Assembly: GCA_963930775.1 (NCBI GenBank)
Contig: OZ005701.1
Span: forward strand, 3,851,669-3,915,668
DNA: 64,000 nucleotides
From: Cliona cf. orientalis
Lineage: Eukaryota > Porifera > Demospongiae > Clionaida > Clionaidae
Direction of reading: 5' to 3'
This document shows, one piece after another, positions 1 through 64,000 of the stretch. The notes below the pieces were generated by a model. The model saw only the letters and a list, made by a program, of their open reading frames with translations, did not search any database and was not told the DNA's origin. Made by a program: the position numbers and the translations under genes. The stretch's first letter is position 1. Every line of letters begins with the position of its first letter.

Positions 1-361
1 TGTAGTCTCTTGCAACCTATTATATTAAGCCAACTGTAACCATCGTAACCTGCTGTAATCTATTGTAACCTTCTGTAACCCATCGTAACCTGCTGTAGTC
101 TATTGTAACCCGCTGTAACCCATCGTAACCTGCTGTAACCCATTGTAACCTGCTGTAATCTATTGTAACCTTCTGTAACCCATCGTAACCTGCTGTAACC
201 CATTGTAACCCGCTGTAACCCATCGTAACTTGCTGTAATCTATTGTAACCTTCTGTAACCCACTGTAACGTGCTGTAACTCATCGTAACCTGCTGTAATC
301 TATTGTAACCTTCTGTAACCCACCGTAACCTGCTGTAACCCATTGTAACCTGCTGTAATCT
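1..361. repeat. Minisatellite with 10-bp subunits
   Basis: A tandem array of degenerate 10-mers of the form TGTAACCYRY (for example TGTAACCTGC, TGTAATCTAT, TGTAACCTTC, TGTAACCCAT). Neighbouring subunits form a loose 20/40-bp higher-order pattern. The array probably continues to the left of the window. A 107-codon minus-strand reading frame across it is only a by-product of the repeat. Confidence 0.9.
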
Positions 362-1041
362 ATTGTGTACCTGTTGTTACAACTGCTCAGTTATGTATTC
401 TAACCTAGTACCTATAACACACATACATTTGTAGTGAACAACACATTGTGCAGTAATTTGTACTGTAACCTCAGTAACTGCAGTAACTGGTTACATTACA
501 CATACTTTTATCTTCAGTACACCCTATATCTAGCATGGTCTAATGCGTTCAAAATTTAACTCTCTCCTCACTGAAATGATCACCCCACAAACATACATAC
601 AAGTATGTATACATAATATAAAACCGCTTCCTGTACCTCGTGTATTCGGGGCTCGCTCATGATCAGGCTCGCCCCGAATAAAGCTCACCAAAAGATGCAG
701 CTCGTATCCATTCGAGTAAACGGCTAGAAATCAAGAAAAGGTAAGGAATCAGTACAAGTATCTACAGCAAAATTGAAGGCTAGGCCTATAGTCTGGATGC
801 AAGGACTGCTGTGCTAATTTCAGTAGCTAGCTAGCTGTACAATCACCGACTGTAGAGTAGCCTCAGTGGCAAAACTAGCTCCCGACGTACTGGAGATGAA
901 TCATGCATGCTCCTCATTCCTTGGTCTTTATAGTGACAATATAGACTGAGTCAGCTCAGCAACAGATAGTTGCTTGTAGCAGAGGGGGCATCCCAATCCT
1001 CCCCCTCTACTATTTAATAATATCACGAGCGAAGGCTCGCA

Positions 1042-1190
1042 GTCGCTATTGTCACATGGGTAACTACAGTCCAATTAGTCACTATTGTCACATCAGTAAC
1101 TATAGTCCCACTAGTCTCCACTGTCACATCAATAACTACAGTCTCAATAGTCACTACTGTCACATTAGTAACTACAATCATCACTAGCTC
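1042..1190. repeat. Short tandem repeat, about 45-bp unit, 3 copies
   Basis: Three consecutive units carry GTAACTAYAGTC, then TAGTC, then TGTCACAT, with a period of about 44-45 bp and a few substitutions. The array abuts a family C dispersed repeat on its right. Confidence 0.75.
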
Positions 1191-1194
1191 AGGC

Positions 1195-1396
1195 AAAGTC
1201 AAGAAGCTTAGAATCGGCAAATGATGGGTTTGGGTTTGGGTTGGAACCCAAAGCATATTCGGTGAAATCCACACAAATGATGCGTTTGAAACACCATAAG
1301 GAATCTTACAATACTGCAAATTGGACTCGCAAACGAGGTATGTAGCAGCTAGCGTAGTAACAGACTGCAACCCTCGCGCATGCGCCGAGGGTTAAT
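1195..1396 (-). repeat. Dispersed repeat family C, copy 1
   Basis: The right end, read on the minus strand, starts TTAACCCTCGGCGCATGCGC and continues through a Leu-rich-looking but non-coding stretch shared with copies at 3066, 49445, 56036 and 63389. The GCGCATGCGC core is palindromic. Confidence 0.65.
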
Positions 1397-1426
1397 AATA
1401 AAGCTATATTTATTATTTTAGTGCTA

Positions 1427-1820
1427 TACAGTCCAACCTCGATTATCCGAACTCGAAATCCAAAGAAAATGCAGGGTCAAAGTACAGATTGTGACCACAT
1501 GACTGGATTGCGCATGCGCAGTAAACCTACTTTGCGTAGTTGCCACGCGAGAACTAGCTACTGCGCTGCTATCAATCTAGTTTTAACGCTCAAAGAAGTA
1601 AAAGAAACGCAAGGTAAGTATTAATTCTATCAATCGAGGATGAGATTAAAATCGTTGAAATGTTCGATAAGTCTGTCATATATAATACGTTTTTACATGC
1701 ATGATCGATTTCGTGGGTGTGGCTTGGGCGTGGTCAACGTTATCTGAACTCCTTGCTTATCCGAACAGTTCGAGATTTCCCCTTGGCCAAAGGGGTTCCG
1801 ATAATCGAGGTTGAACTGTA
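1427..1820. mobile_element. pogo/Tigger-type MITE
   Basis: A 394-bp non-coding element flanked by TA. It begins CAGTCCAACCTCGATTATCC and ends with the inverse, GATAATCGAGGTTGAACTG. The CAGT...CTCGATT terminus and TA target are typical of pogo/Tigger non-autonomous elements. A transposase pseudogene of this broad class lies at 24690-26030, but nothing shows that it mobilised this copy. Confidence 0.8.
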
Positions 1821-1823
1821 TAA

Positions 1824-2214
1824 TAGAGGGATTCCGCAAAACGATTGGCCAATTAACGCTTCATAAATTGACCACACCCCTTGTGGGCAAAGATGCCGTT
1901 GCCGAATAGCTTGCGTGTAAATGAGCGACCCTTTTTTTTGGCATATTGAGCCTCCTTTTGTTCATGGATGTCACTTTTGGAGTGTATTAAGTAAGAAATT
2001 CAGGGTTTGTGCAGCGAAATTACTTGAAACCCCATGATATCTCACTGACCTTGCTCGTTTTTTACACAGGAGGCAATGGGCTTATTGAACTCTTGCCCAC
2101 AAAGGGTGTGGTCAATGTGGGCGTGGTACCGCCGATCTAGCTCAGTGCTAATTGACACTTCATAGAGTGAACAAGACTGTTAATTGGCTAATTGTTTTGC
2201 GGAATCCCTCCATA
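1824..2214. mobile_element. MITE with AGAGGGATTCCGC termini, copy 1
   Basis: Terminal inverted repeats AGAGGGATTCCGCAAAACGA and its inverse enclose about 390 bp. It lies 3 bp right of the pogo-type MITE. A second copy with the same interior is at 23017-23429. The internal open stretches are shared by both copies but do not look like a gene. Confidence 0.8.
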
Positions 2215-2307
2215 TTAACGACCTTTGCCATACTATGAACCATGATAACTATGCAGCTACTGGGGATGTGGTCAAGTTTTTCATCATCAATATACAATAT
2301 AAATTAC
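2215..2307. other. Unassigned stretch left of the last recognised minus-strand exon
   Basis: Probably intron of the minus-strand coiled-coil gene, since the donor at 2307 (GTAATT on the minus strand) leads into it. Positions 1-2214 contain only repeats and MITEs, so the next exon must lie beyond the left edge or is too short for me to see. Confidence 0.4.
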
Positions 2308-2346
2308 CTGCTGCTTATGCTGATCTAATTCTTCCTCTGTAATTAC
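2308..2346 (-). CDS. Coiled-coil gene exon 6, 39-nt micro-exon (residues 169-181)
   Basis: The acceptor is GATTACAG and the donor GTAATT. Thirteen in-frame codons (VITEEELDQHKQQ) continue the coiled coil. The intron before it is 59 bp. Its short size makes it less certain than the other exons. Confidence 0.65.
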
Positions 2347-5300
2347 CTGTAATCGTAAAGACCATGCAATGGGTATATAGCACATTTTTGTGCATGGATA
2401 CTCACCAGTTGCTTTTCTATATTATCACGTTTCTTCTCAATTTTCATCCTCTGTTTAATTTCTGCTGAGTATTTCTTTTTGAGATCTTCTATTTCAACAT
2501 CCCTTTTCTCAACTTCATACTGTAGAATTGTATCTAAAAAGAATGATCACTGATTCAACTAGAGCTCTCTCTTGAGAACAAAACCCTCAGTGCATTGCAT
2601 GGCGTTAGCTACATGTTTCAGTATTGAATACAGAAAAGGGGGTTAAGGGCAGGGGGCGAGGCTACTATAACATTAAAGCCTGAGGACAAGGTTAATATAT
2701 TATACTTGCACAGTAGTACTATTGATTGAAATGCTCACAGCAATAGCAACCCTGGTGTGCTGTATCAAACTCCACACTGTGATGCTGACATCAAGTCAAC
2801 TTCCCTCACATTAGCCTTTGATTCTTAGGGATATTTGCTAGCTTCAAAACATCTTGAAGGACTAACCTTAGCACAAGACTGAAGTACACTGAGCAGTACT
2901 TGTATTGCATATCCAACATTTATATCACTGCAAGTTGCTCACTTGGGTCCAAGCAAGCTTAGGTAGCCAGAGAGTCAAAGGGTACCACAAGAATGCATAT
3001 GGTATGGAAGTTGAAAAGAAGCCACTGTTGCCATTGAAAGTTTGCCAGTGAGCTGAGCAAGGAAGGTGGCGCCAAAACTGTCGAACAAAGAGTCTTTGGC
3101 GAAATCCACACAAATAATGTGTTTGGAACGCCATCTTATAACACAATACTTTGGACACATAAAATTAATGAGGTATGTAGCAGCTAGCTTGAAAACGGAT
3201 ACACACAGAATAACTACTGTAACCCTCCGGCGCATGCACCGAGGGTTAACTAGAGCTCTATAGAGCACATACCCTGCATGCTGCATTTGCATCCTGCATC
3301 TATTGGCAAAGAGATAAAACTTAGCTGCAGCAGCACACGTGAACCGAGTGACGACCTTTACCGGTATAATACCGTAGGTCGGGTTTTAATTGCGAGTATC
3401 TATTAATTGCGAATTGTGAGTTTTTCTATGTTTCGCAATTAATAGATTCGCAAACATAAACGTACACGAAAACTGCAGTACGGTATGGGGTTGTCTATCG
3501 CAATTATTGGATTCGCAATTTGGCCTGACTTGACTAGAATGCAATCATTAAACTACGCAATTAAAACCCGTCCTACGGTATTGTATTCGCTCGATCAGAC
3601 GCCGCTCTCGAATAGTCATCACACTTCCGGAAGTGCTGAATGAAAGTCGCCACTCTCAAATAGTAGCCGCGTTTAATATAGCTAGCTTTAGATCTAGTCT
3701 CGCGAGCCAGCCCCTCCTACGCAAAGGAGGGGCTGGCTCGCGAGACTACCTTAGATCCTACTTGTAACAAATACAGTGATCTGATTGGTTGAACTGCAGT
3801 ATCTATCCTTCATAAAAAAACCTTGTAAGCCCCATAAAAAACCTTGTAAGCTCCATAAAAAAACCTGGTAAATTTGCTTGCCTATGGCTAGTTTGTTGCT
3901 AGGCAGTTGTTTATATTATACAAAGCTGTTGGGCATTGTTGCTAGGATCTAAAGTAGTTAGACACTATTTAGTCAGTTTCTACGTGATTTAGAAGACCTC
4001 AGGGCTCAGTAGAACCCTCACTTCGCTCGGGATTCTACACAGAGCCCTTTTGTCTTCTAAATCAAGTAGAAAACCTCCTAACAGTGTCTAACTATTATAT
4101 AGATATTATAGACTACGTAAACATTACGTAGTCTATAATATCTATGAGCTAGCTAGCGATGCAGATGCCGTGAATGGTGCACGCACAGTCATATGACATC
4201 ACCATGGCAATAAATTCTGAGCATGTGCATTTTAGGCACATTCAATCATTAATGCGCTGTACACACCCACGATTATGTAACTATCAAGACAACACAAAAC
4301 TAGCATGCCACTGCATGCTACAAAATGGAGTGGATTTATACTGAAACTAAGATGAGCGATTGAGTTAGCCCTAGCCTGATAATGATGAAAAAGAAAATGA
4401 CAAATGGCTTTTTCTTGAGCATCTGGTTCTGGGATGTACTATTGTTTTGATGAATGATCTTGGATAGATAATTTGCTGGAGATTCTGATTTTGACGCTTA
4501 GAATTTAAATTTCACAGTTACCTGTTTTGAGATATTAGGGTATTTGTAATGTATTTTGTATATGGAGTGTCCGGGCCATCCCTACTTATAGAGTCTACCG
4601 ACTCTATGATAATCTACTAAGTAGAGCTCTGTAGAGCACATACCCTGTGCACATTATTATTGTGCAATCTGTAGATCTACTTTTGTGTGCATGGTTAAAG
4701 TTAAGAAAAATAGTAGAAATGCTCATGCAGGTTTGCTCTTTCTTCCATTAATGTAGTATCTCACTGGATTCGAACTCTCTACCTGCCATCATTGTAAACA
4801 GTAACTCTAGTAACATCTTTAAGTCCCGCATCAATCCCCCTAACATTTTCACCTTTATCTATCCCCTTTTATGTTCACCCTTCTTGTGTTTTCTATGTTC
4901 ATTGTATGTCTCCTGGGAGGACTCTCAGACTAGCACAGTCGCTATCTGTTCAACCAGTATGCTTGGGCACTAAATAAGTACGTTTAATGTTACAATCATG
5001 GGATAATGCGGCGTATGCGTTGTCTATATACAAACAGTATCCTGCCAGTGCAAGTACTATCATAGATGGAAGTGGTTCGAACCTGTACCTATTATTGCAG
5101 AGGCCACACCCCTCACTGCAAACTGCTGTTCTGGCTCCAACGAAGTATGCAATGGCGATGTTCTCGCTCTGCTCGAACATCAGTACCGGAGTATGGGATA
5201 ACTTCCTGGCTCAGACACAGTCAGGGCACAGCTGCACCTAGGAGAGTACAAGATGTTGGTCTACCTAGTACAAGCTACTTAGATCCACTGTCCAAGTGGT

Positions 5301-7657
5301 TACCGTACCCGTTCTAATTAAGGTGCCTCTCGAATAAATGTGCCACCTATGCCAGAATCCTAATTTTCGTGCTCTAACTATGCACCATATGGCCATGCTA
5401 ATTAGTTTTTCCAGGCGCATTCTAATTAGAGTGGTACCGGTATACTTACAGCTAGCTGACAATACATGTACCTCAGTGTCTTGTACAGAGTACTGGAAGC
5501 TATAGTATATGTTCTCCACACTTTCGCTCTAATTACAACGTGTCTCTCTAAAAGATGCGCCACCTGGATCAGAACATTAATTTCCAGGCTCTGCCAACCA
5601 AGATCTGGTAATTATTTATTAGTGGCACGTTAATTACATGTAGATCGGATATAGTATCGTGGCTTATTATATACTCATGATCAGGCGCCCCATTTAAACC
5701 ACTCAGTTTTGCCTAGTAGTTTAAATGCCTGCATGCCTCCCAAGCCTCTTGCATACAATTTATTTAAATAAACCACTATAGGCCATAGTGTAACTATAAC
5801 CAAGGTCCATGCAAGAGTATATGTACTAGTTAGGACAAGGTCCTTAGGAGATGTACTAGGATATGCTGCAAGATTTGCTATCTGATCAGTAGAAATCCTT
5901 CCAATTAGCCCCACCAGCAGAGTAGAATCAGCCCTATTGTTCTAATCCATACCCTATCCTAGCTCTGCCTATAATCACTATGTACTTGATCTACATTGTG
6001 CATGGCAATTGTTGCAGCAATTGACTAAGGACAAGAGTACCACACACACAACATTCTGGCAGAGTGACCAAGCCAAAGTAGTAATCAGTCTAACTAGCTG
6101 CACAGTAGGGCGTGACAGTTGTGGATTCAGGGGTGCAGAGGAATTAATCCCACTTTGGCTAATCCTAGCACTGCACTATATTATTATAAGAACTACTGAT
6201 GATAGGACCCACTTTCTAGCTATAGCTACAGAACTAAGAAAATTTGCAGCTATGGCTTACCGAATACTTTAGAAAAAAATTTGTTCGAAAACAAATCGAT
6301 CTGGCTGGTGGTTTATCTCAAAAATGATTGAAAGGTGTGTGGCTTCAAAAATTTTGCATGCAACCCCCTTCTAGAAATTTTAGATCCGCGACTGCGTGAT
6401 GACCTAGTGCAGCGTCACTTATATGTAAACTGTCATGTACTAAAGTATTATTATTACTGTATACACATACAACACCATAGAGTTCATTTAGCTATGCATC
6501 TGTGATGTCAGTCTACCACAACGTTGTTCTATGAAGTTCAACACTCTTGTCCTAATCTACTCATGCTATAACCTACCATCTCTTTCTTTCTTTTCCATTA
6601 TTTCTTCAAGCTGTTTGTTCCAATCCTTCAAATTATTTTGCATTCGCCGTATAGTGGCTGATTTAGCCTCTGCAATGTTTCAATTCATCACTCACTTGAG
6701 CCCAAGTATTTTTAATTCAATTACCTGAGTTGGGATCGGAAGGTTCTGGTGAAGGAGGATGGTACTTCCTGGAATTTTTCCTCAATACAATAGGCCTCCT
6801 CTTATTATCAGATTCAATTGTACTCTGGACAACAGTTTTTATTAAGGCTGTGGCTAGAGTGACGGCATTGGCACTCTAACATAAGGACTAAAGAGCTGGC
6901 AACTAAGCCCGCCAAAAAACTTAGAAAATTTTTGAGAGTAGGAAAAAAAAAAGTTCATAGATCAAACGGGATTCGAATCTGTGATCACTGCCCCACCAGC
7001 CCAGGCCCTAGTCCACTCAGCCATGCGGTTCGCCGCTGCTGGTTACTGTTTTTTTTGCCAAATTTATATACCTTAAACCCATAACACTAACCCTTGTCAA
7101 CAACCGATTACCAAAACCCAAACCCCTCAAGCTCATCAACAACTGATCACCGAAACCCAAACCCCTCGTCAACAACCAATTACCTAAACCCACCCCCTCC
7201 CCCCGCTATTAGTCTCAATTGCCGTGTATCGCTCACCTTGTTCTATTATTATTATATAGCTAGCTACCTGGATCTATAGATCACACGAGTTATGCCAGCT
7301 CTTTAAGCCTTATATTTGGGTGCCGGTGCCGGCACTCTAGCCATGCACTGCATTTTAGTAATAGGAATTATATAGAAGATACATATTCATATGATCTACC
7401 ACACAATTTTTCTACCTCATGCTTATTATCAATACGTTGGATTGTGGATCTTCTTGTTATTGACTGCCCCGTGGCAGGTAGTGAAAGATCACCCTCAGAA
7501 TCAACCACAGGATCTGGTGACAATGAGTAAGAATATAGATATGCCGGTCGTAATTTATAAATTTTATCATACCACGAGGTTCAAGGTGAAGATGTTGTCT
7601 GATAGTTTCATCCAATGCGCCATGCTCAGACTGAGTTAGGCCCAGTGTGGTTGCCAT
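2308..7657 (-). CDS. Unrecognised coiled-coil protein, N-terminal 181 residues, six exons
   Basis: I do not recognise this gene. The sequence shows six minus-strand exons, 7573-7657, 7416-7513, 6725-6824, 6577-6669, 2406-2533 and 2308-2346. Each is bounded by AG and GT, and split codons (G|AT, G|AG, G|AT) restore one uninterrupted frame across all five junctions. The start is the ATG at 7657 (MATTLGLTQSEHG...). Residues 1-60 look unstructured. Residues 62-94 are basic and Pro/Ser-rich (HPPSPEPSDPNS). From about residue 96 to the end the chain is a highly charged Glu/Lys helix of coiled-coil type (for example KDWNKQLEEIMEKKERD). No signal peptide or membrane segment is visible. The protein is incomplete. 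Its ATG lies 124 bp from the MTHFD1 ATG, so the two genes are head to head. A centrosomal, ciliary or scaffold role would be a guess. Confidence 0.8.
2406..2533 (-). CDS. Coiled-coil gene exon 5 (residues 126-168)
   Basis: The acceptor is TTCTTTTTAG and the donor GTGAGT. The first two bases complete an Asp codon from exon 4 across a 4,043-bp intron, and 42 charged codons follow (EVEKRDVEIEDLKKKY). The exact phase match across such a distance is the main support for this linkage. Confidence 0.8.
3066..3249 (-). repeat. Dispersed repeat family C, copy 2
   Basis: On the minus strand it starts TTAACCCTCGGTGCATGCGC and runs through the same sequence as the copy at 1195-1396, including the CAAGCTAGCTGCTACATACC segment. 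Confidence 0.65.
3370..3580. mobile_element. TACCGTA-type MITE, AATTGCG family, copy 1 (211 bp)
   Basis: It starts TACCGTAGGTCGGGTTTTAA and ends with the inverse CCCGTCCTACGGTA. The TA at each end is the presumed target duplication. It is exactly 211 bp, the same length as its sister copy at 31868-32078, and non-coding. Confidence 0.88.
3695..3748. mobile_element. Miniature TAGTCT hairpin element (54 bp)
   Basis: Two perfect 24-nt arms starting TAGTCTCGCGAGCCAG are separated by 6 nt. The flanks TTTAGATC and CTTAGATC match at 7 of 8 positions, consistent with an 8-bp target duplication. Related hairpins are at 23589 and 32751. Confidence 0.7.
3811..3869. repeat. A-rich tandem repeat, about 23-bp unit
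   Basis: Three near copies of CATAAAAAACCTTGTAAGCC. Nothing coding. Confidence 0.7.
3955..4094. repeat. Long hairpin, about 140 bp
   Basis: The arms start TAGTTAGACACT and end AGTGTCTAACTA, pair imperfectly over about 60 bp each and meet around a GAACCCTCACTTCG centre. Probably a small foldback MITE. Confidence 0.65.
4099..4145. repeat. 47-bp palindrome, solo derivative of a foldback terminus
   Basis: Perfect 21-nt arms ATAGATATTATAGACTACGT(A) flank AACAT. The arm is the same sequence that ends the 813-bp foldback at 8673-9485, so this looks like that element reduced to its termini. Confidence 0.7.
4146..4612 (-). repeat. Dispersed repeat family D, copy 1
   Basis: The right end carries GGGCCATCCCTACTTATAGA, the inverse of the start of the copies at 45765 and 57965. 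The left part shares a CACTCCATTTTGTA-type segment and a GTCATATGAC segment with them. Confidence 0.6.
6577..6669 (-). CDS. Coiled-coil gene exon 4 (residues 95-125)
   Basis: The acceptor is CATTGCAG and the donor GTAGGT. Two bases complete a Glu codon, 30 codons follow, and one base carries over. The intron from exon 3 is 55 bp. The coiled coil begins here (ATIRRMQNNLKDWNKQLEE). Confidence 0.8.
6725..6824 (-). CDS. Coiled-coil gene exon 3 (residues 62-94)
   Basis: The acceptor is TTGTCCAG and the donor GTAATT. It holds 33 codons plus one base, giving a basic stretch (KRRPIVLRKNSRKY) followed by a Pro/Ser-rich linker. Confidence 0.75.
6962..7034 (-). tRNA. tRNA-like Pol III pseudogene or SINE head
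   Basis: On the minus strand there is a good A box (TGGCTGAGTGG, 7013-7023) and a B box (GATTCGAATCC) at tRNA-like spacing. A run of ten T residues about 15 nt downstream could act as a Pol III terminator. The arms pair poorly, so it is unlikely to be a working tRNA. It lies in intron 2 of the coiled-coil gene, on the same strand. Confidence 0.45.
7416..7513 (-). CDS. Coiled-coil gene exon 2 (residues 29-61)
   Basis: The acceptor is CACCAG and the donor GTAGAA. The first two bases complete the Asp codon split after exon 1, and 32 further codons end in phase 0. The segment is polar (SITRRSTIQRIDNKHE). Confidence 0.75.
7573..7657 (-). CDS. Coiled-coil gene exon 1 (residues 1-28)
   Basis: It starts at the ATG at 7657 and ends CCTCGTG before the donor GTATGA. 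One base of codon 29 is carried over. The intron to exon 2 is only 59 bp. Confidence 0.75.
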
Positions 7658-7781
7658 TTTCGCAGCAGCCCCGCCCCTCTATAAAAATATTATACCTCGA
7701 TGTTATAACTAATAGGTTACTCCCCCTTGAACTCGCGGCGGCCCGAGGGGGCAAAGTGCAACGCTGGGGCTTGTCTTGATC
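7658..7781. promoter_or_regulatory. Compact bidirectional promoter between the coiled-coil gene and MTHFD1
   Basis: Only 124 bp separate the two start codons, so this interval must hold both 5' leaders and the core promoter unless an upstream non-coding exon exists. A GC box (CCCCGCCCCTC, 7669-7679) is followed by a TATA-like TATAAAAAT (7680-7688). Further right is GC-rich sequence with CGCGGCGGCCCGAGGGGGC. The TATA-like element is better placed for MTHFD1. I see no clear Inr or DPE. Confidence 0.6.
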
Positions 7782-7907
7782 ATGGCTGACTGTCAAGTTT
7801 TAGATGGAAAAGCACTTGCGGCAGAGATTAGGAGTAAAATCGCCGTTGAGATAACCGAATTAAAGAAGAGGTACCCGGGTTTCCAGCCACAACTCAACAT
7901 TATACAG
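7782..7907 (+). CDS. MTHFD1: MTHFD1 exon 1 (residues 1-42)
   Basis: The ATG at 7782 opens [20 protein letters not shown], the usual start of the FolD fold with no extra leader. The exon ends CAG before the donor GTAGAT, phase 0. No upstream in-frame ATG fits the family better. Confidence 0.92.
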
Positions 7908-10900
7908 GTAGATACCTCTGTATAATTTATGTAAGCTTACCCATATCCATGTACACGGCCTAGTAATGATTGGCATGCGCAATGCCCCTACGAAGCGCAT
8001 AAAACCAGCACCAAGTAAGGTGTGTGTCCTCCTGATGGTCTGTTCCTCTTCTGTGGAGGTAACCACCTGAAGGTCTATACCTTCAGAAAAGGAGTCGTGT
8101 GTTTGTCCCAAAGGGCGGTGGACTCATGACTTTCAGGTGGCTTGGTCAAGGCCATCACAGCGGTCGTGAGTTGAGCAATCATTCCGCCAAACTGCAGATC
8201 ACGTGAGTCCTTGCATACGCCATGCCTACACAATTATGGAGTAATGGCGCATTTCTGCATATTGTACAGCCGCACTTATTCCACTTATAATGCACAGTAC
8301 GTTGCCATGCAAATAACCAAATTGATGCTGCATTTAAATAAGACATTGCAGCAACAGCTCCTTGAGTCTCTGTCCTTCTGATGAATTATCAGAAAGTGCT
8401 GATGAAAATCTACTAGGATGCAGGGCTAAAGCAGATTGCTGAAGCAAGTGGCTTTAGAGGGAAACCCTACCAAGCTCGGAGCAATGCTCCAATTTCTTTT
8501 TTCTGGTGTGGGGGGCTTTATTCCAACATATGCACTTAGACTGGCAGCACAGCATGCCCCAGCCTTCCAACACTTCCCCTCAATGATACAACTTGACAAT
8601 TTCCAAGCATTTGAAAAGACTAATCGTGCAACCATCTTCGACATACATGTATGTCTTCCTGTTACCAGCACTATAGATATTATAGACTATACGTAAACGG
8701 GAAACTGTTCACGTGAGCAATAGAATGTACATGTACGTGTATGCGAACTCTGTGTTGTGGTTTGCATTCTTGGATAGACCCGTTGCTATGACAATTTGAG
8801 CAAAAAATGGCCGAAAATGGCGACCGCAGTGAACTTATCAACTAATAGCAGCGAAATAACAGTAGTTTTGAACTTGAACTAGGCTTATTCTAGTGAAGGA
8901 GTCCCTACTGTAAACGTGGCCAGCAAAGTTGAATTTCCGAAGTCTCTCTGCAGCTGGTCTACGCTACAGTCCCACAAACTCCAAGAAGCAAAAGTGGCCA
9001 ATTTTTGGCCCTTTTCACGGCCTACTCACTCGCAGAAGACAGCGCATCAAGTGTCAAAATTGTCACAAATAAGATAGCGCATCCCAAAATGGTGGCAAGG
9101 GCAAAGCCACTGCACCAATACACTGAAATAAACAGTTTTCAACAGTTCTTGATCAGCCATTTTTGGTTCTTGGACTTTGTGGGACTGCAGCATAGACCAG
9201 AGAGACTTCGTAAATTCAACTTTGCTGTTTACGTTTACATGTAGAGTAGGGACTCCTTCACTGGAATTAGCCTTGTTCAAGTTCAAAACTACTGTTATTT
9301 CGCTGTTATTAGTCAATAAGTTCACTGCGGTCGCCATTTCGGCCATTTTTTGCTCAAGTTGTCATAGCAACAGGTCTATCCAAGAATGCAAACCATAATA
9401 TAGAGTACACATACACGTTCTATTGCTCACGTGAGTAGTTTCCAATCCCGTTTACGTACATGTACATGTAGTCTATAATACCTATGCCAGCGCAGAGCTG
9501 CATGCTCACTAGTCAAGTACTTCCACCGAGGGAACAGGGCAAATACCATAATATATCAAAGGATAAAAAGAATGTGAGAATGTGAAGTGTATGCTTGAAG
9601 CAGTCAAAACAGGTGAGCTACTCCCTCTGATCAGTATAAAATCAACGTTTAATACATGTACCTTCAATGGCAAAACAGCAGCTGGAGACCAGCGTCGAGA
9701 TCTTCTCACATTTCGAGAAGTCGGACATGCAGGAGTATAAACACTATGTGACACATGAATGTGTTAGAATTCGTGTATAGAATGATTGTGATGAGGAGAT
9801 AGTGGTCCAGAAACCACCACATAGTCACATATCGTAAAGTGATATTTTTCTGCATGAGTTTTATTTATGCGAATTATGCGAGTCAAGCGGCGGTCGCATA
9901 AATTTGTATCCACATAAATATTATCGCGCCATATATTTGTAATGCATGCAACATTTAAATGCATAAATAAAAATCGGATAAATTTTTCAAGAGGCTTGTT
10001 TTGACTGATTCGCATACTTTTTTCACGCACAGAAAAATGTACTGTAGTCAAGCCATACCGTAAATCTGGAAATTTTTGTTGTGAAGATACTTTTGTAGTC
10101 GATGGCGGCTACGAAAATTAATCTTACGAAAATTAACATGCACTATTAATGCTAATGCGGTAAGGGGTCGTTCCTACGAAAATTTTTTTACACGAAAATT
10201 TATCATACGAAAGTTTCTTTATACGAAAATTTCCAGATCTACGGTACAGTGCAAGCAGGCATCCAAATAGCAATATGCGCCATATTCGGTAATGGGTAGT
10301 CAGAGTACCCCGTGTGCCCGTAATTTTATTTATGGACAAACATTGCAAGTGCATGGCTTCCTATACAGGGAATACTCTAGGGGGTGTATCTTTAGTGTAA
10401 AGGCATAGATCGTGCCTACATGTATATCAAAATTGTGGCCTAAAATGCTTCTTTTCAGGTTTTATTTCTACCAGGAGCACATGATAAAAATTAATAATTA
10501 AAAGGAAGAGGGGAAGGGAAGGAGCTAGTGCAAAGTGCCCACACGAAAGATTAAATTTCTAATTTTTCCCATAGTAGTTGTGTTACTAAGTTTACGTGTA
10601 GAACAATGGCACAATGCGCATGGCGCTAACCAGCCATATGCTAGATGAGTCAGCAATTTTTGCAATGGATAATCAATGGACGAAAAGCTAGTCGCTGTCA
10701 CAGTGTGGGCTTCGTGATCGCGAGCTATTAGTACTGTACACATACAAAATGAGTTGAGCCATGCCAAGAGAATGTAAGTACACAGAGAGTATGTACTCGT
10801 TGAGTCCGATTGTGTAAATCAGAACGATGGGGCGATACTGCTACCTCTTTCGGTTTGTAGACGAGCTTCACAGAGTCTCACAGGTGTCAAAAACAGTGAC

Positions 10901-13900
10901 TAGCTTCTTGTGTCCATTGCAAAAATTGCTGACTCGGTCTAGCGATGGTTATATCTGGCTGGTTAGCACCATGCGCATTGCACCATTGTTCTAAACTTAG
11001 TAACGCAACTACCATGGGACATTTTGAAATTTTAATCTCTCGCATGGGCACTTTGCGCTCCTTTCCCTCCTCCTCTTCATTATTTATCATGCACTCCTGT
11101 TTCTACTTAGTGTGTAATTTCCACATGTACATGTAAGTCGTTGCGGTTAATAGTTAAGAAAGAATGCTTTGATCTTGCTTTGATGTGGGGATGCAATTGT
11201 ACTGGTCTTTTCTTCAGGGGCTTGCTAATTAACACATAATGATCCCTGGCTCTTCCGGACACGCCCACCTCTGACCAAAAACACTTGTATGGCCTCCTTG
11301 GACATGCCCCCACACGATTCTCTAATTGAATTAGCCAGTCTGCCCATGCACTTAAAGAATGGCAGCCAGTTGACGAGCAAATGAGCTATATACATGTACA
11401 TGTACATGTACATGTACATGTATACAGTAGTGGCCAATACAAAGTTGACATTTCGTTTCCTATTCTACGATTGTTGAACGGTGAGAAAACCAGAACAAAA
11501 TGGTAGCTGAATGGTATGGACAAAAAGTTGACAAGCTTTCGTTTGGCAGATGAGAAACATTCTTAGTGAGCGCAATGTGTACTAAGATAGCCTTAGTTGC
11601 TTGCTGCAATGGCTTCTACAATGGCTAGGTGGCTCTACCCGGCCGCTTGCTGGAAGCCAAGCTGATAGCTTTTTTGGCTTGAGGTGATTGCTCGAACTGC
11701 TCGCTCAAAACGTACCTGATGGTTGATAGGACACAAAAGATGCAGCTTTCTTTGTCGTCTGCTACATTATCGAATCTTTATGAGGGTTGGTTGTGCTTCT
11801 CCGTCGCTCACAGCTTCCCGAAAGCTCGTTTCTTCCATGCGGTATTGAGAACAGTCAGTTATTGCAGTATGGTCACACCTGCCAAGTAAGCGTTAGTGCA
11901 AACGTAAAAACGATGGATGCATGTTCATGCCTACTCTAGAATGGTGTGAAAACGGAAACATTCTCATGCACCTCAAAACGATCATGCAAAGGAACTGACG
12001 TTAAACTTTTTATTGACCGCTACTGGAGCTATTGACACATCAGTAAGGTATGCTCTTGTTGCTATGGCGTATTTGACAGGTTAGTAGCTACATACATGTA
12101 CATGTGACTCATAGATTGGATACCGTACCCCAGAGTATTACATGTACATTTAATTACTGTAGAGTCTCGTTAATAAGCGCATGCGCTTATCGCTCTCAGT
12201 GGTAAGGAACATGCACCTATTGGACGATGTGCACTTAATAGAGAGTGAAGTTTTGGTCCCACCCACTGCCAGCACGTTTAAGCGCTCAATCAAAGTTACA
12301 ATGTATGAACACAGTGATTCTTGGAATAAGCTCTGTAATAGTTCATGGGAGTATGATCAGAAGCCATCGCTGGAAGAAAATCGTGGAAAAATAACCGACT
12401 TCTTTGGAGACTCGCTTCGAAAGTCAAGGTCGAGAGTCCGAACCCGTCTCAGTGGAACATTGCATTGTTGAGTGTAGCCATTCTCGTGCAGCTGGCTATC
12501 TGAAAATAGGTTGGTATACATGTACTAGCTCTAGCCATGTAGAGCATGGAACACTCTTGATTGAACAATGAATATTACTGTCGTCTTATTGGGCGCATGC
12601 GCTTATTAAAAAATATCCGCTTGTTAACCAGACTTTACGATATTTGACAAGGGGAGCATATGGTTTCACATTGAGGACTCCCCCCTTATTATCCCTATAA
12701 TTAGTTTGGGTATTAAGGTCAAGGCAGTTCAGGCGTTTGAGCTCCTACTCAAGGATCAAGTCATCGCCCAAACCTTACCACATTAACATCTTTGATTATT
12801 TTTCGTACACATAGTATGCAACAGTTTAAATTATAGCTGCTTAACTGAGAAGAAATACGCTAATTATCCACTTGGGATTCTTTTCATATATCTACATGTA
12901 ATTGAAATTTCCCATCTGCCTAGAATTATGATAGTGGCTCCAATTGTTACTTTGCCACTAGCAGTGGTTGCTGCCCCAATATGAAGACAGGACCAGCGTA
13001 TTTCTTTAGGTCCACTCCTGACTGCTCTACGTAGTAATTCATGGACGGACCTTGGATACAAACTGATGAGGGACAGCCATCCTTTGTAGGAGCCTTGCTG
13101 GTCACTCAGGTATCCTAACGGTATACTTACATTCAAATTACATCCGTGGGGGACGTAAACGGGTTAACGAAATACGTCTGAGGGGATGCATATCGTCATC
13201 CAATACTGTCCGGTGGGACGCGATTTACTATTGAACATGCGTCCTGTAGCATAGAATGTTGTCCTCCACGCATGTGTTACAGATTAGATGGCTGATATGA
13301 ATGTTTTTGGCTGTGTTAACTAACGATTTAATCGCTAGTTTTGTAAAAGGACTCACACTACAGCCAGCTACTGCCACTGCAACATGCGTACGCCATACAT
13401 AGCGATCAATACAACCTGGATCTCTACCACGCACTACAAAACAATTGTAGAAAGCTCAGTACTCCTGTTTCAGCTATACACACTCCCCGTTTACAGCTAG
13501 ATCCCTCCAGGCCACCAAGGCCAGAATTTCAGTTAAGGAATTGCTGCAGATGATCGATAGTCACTGTAGGAATCCAGAGTCAAGAAGCTAGGTAGAATCA
13601 TCGCTGCTACTATTGTACAAAAGCGCTGCCAGCTGCACAGCTGGCTACCTAGTACAAACGGTATGCAATAGTTATCAACTGGGTGCCCAGGAATTATGGC
13701 AGTAAACGAACCGATCCCGAGGGCGTAGCTTGAGGGTGAGATTTGTTTACATTGCCATAATTCCTTGGCAACCAGTTGATAAGTGTTATGGGTCCTGCCG
13801 CATGCGCTAAGCGCCATTGCGCGTTGCTATTAGAGCTAAATCACATTGGTCCAAACGGTCCATAGATACCATTGTAGCTTACTTTTGCTCCTTAGATACC

Positions 13901-16900
13901 AGAATTTCACTATCGAATTGATATTATGTCCGCTGAAGCTAGCTCTGAGTCGTCTATTTGTCGTGCACGAGACCGATGCTGTCCAGGCATGTGCGAGTGG
14001 ACTGACTGTTGACTTTTACCGACACTTACCACAGACCTAGAGCCACACCTATCGCTTCCTCAAACGTCATGCGAGTCACTACTGCCACGCCCCGCTGAAC
14101 CTAGCACATCGAAGCAGCCCTTCCTCCCAAGTGGGCGGTTCCAGTTTCCAGCGAAGAAAATTTGCTTGAACTGGCAAAAGGATTTACTCCAGCTAGTACT
14201 CGAAGCTCCACAAAATGGGCACTCAATGTATTTGAGCTCTGGAAGCAAGCTAGAAACACACACCATCCTGAAGATCCAGTGCCACAAGATTTGCTAGTCA
14301 CCTGTGACCCATCATTGCTCAATCAGTACTCACCTCTCAAAGTTTGCTGTAAAAGCTAGGAAAGCTAATGGAGAGATCTATCCACCAAGTACAATACATC
14401 AGCTACACTGTGGACTACTGCGGCACATGAGGGGAAACAGTTCCAGGCTGTCCAAATTTCCTCAACAAGCAAGACAGTCATTTTCGCCACTTGCATGGCA
14501 CACTCGATGCACTCTTTCACAAGCTTCATTCCGATGGGTGTACAAGTGAGACACACTGAGATCATCACAAAAGCAGAAGAAGACAAGCTATGGGATAGTG
14601 GTATCATGGGAGTTAGCACTCACAGGTACCTGCAAAATGCAGCATTCTTTGTGGTAGGGAAAATGTTTAGTTTACGAGGTGGAGTCGAGCATCGAAACCT
14701 AAAGCTCTCACAACTGACGTGTAATCATGATCCTGACCACTACGGAGTATGTTTCGAAGACCAATAGCGGTTCTTTCAAAAAGTTGTGTATCAGGGGTAA
14801 AGTTGTCCCAATATACATGGTATGCCTCTCCTCATCTTGGTGAAAGATGTCCAGTGTATGTACTTGACACATATTTGAGCAAGCTCCCACAAAAAGCTAT
14901 TGAATGCGACTTGTTTTATCTGCGTCCTTTATCACAGATACCTGCTGACCCTTCTTCACCTTGGTATGCATCAGTACCTGTAGAAAGAGATTCACTACAA
15001 AACAAACTCAAAAATATGTGCAAAGAAGCTGGTATTGAGGGGAATGTTACCAACCACAGTCTTCGGGCAACAAGTGCAACTCAGAGAAGATAATCCAAGA
15101 ATGAACAGGGCACCGTTCATTGGAAGCCCTTAGGACATATGAGCGTACAAATGAACATCAATATCAAGCTGTCTCTGCTATTCTTTCAGCTCCTAGCTCA
15201 TCTAGCAGTACATCTTACAATCAGCATATTGAGAGAGAAAAAATGAACATTTCACGTACAGTACATGTATGTCAGCCACATCAACCTTCAACTTCATCAA
15301 ACTTTACGTTTCAAAACTTGCACGGTTGTACTATTAACATAACTCAGGCTACTCCCACACAGGTACAACATAAGGATAATGCAGTCACAGATCTCATGAG
15401 CATCGATATCGATAAACTAATTGCATCAATTGAAGAAAATTACTAAAAGCGACAACCTAAACATAGTTATAGGATCACAGATGATAGCATACATGTACCA
15501 TTCATAATAATGTTAATAATATTATCAAGGGCTTATAAGCTCTTGATATTATGCATAATGACATCCTGCAGCTATTCATGATAGTATTGGTTGAACTGAA
15601 TAATTCCTTGAGGGAAGTACATGTACATGTATGTTATGAGCCATAATATCCTTTTACCCTGTGGGAAGTATTTATGGCTGATAAATACTTACAATTACCC
15701 TAGAAACAAGGCTAATCAGGATATATGACGTCATACGATTGCTATGGAGCTGCTATAGTTGCTATAATTATGGTTGGGTGGGAGGCGTTGCCATAATAGG
15801 CTTTAAAATAGTTATACCACGCCCCCTCGGGCCGCATGCATGGGATTTATTGCCTGAGCCCGAGGGCGAAGGCAATAAATATCCCATACAGCCTTCATGG
15901 GCATGGTATAACTGTTATATGTTATCAAACTGATAAATTAAAGATTATTATGAATACTTAAACTATACAAATATTACGGTACATATCAACGGCAATTGCA
16001 ACAAGGGAAGTTCCATATTTCAGTTCCACCAGGAGTGGCAGCAAGGCCAACATAATATTAACGTACATGATATACCGTGTGGTGGGTAATTTTTGTGGGA
16101 TGCTAATTTTCATTATTTTCGTGGTTGACTTGGCAGTCACGAATTTTCCCACCCACGAAAATTAATGCCTATGGTGATGTGCAAGTCCATGATGATGGTC
16201 ATGGCCACAAACATCGTGGTAGTGCAGCCAACACTTCCTAGTGTTAGCAAGCAACAGTATCTGCTGTCATCCAGCTGATATTGTCTTAGACAATATTATT
16301 CTTTTATCTCATGCTATTTGTCCAAGTCTCTGTAGGTATGGTTTAGTAACAAGGAAGATCGTGAGCGAGATTGAGCGCACGTGTATCAAATACATCATTG
16401 CTTGTGCAGCAGTGCCACGCCCCTGGACTGGTTCTGTCACGAAATTTAAAACAACGAAAATTAATTTTGAGGGCCTTTTCAGACTTTCCACAAAAATTAC
16501 CCGCCATACGGTATGATGCCAATGCTCACACCTATCACACTGAGTTGTATCTCTGTATGACTTGGGCATAAGGCAACCGCAAAAGACGTGCACTTCCCGA
16601 TAGGGGAAGTGACTGTTAACTTGGCTGTATTTCCCGATAATTGGAAATGGCACAAGTATCTTCATGTATCTTGATCAGCTTCAGTTTTGATCTTTGTCAT
16701 TTTTCGCAACCCTTAATATACACTTCCACATCCTCTACATTCCTGTCCAATAGTATACATGGTAGTTTTGTCTCACGTATAATCCCCCCCCCCCCCCCCC
16801 CCCGATTGTAAGATGAAGACAACAGAGTTCAAAAGTAAAAAAACGACTAGCACACCTTGGTTTTGTGTTATAATGCGTACCAAACAGCCAGAGAAAGTAC

Positions 16901-19900
16901 AGAGATCGCGCACCCATGTTAGTAATTGCCATGCACGTGTCATCATCAATTTTGTTAGTAGGTAATGGTCGTCAAGCAGAAATGTCACTATCCTACATGT
17001 AAGCCCCCTTCCCAGTGTTGCTCAAAGCTAGCATGGGGGTGTAATTGTGAGGTTCTACGGTACTATGCAACTTGTATTGCTAAATAGCGTACAAACTGGC
17101 ACAATACTGTTCCGGTTACAGGGAGAGGATATTGAAATGAAACTACAAAAAAATACATGTAAATCTATCTTCAGCTGATTTGTAGGCTTGCTTTGATGGT
17201 GGTGGTCTGTCCTTTTGGATGTGGTGCGTAAGGCCTTGCCAACATGCTTACTATCATGCATGGCAAAATTTTGGTTGCTGGATCCGGAGTCAGTTTAAAT
17301 ATATTGGTACCTGTGATGCCACATGAGCATATTATGCATTTGCATTGTAGATCACTATGGATTCATATTTTGCTAGTAGTAACCATTTTGCCAAATTTAT
17401 TGCTTAACCTTAACCAGCTGCTGTACAGTTTTACATGTACCTCTACTTTTTGCGACATGTACAGTGTACATGTACATGTATGTTATAACCATACAAGTTC
17501 CTTGATGCAGGTGGGAGATCTAGAAGACTCCAGTATTTACATTCGGATGAAGAGCAAAGCTGCAGCTGAAGTTGGCATTGCTGTGAAACATCTCAAGTTA
17601 TCAAGACAAGTATGCTAACTTGCTTGTACATATTATACATCATTGTTGAGTGCTTAAGGATACCGGTCAGAGTTCATATGAAATGTTTGCAACAAAATAC
17701 AATGTTATTTATTTCAACCCAACAGTGCATGCATCAAATAAACTGACTAGAGCCATATAGAGCTATATACATATAGTGAAATATCGTCGCTACAATAAAG
17801 GAACGAAAGATACTCTTCAGCAACTGACCTCCACACGTGGATCCACTTGACAGAACCGTGTGTCAATTTTAGTCAAGTTGACAGCCTAGATATGAAAATT
17901 TACGATACACGGTAGCTTTCATGACGGTGCGGGGCCATATGGAGCGATTTTCATTTGGTGGAAGATTCGACGCACGATTCAAAAGGCTACTTTGGATTGT
18001 CTCTAATGCAGTTATGGACAATCTTTATTGGTCACTTTTCCATGCGTGGACGAACACTCCCTGAATTTCGCTGCTCACTGTTAGCTGTCCTATCCTTTTA
18101 TATAGTCAAAGAGGTGCTGTATTATGTAAACATATACATGTATATGTGCATGTATATACTGTACCCTGCATGCACACTGAATGTATAATACATGCATACA
18201 TCATGGGCATGTCAGTGAAAATTAAAGGTACATGAATATGGCCTACATCAGCGAAAACTGAACCCCTCAAAAGTTTCCTGCTACATTGTATATGACAAGC
18301 ACAATAGCATAATACACAATGGGCATAATCACAAGTGTCAGTGAATATGTGATTTTGCCTCCTTTAAATTTCGCACTCCATTGTCGCGGTACGTTGTGGC
18401 ACCCATTTCACTATTACTGCTGACAAACATCGGTAAACATCGCGTACATTGTATAGTGTGCATGATTGCGTATGTCAACGATAATTATACTCACAAAATC
18501 ACATAAAAATTATGTTGAGAAATATACATGTACCTTGCATCTTTTATGTTGGGGTGCAATCTATGAATGCATGGAATTAGGAAAGTTCGGTCTAAGACAG
18601 ATTAATAGTCTAATTGTATACACACTAACATAAAATTTGTTGAGTAAGGATAATTTTTTGTAGTCCAGTCTACTCTACTACAGATATACATATACTCCTT
18701 GGTATCATTGATTAATGACCATCTACACATTAATGAGATATACATGTATGTAAAGCATGAAGTAACATTAGGTACAATTTCCTTTAAAGGGTGCAGGAAG
18801 AGGATAGGAAATGCATGGCCTTGGTGTACGTGTAACTAGTTAGTGTAACATTTACATGTAGGTAGTATGTGATGAATTGCCCCTTCAGATTTTAGGGGTT
18901 CCCGAAGCATAAAAAATTTGTAGCCATTTCCCATAAATATTACCAATCAATGTTGATCTCAAAAAGGTTTGTGAAGAAACAATATGGCAAAAATGGCTAC
19001 TCAGCCCAACGAGTAGTAGCCAAAATGGAACATACGTGTAGTGAATGGCTAATTTGGCTAGTGTGTAGGGAACCCGTGGATTTATACCACCATTGTGGTG
19101 ACCAAGTAATTCTGAGCGAAGTGAAGTTCCCACCTGGGGCCTGATTGCATTTGTATGGTTCCTCAAATTTTAAAATGTCACTTTCTCAGCCATCAGAGCA
19201 CCTCAGGTAAGCCTCTTCAGTTTTTTTTAGTTCTTCATGCATGATTGCTAATCTGCTACAAGATTCTCATTGTTACTAGATATTATATATATAGGCTACG
19301 TAGCGATTTAACTGGGACGAGCCTGAGTGAGCCCCATACAAACGGTATGTCTATGTGCGAATTCATGTACACCTTGTACAAATGTATGTGTATTACTATG
19401 GTACGTGTATGTCGGTCATCCTAGCATGCATGGCTCTATGGATATGAACACGAAACAGTCTAACCTGTATATAGGCTGTTCTATTTTAACGGATTGCAAA
19501 TTTATGCTCGTGCTATTGCCGCATTCCATGAACGCTGAACCATGCAAGGAGACCAGGTATGTTTTAGAGCCAATATTGGCACATTTCAGATAACCAAAAG
19601 TATACCATGAATGGCACATGTGTCACTGTGTGTGACTATTGTGCTACTTTCGGTAGAATTGATAAAACGCGCGGTTACCCTATAAGGAAGTGTGTGACTA
19701 TTGTGCCACTTTTGACTCAATTGGTAATTAGAGACATGACATACGTAAAATTTAATGATACATCTTCCAAGTTTGGCACGTTCTCATTTCAACCAAAAAT
19801 GGCAGTTATGGGTTTTTGGATTTGGATTTGTATTTGGGTTCAGGTTGTCATACCGTGTTCCTATTGACCATATTTATTTCTACCAATTTTTGTAGAATAT

Positions 19901-22900
19901 GATTTCAGCCATGGGTTTGGGTTTGGGTTTGATTGAAATAACTCATAGATGGCCAAAATTAATGACAAAATAGCTCATAAATGGCTGAAATCAAATTGTG
20001 CCAAATTGGCAGAACACGATTGAAATGCCAGTATCCCGTAGATGGCTGAAATCAAATTGTGCAAAACTTGGTAGCTTTGTTAACATCCCATAACTGGCAA
20101 AAGTTTGATATCATAATAATCTGCCATGTATACCAATTCTACCAAAAGTGGCACAATAGTCATACACTTCCCTATAGGGTAACCGATTACCAATTCTACT
20201 GAAAGTGGCACAGTAGTAGTCACATGCTTCCTTATAGGGTAACTGATTACCAATTTAACCAAAAATGGCACAATAGTCACACATAGTGACACTTGTGCCA
20301 TTCATGGCATGTTTTTAGTTATCCAAAATGTGCCAATATTGGCTCGAAAACATAGCTCGTCATCAATCATAGTCAACTGAACAGTGTGAGGAGCGGCTAA
20401 GAAGGTGATAGTATGGTCGATAGAGATCGATGTGCTGCTCACTGAGACTGTACAACACAGGCAGGTATTCCCCCAGACTCTAATAAAGGCTGGTATCTAC
20501 ATATACATGTACATGTATGGTTGGCATATAGACTCTACGTGGAGGGGCCTATAGGGGTGATACACGCGGTAACTACCTATGACTGTCATTGTCTGCTTGG
20601 ATATATCAATAGTCTTCACGATTCAGTCTCATTTACTACAGTCCAGCAGCTCAGGCTCACCCCAAACATGCTCTGCATGACATATATACATGTAGTTAGT
20701 GACCTATAGCCTAAGGTCAAGTCTATCTTACCTCCTACCTCTTCTGGAAAATACATGTACCATCATAGATAGTTGTGCTCTTCACATAATGTTGCTGGTG
20801 GTATTCTTTCAACATAGAGCTTTATCTCAAGTTAGTTATAACACAGCACACACTTGAATAGAGCCTTGATTATACTATAGCTGCCTTGGTCAGCTGCCTC
20901 AGTGACACAGAGTGTGTGCCATATGAAGGTCTATAGTGGATTTTCCTCATAAAAAATTGTGTGCCTCCTTTAAGGTTACAGGATGCATGGAAATTATCGT
21001 GCATGCCCAACATGTGCAATACATTCTGTGCACGTGACCAATAAATATTGTCCGTAATTGTGTTGGAGACAGTCAAAAGTAGCCGTTTGAACCGTGCGTC
21101 AAATCTTACAGCCAGTTGGCCCATGAACATTTTGCTATGAGTTTCTTATGATAGCAGTACGTACTTTATGGCCGGAGAAGCAAGTTTTCGCTATCCGCGA
21201 AATAAAAGCACGTTTTCACGACGTTCACATGCACACGCGTGATAACGGGGCGTGGCCATCGTCGTGAATGCCACTGCTGGATCGATCTAACAGCTGGTTT
21301 ATTTCACACCAGTTCATTTGTCATTAGCATCTACACAAATGCCTCTCATATGCGACTCTCGTGCCATTTTTTGATTTTCGCTAAACTCAAGTACAATCGA
21401 TCAATCGCTTGCTTGTTTTTCTCAACTTTTTCTCCTAATGAGATTTGAGCCATGGCGCGCATGCAGCAAGAGGCAGAGCCTAACGGATATTGTGGATGGA
21501 GCAACTCCATTCACGAAATCTTTAAAGATGGGTCTCCATGAAAATTGAATCCCTCTAAAATTTCCAGCCATACGGTATTACTAAAGCAGTGTCACGTAAA
21601 GCGTTTCCTCTGTAAAACTTATTTCTGTGGACTTACTGTATAGCAGGAAACTTTGGCAAGATTTTTAATTTGGCAATTTGGCGTATTCGGTATAGATCAC
21701 CAAATTAAAAACTCACCAATTGAACTTAATGCACACACACCTAAGACAGTAAGCATTGAAATTGCCAAATTTAAACTTGGTCAATATCTGGCCAGTGGAG
21801 AGCTTTTTTGCTAAGTTTAATGCTTGCCAAATTTACCCGCTGTAATATTGTGTTTAAGTTTATTCTCACATCCCCTGTACGCGTAGTACATGTACCTTTT
21901 GTCAGCTTCATAAACACAAGAGATACATGTATCTAAAGCAGTTTTTAGAGTCTCTACTGGCGCCTCTCCAGAGATGTCTAAGTAGATTTATGATTTAAGC
22001 ACCATCAGGTGTTATAATCTAGTTCAGCATGCATGACCAGCCTCTCACAGGAACAAGAAACTAAGGGTAGCTACAATGTACGTGCAGTCTAGTTCCAAGA
22101 TCTGAGAAGGTTATATCTTGGTTTGTGGGCTGAGCGAGGAAATTCCTGCACTGATGTGTGTCCCTAGTAGTTATTGTCCAGTTGCCAGAGAATATTATGG
22201 CAGTAAATTTGTGGACCTGAGTCCAAGGGCGTTGTCTAGTCCCTGGCAACTGGCATGCATTTTCTTTCTTAACAACTTTTACTGTAAATAAACTAGTCAG
22301 CAAAAGTTGTAGAGACCCTTGACTTCTCTGTACTGACTCAGCTTCCTTGAATAGTGCTTGATGAACGACAGTGACTGCCACGTTAATTATTTTTCTCTAT
22401 CTGCAAATGTACATGTACATGTAAGTCACAGCTAGCTAGCGAGCTGTCTTTTTGGAATTGGGTTTGTTTATTAGAAATGCCATATGGCTGTAAGATCGTG
22501 TGCACTAGCAGTAACTAATACATGTATAGCTTCCTACCTAGTGCCAATTAACTTGATTAATGTGCCTGCTCTCTGCGTTGTGTCTATGAAATACCAGTGG
22601 TATGTATGATGGGCACTGTGTGTTCAACGGTATAGCGAGTAGCACTTGTATGCTATGTAGCTGTTTTTAACATATTGTAAAGAAAGTGCATTTCTCATTC
22701 TTTCTGTGTGAGGGGGTGGGGGGTGGGGGTGCTTAATAACCAGCTAGAGTTTATGGTGTGCACAAAAACTTAGTGAAAAATTATCCCACAACCTTAGCAG
22801 GTTAAGAGTATACATGGTAAGGAGGGTCTCCTGAGATTTGTATACAAGAAAATGAGCTTTGAGTAGGAGCTATAGCTAATGAAATTAATGTACGTACTAC

Positions 22901-25900
22901 TGTCCCTTCCTACACAATAGAGAAACACAATCCAGAACTTCATAGGTGCATGCATTCAAAGTGAGGGATTGGCAGGTATACATGTACATGCATCTACTTT
23001 TAGTCCATTGTTGCAATAGAGGGATTCCGCAAAACGATTGGCCAATTAACACTTCATAAATTGCATGATGACACCCCTTGTGGGCAAAAGATGCCGTTGC
23101 CCAGTAGCTTGCGTGTAAATGAGCAATCTTTTTTTTTAGAAAGTAGGCATGTTGAGCCTCCTTTTGTTCATGGATGTCACTTTTGGAGTATATTACATGT
23201 AAGTAAGAAATTCGGGTTTTGTGCAGCGAAATTACTCGAAACCCCACGATATCTCACTGACCTTGCTCGTTTTTACACAGGAGGCAATGGGCTTATCGAA
23301 CTTTTGCCCACAAAGGGTGTGGTCAATGTGGGCATGGTACTGCCGATTTAGCGCAGTGCTAATTGACACTTCACAGATCAAGAGTGAACAAGACTGTTAA
23401 TTAGCCAATCGTTTTGCGGAATCCCTCTATACCTACATGTACATGTACTAGAGCTCTCTCTAGAGCACAAACCCTTGGCGCGTAGCAAGCACAAGTAGGC
23501 AACAACAATACATATGTTATAGTAGCCTGTAGTTGTCAATTGATATCGAGTATCACAGATCCAAGCAAGATTCACCCATGAACACTCATAGTCTCACTGG
23601 GGGCATCTTTACCTATAGTTTAACTAGGTAAAGAGGCCCCCCAGTGAGACTAATAGTCATCCTTCATAACCAGACTTCCAAAATAATACCTTGATTCTGT
23701 TTGAAAAGTGGTTCTCTTTGATTCTCGTCTAGTTACAAATTTGTAGTGCCGTGCTTTACTTGGAATCGCAGCTATGCATGGTTCAAGGTTCATTTGAGTG
23801 CACGCATACTCGCATACGCGTGGCATTCTATGAATTCTGACCTTGAATTCAACAACTGGCTGGAAAGTATGAAATTGGGAAATGTGTGAAAGAAGCGATG
23901 GCTGCGAGTGTCCTGCAGACACTAGGTGGACTGTAACGAGTTAACTGGTCCCCCTACATAAGTGGTCCCCCAGGACCACTTGTGTCATCATAGATGGTCC
24001 CCCCGGACATCTTGTGTGCGCCATAAATGGTTCCCCGCTGCAATAAGTGGTTCCCCATATCAGACACATGCATACTTGACCAAGAGGTAAACCATTGCAT
24101 CTTAAGGCAAGATGGACGAATATGCTTTGTGAAATAGGAAAATACAAGAGAAGACAAGGGGTAAAGCAATTGGTTTGCCTATCGTTTGTTGTCTTGTCGT
24201 TGTCAGCAAGAAAACCCCAGAAAACCGCCACATCTGACTTCAGAGCGACTCCTAAGCGCAATGAATTCATTAGAAAATTTGCTACATTATGCTTTGAGTA
24301 GGCCCACAAGTGTCGTAAATACTGCATTTTATTGGCCACGCCTATCCTGCTGCACAATATGCAGGTAAAGATCGTCAACAGCGCAAGCCTCACGAATAGT
24401 ACAAATACTGCTGCAGTAGTATGTAGGGATGCAGCACGTGAGGTATTCGCTCTATAGAACTCTAGTGCATTATTATGAATGACATTGACATTGATACTTA
24501 TCATTTAAAGTGTTATGTAGCTAGTTTCACAGCTAAATGTTGGGGGACCACTTACCACGACATAAGTTGTCCTAGGGGGATGACTTGTGGTAACACAACT
24601 AGTCCTGGGGGACTACTTATGGCAACATATGTGGTCTGGGGGGACCACCTGTAGGGGGGACCATTAGTTGCATGACAGGACTAGCTCTAAACATAATATG
24701 CTAAAAAGAAGAAAGAGCTACACCAGGGAGTTTAAGTTGGAGGTTGTAAATTCTATCGCGAAAACGATTTGTACCAGATGGCTAAGCGATTCTTGCTGAA
24801 CACCAAGATGAAGATCAGATAAACAAAAATCAAAAGGCATCGAAGCGCATGACTCACATGAAAGTGCCAGTTCCCTGACTTTGAGGAAGAGCTCTACCGT
24901 GACTACAAGAAGCTACGAAGGCATTGTCTGGGGTTTCTGATTTCGGGCTCGAGCTAAGCAGGTATTCCAGCAAAAGTACCCAGATGCTACCTTTCAACTT
25001 TCTGATTCTTGGATCAAGAATCGACATCGAATATAAGCTTGTGAACACTGACAAATGTGGCTCAGAAACCTGCCAAAGACAAGAGAGAAGCTATCCAGCA
25101 ATTTTATCGCACAATCGGGAGAGCTGCTGATGAAGAGTGACCAACCAGGCCTGTTGGCCGATTTTCACTACAACAAATTGCCAGTGTGTACCAGATGTCA
25201 CTGCCATTCTCTTTCACTAATGTGGTGGAACATATACAGATGCAGGTGACAAGATGGTGTGGGTTCGTGGTGGTGCTTCAGGTCTGAAGAGACAGTGCAC
25301 AGCTCAGATAACACTATTTGCTGATGGGGTGAAGCCTCTGTTGATTTTCAATGGGAAGGCAAACGAATATTGTTTATGGAGAAAGTAAGTAGAGCTCTAA
25401 TACTGTTAGTATAATATGCTAGTACCAATTATAATGTTACACTCAGTTCCACTATGACCATCGAATGAATGGCACATTCCAACAGAATGCATGGTATGAT
25501 GAAGGTGTGATGATATCCTGGATTTGCCAACAGTGGAAACCTTGCCTGCCATGGAGAAATGATGCTGGTTCTGGATGTGCACCAAGCACAGAAAACGAAA
25601 GAAATCAAAATGTACATGTATCTGCGAGATGAATGCAAGACAGAGCCAATCTTTGAGCTTACTGGCCATGGAATGACCAATATGGTTCAGCCAGTGGATA
25701 TAAATCCTTCAAAAAAGCTATTGAACAGCCATGTGAAAGAGAACTTGGAGGATTATGTGAGGGGCAGGATCACAGCAAGTGAAGGAAGAATTCTCTTCAC
25801 CAATTGCAAGTACATGTAGCTGGGGAAGGCTTGGGAGGAAATCTCTTCCAAGAAGGATATGATCATTCGTTTCTTCAAAAAGTGTTGCATCTTTGTAGCA

Positions 25901-28900
25901 GTAGATGGTTCTGAAGCTAGCCCAATAAACATCGAAACCTACATCTACATTATCGGCAAGAATGATGATGACGATGAAGCTACTAACGATGACAGTGATC
26001 CTTTTGAAAACTTGGACTAAAAGTATAAACATAGTGATACTTTACCAGATACTTTTAATATCATTTCAGTTGTTTCAGCATTGAAATCACAATGTTAGCA
26101 ATAGAAACTCTTATACATGTATCTATAGCATGTTGTGCATTTCTATAATATCTACTGAGAGTTGGGGGTACGTCTTAATGTTTCTGCATGATACTTCTTT
26201 TCTTCTTGACCATTTTTTCATTGCCAAAAAAGTTGTAGACACTTGGGATCTGTAGACCTTTTCCATACTTTTCCTGCCCGTTACTTCACGAGATTTTACC
26301 ACCATGGCCTGGATAGTGCCAGGAAATTCTTAAAACCTCCCTCGGTATATGTACATCAACTGTCCCATCTGCTTTGAGCAGAGCAACTGCGCGCCGATCG
26401 TGAATGTTTCCTGCTTCATTACGAACCAAAAGAACTTCTCCAGTGTGTGGAGACGCCACAAATAATGTTATTATGCAAGATTGAGTCTTCAGATAAATCG
26501 CCAGCACTCATCTCACTGAGCTCCAGTGCTATTGGCAGTTAAACACGTACGCTAGCTAGCAGGCCTCACATGATAATATGCTGAAATGTTTGTGGGTGTG
26601 GTTATGCACCTTTAAGCACATACCGTAAATCTGGAAATTTTGTTGTTGAAATATTATTTTCGTAGTCGCTCAAGACTACGGAATTAAATATCACAAAATA
26701 TTTTCTACCCTGAATAATAGAAACAACGAAATATTTGCGGTACGAAATTTAGCGCGCGCATGCGCGTACATTCTATACGTCCACGTGTTCTGCTCGATCC
26801 TTGAGTAGCTGTCGAGCTCTCTCTCTGCATATGTCAAGTTTGGTTATGTCCCGATCCATTATCGTTGGTGATCTCGACGCCCGGGCTGCTCCATCACTCG
26901 ATCAAACTCGCGATCTTCTTCACATGTACATGTAGCTACTATGTTTTTGCTAAAAAAAATTTGATGTAAAAATATTTTTGTAGGTGGAGTCGTGCTACGA
27001 AACTTTTTAAACACAAAAATTTTTATTACAAATATTTAATTACACGAAAATTCATGGACTTACGGTATCCTTTATTAAGCGCATACATGTACTGCCGTTC
27101 ATTTACTGTTATGAGTGCATGCACTTATTAACCAGGGTATACAGTATCCTACATTGCAATATGTAAACTGGTTAGAGAATCCGCCTGTTTTATACTAGTA
27201 TAGTACATCCAGTACATCAACTGGTGGGATTCCTTGAATTTCTATCAACCCTTCCAGAGTCAAGAACTCTGTAATATACTTTAGCTTCCTCTCTCCACAA
27301 TTTTTGAGTTCCCATGCTTGCAATCCTGGTGACTAAGCGTCTGTATGATTCAAGTGTGCTGCACATTATAGTCTTACATTCCAAACTTCACCCTCTGATT
27401 GTGCAACGTTTGTGTGATATCATATCACATGTTAAGGCCCACCCACAGGAGTCCAACTGCTGATATTCATTTAGTCATTTATTAGAACTATGGACCTTCT
27501 CTGTGATCAGAGGAACGGCAGTATGCGACTGAGAAAGTTATTACCTATGATCTGAGTCTATGGTGACTACGCTTGATGAAAGGAGTCAATCAGACCACTC
27601 GAGTGTTATAATGTACGTCAAGATCTTGACGCACAGGTCCCAAGTCACATAGATTATATCACAAACTCTACCTTTACATATTCTTCCTGAAAGGATATAG
27701 CTGGCCTTGAGATTAGTGCTGGCGATACTTTGGTGATACTGCATCTCCTGCACATTTATAGTGTATTATTAAGCACATGCATCTCTGTGCATGTTTCATT
27801 AGGTATCTGAGGGTGAAGTGGTAGCACTAATCCAACATCTCAACAGTGATCCAAATGTTCATGCCATTCTTCTTCAGCTACCTTTGGACTCTGAAAATCC
27901 TATTGATGCTGATAAGTGCACCAACACTATTGCTGTTTATAAGGTTAATAATATTATTGTATGCTTCCACTGTACATATATACATGTAAGAGAGGGAGAA
28001 GGAGGGTGTGGGGGAAGCAGTGAAGGAGTTATTAACTCGCTTAATTTATGATGCCATAGTACTGTGCTTAATTATGGGGTATAATGTACGTATCGTTTAG
28101 CGAGGACCATGAATACTGATCGAATCGTGGCAGCTAAGTACATTTTAAGTTGACGTGCTTATTACTACCTAAAAGTTGGCCTAGGATGCATGCTTGCAAG
28201 GTGAATGCTGTACTGGTTCTAACTTGTTGAAATTGATCATTGTAGTAGTTTATATAAGGCCACTCCAAATCAATTAGTTGTTTCTCATCCCCCCTTGATT
28301 TCCGCCCGCATGCATGTATGTCCACCAGCACAATACAAAAGTATACTGCATGCCTCGATTTTTTGGACTGCTGAACTTATGGTTTTGACGACCAGTTCCC
28401 ATCGAACTTGTGAATAAATGACCATTTCCAGCCGCCCGCCCGCATCAATTTTTGGCTCGGGGGGGGGGGGGGGGATGAGAAGTGGCCTAATACATGTATG
28501 ACACAATAGAACAGATGTACATGCATTGAGCATGAGTTTATATTACAATTCAGGATGTAGATGGTCTTACTGATGTTAACGCTGGTCGTCTTGCTCGGGG
28601 AAACGTTGATAATTGCATTGTCCCCTGTACTCCGCTGGGTTGTCTGGAGCTTATCAAAAAGACAGGTGTTAGCATGACTGGCAAGCGGGTGGTGGTCATT
28701 GGCAGAAGTAAAATTGTGGTAAGTGATTCGAGTTTCTCAGAAGTGAAGCTTTAAGCTTACAGCCATTCATCAGTGATGTGTCCATGCATGTACAGTATGT
28801 GATCTAGATAGCATGCAACTTGTCTATAGATCTATACTGTACAGTGGATTTCCAAGTTCTTGCAACGTTGTTCATAAAGCGGATATAAATCATGCACCAA

Positions 28901-31900
28901 TCAGGTTCGCGTACGTCACCTCTGCGGGGTGCGCGCACGCCGCCACAAACTAAGTCAGCCAGACAACGTACATGTACATATAATGTCATAGCATGCACAC
29001 TAATCGAGCACCGAATTTGGAATTTTATTACTCCACGCCATGTCTACCTCGTTTGAAAAGTCACGCTGTAGTGCTTACAGTGAAGATCTTACATGTAGGT
29101 GGAGAATGATATGACAGAACGAGGCTCTAGGATACACCTGCACTACTGAGAATCTGTGTGTTGACAAATTAACTGTATCAAGAACACTGACTCTAAAAAG
29201 CCTTATCCTGTAGGAAGCGCATTTCAGAAGCTTACTCCGCCTGCACAGCTTCTTATTCTACAACTGTATTTGAGCAAACCCGGGATCTACGAGATGAGCT
29301 TAACTCAGTGATAGACATCGAGATCAGTGAATTAGCTATATGCAAGTTCTTACACAAGAGTGGATTTACCTATCAGTGACTGCAGTACAACAAGATGTGT
29401 CTCTGAGACAGCAGTTCACATCAGAAATCCCTGTATACTCCCCTGATCTGAAATGCTTATATTTATTGACGAGACCGGTACTGATTGTAGAAATCTTGTA
29501 CGCAAGTATGAGATACAGTATGAGAGGAAGGCCACTGAGAAACCACTCCTTTTTGTCCGAAGTGAATACGTGTCCACTATTGCTTGTACATGTATATCAA
29601 TGGCTGGACTGTTGGATGTGAAAACCCTAACTGGAACTAGCGATGGTGATACTGTTTACAGCTTTGTGCAAACCCATCTCATCCCACAGCTAATATCATA
29701 TGATGGCATAAATCCCCATTCTGTTGTCATTATGGACAACTCTAGGTATTCACCATATCCGTGAGGTCATGAAGTCCACCAAGATCTGGGAGCGCTAATA
29801 CATTTCTTACCTCCATATTCACTAGATTTTAACCCAATCGAGGAAACATTTTCTAAAGTGAAACTATCAATGAAATCAATCGAAAAAGAATTAGTTTATA
29901 CAAGTGATTGTGAAGCTCTACTATTGCTAAGTTTCCTACAGGTCACTCCTGAAGATTGTCAGGCTTGGATTTGCAATTATGGAATTTATATTTAGTTATG
30001 AACACATGACAGTGTTAATAATTTTAAGTTTCTATGACATGTTTAATCTAGATTTCGAAGTGCTCCCAAAATATTTCTTTTTTGCTCGACATACTCCTCA
30101 TCATCCAAGATATTGTCCTCGTAGAGCTGCTGTAGATACCTTAGTTGCTGAAAATTCTTCATTCTTAGATCGACCACTCTACCCAGCGAGACTCCAGGGC
30201 AGACGGCACCACTAGACTATGAATTATCGTTAGTCATCTCATTGGGATCAGATTTCAAGGCCTTCACAATGGCAACAGCAGCTCTGCCTATCGCCTCACT
30301 AAGAGATTCTTGCATGCCCTCTTGGGTGCTGCAGTTGAGAAAGCAGGAGAGTCAGGGGGAATATCGTAGTCATCATGGATTCCGGATATAACACAGCTTC
30401 AAACGAGGTGTATCCCACAAATCGTACTTTCAGCTCCTTGTACATGGATTCAACTTCACCTTCTTGCTGACTGCACTTTGTCCCTGCCGATTCAGCTTCT
30501 TTGCTTCGTTTATTGAATGGCAGCTTTCAGCTTCTGTTTCATATATCCCATCACACCAAAAATGAACCCCATGCACCACCTTTGGGATATAGCTCATACA
30601 GCTTTTCTAAGTCTTTGGGTATCACTAGCCAAATTTTGATTGCTGTTTGCCTTTAAAGTACCCAACATCAAAAGTCGCTGTCCTAGGTTCCTGTCCTTAA
30701 AAACTCATCCATCAACCGTACACGCAACCATTAATCCATTCGAACATATTATGGAGATATCTGACGATAAATACACTTGTTGCTGGGGTTGATGATCTTA
30801 ACCTTATAGGTGTATTGTACTACTGAGGGTTGTGGTAATGTAACCTGAGCAGCCTGGGATGTCCTGGATTTGACTAAGCATTATTGTTTAGTACCTCGAC
30901 AGAAATATACGGTGGCCCAGAAGTTGATAGTGAGAAAATTTGAAATTGGTAATGGGAAATAATGAAATGGGTAATGGACGGGCCACTGTACAATATGCGC
31001 CAAGCTTACACACCGATGGGAGCTTATTTTCTGTCTAATTCGTTGCACTCAAATGAGAGAAATATCACTTTAGGGTCAGTCTATTGGTAAAACTGTCGGT
31101 AATGCATTTCAACCAGCTTCACAGTGAAGTTATACTGTATCCATCTTGCAAATTGTTCCTTGGGACTACAGAAGTGTAGCATCCATTGAAGTGCTGCATT
31201 TACTGTACCCTCTTGAAAGAGGGCCCATGGGTGGTGCACCTTGCATTGGGCCAAGATTGGGGGATGAGCCGATATTCAATGTATCAGATTCAGTATCGCG
31301 CTAATACGTGAAAGAGCGCCCAGGTAAGTTACCGGCTACTATTGATTTCAGCCTTATTCAAACACGGTAATACCAATCCAGAGCAAGGGCGGCTGTGATA
31401 CTTCACCGTGTGTTTTAGAGTGCAGCCTTATTAAGTGGGCATGCATGGCTACGATCGTTAGCCGTGTACCTCGTTTATTTAATATTATTATTATTATTAT
31501 TAAGAGCACAGTACATGAAGTAACATAATAACAGCTAATAAGTGCATGAGTTAGGCCAAGCAAAATTGATTATTAGTTTCTCATCCTATGTTCAGGAATT
31601 TCCCCAGGCGGGAGGGTGGCTTTTTATTTTATTTTTTGTCATGAATATCATTAAATGTCGTCATGAATTTCATTAAAAAATGGGCGAGTCTATGACATAA
31701 TGCCTTGTGCATTTTTTAATGATAGTTTTAATGATATTCATGAAATAAAATGTGGTCAGGCGGAGGAAAAACTAGAGGCGAGCGGGGATGAGAAACTAAT
31801 ATTCAATTTTATTTGGCCTTAGGTATCAAGAATGATACAATTAATATTATATATACATACATGCACATACCGTAGGTCGGGTTTTAATTGCGAGTATCTA

Positions 31901-34900
31901 TTAAATGCGAATTGCGAGTTTTTCTACATTTCGCAATTAATAGATTCGCAAACATAAACGTTCACGTATACTACAGTACGGTATGGGGTCGTCCATCGCA
32001 ATTATTGGATTCGCAATGTGGCCTGACTTGACTAGAACGCAATTATTAAACTACGCAATTAAAACCCGTCCTACGGTAAATACTTAGAATGTGTGGGAGG
32101 ATGTAAAAAAGCTTTAAAGAACGTTTGAAAGAATATAAGGATGTACATGCAACTTAGAATATGATCAGGCAAACCATTCCACAGTGAAGTAACGTGGGGC
32201 ACAAATGAATAAAAAAAGAATTTGTCCTGGCAAAAAGTCTATGGACAAGTAGAGATGATCTAGAGCGACTCTGCATGATATGGTCAAGAAGTTTCTGCTG
32301 AAACATGGCATAAAGCTAGCTAGGCTTAGTTTTACAGCTGTTTAGCACGTTACTTATTGATCTTACATAGATTATTCTAAGTTCAGTCCTCATAAACCAG
32401 CCATTTGAGCTGCATTTTCAAGGGCAGGTATATATTATACACATGGGCGCATATTCGAGTAAACACTAGACCTTAGCAGGAAATTGAGCCCAAAGTGGGG
32501 GGGTTGGCCGACATTCCGTAGTGGGCCCTCTTTCGCGAGGGTACGGTATATATGCATATAGCTGGAATATTCTTCCGTAGAGGTATGCCTGAAAATGTAA
32601 ACTATTGCTTGCCACTCCTTTTGTGTCACACAGTAGTCACACCTCAGCTATAGTTAAAGCTCTGCTATATTATATATATAGTACTGTAGATAAAATACAT
32701 GCGTCTATTGCAAAACCAGCAAGAAACTATGTGCCTGAATCTTAGATGCACTTAGTCTGGTGAGCTACAAGAGAGGAGGGGCTAGCTTGCCAGACTAAGA
32801 TGCACCAAAATAATTATTTATCAGTATAAATTGACGTTCAATCTTAGGATCATCAATCAAACCAGCTGGTAGTGAACAAGTCCCTGCGCCCGCTGCAACT
32901 GGTCTGTGAACCTCCTCTACCACTAGTTGTCCTATGCTTGCCAAATGACCCCGAATGCAGATAGGAAACTTTTACTAACTCCATACCTTGACACCTCAAG
33001 ATCATTTGTGAATACACTAGCTCCTTGTCAGGAAGAAATAATCACTAGGAGACTACCATCAGCTATTCAGATACATATAATCTGGAGGAGCTGAGCAATA
33101 TGGTTTACCGTAGCCGTAGCCATTAGCTACCTTTAGCATGATGAATGCGTATACACGTGTTGTAGCTATATCTTGAGTATGATTCCTGCCATGTTAGTAC
33201 GTTTAATAAGGCTATCTAGAATTTAATCAGTCTGTACATGTATCATCTCTTAGTATCGCACAGATACAGGAAAAAATTTGCACTGTCACAGTTTTCAATT
33301 GCTAAGATATACTCGGATGCCACAGACCAGCTGGAAAACAGCTACTATAACAGTACCTTACTGATTTTCACCCTCCTGACATGAATGCCTGATCTGATTT
33401 AGAGCAAGCAAGCATAAAATCTGTGTCTTTCTGATCAGAGAAGGGGCATGACAATATTCTAGGACTGCCAATCAGTGCAAAGTTACAGGTTTTAATTAAT
33501 ATTTTGGGATCAACGATGAGTCCAGTAGTCCAGTCCAGTGAATAGATACACCTGAGTCCAAGGAAATTTGATTTCACTGGCTATTGTTAGTCTTGGCTTT
33601 TGAGTGTCAGCCTCAATTCTGCTGTAGACTGGAGCAAATCCTTGTTCAGTCACAAGTAATATACCGTAGATCGGGAAATTTTTACCGTTAAAAATTTTTC
33701 GCCAGTTGCTTGGGTGGCGAAAATTAAACGCGCGAAATATTTGAGTAATGTATGACGACCTATACCAAGTTCAGCCTGGCGGCGAAAATTAGACTACATG
33801 AAAAATTTACAAGTGAAATATTTTACTGGCGAAAATATCCCGATCTACGGTACTTGACTTCTGTTCCACGGAATACACTTCTGGAGGGAAAGGTTGAAGT
33901 TAGGGATTCCTCGAGCACACAGTATTTTATAGATTAATTGGCAATCTGATGATCTGAGCGAAGATACTGTATGCCTAGGCACAATGGTATTGTATAGGCA
34001 CAACAGATCAGTGGAAGCAGGCAGTACAAGGCAAGGTTGTTTCATCAATCTCTGGGGTGCTGGGGCATTGAAAAGTCCAAATGGCATAGTTAACTTAAAA
34101 CGATGCACTAACGAATACTGCATGTGCACATTACACAACGTTTATGCATGAGATACCAAGATTAGTTGAAGCATGCCTGAGACCCGCGTGTTTCAGGTGC
34201 TCCATTTTATACAGTGATGCTTGAGATGTATAATAATACCTTTTATTTTTTTACATGCCAGGGTACACCTGTGTCAGATCTGCTACGCTACTACAATGCC
34301 ACTGTCACTGTCTGTCATTCCAAGACTGAGAATATTGTTCAGCAAGTTTTTGAGGCAGATATTGTTATTGTGGCAGCACGCCAGCCTGGCATGGTAAAAA
34401 AGGACTGGATTAAGCCTGGTGCCATTGTCATTGACGTTGGCATCAATTCAGTTCCTGGTGAGTTACATGTATATTTATAATCTTAACTTCTTGCCCTATT
34501 AATGAGTAAGAAGCACTAGTGATACATGAAGTGATATCAATCTCAGTTGCTATCTGCATGCGTATGGAATTAATAAACCAAGATTCTCTACAGATAACTT
34601 AACGGTTAGGTAAAACTTGCTGGTATTGATGCTTCGATTAGATGCTCTGGGGATGACTAGATCATCTAGTTGAAACATCAGCAAGTTTTACTGAACAGTT
34701 ACTATCTTTGTTTATTTCAGCACTTGACATATTCATGTATCGTGTATTTCAGATGCTTCAAGAAAGTCTGGTTACCGTCTTTTTGGTGATGTAGACTATG
34801 CTAGTGTCGCAAAAGTGGCAGGTTGGTTGACTCCAGTTCCAGGTGGTGTAGGTCCCATGACTGTTGCTATGCTCATGAGTAATACCGTACACTGTGCTAG

Positions 34901-37900
34901 GAAACAACTCAAGGTACACTTGAATGATAATAGGCGCAGGAAGATTACCGTAGCCTTGTGATAGGGCCCACTGTGGATTGTTCACCCATTCCCGATTTTG
35001 CCTAGATTTCCTGCTTAAGTCGAAATGATGGGAATTCCTAATTGCAATGTTTTGGGCTAGTTGGGCAGGAATTCCCATTGGCTGATAAACTGAATATGTG
35101 CGGAAATTGGTTACGTACCCTACAATTAAGGTACAATTGCACTGCTGCCAAGTGATTACTATAATATGTCATGCACTATTTGCATCATTTACATGTATAC
35201 AATGTACAATAATGATCGCTGTAATATCACCCACCCCTTATTTGTGGACCCATTGCCCCCATTTTGTGACACATTCAGCTTTGGATCAAGGCACTATAGA
35301 TGAGATTTGCATGTAGAATTAAAGTTCACCATATCCCCAGTAGCTGCGTAGTGATAACAGAACACATGGCTTATGGTGAAGGTCATCTATATGGTGAAGG
35401 TCGTCTATATAATATCGTATAGCGGGATGCTTTCGAGGGAACCTTCACGATTTTACAACCACCCGCGAAGGTTTTCTTAGGCATGCCACACATTATGCAA
35501 TCATTGCATTTTGTGAAAGTTTTCTCCATGAAATGCTCCTTTCCTACCGATTTGTAAATGTTTTCAGTTTCCTGCTATATATATGGTAGTATGAATGTTG
35601 GATGCCTAAATCGTTGGGATGAGAGTGTACAAACTCTTGACTTGACAGAGTCTGAGACTGATTCTCAACCTCGATAGTGACAAATCTATATGCTTTTTTC
35701 ACAGAAATGAACTCTCAACAGCACAGTATAGATCGGTTTTGATGCTTGCATAGAACAGTAAGCATGCGTGCTATAATAAAATAGTATCAATACTTATAAT
35801 ATTGTATGTATGCTATGTATAGCGCTATGATTTATGTCGACTTAGAAAACTCGTTATAATGGCGGCACTTGTAACATGCCACTTCTAAAGTATTTGCTGG
35901 ATACATGTGCAAGTAAATTTATCAGCGAATTTTCACGTCTCAAAAGTGATCTGTCGAGGACCTGAATTTTCCTGTTAATACGACATAGGTAACCTCATAA
36001 TTACATCTTAAATTGCATTTATTGTCTAATAAATGCACAAAAATAAATTGCTACTGGGGATATAATTTGAGATCATGCCCACTTCACACCCATCTTTGGC
36101 AAGTTGATGCTGTAAGAGCTAATGTACAGGCTTAAGTTTGAGTGGTCCAGCAGTTACGTATCATGATTTGAGGATGTACATGTATACAATCATGCTTATT
36201 TCAACAAACCTGGAAATTGATCTGACTCTGATATCATGTTTATCCAGGTGGTTGGTCAGTGGTCAATCAGCTATCTTCCTCTCAGGGTCCAGGATCCTGT
36301 ACCTTCTGATATAACTATAGCACGCAGTCAGATGCCAAAAAAAATTATGGACTTGGCGAATGAGATTGGCTTACTACCTAGCGAGGTAGGCTCACGAAGA
36401 CTTTACCCAATCAATTATAAACGAACATTTGTTTCAGATTGAACCTTATGGTCTATTCAAAGCTAAGGTTTCACTGTCAGTGCTTGAGAGGCTCAAAGAC
36501 CATCCAAGTGGAAAGTATGTGTACTATTCAGAGAATTTTTGTCTTATAAATTATGGCTATAATATCTTGGGTAAGCACCCATGGGCGCTTAACACAACTC
36601 ATGGTTTGGCCTGCATGAGCCTTAACCCACGATATTTATTCCATACATTTTTATAGAAGGTGCTATATTGACCCCTTGAAATGCAGTACATGGGTGCTTA
36701 CCCGGGAGTGGGCACTCGCCCGGGACACTACGGTACATGTATATACATACATACATGTAGTTGTACTACTGGGAGTGAACATGTAGTTGTACTACTGGAG
36801 TGTGTATATATATGGTAGCATGCAATGACGTAAATCTTGCTACTGCTGTATACGTGTTGCCTGCCACCCCTACTTTTGTTTCGATTGTTTTTATATACTT
36901 ATTATTGTGGTTTTCACAAATGAGAGCATGCATGCATGCCCCTACTCAAAATGGAGCGCCTGAAACATGCATGTTTCATGCATGTTTCAGCACATTTCAT
37001 GCGCCCAAATCCAGAAAGTTCCATGCATGAAATTTGCAGTGACAATATTGAATAATTCGAAATTTCATGCATGTTACATGCATGATTCCTGAAACATGCA
37101 TGTAACATGCAGGGATTTGGGACGTTTTTCAGGTATGGGACATGCATGTTACATGAAAGTTCTTAGCTTAACAAGGATGGGCACACACACTCTCATCACC
37201 CCATCTACATCCTAAAGCTAGCTGGAAGAGAAAAAATCCGGGCAGCCACCGGGAATCGAACCCAGGGCCACTGGCTTGAGCCACCAGCGCTCTACCACTG
37301 AGCTACGACCACCCCTAGGCACCCGAACTCCCCCCTTCCAGCTTTAAGGGCGAAAGTCAACCCTATACCCAAACTACGTTCACGGAGTCTGCCGGGATAA
37401 TTAAATCACCAAAGCACAGAGCCCCAACAATAGTAATTACATGAAAGTTCTTAGCTTAACAAGGATGGGCACACACACTCTCATCACCCCATCTACATCC
37501 TAAAGCTAGCTGGAAGAGAAAAAATCCGGGCAGCCACTGGGAATCGAACCCAGGGCCACTGGCTTGAGCCACCAGCGCTCTACCACTGAGCTACGACCAC
37601 CCCTAGGCACCCGAACTCCCCCCTTCCAGCTTTAAGGGCGAAAGTCAACCCTATACCCAAACTACGTTCACGGAGTCTGCCGGGATAATTAAATCACCAA
37701 AGCACAGAGCCCCAACAATAGTAATTACATGAAAGTTCTTAGCTTAACAAGGATGGGCACACACACTCTCATCACCCCATCTACATCCTAAAGCTAGCTG
37801 GAAGAGAAAAAATCCGGGCAGCCACTGGGAATCGAACCCAGGGCCACTGGCTTGAGCCACCAGCGCTCTACCACTGAGCTACGACCACCCCTAGGCACCC

Positions 37901-40900
37901 GAACTCCCCCCTTCCAGCTTTAAAGGCGAAAGTCAACCCTATACCCAAACTACGTTCACGGAGTCTGCCGGGATAATTAAATCACCAAAGCACAGAGCCC
38001 CAACAATAGTAATTACATGAAAGTTCTTAGCTTAACAAGGATGGGCACACACACTCTCATCACCCCATCTACATCCTAAAGCTAGCTGGAAGAGAAAAAA
38101 ATCTGGGCAGCCACCGGGAATCGAACCCATGCATGGATTGGTGCCTAAATTTCATGCATGTTTCATGCATGTTCCATGCATGAAAAATATGGATATTTCA
38201 TGCATGAAACCTGCATGTTCCAGGTGTATTCCATGCGTCGTACAAGCATATTCCAAGCATGATACAGGCGTATTCCATGCGTGGTACATGTGTATTCCAT
38301 GCGTGATACAGGCGTATTCCATGTGTAGTACAGGCGCATTCCATGATACTGGGATATTCCATTCATGTGTGCATACACAGTACAGCTACAGGCATATTTT
38401 AATAACCCTTGGACAGAGTACTTGTACTTATACTTGCTGTAAGCATAAGGCACTGTGCTCCTGCATAGGCAAGTATGCTCTTTATAGATATGTAGATATT
38501 GGCTTTAAGGAAAACAGACAAAGCTTGTTGGCACCTATGGACATGCATATTATGCTGTAAGATATGAGATTTAGAGCAGCTCATACATAATTTTTATAGC
38601 AAAGGTATACACATTCTGAAAAACTACAGGTATATGAATATCTCAGCAGTGAGTTACTACCCACTGATTAGCAGCTAAACCATATTCAGTGTTCACATAG
38701 CTATATGGCATTGTATACGTACTGGCCCTCCCCCCCCCCCCCCCCCCCCCCCCCCATTTGGTCTTTTACATATTGTAGGATACTTCAGTAACTAGCACTG
38801 AGACCCCAAGGTGAGTTTGAGGACTGAAATAAGGGACCACATTCTTATCTGTAACCTTGATGTCTAGCCTGGGGGACAACTTTCAAACTAATATAAAGAA
38901 GCTCTTTTATTTACACTCTTTCAGCCAAATAAACTTACACCCACACTATAGTTATGGAAATCAATTTTACATGGGGTATACAAAACAATGTGTTAATTTA
39001 GTATGGCTCTCCAAGTTAGGCTATATAGTAGCTACTTACCTTGGAGCACTAAAGGTTTCACAAAGTCTCACACTTTCAAATCTGCAAAGTAGCTGCTTCT
39101 AATCAGTATGATGTAATGTGGAACTTCATGCATGTAACATGCATGGTTCAGGAGTGATAAAATCTCACGCATGTTTCGTTTCATGCATGTTTCAGGCGCT
39201 CCATTTTGAGTATGCAATTGGCATTACTGGCAAAAATTTACCCCTGGTAAAATTTGCACATATTACAAAATTTCATGTACATAATATTTGACGGTAAGCT
39301 TCTGTAATCTTTTTTTTGCACTTGAAAAAATTATATGAATCTGTACAATAAAATTTATTTTGTGAGCTGCAATTTATTCATGAAAATATTCACAGCAAAA
39401 CTAGCGTAGTAAAACCAATTCAGTCTGCTTAGTATGTACATGTGGACGTGAAGGAAATCACCGTGCGAGAAGAGTAATCCCCCAGCTGGAATAAAGATAA
39501 TTTCTTTATGTAACAGACACATCCAGACAAGCAGACTATTCAGCTTAACGAATATCGTTACAAACAATAGATGTTTCGACTGTATCATATTTGATTGCTT
39601 TGTGTTCATGTCTAATAGCCCTGACTAGCTAGCCCTTACACTGCTGTTTCACTCTCTATAAAAACCTCACTGATTTCTGTGCACTTCAGAATTGTATCTT
39701 GAACCTAAGCTATCTATTGTTGACTTCACTATCACGTGCTTGTCAATGAGTGTTTCAGTGGTGTCAGGAGTGGGATCATGTCGGATACAGATGAGACAGT
39801 GCCTACTGGTGGGGCTCAAGATGGCCCGGGTGCTGCAGCCCCAGTTACTGCTGCCACAGCGACGACTACAGTTCCTGTGAGAATGAGCCTCCGACCTCCT
39901 AGTCGATTCACTGCCAAGAGTGACTTCAATCTATGGTTCATGAGATTTGAACTATATACTGGAGAAGCTAAGATTCCAGATGGTGAGCGAGTGAAGGAAC
40001 TCCTTCCACTGTTGGACGATGAGCCATTCCAGGCTGTGAGTCAGATGGGCCTCGTCGGGAGTGCCAAGTACGCAGCCGTCAAGGAATGTCTGCGACTACG
40101 GTATGGTCAGCTCGGTACCGAACTTGAATGGCAATTCAACCTGCAAGGCAGAGTGCAGGAATCTGGAGAGTCCCTTGCAGAATTTGCTGGATCTCTGCGC
40201 TTTTTGGCAAGCAAAGCATTCCCAGGATGGACGGATGCACAACGGCAGGAGTTGGCACGCAACCAGTTCATTCAGGGCGTTCTGTCCCCTTCTATCCAAC
40301 TCCGCCTTGTGTGTGAAATGCCTGCGAGCCTGGAAACTGCCCTAGAAGAAGCTGGGAAGTTGGAATCCATTGAAGCCGCTCAGAAGCGATTACAGGTGTG
40401 TGTACCCAACAGAATGTCTTGGTGGTCCAAGAGTTAACGCAGGAGTGCTTACTTGGGGCAGATTTTCTAAAGCATCATGGCTGTGTGATCGATCTTCAAA
40501 GGCACCACTTGTTGGCTGGGGGGGGGGGGGGAAGCTGTCCTGCTACAATCTCTGACTCGGACGCCAGAAACACTCTCTGCCTGTCACGTTCAGATAATGG
40601 AAACGGCTGTGATACCAGAGCAACATGAAGTCCAAGTACAAGTGCAACTGTCAAAATAGGAAGGTGGCAGCATTGAAGACTTCACGGGGATAATGGAGCC
40701 AGAGCTGAAGTTCTCTCAGCGACATAATTTACTGGTTGCTCGGTCTATCTCGACAAGTAAGAATGGGTGCACCATTGCAAGATTGCTTAACCCTACTACT
40801 ACCCCTATTACAGTGCACCAATCAGAGAAAGTAGGAAGTTTCTATCCAGTGGAAATCACTGCAGTACACACTTTGGATGCGCCTGTTTCAAGGCCTCCAA

Positions 40901-43900
40901 TGTCCGAATCCATACCAGCAGAAGTAGATGCTGCCATTGCTAAAATGATGTCTGGAGTTGAAGATCTCGTGGGGGAAGAAATTGAGCAGCTAAGAGCACT
41001 ACTGGCAAGCTACATTGACATTATATCCACCTCGGATACAGATATTGGCAGGACAGATAAGCTACAACATGTGATCAATACAGAGGGCCCCCCAGTCAAG
41101 CAGGCACCACGCCGATTGTTATTCAATCGTCGCCAAGAGGTCAAGGAAATGGTGGACAAAATGTTGCAACAATAGATTATCGAGCCTGCTCATGGGCCGT
41201 GGTCTTCTCCAATTGTTTTTGTCAAAAAAAAAAAGATGGCTCCACCCGGTTCTGCGTCGACTTCCGGCGTCTGAACAGCATCACCAGGAAGGATGCACAC
41301 CCCCTTCCAAGAATCAATGATACTTTGATGCACTCTCAGGGGCGAGCTGGTTTTCCACACTAGACCTAGCAAGTGGATACTGGCAGGTCGAGCTGGCGGA
41401 GGCAGACCGAGAAAAAACTGCCTTCTCCACACCCTATGGCCTATTCCAATTCCGGGTAATGCCATTTGGGTTGTGCAATGCCCCAAGCACGTTTCAACGT
41501 TTAATGGAGCTAGTCCTAACTGGACTACACTGGAGCTCATGCCTGGTTTATATAGATGACATCATAATATTCAGCAGCACGGTTCAGGAGCACTTTCAGC
41601 GACTGTTGGAGGTGTTTGAGCGACTCAAAGTCAAGCCCAGCAAATGTCATCTCTTCAGAAGAAGTGTGGACTACCTCGGCCACATCGTCTCTAGGCAGGG
41701 AGTGCAAACTGACCTGGGGAAAACTGAAAGTGTCACCAACTGGCTACCCCCCAACAATGTCAAGGAGCTGCGACAATTTCTAGGGCTGGCATCGTACTAC
41801 CGACACTTTGTGAAAAACTTTGCCTCGATTGCAGCACCACTTCACCGTCTCACAGAAAAGGCAAAGACCTGGTCATGGACACTGGAGTGTGAACAAGCAT
41901 TCAATGCTCTCAAGGAGAAGCTAACAACTGCCCCAATTACTAGCATTTCCCCAATTTGATCTCGAGTTCACAGTGGATTGTGATGCCAGTTCAGAAGGTC
42001 TCGGAGCTGTGCTGTCCCAGAATCGTGATGGGAAAGAGTGTGTGATATCATATGCCAGTAGAACTCTATCAAAAGTGGAACGGAGATACTGTGCCACTAG
42101 AAAGGAGATGCTAGCCCTTGTCTGGGCCATCCGTCAATTTCGCCCATACCTCTATGGTAAGAAGTTCACTTTTCGCACTGACCACAATGCTTTGAAGTGG
42201 CTGTGCAGTTTTCATGAGCCAGAGGGCCAAGTGGCAAGGTGGCTAGAAAGCCTCGCAGAATATGATTTCACTGTACAGCATCGGTCCGGAAAACAACATG
42301 TAAACGCAGACTCCCTATCCAGACTGCCTTGTAAACAATGCGGATGGACTCTGTCCGTGGTAGCCACTCCCATTCAAAATAAAGAATGCCTTGCTATCTC
42401 CCCACCAGCAGTGACCAGCTGCGATTACCATTGGACACCTGACCTGGCTCAAATGATAGGGTGGCTGGGAGATATGACCCTACCCAAGCACTTCCCCAAG
42501 GGAAAAAGTCATGGCCTTCAAAGCCTGTGGGCACAACGACAACAGATTACCCTTCACAATGGCATTCTTTATCGTCGGTGGGAAGATGTTCAAGGAGGTG
42601 GCAGAGATAGGCATCTCCAACTTGTAGTGCCAAGGAACCAGGTTGATGTGATTTTGACAGAGATCCACAATGCATGCTCCTACTGGGGGACACCTTGGAG
42701 TGGCGAAAACACTGAACAAGGCCAGGAAAAGATTTTACTGGATAGGCCAGCGTAACGACATAGAGGAATGGTGCAGAAGATGTGAGATGTGTACTTCAAG
42801 GAAATCTCCACCAAGGCACCGCCATGCCCCTCTACAAATCGACATCACTGGTAATCCACTGCAGAGAGTTGCAATGGATATCCTAGGGCCATTGCCAGTG
42901 ACACACCAAAATAACAAATTCATTTTGGTGATTGGGGATTACTTCACAAAATGAACAGAAGCATACCCCATACCCAACATGGAAGCCAGCACTGTAGCAA
43001 GAGTTTTGTCAATGAATTTGTGGCTCGTTTGGGTGCCCCCGAGACTCGGCACACCGATCAGGGAAGAAACTTTGAGTCTGCTCTAATGAAGGAAGTCTGC
43101 CAATTGCTGGGAGTTACCAAGACTAGAACAACACCTTACCATCCGCAATCTGATGGAATGATTGAAAGATTCAACCGCACTCTGCTCTCTATGCTCAGCA
43201 CAGCAATCGAGGATGATGAAAAAGACTGTGGGACACAAAGCTACCATGTCTCATGCTGGCATACCGTTCCAGTGTTCATGAGGCAACCAAAGAGACGCCC
43301 TTTAAGCTGATGTTTGGGCGTGAAGTACGCCTCCCTGTTGACGTGATGTTCGGTCACCCTGCTCCACCTCCAAGCAGTTGCACTCAGTATGTGGAAAATC
43401 TTAGAAAAACACTGGAAAGCGCATACCAAAGAGTGAGACAACACCTGACTACACAACATCACAGACAAAAGCAGATCTACGATCGCAAAGTTGAAGGTGC
43501 ACCCTATGCAGTGGGAGACAAAGTGTGGCTACACTCTCCAGCACTACCGAGAGGACGATCAAGGAAATTTTTCCGCCCCTGGCAAGGCCCTTACATCATT
43601 ATCAAAATCATCAGTGATGTGGTATACAGGATAAAGAAAATGGAGCCACCCCACAGACGTATAGTGGTTCACTATGATAGACTAAAGCCTTATATTGGTA
43701 CTAAGCAGAGCTTAGAAAAGGGGCCTACCGAAGCAAGTTCAGAACCAGAGGAGGGAGAGCAGACGGAGGAAGACGATGAAGAGATAGACTACAATGTCGT
43801 TTACGTGCGAGAAAATATCCCAAGCTGTGACCAGTGTCCTGCAGACAGTAGGACCACGAGGGATTCCCAGCAACATGCCCTGCCCACTGAAATAAGCCAT

Positions 43901-46900
43901 CCGTTATGACATTCAACCCGAAATCGTAAACTTCCTGAAAGATATGGCAATCCAAAACTCCATTAAAGCATGTGGACATGGCTTTTGGAGGAGGGGGAGT
44001 GGTGTAACAGACACATCCAGACAAGCAGACTATTCAGCTTAACGAATATCGTTACAAACAATAGATGTATCATATTTGATTGCTTTGTGTTCATGTCTAA
44101 TAGCCCTGACTAGCGCTAGCCCTTACATTGCTGTTTCACTCTCTATAAAAACCTCACTGATTTCTGTGCACTTCAGAATTGTATCTTGAACCTAAGCTAT
44201 CTAATATTGACTTCACTATCACGTGCTTGAGTGTTTCATTTATATGTATGTGTGTATTGCCCGAGATCATTGTACTCAGTACAGTTTTGCAGTTACATTG
44301 TAAAGGCTCATTGCTATGCTAGCTATTAGTTGTTAGGAGAATCTTTAGTAAGCATTTGACCAGGGGGCGGATCCAGAGCCTCCAATAAGGGGGGTGCTAC
44401 ATTATATATTTGCGTGCGAAGCGCGCGTGAAATTTTTGGCCATGCCCCCTTTATACGAAATCACACCCACTTAATTGCCGTGAAGCGAGGCAACAACCTG
44501 AAAATGTGGAGAAATCAGTGAGTTTTTGTCTCTACAGACAGGTTTATTATAGCTAAATGTATGTCAGATCGAGGTTTTTTGGCTAGAAGGGGGGTGCTAG
44601 AGCTAGCCATGTCTATAGAAGCCTGTATGTTGTCTTGGCTGGAGGGGGGGGGGTGCTTGAGCACCCCAAGCACCCCCCCTGTATCCGCCCCTGTTGACAT
44701 AGCATAAAAAGCAAGCATCAATGGTGGGACGTTTTGGGTTGTGAGCCTGAGAGAATTGGGCATTGTTGATAATTATTGGACCAGTTCAAAGGGCACCTAA
44801 GAGCTGCAATATTATTAGAACGGTTCTGGAAATTTGCAAGAGTGCAAGCACTATCATTGATCAGTACTATTTTAATAGTGGCACTGATTATGTCAGTGGC
44901 GAAAACAACAAAATATGCTTCCTAGTTTCACTTCTTTTTGGAAGTTTCATTCTGATTGCTAAGTCATGCTCAAGTTGCTGGTATCAGAACCGTTGCCTCT
45001 CAGACTCCAGAAAGACATCGAAGCAGTAGGTAAGTGCCCATATAAGTGTAATTAAGTTTGGCATCACAACCGCTAGCTCGATTGATGATTTCATGATATC
45101 ACACCTTGCAATACGTTCCACCTAAAAATACTTTGTGTCTGGAAAGATGCCTTAAGGTTATACCGTACCGTCGCAAAAGAGGGCCCACTACAGAATATTG
45201 GCCCACCCCCCACTTTGGACTCAAGTTCCTGCTAAGGTCTAGTGTTTACTCGAATATGCGCCAGTGTGTAGCTACCCTTGAAAACGCAGCTCAAATAGCT
45301 GGTTTATGAGGACTGAACTTTGAATAGTTTATGTAAGATCGATAAATAACGTGCTAAACAGCTGTAAAATTAAGCGTAGCCAGGGACTATACATTATCTT
45401 TCAGAAAGATAATGTATAGTCCCTGGCCTAGCTAGCTTTATGCCACGTTAACGGCGATTGTACACGGCTAGCGATCGTAGCCACGCCCACTTAATACAGC
45501 TGCACTCAACGACACATGCTGAAGTATCGCGACCGCCCTTGCTCTGGATTTACTTGAATAAGGCTGAAACCAATAGTAGCCACTGCTACTATTCAAATTA
45601 TGAAGCTAGCGTGGGTAACTTACCTGGGTGCTCTTTCGCGTATAAACGCAATACTGATACCTGGAATATTGGCCCATCCCCCAATCTTAGCCCAATGTAA
45701 GGTGCACCACCCATGGGGCCTCTTTCGCGAGGGTACGGTATATGGAATACTGTTTCATGAATCATAGAATCGGTAGACTCTATAAGTAGGGATGGCCCGG
45801 ATATGCCATATAGATAAAAATGTTAATAACTCGGAACAACTTGAATTTTAAGATTTTTAACTTTCATATTCGTGATCTATGCCAAAATATCTATCTATCA
45901 AGCCCAAAAACATCCATAGGAACGATCAGGTACGCCTGAATCAGCCGTTTATAAGTTTGTAAAAAACGTGCATTTCGTCAATCTTCTTTCTTTCATCTTA
46001 TCCAGGGCTAACTCAAAACTGGCATGACTTCTAATCTTAGTTTAACAGTAAATACACTCCGTTTTGTTGAGCGTAGGTCTATGGCACGCTATTTGTTATC
46101 ATGAAAGTCGCTGAATTGTAGGTTTACACAGCGTGTTTAATTAGTGGGTGTGTCCGCCACGCCATTTTGTCATATAATGCGCATGCTCCGACAATGTTGC
46201 CATGGTGAAGTCATGTGACCAAAATCAGTGGCGCTCAAGCGCTTGCGCTGAGCTGGTGAACTGTCGAAATGCTGGCTACTATCAACAATAAACTTACTGG
46301 GCTATGCTTTCTAATAAGAAGTTTTACATTACTACTCGGCGTGAAACAGTCTTCTTTCAAATTTGTCAGCCAGTTGTCTTCAGGAACAAGTCGAGTTCAA
46401 GAGCTGAAAGGGCGTGGCTATCACGTCGTCTGATGTCTTCTAGCAAGAGTATTATAGAGGAGGAGGGCTTCTAGTACGGTAATGCGCACACTGGTTACCT
46501 ATACACTGGTTACCTGCAGCTATGTCTCGAGAGTCCCACTGATGCATATTCAATTGTATATGATGCACTGAATGAAGACATCCCGTCTAAAGACTGATCA
46601 GTTCAGTGCACTTGACAGGCCGAGAATAGATCCCATTCCTCACTCTATACAAAATTCCTCACTGATGCCTTCTTGAAATTCTATCATAAAGCCCATTCGG
46701 ACGTGTGTTCAACCCTCTAGTAAATTTTGTACTATTATTGCTATTGACCACTGTGAAATAAATCACATGACCTTTGTACTATTATGATTGTGGAAGTAGA
46801 ATGCACAAAGTTTAATATTAGCCTTTATGGTACCAGATTGTCTCAGGTCAGCACCATCAGTGTTACCATGCACTCCGGGGTCTTCTGCATGACAGTCCCA

Positions 46901-49483
46901 TAACCTGAAATCAAAATGTATGCCGGTACTAGGCCAACCTTGTGATGCTGATGGGATATATGCAGGAACTGACCTGAGCTTCAAAAGTTGCCCGGTTCTT
47001 CTGAACACACTAGCTATAATAATCATGTGACACACAGCATACACATACACTCACATACATAAAGTAACACATCAAAGACTGATACAAGATGCATGGCCAT
47101 TGACAATGGCAATACTGTAACACCGAGACTGAATCTGATCATGGTAGGTTTAACCATTGACAATGAAGTTGATAGTCTAATGGGCAAACCATGCGAAGTG
47201 GTATAATTGCCAAAACATTATATGAATCATTAGTTGCTCAGAGTGCAATAAAAAAAGAATAGTAAAGTTAACAAGTATAAAAAAGAATTGAAAATTAAAG
47301 GATGAAGTAGGGATGGTAGGACCAAAAAAATACACAAACAAGATTTGTAGGGATAGTCACATCAACTATACATCCCTACGCTTGCTTTTCTCGATTATCA
47401 TGATTGCGTGCGCGCACCTAATTTGTCGTTGATGTCAATAATATAATATTCTTGGGTCTTATCCTTGATTCAATTTATTTTGACATTGTATGTGAAAGAA
47501 AATCCTGTTTAATTTATTTTACTCGTGATGATTGTAGGCCGGATTACTGGTTAGTTCAATAATTGAAGTTACTCAAAAAGCAAGCGTAGGGATGTATAGT
47601 TGATGTGATTATCCCTACAAATCTTGTTTGTGTATTTTTTGGTCCTACCATCCCTACTTCATCCTTTAATTTTCAATTCTTATTTATACTTGTAAATAAT
47701 TAATGAGCATGACATAAAACTCTTTGTATCTAAACAGAGGCTTCTAATCCTTATCTATAGATGGTTCTCCTGGCCCAGCTAAAGTTGACTCGAATGATGT
47801 TTTGTGGCCTTAGTCCATATATGGTGGTGGCCTGATTGTTTAAAAATATTTCGCGTCAGTTTTTGCCTACAGATTGGTATGTCCAGGAGCTAGCCTTCAA
47901 CGCTCTTGAGGGCCAAATGTGTCGTTTTGATTTCAAAACTACTCCGTTTTCGCTCACAAGGCGCCAATTAAAGTAGCAGCACGATCAGCTTCCTGCCGTA
48001 CTGTTGCACCTAAACTCGCCCATAATTCTGGATCCAACATTCTAAATGAAAAGTGGCCCTGCACCAATCGTTGCAGAATTTTCATGGGCATTACATGTAC
48101 TTTTCACAACCTAGTATCCTATAATTCATTACATTTAAGAGGTCATGTTTCTTTGAAAATGCCATGATGTTGCCATCGTTATGCTGTGATATTTGTGATC
48201 TATTGAATGCCATGAAATTGTTGGTTGTTTGATGGCATATTCATGGCATTGCATAGCATCATTATGCTGTGAAGTTGCCATGATATCTACTGATTCCTAT
48301 AGAATATTTATAATCCTCTGAAATTACTATGATTTTTCCATGATATTAGTATGATACTATGCCGCAACCATGGTAACAATAAAGAAATTCTGCATAGTAA
48401 TATATTATGGGGAAGAGTTACTGTACAGGACAGTCACAAACTGGCATACAAGTCCTTTACCTCCTGAATAGTACCAGTGGATAATCAATTAATAGAAAGT
48501 GAAGTTTTAGCCCCACCCACTGCCAGCACATTCGAGTGCTCAATCACAAGGCTAGCAAGTTATGAACACAGTGATTCTTGGAATAAGCTCTGTAATAGTT
48601 CGTGGGAGTATGATCAGAAGCAATAGCCGACTTTTTTTGGCGAGACTCGCTTCAATCAAGGTAAAGAGTCAGAATCTATCTCAGTGGAATCATAGATAAT
48701 GCAGTGTTGAATATAGCCCATCTCGTACAGCTGGCTATCTGAAAATAGGTTGGTATACTAGTTCTAGCCATGTAGAGCATGGAAAACTCTTAATTGAATG
48801 GTAAATATTGCTATCGTCTTTATTGGGCGCATGCGTTTAGTAGATAACAACAGGAAGGAAGCATGCGCTTAATAAGCATGTGCGCTTGTAAACCAGACTT
48901 TACGGTATCTCGTTTGCAAGTCTAAAATGCGGTGTCATAAGGTTCATGTATTACTTGGATTTCGCCAACTCCGCTCTCTTCACCAGTTATGGTACCTTTT
49001 GGCTTCTTGACTTGACTTTACATATACTGTAGAATCCCACGATTACGCCCCCTCCCTTTGTGCATGCTAGCGTTGGGCAAAAGTGGGGAGGGGGCTTATA
49101 CGTGGGATCCATGTGACAACCATTACCGAACATCGAATGCCACGTGGGCATGCAATCTCCGTACTATCTCTGGCCATTTGGTGGGAAAAACGACAAAGTA
49201 ATTAAGGCATACCTTAGGGCTACGGTTATTTGCGGGTCCAAATCTTAGCGGATTTTGGAAATAGTGCATTTAGCGGGTACTCATTTCAGCAATTTTCAAA
49301 ATTAGAATTCTTTTTGTTTGAAAATATTGAAATTTTTAATATTCGTGGGTACAAATATTAGCGAGAATCGGGCAAATCGCAAATTTCACTAAATTTTGTA
49401 CCCGCAAACAAAAGTGTCCTTAAGGTAATATGACACAAATAGCTAGTTAACCCTCGGCGCATGCGCGAGGGGTACGGTAGTCG

Positions 49484-49522
<39 letters not shown>

Positions 49523-52500
49523 TGTCTGTTATCACACCAGCTGCTACATACCTGGTTTATACGATGCAAACAAGGTGCCATTAGGCTTTTTATGGCATCT
49601 TCAAGGTATGAATTGTGTGGATTTCATTGAAAACGCTTTGTTCAAAAGTTCTGGCAACGGCCTTCTTCGCTTCTTGACGAGCTCTCGATCGATGAAAGGG
49701 ACAGCGATGGCTTCATTTCAAGATTTGTAGTGTGTAGCTCTAGCGATAGTTCTTGTAACTAAACTGACTCATCACAGATCACAGTAGGCTATCAACTACG
49801 CTTCTTGGCTTTACTTTGTACTAGATCTGCTGATCTGGTATGCACGTGGTACTATTACCTAATTGCATGCAATCCGTATTAGTGCATTCTAAGGCTTGTA
49901 ATTACTCTCTACAACTACACTGTACAAGTAACAGTGTTGCTTGCAATATGCAGACTAGCAATAGCTATTGTGCCAAGGGTTTTGCACTATAGTGCTTCAT
50001 TTGTTAGTTCTGGCTAGAATTTTTACTTTGCTTAATTATTGTCTGTAAATATACATTTTACAGACAGAGAGGGGGGGGGGCTTGTATACGCAAGATAAAA
50101 CTACCTTTGCAGGAACTTGGGCTAAATATGCAGGTGGGGGGCGTAATTGCTGGATTGTATGGTAAATAGAACGTCGATCGAGTATCACGCGGAGTTAGCG
50201 AATGCGTGGCAATACGAACTCAATAGCAACCTCCTCAGTGGTTGCTATATATATTTACCATAGCATAGAACGCAATAAAAACCATCATAAAATAACAAAG
50301 TCTCCTGATTCACCCCAGACTGAGAGCACAAGTATAGAACTGTTTGTATTGTAGTGCACATAGGTACAACAGTTGCCACCCCTGAACAAGGCTTTTACAA
50401 TGGTCATGTCTGACAGCCTACAGTGCATCGATCTACTGAAATCCTGGCTTCTTCTCCACTTCTAGCAGATAGCTGAAGGCCTAATAATTCCAAACATACC
50501 AAGAGTCACTTGCTATATTATTATTATATGCTTACATTTTTACATGTGGATATCAATTAAGGTCCAAAAATTTACAAACAATCGCTAATAAATACACTGA
50601 AACAAGCTAATCTACAGATACAGCATGGCAGCATCATGAGACACTAATGGAGTTCCCTGAGGCTCAGTAAAGGTCCTATGAAATGAACACTTGCCTAGCC
50701 AGGCCTAATAGTCCTGCTGAGTGTATGCGTGCAGATGTATTTGAACATACAAATTTAAGTCATGATATTATGTTGTATACAAAATGCTTATATTGCTCAT
50801 GGTATGGAGCTATGTTTTAGAGCCAGTATTGGCACATTTCGGATAACCAAAAACATGCCATGAATGGCACAAGTGTCACTATGTGTGACTATTGTATCAT
50901 TTTTGGTTGAAGTGGTAATAGGTTGCCCTATAGGGAAGTGTGTGACTACTGTGCCACTTTTGGTAGAATAGGTAATATCGGTTACTCTATAGGAAAGAGT
51001 GTGACTATTGTGCCGCTTTTGGCTCAATTGGTAATTAGATCGAGACATGATATAAATGATACATCTTCCAAGCTTGGCACTTCCTCATTTCAACCAAAAA
51101 TGGCAGATTATTATGGTATCAAACTTTTGCCAGTTATGGGATGCTGACAATTAAAACTACCAATTTTAGCACAATTTGATTTCAGCCATCTACGGGTTAT
51201 TTCGCATTTCAATCGTGTTCTCATAGTACCAATTTTGGCACAACTTGATTTCAGCCCATGCATTTCAATCATGTTCTGCCAATTTTGGCTCAATTAGATT
51301 TCAGCCATTTATGGGTTAATTTTGTCGCTAATTTTTGTCATCTGTGATAGTTATTTGCATGGCATTTCAATCAAACCCTAACCCAAAAACCAAATCCGAA
51401 CCCAAACCCACGGCTGAAACCATATTCTACCAAAATTGGCAGAATTAGATATTATGGTGAATAGGAACATGGTATGACAACCCAAACCCAAACCCAAAAA
51501 CCCATAACTCTGGCAAAAATTTGATATCATAACATTCTGCCATTTTGGGTTGAAATGAGAATGTGCCAAATTTGGAAGATGTATCATTTATATCATGTCT
51601 CTAATTACCAATTGAGCCAAAAGCGGCACTATAGTCACACATTTCCCTATAGAGTAACTGATTACCAATACCAATTCTACCGAAAGTGGCACAATAGTCA
51701 TACATATCCCTATAAGGTAACCGATTACCAATTCTATCGAAAGTGGCACAATAGTCACACTCTTCCCTATAGAGTAACCGATTACCTATTCTACCAAAAG
51801 CGGCACAATAGTAACACTCTTCCCTATAGGGTAACCTATTACCACTTCAACCAAAAATGGCACAACAGTGACACTTGTGCCCTTCATGGCATGTTTTTGG
51901 TTATCCGAAATGTGCCAATATTGGCTCTAAAACATATATACCTGTGGTATGAGAATAAGAAGCGGAGGTATTAAGGGAAAAAGATGGAGAGAGAGAGAGG
52001 GATCTCGAGGGAGAGGGGGCCCGGGATCGATAGAGAGATCGAGAGTGTAGGTAGGAGAAGAGAGATGTACTCTGCTGTACACATTCACTAATATGCCTAT
52101 GAAATTTGCAACCATACCATAAATTAAAGACTAAGTGCATGCCACCATTGAAACACCCGTACTTAAGGGTACAGCTATCAGGAATGTGATCTAAGGATGT
52201 GATAATAAAAGGTGTCAAGTGTGAGGCTTGGTGAGAGTGAATCAGATTTGGAACCCTAGTCAATATTTAAGTTAATTATTGATTATAATTGCTATCCCTT
52301 CCTTGATCTTCCCCTTAATCCTGTATCCTTCCCTTGTCACTACGCTGGCTTCTTTCCATTGCATGTTGTGACTTGATTGTTTAACATGAACTGCTAGTGC
52401 ATTATTACTGTCATTGTTCTTCATACGCCGTGTTATAGTAGTAGTATTCTCGCAGCTAGCAAATATCCCCAAGGCCTATTATATTGTCGTTGCCTGGTTA

Positions 52501-55500
52501 TGCAACTAATGCCATGCAACATGCCGAGGGTTTGATGCTCTAGAGAGCTCTATTTTGCTGTAGTCTTATGCGGCTACAGATGAGATCGGGAAAGGCCTAT
52601 ACAAGTATATGGAGTGTACAGACCGAGTCAACCTTGGACCACTACACTCAGCTCCATATTGCTATGCTGTGGATAACCACCCTACTCAAAATGGAACACC
52701 TGAAACATGTATGTTTCATGCATGTTTCAGCACATTTCATGCGCCCAAATCCAGAAAGTTCCATGCATGAAATTTCCAGTGACAATATTGAATAATTCGA
52801 AATTTCATGCATGCTACATGCATGATTCCTAAAACGTGCATGTAACATGCAGGGATTTGGGACGTTTTTCAGGTATGGCACTTGCATATTACATGCATGG
52901 ATTGGTGCCTAAATTTCATGCATGTTTCATGCATGTTCCATGCATGAAAAATGTGGATATTTCATGCATGAAACCTGCATGTTCCAGGTGTATTCCATGC
53001 GTCGTACAAGCGTATTCCAAGCATGATACAGGCGTATTCCATGCGTGGTACATGTGTATTCCATGCGTGATACAGGCGTATTCCATGCGTAGTACAGGCG
53101 CATTCCATGATACTGGGATATTCCATTCGTGTGTGCATACACGGTACAGCTACAGGCATATTTTAATAACCCTTGGACAGAGTACTTGTACTTATACTTG
53201 CTGTAAGCATAAGGCACTGTGCTCCTGCATAGGCAAGTATGCTCTTTATAGATATATAGATACTGGTATAAGGAAAACAGACAAAGGTTGTTGGCACCTA
53301 TGGGCATGCATAATTATTATGCGAGATTTAGAGCAGCTCTTACATAATTTTTATAGCAAAGGTATACACATTCTGTCCCCCAAAAAATTACAGGTATATG
53401 AATATCTCAGCAGTGTGTTACTACCCACTGATTAGCAGCTAAATCATATTCAGTATTCACATAGCTACATGGCATTGTATACGTTCCCCTCCTCCCCCCC
53501 CCCCCCCCCCTTTTGGTCTTTTACATATTGTAGGATACTTCAGTAACTAGCACTGAGACCCCAAGGTGAGTTTGAGGACTGAAATAAGGGACCACATTCT
53601 TATCTGTAACATTGATATCTGTAATGCTAGTTGGGGACAACTTTCAAACTAAAGAAGCTCTTTATTTACACTCTTTCAGGCAAATAAACTTACACCCACA
53701 CTATAATTATGGAAATTAATTTTACATGGGGTATACAAAACAATGTGTTAATTTAGTATGGCTCTCCAAGTTAGGCTATATAGTGGCTACTTACCTTGGA
53801 GCACTAAAGGTTTCACAAAGTCTCACACTTTCAAATCTGCAAAGCAGCTGCTTCTAATCAGTATGATGTAATGTGGAACTTCATGCATGTAACATGCATG
53901 GTTCAGGAGTGATAAAATCTCATGCATGTTTCATTTCATGCATGTTTCATGCATGGTATATCTGTCACACGTGTTTTATACTTTCATGCATGTTCCATGC
54001 ATGTTTCATGCATAAAATACACTTTCATGCATGTTTCATGCATGTTTCATGCATGAAAAATGCATGGAAGTAGCTTCCATGCATGAAACATGCATGAAAG
54101 TATATTCCATGCATAAACTATCCTGAAACATGCATGGAAAACGCATGAAAGTCGCTTCCATGCATGAAATGTGCTGAAACATGCATGTTTCAGGCGCTCC
54201 ATTTTGAGTAGGGCATGCACTTGTTCTTAACTACAGTGCTCCAAGGAAAGAGAGCAAAACTTTTGATTTTTTACTAATATGGGTATAATTTTTCACTCTT
54301 AAGTTTTCAACCCACTACACTCAATTGGTATGTACGTAGGTTCAGCAATATGTCCTCTAACTATGATTAAATTATAATCAAACTATTTGAGGTCAATATG
54401 GTTTTATGGCTTCACCAGTGAAGAGATCCTTCTAAAAAAGCTTTAGATAAATACTTGAGAACCACAGTGAGATACACAACCATATGTGGCACCAATGTAG
54501 GGCTACTAAGGTAGAAGCCTCCAATTAAGTTTCAACTAAATCTCCTCAGTACTTCTTCAGAAAATTCAAATTTTGTGTATTTTTGGCAGCCATTTTGTTG
54601 CTGTTTGCTTTAGATCCATATAAGGACATTCCTGTGGTTTAGGGGTCCACGCTCTAGCTAGGGTATGTTAGATAAGTCCCCAAAGTTTATATATGTCAAG
54701 TCTGAACTCCTATCTTTATGCATGAATGAAGTTATGAGTCAAAATAGGCAAAAATATTTCAAAATTATATGAAAATCGGAAATATATTTATATTACGTAA
54801 AACAAAATGGCAGGTAATTAGGGTGGGTGTGTCATATTTTGTCAAATTTGACCTGGGATGTCATCTCAGAAGGACATGTTATTAGTGTCAGGCCTCAATA
54901 ATGAACAAACAACAAATAACATAGAATTTGATTTTTGACCCAATCTAAAAAGTTTTGCTCTCTTTGCTTGGAGCACTGTATATTCACAGAATACCAATGC
55001 AAAGTGATTAGACTAGCCAGAAATAATTATATATTAATGTCGTCATTTGGTGTTAAAATAAACTTGTCCAATAGCTTGTTCAAGTGTGAATGGAACGGAT
55101 CTAGTGAAAAAATGGAGGACGTGTTAGCGACGAAGAAATAGCAATCGATGTAGTCTCATCCCCAGACCCCTGTACGTGTGGCGAGGTCTGAGAGCGAGAT
55201 ATCCAATTATAGGTTTATGGTTGTCAGCTCTAGTGTCGCTGTGCTCCGAATAATACAAAATGATCGCCATCAGTGTAAGTCTGTATTACCTTTTTGCTCT
55301 TGGACGCTGTTCATGATGTGGTAGCCACACTCTTTGATGAATGTGGAAAGAGTTGTCTGGAGCTCTAATGCGTGGCCGTTCTGTTGATTAGAACGGGCGA
55401 GAAAAGATGAAGATGTTCAATGAATTAAATACTTAAACTTGCCATTCAGGCTATTAGAATGTTCAAATAATTAGAGCAAGTACGGTAATTAAGTTCTATT

Positions 55501-58500
55501 TGCAAGTTTTTAATTTGGCAATCTATACCAAATTCGCCAAATGTGACCTGCTCCAGGAAAAGAGGCTACAATTATTCATAAGTTTCCTAAAATTTAATAA
55601 TATTGAAATTTTGGCATGGATCTCTGTATGTCTATGCCGAGTACAACAGTGCAAGTTTCAAAGAAAAATGTTGACAAACTAATGTTATGACCATTTTTAT
55701 ACAATTGGGTGAATAGAATCATTTTCGGAAAAATAGTTATTTTTAAATTAAATTTGTATTAAGTTGCATGTATTGGAGGTATTAATTGCCCCCATACATG
55801 TACATGTGTAGTTACATTTTATTTCATACAGGTGTATGAGCATAATAAAGCCAAAATCTTGATAGACTATAAAAACTGAAAATTGAAGAAAAAATGGATT
55901 TATTCTCGTTTTGGCCATTATTGGAAAATGAATATTAAATTTATGCTTAACAGTCCATTTTCCTGGAGTAGGCCACAAATAACCAACTTGCCCAAGTTTT
56001 CCCTATGGTATTTCCACTTTATGAGTAATATTTATTAACCCTCAGTGCATGCACCTGAGTCTTACGGTAGCCGTACTGTGTTTATGTGTGTCTGTCTGTC
56101 TGCATGTTACCAAACTAGCTGCCGCATTCCTTGTTTATGAGTCCAAATGTGGTATTATTATTATAATAAGGTTCCTTAATTGTGTCACTCCAAATGCATG
56201 GATTGTATGGATTCCTCGTTGTTTGGCACTTTTGGGGTCATTTGCTGATTCTAAGCTTCTTGATTTTTCCCGAGCTAGTGATAGCTTGCATTATTTCATA
56301 TATAGATGTGAACGTTGTTGCCCAAGGCGTGCTTTTGCGGTTGGTGCGACATGACTTTGCAGTTAGTGCGATATGACTTTGTGGTTAGTGCATTATAATG
56401 GCATATATTCCACTTAGCACAACAATGTAGAAACGTAATATAAGTTATCAAAAGTCCTGTGTATATTGTTTATCTATGTACAACGAAAAATATTTTTCAG
56501 AGCGACAGTTTTCTTATATAGTCCGTGTCCTAACCTGGAGGGCATAAAAGATGCGCTCTCCTACAAGTTCAGAAGACTCATGATTGGTCAGAATTGTTGT
56601 GCTGTGTGCACAAACGAGGTTGCCGGGCCTAGGGGCCATAGAGATGCATTCTCGAGCTTGCTCGTTTCGACAGGCCTGCTCGGCAGGCCACTGGAGCCTC
56701 TAGCGAAGCGAGAGGCAATGTCTGCTCTTTGTCATGGTCTGGTGGTAGATTCGACGTTCAAGCGGAGTGAGAACGTCGCCATTTTACGGTGAGTTTGATC
56801 AGCTACTCTTGGCCTGCAGTGAGGGGTGTGGTCTTCATCTGCGCATGCGCGCTATACTAATTATAACTGGCACTCGATTGTACTATAGCATGCTGTTAGT
56901 AGTGTTCAGTCACATTATCCCATGATTATGACATCAAACATACTTGTATCTCCTGTAGCTTATCAGCTACACTATGTGCCATATTCATACTTGTGTGTGT
57001 ATTGATGCAGGTATGTCGTTGTGACAGGAGTGACACCCACCCCTCTTGGGGAAGGTAAAAGCACTACCACTATTGGTCTGACACAGGCTCTCGGGAGCTG
57101 CCTTAAGCAGAACGTATTTGCTTGTGTGAGGCAACCTTCTCAAGGACCTACGTTTGGTATCAAAGGTATTATTATGGTTGCTGTGCATGCATATTTCAAG
57201 AACTAAGTTATAATTACCCTGCACACATGTGCAAGGGGTAAAGTAACCAGTCGTGTTGTTGTTGTTGTTGTTGTTGTTATCGTTGTTGTTAGCACAAAAC
57301 TCGCCATATCTTGAGATGTTAGGCGTCTAAGCGACTCGTAAGCACGAGGAATCAATCGAATTTTCGAATTCAGCCAAAAACTGGCTTCAATGTGCGTCAA
57401 ATCAAGGGATACAGTCCACGAGCATCACAAATAGTGCCTTTTTGTTGGCCACCATAGCCACACCTATCAACAGTGCCCATTAATGCATGATGCATGCCAT
57501 TGTGCTTTCTGCTCATGCACACAACTAAGTGGTCAAGCGTATGACTGGTAGAAATCGTCGATGTTCTGAATAACGCTTAATTGTGTCATCTGTATAGTGA
57601 CTGAAATCTGAAGCCCATGGAAGCAGTCATTATGTAAGACAGCTATACTATTATTACAAAGGTAAAAGTTCATGTCTTCCTAGTCTGGACTAGGTCTGGG
57701 TGCAGAGAGCGCTGTTTTAAGTGTCACCAGGACAACTAAGCTGCATTTCCATTACTAGTTTCTCTCAAGCTCACAAAATTATAGCCACGTACCAAAAGTA
57801 AATCTATATATAGATTGCACAATGTGTGCGCGCGGGGTATGTGCTCTACTGAGCTCTAGTTAATTTTTTGTGGTCATGCATGTACATCAGCACTTCATAC
57901 AGAGGGTGAAATGCCTTTGGATTTACCACCAGGCCAAATTCCACCCCCACCAGAAAGATTTACATACTCCATGATCATTGAGTCGGTAGACTCCGTAAGT
58001 GGGGATGGCCCAGACACTCCATATATATAATGCATTACAAATACCCAAATATCTCAAAACAGGTAACTTTATGAAATTCTAAGCATCAAAATCAGAATCT
58101 CCAGCAAATTATCTATCTAACAAGACCAAGATCATTCATCAACAATTGTACATGCCAGAATCAGATGTTCAAAAACATAGCCTTTTGTCATTCTTAAAGT
58201 TTTTTTCCTTTTCATACCACACACTGAGATTGTCCAGAACCACCACATAGATGTGTACTCCAATTTTGACCAGAGCGGGTAAATGCCAGAATCAGATGTT
58301 CAAAAACATAGCTTAGTCTTTTGTCATTCTTTTTTTCCTTTTCATACCACACACTGAGATTGTCCAGAAACCACCACATAGATGTGTACTCCAATTTTGA
58401 CCAGAGCGGGTAAAGGTCGTCACATTCATGTGCGTACGTAGCCCCGCCCCGCACGTAGCACGTGGGCGGAAAACATTACAAATGCATGGCTTCCCTATAC

Positions 58501-61500
58501 AAACGTATGGGGAAACTTCAAAGGGCCGTAACTTAGGTGTGAATCAAAATTCTTTCAGGTCAAATCTCTTGTTTCGATCCATTCTGTGTGCCCATGTAAA
58601 AATTATGTTACCAAGTACTCCCAGATCCCCCATGAATTAGATTATTTAAATAATTTCTTTTTTTCTACTTAATGTGTAATAACTCAAGACTGTCTTGATC
58701 ACTCATCTTAGTTTGAGTATAAATCCACTCCATTTTGTAGCGCGCAGGTCCATGACACACTAATTTTGTGTTATCTCTACAGTTACGTAATGATGGGTGT
58801 GTACTGTGCTTATCAAAAAGGGTGTGTCTGATACGCCATTTTGTCATATAATGTGTTGCCATGGTGAAGTCATGTGACTGTAGTCAGTGGCGCGCGCCAC
58901 CGCCGCTAGCCAGCGCCACACTTCGAACCAAGCTAGCTTAGCCTATAGGCCTAGCCATAGCTAAGCGCCAGGCTCTCCCATGCGATCTAGGCCAGTGCGA
59001 GCACAAGAGTGATAAAGCGAACCTAGCTAGCTAGAGGCTAGCGCATGCAGCGCTAGTACTGCACTGGGATATGGAAACTCGAGGCCTCAACGTACGGGCG
59101 CGGCACGGCCCTTAGCAGTTAATTGGCATAACAGCTAGTTCAGTAGTGACAAAAATAGTCGATAACATCAATAATAGCTATACTAGTACTATAGAATCTC
59201 ATCGCTACTTGGCTGCCTGAAACAGCTTTATTGCCTATAGTACGCGCACGCGCGAACTTCGGCACCTCCCATCTATATTGTATATAGTTGCACTGATACA
59301 TTAAGAAAATAACAGAAATAAGTATAAAAACAATGGAATAAAATTGAAGGATGAAGTAGGGATGGCAATGCCAAAAAGTACACTAACAAAATTTTTAGGG
59401 ATAAGAGATACCGTATGGCGGGTAATTTTCGTGGAAAATCCGAAAAGGCCCTCAAAATAAATCATCATGGACTCGCATTCACCGTAGGCATTAATTTTGT
59501 GGGTGGGAAAATTTCGTGACTGCCAATTAAGTCAACCACGAAAATAATGAAAATTAGCACCCCACGAAAATTACCCGCCATACGGTAATCATAACCATAC
59601 ACTATACATCCCTATGCTTGCTTTTTGAATAGCATGCATGGGGATCATAAATAATCAGTAATGATAATAAATGCATGACTGACAGGGAGAACATGAATTT
59701 ATGTAAGTCAAGAACACTCCAAGTTAGCATGCCTTGAATGAGTCGACATCAATTAGGTCTGTATAATCAAGAAAGCAAGCGTAGGGATATAATATAGTGG
59801 TTGTGTGCATGCGCACTGTACTAACTGGCACTCGGTTGCACATAGCATGCTGTTAGTAGTGTTCAGTCACATTATCCCATGATTGCGACATCAAACATAC
59901 TTGTTCTGGTTGAATCTGATGTTCCAATACCAACTCCATGGTGCCATTTTGCCAACTTCGAATTCAGTACCCATAAGTTCTAGCCATACGATATATAAGG
60001 TATAATCACATGCCTTATTCACCTCAGCTGTCCATCCAATATTAATGCATGCATGTGCATCTGAATGCAACCTGTAAGAGTTCAGTAATTTCCATCTACT
60101 GTAAATTAAGTGACATTTTATTTTATTTATGCAAATTGTGTGAGTCAAGTGACGGTCACATAAATCGAATAAATTTGTATCACTTAAATTTATTGCTCCA
60201 TACATTGCAATGTTGCAAAAACAGTGTAAAATTTAAAAGGGCCCTACTTGGACCTATTCGCATAATTGGTGCACAAACTGTGCCATGTACATTTGTTGGA
60301 TCACATTCAGCTGCTGTACCTATAATATGCACTTTCAGGTGGGGCTGCTGGAGGTGGATACTCCCAGGTGATCCCCATGGAGGAATTTAACCTTCATCTG
60401 ACGGGTGACATCCATGCCATTACAGCAGCAAACAATCTACTAGCTGCTCAGATTGACACTCGAATGTTTCATGAGAAGACTCAAACTGATAAGGTATTAT
60501 TACTTTGTGCATTATTATTTATACAGATGGTAACTATATTATTATAGTATGCTTACAAGTATAAAAACGATTGAAAATTGAAGCAAAAGTAGAGGTGACA
60601 GTAATTAAGAGCACCAAAACAAGAAGTGAGTATAGTGATGGAAAACTAATGCTGGGACATATCCATGGCAGTATTGTTTTTGCTTACCGTACTCGCTCTA
60701 TTTATTTGAATATTCTAGTAGCCCGAACGGCAAGTTTAAGTAATTTATTCCTTCCTAATTCTTTGAATATCTTGAATTTTAAGTTTTTCACCTGCTCTAA
60801 ATCAACCTAACAGCCATGCAGTACGGTATGGCAGGAGCTCGAGATAACTCTTCCATGCACGTTTATCGAAGAGTGTGGCTACCACGTCTTGGGACAGCAT
60901 ATAAGAGCGGAAAGGTAACACGGACTTAAGCTCATACAGACGGCGATCATTTTGCGATCACTCAGAGCACAGCGACACTGGGAGCTCTGGAACTGAAAAA
61001 GATAGTTGGACCCATGAATTATTGCATAGCTTATTCAAGAATCGCTGTGTTCATAACTTGCTAGCTTTGTGATTGAGCACTCGAATGTGCTGGTAGTGGG
61101 TGGGGCCAAGGCTTCATTCTCTATTAAGCACACATAGTCTAATAGACATATATTTCCTTACCACCGAGAGTGATAAGTGCATGCACTTATTAACCAGACT
61201 TTACAGTATTACAGAAGAATGTGTTATTTACTGTCCTGGGCTCTCGTTAAGTGTGTCTGAATGCATGCTTATTGGGCCGAGCCTGAGTGAGCCCAGAACC
61301 ATATAAACATTACTGCACAGCACGAATGAGATATAATACAATGTATGGTACCTCGGTCACATTCCGTGCATATGGTATTCTAACTTAGTGAATTACACAA
61401 ATTTGCACTAGCAAGGCAAGAAAGATTGAACAAAGATATCATCATGAACGCTGAACCATGTGTAAACCAACGAGAAGTAAGGCTCCAAAGGAGACAAGAG

Positions 61501-63254
61501 CAAGACAGAGCTCGTCGTTATTTATAGTCAGATCAACAACATTAACGCAAGGAGCGGTGAAGAATAATAGATGTGTTCAAACGAACAGAGGCAGCTATCT
61601 TTGCTACCTAGGCATGATTGACAGCTCAGCATAGCATGCAGGAACAAAAACTAGCTCATAGACAATGCTAGAAATTATAGACAAGCACCTTGCTGGAGGG
61701 GAGGCCTCTCTGGTAGTTGTGATAGCTACTCCCTTTGTTATGTCGTCCTTCATTGTGTCACTGCTAGATGGTCTGTTATTTCTCATCTGCTGTGACAGCA
61801 AAAGAGCTCAGGATCGCCCCACCACACAGGCCCTTCATAACATTACAGGTGCTGATCCAGAAAATTTGCATGGAAGGTGGCTGACGGGGTGGCTACCCAT
61901 AGTAAACCATACTAGTGCAAAGGGGGTGGCTGGTTAATAATGGTGGACATTTTCAATACTATGTTGCATAAAAAAAGTAGAGAAGGGGGGTGGCTAGCCA
62001 CCCCTATCCACCCCCGCTGGATCAGCCCTAGCTGCATTAGTATTGTTTATCATAATGTGCATACTAACAAGATTATTTATGATATTATTAACATATAACT
62101 TTAGGCTCTCTTCAATCGTTTGGTTTCCACCAACAAAGGTACACGGGAATTTTCTGCCATTCAACTGAAAAGACTTCAAAAGCTTGGAATCAACAAGACG
62201 TACGTTAGATCGACACTGAGTACCAACAATTGTATTGCGGCATCCACACATATCTCATGTATAGGAATCCAGATGATCTAACTGATGAAGAAATTCGTAA
62301 CTTCTCTCGTTTGAATATTGATCCAACCACTATTACTTGGAATCGAGTTGTTGATACTAATGATAGGTACCTCAGGAAAATTACGATTGGCCAGTCATCT
62401 ACTGAGAAGGGCCATATCAGAGAGGTACAGTGTATACATGTACATACCATATGGCGGGTAATTTTCGGGGGTGCTAATTTTTGTGGAAAGTCAGAGAGGG
62501 CCCTCGATTAATTTTTATGGTTTTAAATTTTGTGACAGCAACCCAGTCCAGGGCTGCGGCATGGTACTGCACATACAATGATGTAATACATATACAGGGT
62601 CAATCTTGCTCGCGATTTTCCTTATCACAAAGATGGATCTGCGGAGATTTGGATTAATAGCATGAGATAGAAGAATATTAGTCTTGAGGACGCCAGCAGC
62701 TGGATAGCAGTGGCTACTGGTGCTTGCTAACTAACATGCAAACAGTTAGGCATCCTAACTGCCATAATGTTTTTGGCCACGCCCATCAGCCGTCCACTTG
62801 ATACATATAATCACTGCAGTCATTAAATTTTACAAGTGGAAATTTTTGTGACTGCCAATGCAAGTCAACCACAAAATTAGCACCCCAAGAAAATTACCCG
62901 CCACACGGTACATGTACGTACGTATACACAGCAAACCCCTTTGTTTAAGAGGGGGAGGAAAGAGGGAGGGCGAGAGTGAGAGAAATATTGAAAGATAAAG
63001 AACATGTAAATGAGTGGCAGAAGAGGAAATTAACCTTTTTTTTCAGACTCAGTTTGATATTTCTGTGGCAAGTGAAGTGATGGCCATCCTAGCTCTCACC
63101 AGTGACATGGCTGACATGAAGGAGAGGTTGGGTAGGATTGTTATTGGTAACAGCTATAGTGGATTGGCCGTAACTGCTGATGATCTTGGTGTGACTGGAG
63201 CTCTTGCTGTGCTAATGAAGGAGGCCATTAAGCCCAATCTTATGCAGACACTTG
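7782..63254 (+). CDS. MTHFD1: C1-tetrahydrofolate synthase, cytoplasmic (5' 13 exons; 3' part outside window)
   Basis: Trifunctional folate enzyme: methylene-THF dehydrogenase (NADP), methenyl-THF cyclohydrolase and formate-THF ligase, interconverting one-carbon folates in the cytosol. Thirteen exons join in phase: 7782-7907, 17511-17609, 27803-27943, 28554-28718, 34262-34457, 34753-34913, 36248-36385, 36438-36514, 57011-57165, 60339-60493, 62105-62199, 62265-62424 and 63047-63254 (625 codons plus one base). Residues 1-296 form the dehydrogenase/cyclohydrolase domain with Tyr52, Lys56, Gln100, Asp125, Cys147, Arg173 and Ser197 at human numbering; the last two indicate NADP use. PGGVGPMTV is at 272-280. 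The synthetase domain starts after a linker near 297-320 and shows the ATP-binding GEGKST (381-386) and [11 protein letters not shown] (417-427). No targeting peptide precedes the catalytic domain, so the cytosolic form is expected. The animal enzyme is about 935 residues, so about one third is missing to the right. Confidence 0.97.
8673..9485. mobile_element. Foldback element I (813 bp, about 310-bp inverted arms)
   Basis: Ends are ATAGATATTATAGACTA and TAGTCTATAATACCTAT. The arms pair over about 310 bp, for example GGTTTGCATTCTTGGATAGA near 8760 against its inverse near 9370. The right arm, read on the minus strand, keeps a 99-codon frame (9346 to 9047) that is broken in the left arm. It may be captured or decayed coding sequence, or chance. 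Confidence 0.75.
9838..10035. repeat. Dispersed repeat K, copy 1
   Basis: The segment TTTTATTTATGCGAATTATG with GCGAGTCAAGCGGCGGTCGC recurs, diverged, at 60095-60240 as TTTATTTATGCAAATTGTGT with GAGTCAAGTGACGGTCAC. Boundaries are approximate. Confidence 0.5.
10056..10246. mobile_element. TACCGTA-type MITE, CTGGAAATTTT family (191 bp)
   Basis: It starts TACCGTAAATCTGGAAATTT and ends with the inverse GAAAATTTCCAGATCTACGGTA (truncated match), flanked by TA. It is internally palindromic and AT-rich, and has the same length as the related copy at 33662-33852. Confidence 0.85.
10455..11112. mobile_element. Foldback element J (about 660 bp)
   Basis: The left arm (about 10455-10685) reappears inverted and diverged at about 10905-11112: CAATTTTTGCAATGG against TTGCAAAAATTGCTGAC, and CAATGCGCATGG against CATGCGCATTGCACC. 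No coding capacity is recognised. Confidence 0.65.
11391..11421. repeat. (ACATGT)n microsatellite
   Basis: About five consecutive ACATGT units. It is the longest instance of the TACATGTA palindrome that recurs throughout the window (15,620, 17,465, 20,500, 22,408, 23,440). Confidence 0.9.
11424..12026. mobile_element. Tc1/mariner-like non-autonomous element
   Basis: It starts TA-CAGTAGTGGCCAATACAA and ends with an inverse (TTTTTATTGACCGCTACTGG). CAGTRGYGGYCAA is a Tc1-like terminus. The 3' TA is not clean. No transposase frame is present. Confidence 0.65.
12155..12642 (+). mobile_element. TIR element family F, copy 1, with short open frame
   Basis: Termini TACTGTAGAGTCTCGTTAAT and the inverse of TTAACCAGACTTTACGATA, each followed by GCGCATGCGCTTAT. 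A 96-codon frame (12181-12471) ends a helical stretch with [19 protein letters not shown]-like tails occur at the C terminus of some Tigger-type transposases, so this may be a remnant of one. Weak, and stated as inference. A diverged copy is at 48485, with fragments at 27063 and 61000. Confidence 0.6.
13670..13784. mobile_element. Small hairpin MITE (115 bp)
   Basis: The arms AGTTATCAACTGGGTGCCCA and the inverse of TGGCAACCAGTTGATAAGT surround a GTTTAC/GTAAAC pair and a CCCTCGGGAT-like centre. Similar hairpins with a CCCTCGGG or AGGGCG centre lie at 15806 and near 22190. Confidence 0.7.
14100..15445 (+). pseudogene. Crypton-type tyrosine recombinase, broken
   Basis: Three frames share one protein family (DUF3504/Crypton, also domesticated in KIAA1958- and QRICH1-like genes). 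The N-terminal DNA-binding part ([20 protein letters not shown]) starts near 14165. The core includes [17 protein letters not shown] near 14665. The HxLR box ([10 protein letters not shown]) is at about 15050, and [13 protein letters not shown] with the presumed nucleophile Tyr at about 15110-15145. Frameshifts near 14335, 14460, 14560, 14755 and 15095 and a TGA before the last box make it inactive. A Ser/Thr-rich tail ends at 15445. No terminal repeats are seen, as expected for Cryptons. It is in sense orientation inside MTHFD1 intron 1. Confidence 0.85.
15806..15920. mobile_element. Small hairpin MITE (about 115 bp)
   Basis: The arms AGTTATACCACGCCC...GGGATTTATTGCC pair with GGCAATAAATATCCC...GGCATGGTATAACT around CCCGAGGG. 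Same design as the hairpin at 13670. Confidence 0.7.
16073..16513. mobile_element. TACCGTA-type MITE, GGCGGGTAATTTT family, copy 1
   Basis: It starts TACCGTGTGGTGGGTAATTT and ends with the inverse AAAATTACCCGCCATACGGTA (partial), with TA at both ends. It shares internal CCACGAAAATTAAT-type segments with copies at 59409 and 62445. The middle holds unrelated sequence. Confidence 0.85.
16784..16803. repeat. Poly-C tract (about 20 nt)
   Basis: A homopolymer run. Its length should be treated as uncertain in any assembly. Confidence 0.9.
17511..17609 (+). CDS. MTHFD1: MTHFD1 exon 2 (residues 43-75)
   Basis: The acceptor is TTGATGCAG and the donor GTATGC, phase 0 on both sides. It carries [12 protein letters not shown] with Tyr52 and the catalytic Lys56. 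Confidence 0.95.
17940..18050 (+). pseudogene. Coding-like fragment, [10 protein letters not shown], copy 1
   Basis: The plus-strand frame reads [20 protein letters not shown], then NLYWS. It matches an inverted copy at 20985-21125 mainly by third-position and conservative changes, which suggests that both descend from a translated sequence. Family not recognised. Confidence 0.4.
19558..20354. mobile_element. TIR element family B, copy 1 (797 bp)
   Basis: Ends TATGTTTTAGAGCCAATATT and the inverse, with long imperfect inverted arms. Each arm holds repeated units of GTGTGACTATTGTGCCACTT plus GGTAAYCGGTTACCCTATAG. The interior repeats ATGGCTGAAATCAAATTGTG. No transposase. Sister copy at 50811-51936. 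Confidence 0.8.
20985..21130 (-). pseudogene. Coding-like fragment, [10 protein letters not shown], copy 2
   Basis: The minus-strand frame from 21130 ([20 protein letters not shown]) continues [12 protein letters not shown], paralogous to the plus-strand fragment at 17940-18050. Function unknown. Confidence 0.4.
21639..21844. mobile_element. MITE with TATAGCAGGAAACTTT terminus (206 bp)
   Basis: Inverted ends GCAGGAAACTTTGGCAAG and CTTGCCAAATTTACCCGC, flanked by TA. Similar termini occur at 35409-35586, and a related single segment is at about 55500-55560. Confidence 0.7.
23017..23429. mobile_element. MITE with AGAGGGATTCCGC termini, copy 2 (413 bp)
   Basis: TA-flanked. Ends AGAGGGATTCCGCAAAACGA and the inverse. 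It aligns end to end with the copy at 1824-2214. A 96-codon frame inside is shared only in part and is not considered a gene. Confidence 0.8.
23589..23652. mobile_element. Miniature TAGTCT hairpin element (64 bp)
   Basis: The arms TAGTCTCACTGGGGGCATCT and the inverse (ending CCCAGTGAGACTA) pair over about 27 nt. Same terminal TAGTCTC as the hairpin at 3695. Confidence 0.65.
23946..24663. mobile_element. GGTCCCC foldback element (about 718 bp)
   Basis: Ends TGGTCCCCCTAC and GTAGGGGGGACCA. Each end carries four to five spaced copies of a CATAAGTGGTCCCCC-like unit in opposite orientations, so the termini are arrays of subterminal repeats. The interior is single-copy here. Confidence 0.7.
24690..26030 (+). 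pseudogene. pogo-like (DDE_1) transposase, decayed
   Basis: Scattered frames match one protein. An N-terminal HTH start ([14 protein letters not shown]) is near 24715, [10 protein letters not shown] near 25260, [12 protein letters not shown] near 25320 with a catalytic Asp, [13 protein letters not shown] near 25565 with the second Asp, [11 protein letters not shown] near 25690, and an acidic tail ([14 protein letters not shown]) to 26020. Many frameshifts and stops. It starts right after the GGTCCCC foldback. No matching TIRs are visible. Confidence 0.85.
26140..26510 (-). pseudogene. HIRAN-domain fragment
   Basis: The minus-strand frame from about 26470 reads [20 protein letters not shown], then [20 protein letters not shown]. 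This HIRAN pattern (N.xD..AVA, G.IPRE, HGG.I) is continued in another frame by [17 protein letters not shown]. Stand-alone HIRAN frames of this kind occur in repeat-associated genes of sponges and cnidarians. Frame breaks make this copy a remnant. HIRAN domains bind DNA ends or ssDNA in known proteins. Confidence 0.6.
26621..27067. mobile_element. TACCGTA-type MITE, CTGGAAATTTT family, long copy (447 bp)
   Basis: It starts TACCGTAAATCTGGAAATTT and ends AAAATTCATGGACTTACGGTA (partial inverse). TA at both ends. The AT-rich arms resemble the 191-bp elements. The middle (about 26750-26930) is GC-rich and unrelated. Confidence 0.75.
27063..27148. repeat. Short element with family F-like ends
   Basis: TACGGTATCCTTTATTAAGC and GCACTTATTAACCAGGGTAT-ACAGTA face each other over 86 bp, sharing TACGGTA with the preceding MITE. 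Probably an end-only derivative of family F. Confidence 0.5.
27803..27943 (+). CDS. MTHFD1: MTHFD1 exon 3 (residues 76-122)
   Basis: The acceptor is TTTCATTAG and the donor GTTAAT, phase 0. It holds the FolD signature ending HAILLQLPL with Gln100. Confidence 0.95.
27944..28553 (+). other. MTHFD1 intron 3 (610 bp)
   Basis: Contains family H element 28253-28492. The rest is unassigned. Confidence 0.8.
28253..28492. mobile_element. TIR element family H, copy 1
   Basis: Ends TATAAGGCCACT and AGTGGCCTAATA, with GTTTCTCATCC/GGATGAGA just inside. It contains a run of about 16 G (28459-28474). The family is shared with 31552-31822. Confidence 0.6.
28554..28718 (+). CDS. MTHFD1: MTHFD1 exon 4 (residues 123-177)
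   Basis: The acceptor is ACAATTCAG and the donor GTAAGT, phase 0. It opens [13 protein letters not shown] (Asp125), includes IVPCTPLG (Cys147) and ends [10 protein letters not shown] (Arg173, NADP 2'-phosphate contact). Confidence 0.96.
29060..29990 (+). pseudogene. IS630/mariner-like (DDE_3) transposase, decayed
   Basis: The frames collectively cover an IS630-type transposase. An HTH region starts near 29070 (SAYSEDL, then [13 protein letters not shown]). [11 protein letters not shown] is near 29340, [13 protein letters not shown] near 29455 with the first Asp of the DDE/D triad, [15 protein letters not shown] near 29610, [11 protein letters not shown] near 29715 with the second Asp, and [12 protein letters not shown] near 29830 with the third acidic residue. 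Frameshifts and stops disrupt it. Terminal repeats were not found. Confidence 0.85.
31552..31822. mobile_element. TIR element family H, copy 2, nested in G
   Basis: Ends TTAGGCCAAGCAAAATTGAT and the inverse of TTGAATTTTATTTGGCCTTA-type sequence, with TTAGTTTCTCATCC inside. It lies within the insertion carried by family G copy 2. Confidence 0.65.
31868..32078. mobile_element. TACCGTA-type MITE, AATTGCG family, copy 2 (211 bp)
   Basis: Same 211-bp length and near-identical sequence to 3370-3580, with TA at both ends. The small number of differences suggests fairly recent activity. Confidence 0.9.
32751..32799. mobile_element. Miniature TAGTCT hairpin with 8-bp target duplication
   Basis: TTAGTCTGGTGAGCTA pairs with TAGCTTGCCAGACTAA around a GAGGAGGGG loop. 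AGATGCAC is repeated exactly on both sides (before 32752 and after 32797). An 8-bp duplication and a tiny palindrome point to a hAT-type non-autonomous element. Confidence 0.75.
33662..33852. mobile_element. TACCGTA-type MITE, CGGGAAATTTT family (191 bp)
   Basis: It starts TACCGTAGATCGGGAAATTT and ends ATCCCGATCTACGGTA, TA-flanked. Interior TTTTCGCCAG/CTGGCGAAAA pairs. Same length as 10056-10246. Confidence 0.87.
34262..34457 (+). CDS. MTHFD1: MTHFD1 exon 5 (residues 178-242)
   Basis: The acceptor is TACATGCCAG. It opens [20 protein letters not shown] with Ser197. It ends in the GINSVP region with one base carried over, donor GTGAGT. This is the NADP-binding half of the D/C domain. Confidence 0.96.
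34592..34708. repeat. Hairpin in MTHFD1 intron 5 (about 117 bp)
   Basis: GTAAAACTTGCTGGTATTGA pairs with TCAGCAAGTTTTAC, and CTAGATGATCTAG lies near the middle. It occupies over a third of the 295-bp intron 34458-34752. Confidence 0.65.
34753..34913 (+). CDS. MTHFD1: MTHFD1 exon 6 (residues 243-296)
   Basis: The acceptor is GTATTTCAG and the donor GTACAC. The first two bases complete Asp243. Contains [13 protein letters not shown] and the FolD signature PGGVGPMTV (272-280). End of the dehydrogenase/cyclohydrolase domain. Confidence 0.96.
34914..36247 (+). other. MTHFD1 intron 6 (1,334 bp)
   Basis: Contains a MITE at 35409-35586. Otherwise unassigned AT-rich sequence. Confidence 0.75.
35409..35586. 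mobile_element. MITE with TATAGCGGGA terminus
   Basis: CGTATAGCGGGATGCTTTCG faces TTTTCAGTTTCCTGCTATAT as imperfect inverted repeats. Related to 21639-21844. Confidence 0.55.
36248..36385 (+). CDS. MTHFD1: MTHFD1 exon 7 (residues 297-342)
   Basis: The acceptor is TTTATCCAG and the donor GTAGGC, phase 0. Contains the interdomain linker and [18 protein letters not shown], the conserved entry to the synthetase domain. Confidence 0.95.
36386..36437 (+). other. MTHFD1 intron 7 (52 bp)
   Basis: A minimal GT-AG intron between exons 7 and 8, immediately before the 20.5-kb intron 8. Confidence 0.9.
36438..36514 (+). CDS. MTHFD1: MTHFD1 exon 8 (residues 343-367)
   Basis: The acceptor is [29 protein letters not shown] matches the start of the synthetase domain. 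It ends GGAAA before GTATGT, and two bases of Lys368 carry over to exon 9. This reading, rather than extending through TAT, restores the GKYVVVTG motif. Confidence 0.92.
37242..37312 (-). tRNA. tRNA-like gene, array unit 1
   Basis: The cloverleaf can be drawn: acceptor GTGGTCG with TGGCTGC (several G-T pairs), D arm GCTC/GAGC, anticodon stem CTGGT/GCCAG, T arm CTGGG/CCCGG with TTCGATT. The A box (TAGCTCAGTGGTAGAGCG) and B box (GGTTCGATTCC) are excellent and closest to tRNA-Ala. The anticodon loop GGCTCAA lacks U33, so it is probably a tRNA-derived RNA rather than a decoding tRNA. Confidence 0.6.
37530..37600 (-). tRNA. tRNA-like gene, array unit 2
   Basis: Same as unit 1, but the T stem is CTGGG/CCCAG, fully paired (one compensating-looking change). 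Followed by the same T run. Confidence 0.6.
37818..37888 (-). tRNA. tRNA-like gene, array unit 3
   Basis: Identical T stem to unit 2. The unit differs from its neighbours by single substitutions only (for example AAAGGCG for AAGGGCG at about 37923). Confidence 0.6.
38730..38755. repeat. Poly-C tract (about 26 nt)
   Basis: Same place in element A as the C17 run at 53494-53510, so the tract is part of the element and length-variable. Confidence 0.9.
39509..39757 (+). repeat. 5' LTR (249 bp)
   Basis: It begins TGTAACAGACACATCC and ends GAGTGTTTCA. A TATA-like CTCTATAAAAACC lies at about 39653-39665. It has extra 9-bp and 6-bp stretches relative to the 3' LTR. Confidence 0.93.
39759..39776 (+). 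other. Primer binding site, tRNA-Leu
   Basis: TGGTGTCAGGAGTGGGAT, one base after the LTR, is complementary to the 3' end of animal tRNA-Leu (…CCCACTCCTGACACCA). Confidence 0.85.
39778..40437 (+). pseudogene. gag, truncated
   Basis: The frame opens [12 protein letters not shown] right after the PBS and keeps about 206 capsid-like residues (retrotrans_gag pattern [11 protein letters not shown], then [19 protein letters not shown]). At about 40396 the frame runs into sequence belonging to the end of the protease. The nucleocapsid zinc knuckles and the protease active site are absent, best explained by an internal deletion. Confidence 0.85.
40398..43909 (+). pseudogene. pol (protease tail, RT, RNase H, integrase), multiply broken
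   Basis: The protease survives only as a tail with [16 protein letters not shown] (about 40447). [16 protein letters not shown] near 41350, [12 protein letters not shown] at 41459, catalytic YIDD at 41549. RNase [17 protein letters not shown] at about 41970, [11 protein letters not shown] at about 42170, HVNADSLSR at about 42297. Integrase: zinc-binding Cys pair near 42780, [10 protein letters not shown] near 42870, TDQGRNFES near 43053, SDGMIERFN near 43150, then a GPYIIIK module near 43590. Stops or frame changes occur near 41173, 41250, 41950, 42680, 42953, 43005 and 43235. No chromodomain is seen after the integrase. Confidence 0.93.
43987..44002 (+). other. Polypurine tract
   Basis: GGAGGAGGGGGAGTGG abuts the 3' LTR, the usual plus-strand primer position. 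Confidence 0.8.
44003..44238 (+). repeat. 3' LTR (236 bp)
   Basis: TGTAACAGACAC...GAGTGTTTCA, matching the 5' LTR apart from small indels. Confidence 0.93.
44361..44693. mobile_element. MITE with CAGGGGCGGATCCAG termini, copy 1
   Basis: Ends CAGGGGGCGGATCCAG and the inverse of CTGTATCCGCCCCTG, flanked by TTGAC on both sides. Interior GGGGGGTGC/GCACCCCCC pairs. Relatives at 61846 and 63650. Confidence 0.8.
45161..45740 (+). mobile_element. TIR element family G, copy 1 (580 bp)
   Basis: Ends TACCGTACCGTCGCAAAAGA and TCTTTCGCGAGGGTACGGTA. Inside each end is TATTGGCCCA. It carries a 47-bp palindrome (45380-45426) that copy 2 lacks. Confidence 0.8.
45380..45426. repeat. 47-bp perfect hairpin inside family G copy 1
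   Basis: Arms CCAGGGACTATACATTATCT(TTC) mirror exactly around a single A. It is absent at the matching place in copy 2 (near 32325), so it is probably an insertion. Confidence 0.8.
45765..46250 (+). repeat. Dispersed repeat family D, copy 2
   Basis: It opens ATCGGTAGACTCTATAAGTA with GGGATGGCCCGG and carries CGCCATTTTGTCATATAATG and GCCATGGTGAAGTCATGTGA, shared with 57965-58895. Confidence 0.65.
47271..47693. mobile_element. TIR element family E, copy 1 (423 bp)
   Basis: Ends ACAAGTATAA and TTATACTTGT. The arms of about 125 bp are nearly identical, including GGATGAAGTAGGGATGG and TGTAGGGATAGTCACATCAA. The interior is unrelated. Confidence 0.8.
48485..48907 (+). mobile_element. TIR element family F, copy 2 (left end degraded)
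   Basis: AGTGAAGTTTTAGCCCCACC onward aligns with 12245-12642 and ends ACCAGACTTTACGGTA. The frame seen in copy 1 is broken here. Confidence 0.65.
49024..49112. repeat. Short hairpin with CCCACGATTACGCCCC arms
   Basis: AATCCCACGATTACGCCCCC pairs with GGGGGCTTATACGTGGGAT. Probably a small MITE. Confidence 0.55.
49210..49427. mobile_element. TA-flanked MITE, TACCTTAGGGC type (218 bp)
   Basis: It starts TACCTTAGGGCTACGGTTAT and ends ACAAAAGTGTCCTTAAGGTA, with GCGGGT/ACCCGC pairing inside each end. Confidence 0.75.
49445..49880 (+). repeat. Dispersed repeat family C, copy 3, with (GT)n
   Basis: It starts TTAACCCTCGGCGCATGCGC, then a GT microsatellite, then a body shared with 63389-64000. Confidence 0.7.
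49487..49520. repeat. (GT)17 microsatellite
   Basis: A pure GT run inside family C copy 3. Copies at 56080 and 63415 have shorter TGTGTG tracts at the same place. Confidence 0.9.
50811..51936. mobile_element. TIR element family B, copy 2 (1,126 bp)
   Basis: Ends TATGTTTTAGAGCCAGTATT and AATATTGGCTCTAAAACATA. The arms of over 300 bp pair closely. The right arm holds about five tandem 57-60-bp units. No transposase. Confidence 0.82.
51595..51875. repeat. 57-60-bp tandem repeat in family B copy 2
   Basis: Units carry AGTGGCACAATAGTCACAC, then TCCCTATAGRGTAACCGATT and ACCAATTCTACCRAAAG. Because 57 is a multiple of three the units stay open in one frame, giving a repetitive 139-codon frame that is not convincing as a gene. 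Confidence 0.8.
52683..54210. mobile_element. ATGCATG foldback element A, copy 2 (1,528 bp, uninterrupted)
   Basis: Ends TACTCAAAATGG and CCATTTTGAGTA with the same order of palindromes, minisatellite (52986-53112), C run (53494-53510) and tail as copy 1. The right side has more CATGCATGTTTCATGCATG units. It serves as the empty-site reference for the tRNA-like array. Confidence 0.82.
56036..56400 (+). repeat. Dispersed repeat family C, copy 4
   Basis: It starts TTAACCCTCAGTGCATGCAC and contains CCAAACTAGCTGCCGCATTC and GCTTCTTGATTTTTCCCGAG, matching the minus strand of copy 1. Confidence 0.65.
56838..56945 (+). repeat. About 100-bp repeat upstream of exon 9
   Basis: TGCTGTTAGTAGTGTTCAGT plus CACATTATCCCATGATTATG is repeated at 59805-59905 in the next intron, nearly identical. 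A dispersed repeat or a local duplication. Confidence 0.7.
57011..57165 (+). CDS. MTHFD1: MTHFD1 exon 9 (residues 368-420)
   Basis: The acceptor is TTGATGCAG and the donor GTATTA. The first base completes Lys368. Carries [16 protein letters not shown] (ATP-binding loop 381-386) and [16 protein letters not shown]. One base of Gly420 carries over. Confidence 0.97.
57252..57290. repeat. (GTT)n microsatellite
   Basis: About twelve GTT units with one interruption (ATC). Confidence 0.9.
57965..58895 (+). repeat. Dispersed repeat family D, copy 3
   Basis: It opens GAGTCGGTAGACTCCGTAAG and ends in the GCCATGGTGAAGTCATGTGA block, longer than copy 2 because of the internal duplication. Confidence 0.65.
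58153..58413. repeat. 131-bp tandem duplication
   Basis: TGCCAGAATCAGATGTTCAA starts two successive copies 131 bp apart, with only a few small differences. Confidence 0.85.
59318..59800. mobile_element. TIR element family E, copy 2, interrupted
   Basis: AGTATAAAAACAATGG, GGATGAAGTAGGGATGGCA and, to the right, ACTATACATCCCTATGCTTG match copy 1. A TACCGTA MITE splits the left arm. The right end is truncated at about 59795. Confidence 0.75.
59409..59587. mobile_element. TACCGTA-type MITE, GGCGGGTAATTTT family, copy 2 (179 bp), nested
   Basis: It starts TACCGTATGGCGGGTAATTT and ends AAAATTACCCGCCATACGGTA (partial inverse). TA on both sides. Inserted into family E copy 2. Confidence 0.9.
60095..60240. 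repeat. Dispersed repeat K, copy 2
   Basis: TTTATTTATGCAAATTGTGT and GAGTCAAGTGACGGTCAC match 9838-10035. Confidence 0.5.
60339..60493 (+). CDS. MTHFD1: MTHFD1 exon 10 (residues 420-471)
   Basis: The acceptor is CACTTTCAG and the donor GTATTA, ending phase 0. Completes [11 protein letters not shown] and continues [20 protein letters not shown], the most conserved stretch of formyl-THF synthetases. Confidence 0.97.
61000..61205 (-). repeat. Family F fragment, inverted
   Basis: TGCTGGTAGTGGGTGGGGCC is the inverse of the CCCACCCACTGCCAGCA block of copy 1, and GCACTTATTAACCAGACTTTACAG forms an F-type end. Confidence 0.6.
61846..62034. mobile_element. MITE with CAG...TGATCCAG termini (189 bp), copy 2
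   Basis: CAGGTGCTGATCCAG and CTGGATCAGCCCTAGCTG face each other. CATTA duplicated at both sides. GGGGTGGCTAGCC near the right end pairs with GGTGGCTGACGGGGTGG-like sequence. Confidence 0.75.
62105..62199 (+). CDS. MTHFD1: MTHFD1 exon 11 (residues 472-502)
   Basis: The acceptor is ATAACTTTAG and the donor [26 protein letters not shown]. Two bases of Thr503 carry over. Confidence 0.95.
62265..62424 (+). CDS. MTHFD1: MTHFD1 exon 12 (residues 503-556)
   Basis: The acceptor is TCATGTATAG after a 65-bp intron, the donor GTACAG, phase 0. Contains [18 protein letters not shown] and [13 protein letters not shown]. Confidence 0.95.
62445..62910. mobile_element. TACCGTA-type MITE, GGCGGGTAATTTT family, copy 3 (466 bp)
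   Basis: TACCATATGGCGGGTAATTT at the left, AAAATTACCCGCCACACGGTA (partial) at the right, TA-flanked. It fills most of the 622-bp intron 12. Confidence 0.87.
63047..63254 (+). CDS. MTHFD1: MTHFD1 exon 13 (residues 557-625)
   Basis: The acceptor is TTTTTTTTCAG. Opens [20 protein letters not shown] and ends [12 protein letters not shown] plus one base before the donor GTGTGT. Next exon is outside the window. Confidence 0.96.
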
Positions 63255-63388
63255 GTGTGTTTCATAGTTTCTCAGTACAATGTATCAGGGTATCAGCTAA
63301 TTATTCTCGTAGAAGTAACATTATTATACTAATAGTTTAGATAATCTGGATGCTCATGAGTGGAAGGATCCACTGTACATAGTGCAAT

Positions 63389-64000
63389 TAACCCTCGCAA
63401 GGGGCACAGTAGTTCTGTGTGTGCACATGTGTGTGTCTGTTACTACATGCACTAACTGATATATACCTGGTTTGTACATTGAAAACAAGGTATATTTGGG
63501 TGTTGATGGTATATATTATATCATGTGTGAATTTCGTTGAAAATGCTTTATTCAAAAGTTCCAACAACATTCACTGAATAGTATAACGGTGATTCTACTG
63601 ACTCATCACTGGTCACAGGAAGCTGTTGGCTATGCTTCTTGCCATTGTGCAGGGGCGGATCCAGGGGGGGAACAGAGGGCCAGTTCCCCCCTCCCCCTTC
63701 AGCTGTGAGCTTCCCATTCAACACAATTGATCTATAAACTTCAACATTCTTTCATAAAACATACCAAGCTCTACTCAGAAGTTCAAAACTTCGTCGAAAC
63801 GGAGCATTTTGCTGCCAGAAAGCAGGCATTGTGGCAAATAGGAGGCGTGGTTTATTGATTTTGAGGGTGTGGCCTAAAATTTTGCGCGCACGCCTTCATT
63901 GTGCTCCCCCCTTCCTCAAATCCTAGATCCACCCCTGTTGTGTGTACTATATCTTGTTTTGGCATACACGTGGTATTACGTAATTGCATGTAATCGGTAC
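63389..64000 (+). repeat. Dispersed repeat family C, copy 5, interrupted
   Basis: TTAACCCTCGCAAGGGGCAC then a TGTGTG tract and the body of copy 3. The match resumes right of the nested MITE (GGCATACACGTGGTATTACG against GGTATGCACGTGGTACTATT). Confidence 0.7.
63650..63937. mobile_element. MITE with CAGGGGCGGATCCAG termini, copy 3 (288 bp), nested
   Basis: Ends CAGGGGCGGATCCAGG and TAGATCCACCCCTG, with TTGTG duplicated on both sides. Inserted into family C copy 5. Confidence 0.85.

What the first reader, a model, noticed from the sequence alone, without database searches (positions are those of the whole stretch)
37151..38131. Tandem array of tRNA-like Pol III units inserted in a foldback element
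Three full 288-bp units plus a partial one are nearly identical. Each holds a tRNA-like fold with strong A and B boxes and a T6 run just after its 3' end. The anticodon loop lacks U33, so the RNA probably does not decode. The intact element at 52683-54210 shows the pre-insertion site, and CATG sits at both junctions. Tandem SINE-like multimers with built-in terminators are unusual and could arise by rolling amplification or unequal exchange.
Basis: partly seen in the sequence, partly recalled or inferred. Interest (0 to 1): 0.8.

Follow-up and report, generated by a model that had tools for sequence, protein, structure and literature searches.

The report
tRNA-bearing tandem satellite of a retrotransposon
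The 288-bp tandem unit is a young, dispersed mobile element that carries a tRNA-like gene, appears to be copied by the enzymes of a Penelope-type retrotransposon whose start and insertion target it shares, and leaves marks suggesting that one small RNA was read round and round into each new site.

Summary
The array is real: 3.4 head-to-tail 288-bp units, each full unit with a tRNA-like cloverleaf and a T6 run. The genome holds 195 exact copies of its 25-nt end. At 39 of the 40 best-scoring loci one end is fixed (tRNA-sense 3' end ...GAACTTTCATG); the other end is truncated anywhere. CATG flanks the far junction in 29 of 71 arrays (11 of 243 controls), and in the window an empty paralogous site shows a 4-bp CATG duplication. 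This looks like target-primed retrotransposition, not unequal exchange. A Penelope-like element with N-terminal GIY-YIG stops at ...GAATTTTCATG (100 places listed, 89 different flanks), with the same flank preference and nearly the same tandem junction (GAAYTTTCATGTAATTACT). Its 5' leader aligns with the unit's first 54 nt (0 of 500 shuffles as good). So the unit is a non-autonomous satellite of that element. Of 38 variants at positions present in several units of an array, 10 are in every unit, 27 in one, 1 in two of four: one unit copied repeatedly, most likely by rolling reverse transcription of a circular RNA. Three older arrays, set aside, are more mixed. No known ribozyme was found; the tRNA-like module replacing a retrozyme's ribozyme is the boldest reading.

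The parts
37152..37439 (-). unit 1 (next to the fixed 3' end)
37440..37727 (-). unit 2
37728..38015 (-). unit 3
38016..38129 (-). partial unit 4: 5'-truncated inside the T arm of the tRNA-like module
37152..37155 (.). CATG at the fixed (tRNA-sense 3') end; left copy of the 4-bp target duplication
   Evidence: empty paralog
38128..38131 (.). CATG at the truncated (tRNA-sense 5') end; right copy of the duplication (CA shared with the array)
   Evidence: empty paralog
37240..37312 (-). tRNA-like module (ARAGORN Glu-CTC, G33), unit 1
   Evidence: Rfam 44.7 bits
37528..37600 (-). tRNA-like module, unit 2
   Evidence: Rfam 47.4 bits
37816..37888 (-). tRNA-like module, unit 3
   Evidence: Rfam 47.4 bits
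37231..37236 (-). T6 run, Pol III terminator-like, unit 1 (also 37519-37524, 37807-37812, and seven bases at 38095-38101)
   Evidence: read
37386..37439 (-). 5' leader homologous to the 5' start of the Penelope-like element, unit 1 (also 37674-37727 and 37962-38015)
   Evidence: alignment score 33 vs shuffle maximum 14.5, 0 of 500 shuffles
37432..37450 (-). unit junction GAACTTTCATGTAATTACT, 18 of 19 letters as in the Penelope-like element's own tandem junction
36943..39212 (.). host foldback element with inverted 31-base ends, interrupted by the array
   Evidence: read; paralogy

Best explanation
The unit is the monomer of a non-autonomous retroelement mobilised in trans by a Penelope-like element (PLE) of the same genome whose GIY-YIG endonuclease lies N-terminal to its reverse transcriptase. 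Inferred cycle: arrays are transcribed on the tRNA-sense strand and unit-length RNA is made and closed to a circle (inferred). The PLE protein binds the leader that unit and PLE share (inferred). Its endonuclease cuts genomic CATG sites, preferably followed by Y-A, and the CATG 3' end pairs with the CAUG at the unit junction and primes reverse transcription (fixed end and target preference shown; chemistry inferred). The enzyme travels round the circle for a fraction of a turn to about eight turns and stops anywhere, so each insertion has a fixed 3' end, a free 5' end and nearly identical units (pattern shown). The second junction closes on the other CATG end, often by shared letters, leaving a 4-bp CATG duplication (shown by the empty site in the window; CATG at 29 of 71 junctions in all). 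The tRNA-like module with its T6 run looks like a complete Pol III-type gene riding in the unit; its job is not shown. The confidence is for the whole cycle, circle included; without the circle step I would put it near 0.9.
For: Dispersed and young: 195 exact 25-mers, 0 in the reversed-pattern control; best alignments 98.3-99.8% identical to the window's unit at the first 40 loci, one array of 7.86 units without a difference from the majority sequence. Fixed end at 39 of 40 loci taken as the best 40 of 244 candidates by similarity to the whole unit, far end scattered. Lengths 24-2265 nt: 20 of 71 at most one unit, 5 of 289-300 nt, 46 longer, 18 of two units or more (sampling uneven). CATG at the truncated junction 29 of 71 vs 11 of 243 control positions, P 4e-13. 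Empty site with CATG duplication. PLE: GIY-YIG (25.2 bits, over cut-off) upstream of a reverse transcriptase (27.5 bits, below the 29.6 cut-off; YIDD motif read by eye). Three PLE copies diverge right after ...GAATTTTCATG plus 2-4 bases, and 100 places with that end have 89 different flanks, 0 in the control. Flank Y-A after CATG: PLE 61 of 89 unique flanks, unit 40 of 56 in the loci not chosen by flank, background CATG 435 of 1180; P 7e-9 and 4e-7 against background, unit vs PLE P 0.85. All 99 places of the junction pattern belong to the unit (93) or the PLE (6). Leader homology 0 of 500 letter shuffles. Single-unit bottleneck: 10 of 38 variants in all covered units, 27 in one, 1 in two of four; array L055 carries three variants, seen in no other array, in every covered unit.
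Against: No RNA data: neither a circle nor any transcript is shown. No ribozyme or other device that would make unit-length RNA was found (Rfam to E 10; hammerhead core scan). Exceptions to the all-or-one pattern are in the window array itself: 99C>T (a CpG) in units 2 and 3 but not 1; array L010 has the same change in unit 2 only, which would also fit a linear multimer as template; and 197G>A, in all covered units of L032 and L036, is in one of three here. The older arrays set aside from the count are mixed: in L049/L050 (one duplicated array) the units differ at many sites, and L051 shares several changes between its units but has others in one unit only. Of the 27 'one unit' variants 6 are one deletion in L030. 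31 of 71 far junctions have no CATG even within -4..+2, and 4 of the 40 that do are the unit's own CATG. L014 (1 of 40) lacks the fixed end. The shared 3' end outside GAAYTTTCATG is not significant: a 60-nt 3' comparison is matched by 55 of 500 shuffles, a 90-nt one by 381; the weight rests on leader, junction and target. Flanks of CATG in the window are already 37% Y-A.
Confidence: 0.65

Rival explanations
1. Same PLE-driven insertion, but the template is a linear multimer transcribed from a tandem array (Pol II, or Pol III reading through the T6), with internal initiation at a CAUG, as shown in vitro for another PLE.
For: Internal initiation on RNA of a tandem locus is the published picture for the Anolis PLE (PMC11167929; parts 1 and 2 of 4 read). 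Two of three PLE copies examined here also sit as partial tandems with the same junction. The window array and L010 share 99C>T in unit 2 but not 1; older arrays L049/L050 hold differing units.
Against: All-or-one pattern of variants: private changes of one source unit should often be copied in register, and L055 needs a source with the same three rare changes in every unit. If the protein needs the leader downstream of the start site, as the Anolis data suggest, a linear template of N units gives at most N-1 and arrays should shrink, yet 18 of 71 have two or more units (inference).
Confidence: 0.25
2. A single or 1.x-unit insertion grew into an array by unequal exchange or slippage.
For: Would homogenise units within an array.
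Against: Does not make the first junction: insertions between one and two units, truncated at many phases, are common, so the inserted molecule often already held more than one unit. Lengths run from below one unit upward; several multi-unit arrays equal the majority sequence throughout, leaving little time.
Confidence: 0.06
3. Integration of extrachromosomal circular DNA or a rolling-circle DNA transposon (Helitron type).
For: Also gives tandem units with one fixed end.
Against: CATG duplication instead of none; a GIY-YIG retroelement with the same junction, leader and target is present; orientation fits reverse transcription (3' fixed, 5' truncated in the tRNA sense).
Confidence: 0.03
4. An ordinary tRNA-derived SINE moved by a LINE, tandem by chance.
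For: tRNA-like A and B boxes, fixed 3' end, 5' truncation.
Against: tRNA module in the middle of the unit and followed at once by T6, so the Pol III product would lack the 3' end; no A-rich tail at the fixed end; homology is to a PLE leader.
Confidence: 0.01

Closest known systems
Metazoan retrozymes (type I hammerhead; Cervera and de la Pena 2020, PMC7229834; abstract, section 13 and Discussion read)
   Same: Non-coding tandem units of similar size, non-LTR, highly self-paired RNA (here by prediction), tandem cDNA from a circle proposed, PLEs proposed as helpers.
   Different: No hammerhead found; a tRNA-like module instead; a helper is identified here by shared leader, junction and target; a fixed start at CATG with free 5' truncation points to target-primed copying; the paper says duplications, when present, are larger than 4 bp.
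Sm-alpha / Sj-alpha of schistosomes (passages of PMC2770079 seen)
   Same: SINE-like; 2,342 of 2,368 S. mansoni tRNA-Gln-TTG predictions were classed as SINEs similar to Sm-alpha.
   Different: They carry a hammerhead ribozyme; no PLE partner is named in the passages seen.
Penelope-like elements: Anolis Poseidon (PMC11167929, parts 1-2 of 4 read) and Adineta Penelope families (PMC3846280, passages)
   Same: Partial tandems, pseudo-LTRs, internal initiation of reverse transcription (Anolis), a microhomology 5' junction and movement of unrelated sequence in trans by pLTRs (Adineta).
   Different: Anolis cuts AT-rich ATT and starts at a site not homologous to the cut DNA; here the target CATG is the same as the start site on the RNA. 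Domain order here is GIY-YIG before RT.
Naiad/Chlamys PLEs with permuted domains (Craig et al. 2021; recalled, not held)
   Same: N-terminal GIY-YIG followed by RT (the defining trait as recalled).
   Different: Membership not tested by phylogeny; non-autonomous partners of this clade are known to me only by recall.
tRNA-derived SINEs (general knowledge)
   Same: tRNA-like A and B boxes.
   Different: Module internal and followed by a terminator-like run; tandem; PLE ends.

Membership tests
Non-autonomous PLE satellite | Ends shared with an autonomous PLE of the genome | tested here: met
   Leader 54 nt, 0 of 500 shuffles; junction 18 of 19. Beyond GAAYTTTCATG the 3' end is not significantly alike.
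Non-autonomous PLE satellite | Same target preference as the PLE | tested here: met
   CATG then Y-A: PLE 61/89, unit 40/56
Non-autonomous PLE satellite | No coding capacity of its own | tested here: met
   Unit is 288 nt; the only listed frame of at least 150 aa (stop to stop) that touches the array runs from the partial unit into the host element
Penelope-like element (the partner) | Reverse transcriptase plus GIY-YIG endonuclease in one frame | tested here: inconclusive
   Both domains found in adjoining pieces: GIY-YIG over cut-off, RVT_1 27.5 bits under the 29.6 cut-off, the match starting at profile position 56; open frames of 1006 and 1009 aa hold the GIY-YIG match at two places, but the frame was not read across the join
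Naiad-type PLE | GIY-YIG N-terminal to RT | tested here: met
   Order on contig C1: GIY-YIG in L091, RT match in L096
Naiad-type PLE | Position in an RT phylogeny | not tested
   No PLE reference set was used
Retrozyme | Hammerhead ribozyme in the unit | tested here: not met
   cmscan to E 10; core scan with one mismatch, one hit without GAAA
Retrozyme | Circular RNA expressed | not testable with these tools
   No RNA reads held
tRNA-derived SINE | tRNA head at the 5' end, Pol III transcript spanning the element | tested here: not met
   tRNA-like module internal, T6 3 nt after it; transcription itself not tested
Functional tRNA gene | U33 and a strong acceptor stem | tested here: not met
   G33; four of seven acceptor pairs are G-U (read)

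The most novel reading that the evidence does not exclude
A retrozyme without a ribozyme: a tRNA-like module took the place of the hammerhead, and cutting of the tandem transcript by tRNA-processing enzymes (RNase P or RNase Z, once per unit) followed by tRNA ligase makes the circle, which a Penelope-type enzyme then reverse transcribes in rolling fashion from CATG breaks.
Probability: 0.2. Interest if true: 0.85.

Novelty: new variant of a known kind. Interest (0 to 1): 0.66.

Why it matters
How Penelope-like elements make tandem copies, and which enzyme moves ribozyme-bearing circular RNAs, are open in the papers I saw; the retrozyme paper names PLEs as a strong candidate. Here one genome holds helper and satellite with shared leader, junction and target, plus dozens of young insertions whose ends and internal variants record target-primed, repeated copying of one unit. 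That makes rolling reverse transcription by a PLE directly testable with a 288-nt template. A tRNA-like module in place of a ribozyme would show that circle-making need not be autocatalytic.

Tried and rejected
Unequal exchange, DNA circles or Helitrons, and a LINE-driven SINE were weighed and disfavoured (see rivals). Hammerhead or other Rfam ribozymes in the unit: none to E 10. A hammerhead-like hit in L099 912-998 minus (30.1 bits, gathering score 52) lies upstream of where that PLE copy starts and was left. The exact 25-mer in IMG/VR and GTDB contigs: 0 and 0. The literature searches listed no title or abstract start about a PLE-moved tRNA-bearing element; the library holds only open-licence papers and most listed papers were not opened. 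Clusters of 5' truncation points (unit positions 3-4, 68-71, 135-137, 169-171) were chosen after looking and are not corrected for multiple tests; 3-4 may be CATG homology, and 169-171, just before the tRNA, might be a transcription start, unproven. The organism was not identified: two rRNA searches gave no answer.

Sampling. The 80 fetched loci are 40 best-scoring of 244 candidates (favours long arrays; none of the 37 counted from it is under one unit), 20 from the listed part of an exact 25-mer search (one search lists 100 of 195 places), and 20 from a pattern that excludes A before CATG, read for 501 bases only. So the length counts are not a fair sample, and for flanks the last 20 are biased: they give Y-A 10 of 20, the others 40 of 56, all together 50 of 76. 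Locus L041 holds a second short insertion that was not counted. Length and junction counts drop 9 of 80 (L013, L014, L034, L049, L050, L057, L064, L075, L083) for missing or imprecise ends, duplication, later insertions, or an array running off the stretch; flank counts drop L014, L049, L050, L057. One search used 72 arrays, before L034 was found to be interrupted by a TTAA-flanked insertion. Variant counts use 56 of the 60 loci L009-L068: L014 was skipped, L049-L051 set aside, and the last 12 bases of each array ignored.
Full report
What was checked. The array is as described: 288-bp units, 3.4 copies, 99% matching, three tRNA-like calls on the minus strand, Rfam tRNA 44.7-47.4 bits, a T6 run 3 nt beyond each, G at position 33. 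In the paralogous foldback element near 52.7 kb the site is empty, and the comparison shows a duplicated CATG.

A dispersed young family. The window lies in an unnamed 216.8-Mb genome in 149 contigs. The 25-nt fixed end occurs 195 times exactly, 0 times in the reversed control. I read 80 loci, the window's own included. At the 40 that score best against the whole unit (of 244 candidates), 39 arrays start at the same place, within a few bases of CATGAAAGTTC, and end at scattered points of the unit; L014 is the exception. In the tRNA sense that is a fixed 3' end and a variable 5' end. Lengths run from 24 to 2265 nt in 71 counted arrays; 20 are at most one unit, 5 are 289-300 nt and 46 are longer. 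The sample is uneven: the 37 counted from the best-scoring set are all over one unit, while 20 of the other 34 are at most one unit. Insertions shorter than a unit and insertions of 1.1 to 1.9 units both occur many times, so the inserted molecule was often already longer than one unit.

Target. CATG starts at offset -3 to 0 of the truncated junction in 29 of 71 arrays, against 11 of 243 positions 100-400 bases away (P 4e-13); with offsets -4 to +2 it is 40 of 71, of which 4 are the unit's own CATG. Letters are often shared between the array end and CATG. Beyond the fixed CATG the flank prefers Y-A: 40 of 56 at loci not chosen by flank, against 435 of 1180 CATG sites in the window, P 4e-7.

The partner. 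A search for GIY-YIG gave 20 places. One family has GIY-YIG before a reverse transcriptase; three copies agree at 99.7-99.9% over 1.74-1.80 kb. The three copies part company 2-4 bases after ...ACCTACTGAATTTTCATG, and a pattern for that end listed 100 places with 89 different flanks; it misses flanks with T at the ninth base and, by design, any copy ending elsewhere. Flank Y-A is 61 of 89, like the unit (P 0.85) and unlike background (P 7e-9). Two of the three copies have a truncated PLE copy upstream in tandem, joined by GAATTTTCATGTAATTACTTAAC; the unit's own junction is GAACTTTCATGTAATTACTATTG. A pattern for this junction found 99 places, 93 of the unit and 6 of the PLE, and no third family. 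Five of the 6 PLE junctions lie exactly 547 bases before a GIY-YIG match (by subtraction); the sixth has no listed match. The first 54 nt of the unit align with the first 53 of the PLE (score 33; 500 letter shuffles: mean 8.3, maximum 14.5). The 3' ends share only GAAYTTTCATG and are not significant by themselves (55 of 500 shuffles score as high over 60 nt, 381 of 500 over 90 nt). Two copies of another GIY-YIG family part at ...CTATCTCA, without CATG.

How many templates per array. For 38 variants at positions covered by at least two units of an array, 10 are in all covered units, 27 in one (6 of these being one deletion) and 1 in two of four. L055 repeats 56A>G, 179delC and 191insT in every covered unit, and no other array has them; L053 repeats 76A>T; L009, L010 and L048 are uniform for 164C; L032 and L036 for 197A. 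Shuffling units among arrays gives 5.5 mixed arrays for 164C where 0 are seen (0 of 5000 shuffles as low), and 4.0 for 197A where 1 is seen (P 0.02). So these arrays each descend mostly from one unit, with later private changes. That fits repeated passage round a circle. It would also fit a homogeneous source array, but such an array needs the same bottleneck earlier. Against this, the window array has 99C>T, a CpG site, in units 2 and 3 only, and L010 has it in unit 2 only; and the older arrays that I set aside (L049 and L050, one duplicated array, and L051) hold units that differ from one another, by age or by mixed templates.

Mechanism. Shown: fixed 3' start at CATG, free 5' end, CATG duplication at the window's site and CATG enrichment elsewhere, leader, junction and target shared with a PLE, single-unit bottleneck in the young arrays. 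From the literature: a PLE starts reverse transcription inside its RNA and needs RNA of the start of its frame (PMC11167929, parts 1-2 of 4); Adineta pLTRs can move unrelated sequence in trans (PMC3846280, passages); retrozymes are proposed to be copied from circles into tandem cDNA, with PLEs as likely helpers (PMC7229834). Inferred: the leader is the protein-binding site, CATG-ended DNA pairs with CAUG in the RNA, and the template is circular.

The tRNA-like module. Module plus T6 look like a complete Pol III-type gene whose transcript would be some 85-90 nt and could not be the template (inference). A related module alone, aligned from unit position 126 to about 210 at 82-86%, lies as an inverted pair in L055, so it is a separable cassette. 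In the older arrays the diagnostic changes at 97, 123 and 132 fall in stems and keep a pair (my reading; three sites, no test). The unit is predicted to fold into a rod: linear z -3.0 against dinucleotide shuffles, circular z -3.5 against 100 mononucleotide shuffles. No Rfam ribozyme reaches E 10. Its role may be processing, promoter, protein binding or passenger; I cannot tell.

Placement. It works like a retrozyme but is not one by the defining ribozyme. It is a non-autonomous satellite of a Penelope-like element by the tests made here. Sm-alpha of schistosomes is the nearest tRNA-bearing parallel, but it carries a hammerhead (PMC2770079, passages). My searches listed no paper about a PLE-moved element with a tRNA-like module, in a library that lacks most subscription papers.

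Noticed in passing
L091, L092, L093, L096-L101: A recently active Penelope-like family with GIY-YIG N-terminal to RT; long open frames at some of its places and partial tandems at two of three copies.
   Followed up: partly
L090: A second Penelope-like frame with C-terminal GIY-YIG (32.4 bits); RT part judged by eye only.
   Followed up: no
L099 912-998, minus: Hammerhead HH9-like match, 30.1 bits (gathering 52), in the flank of a PLE copy.
   Followed up: no
L055 735-821 (+) and 961-1045 (-): The tRNA-like plus T-run cassette as an inverted pair in another repeat, 82-86% like the unit.
   Followed up: partly
L034, about 680-890 and the array some 600 bases further on: A unit array split by an insertion with TTAA on both sides and short inverted ends, piggyBac-like by eye.
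   Followed up: partly
L049 and L050: Older arrays (about 94%) with the same left flank at two places, so probably copied within a larger mobile element.
   Followed up: no
window 39724-43909: Gypsy-type retrotransposon (judged by eye) with direct repeats at 39509-39742 and 44003-44229, beside the array.
   Followed up: no
window 50807-51936 and 19551-20361: Two inverted-repeat elements built of 57-60-bp tandem repeats.
   Followed up: no
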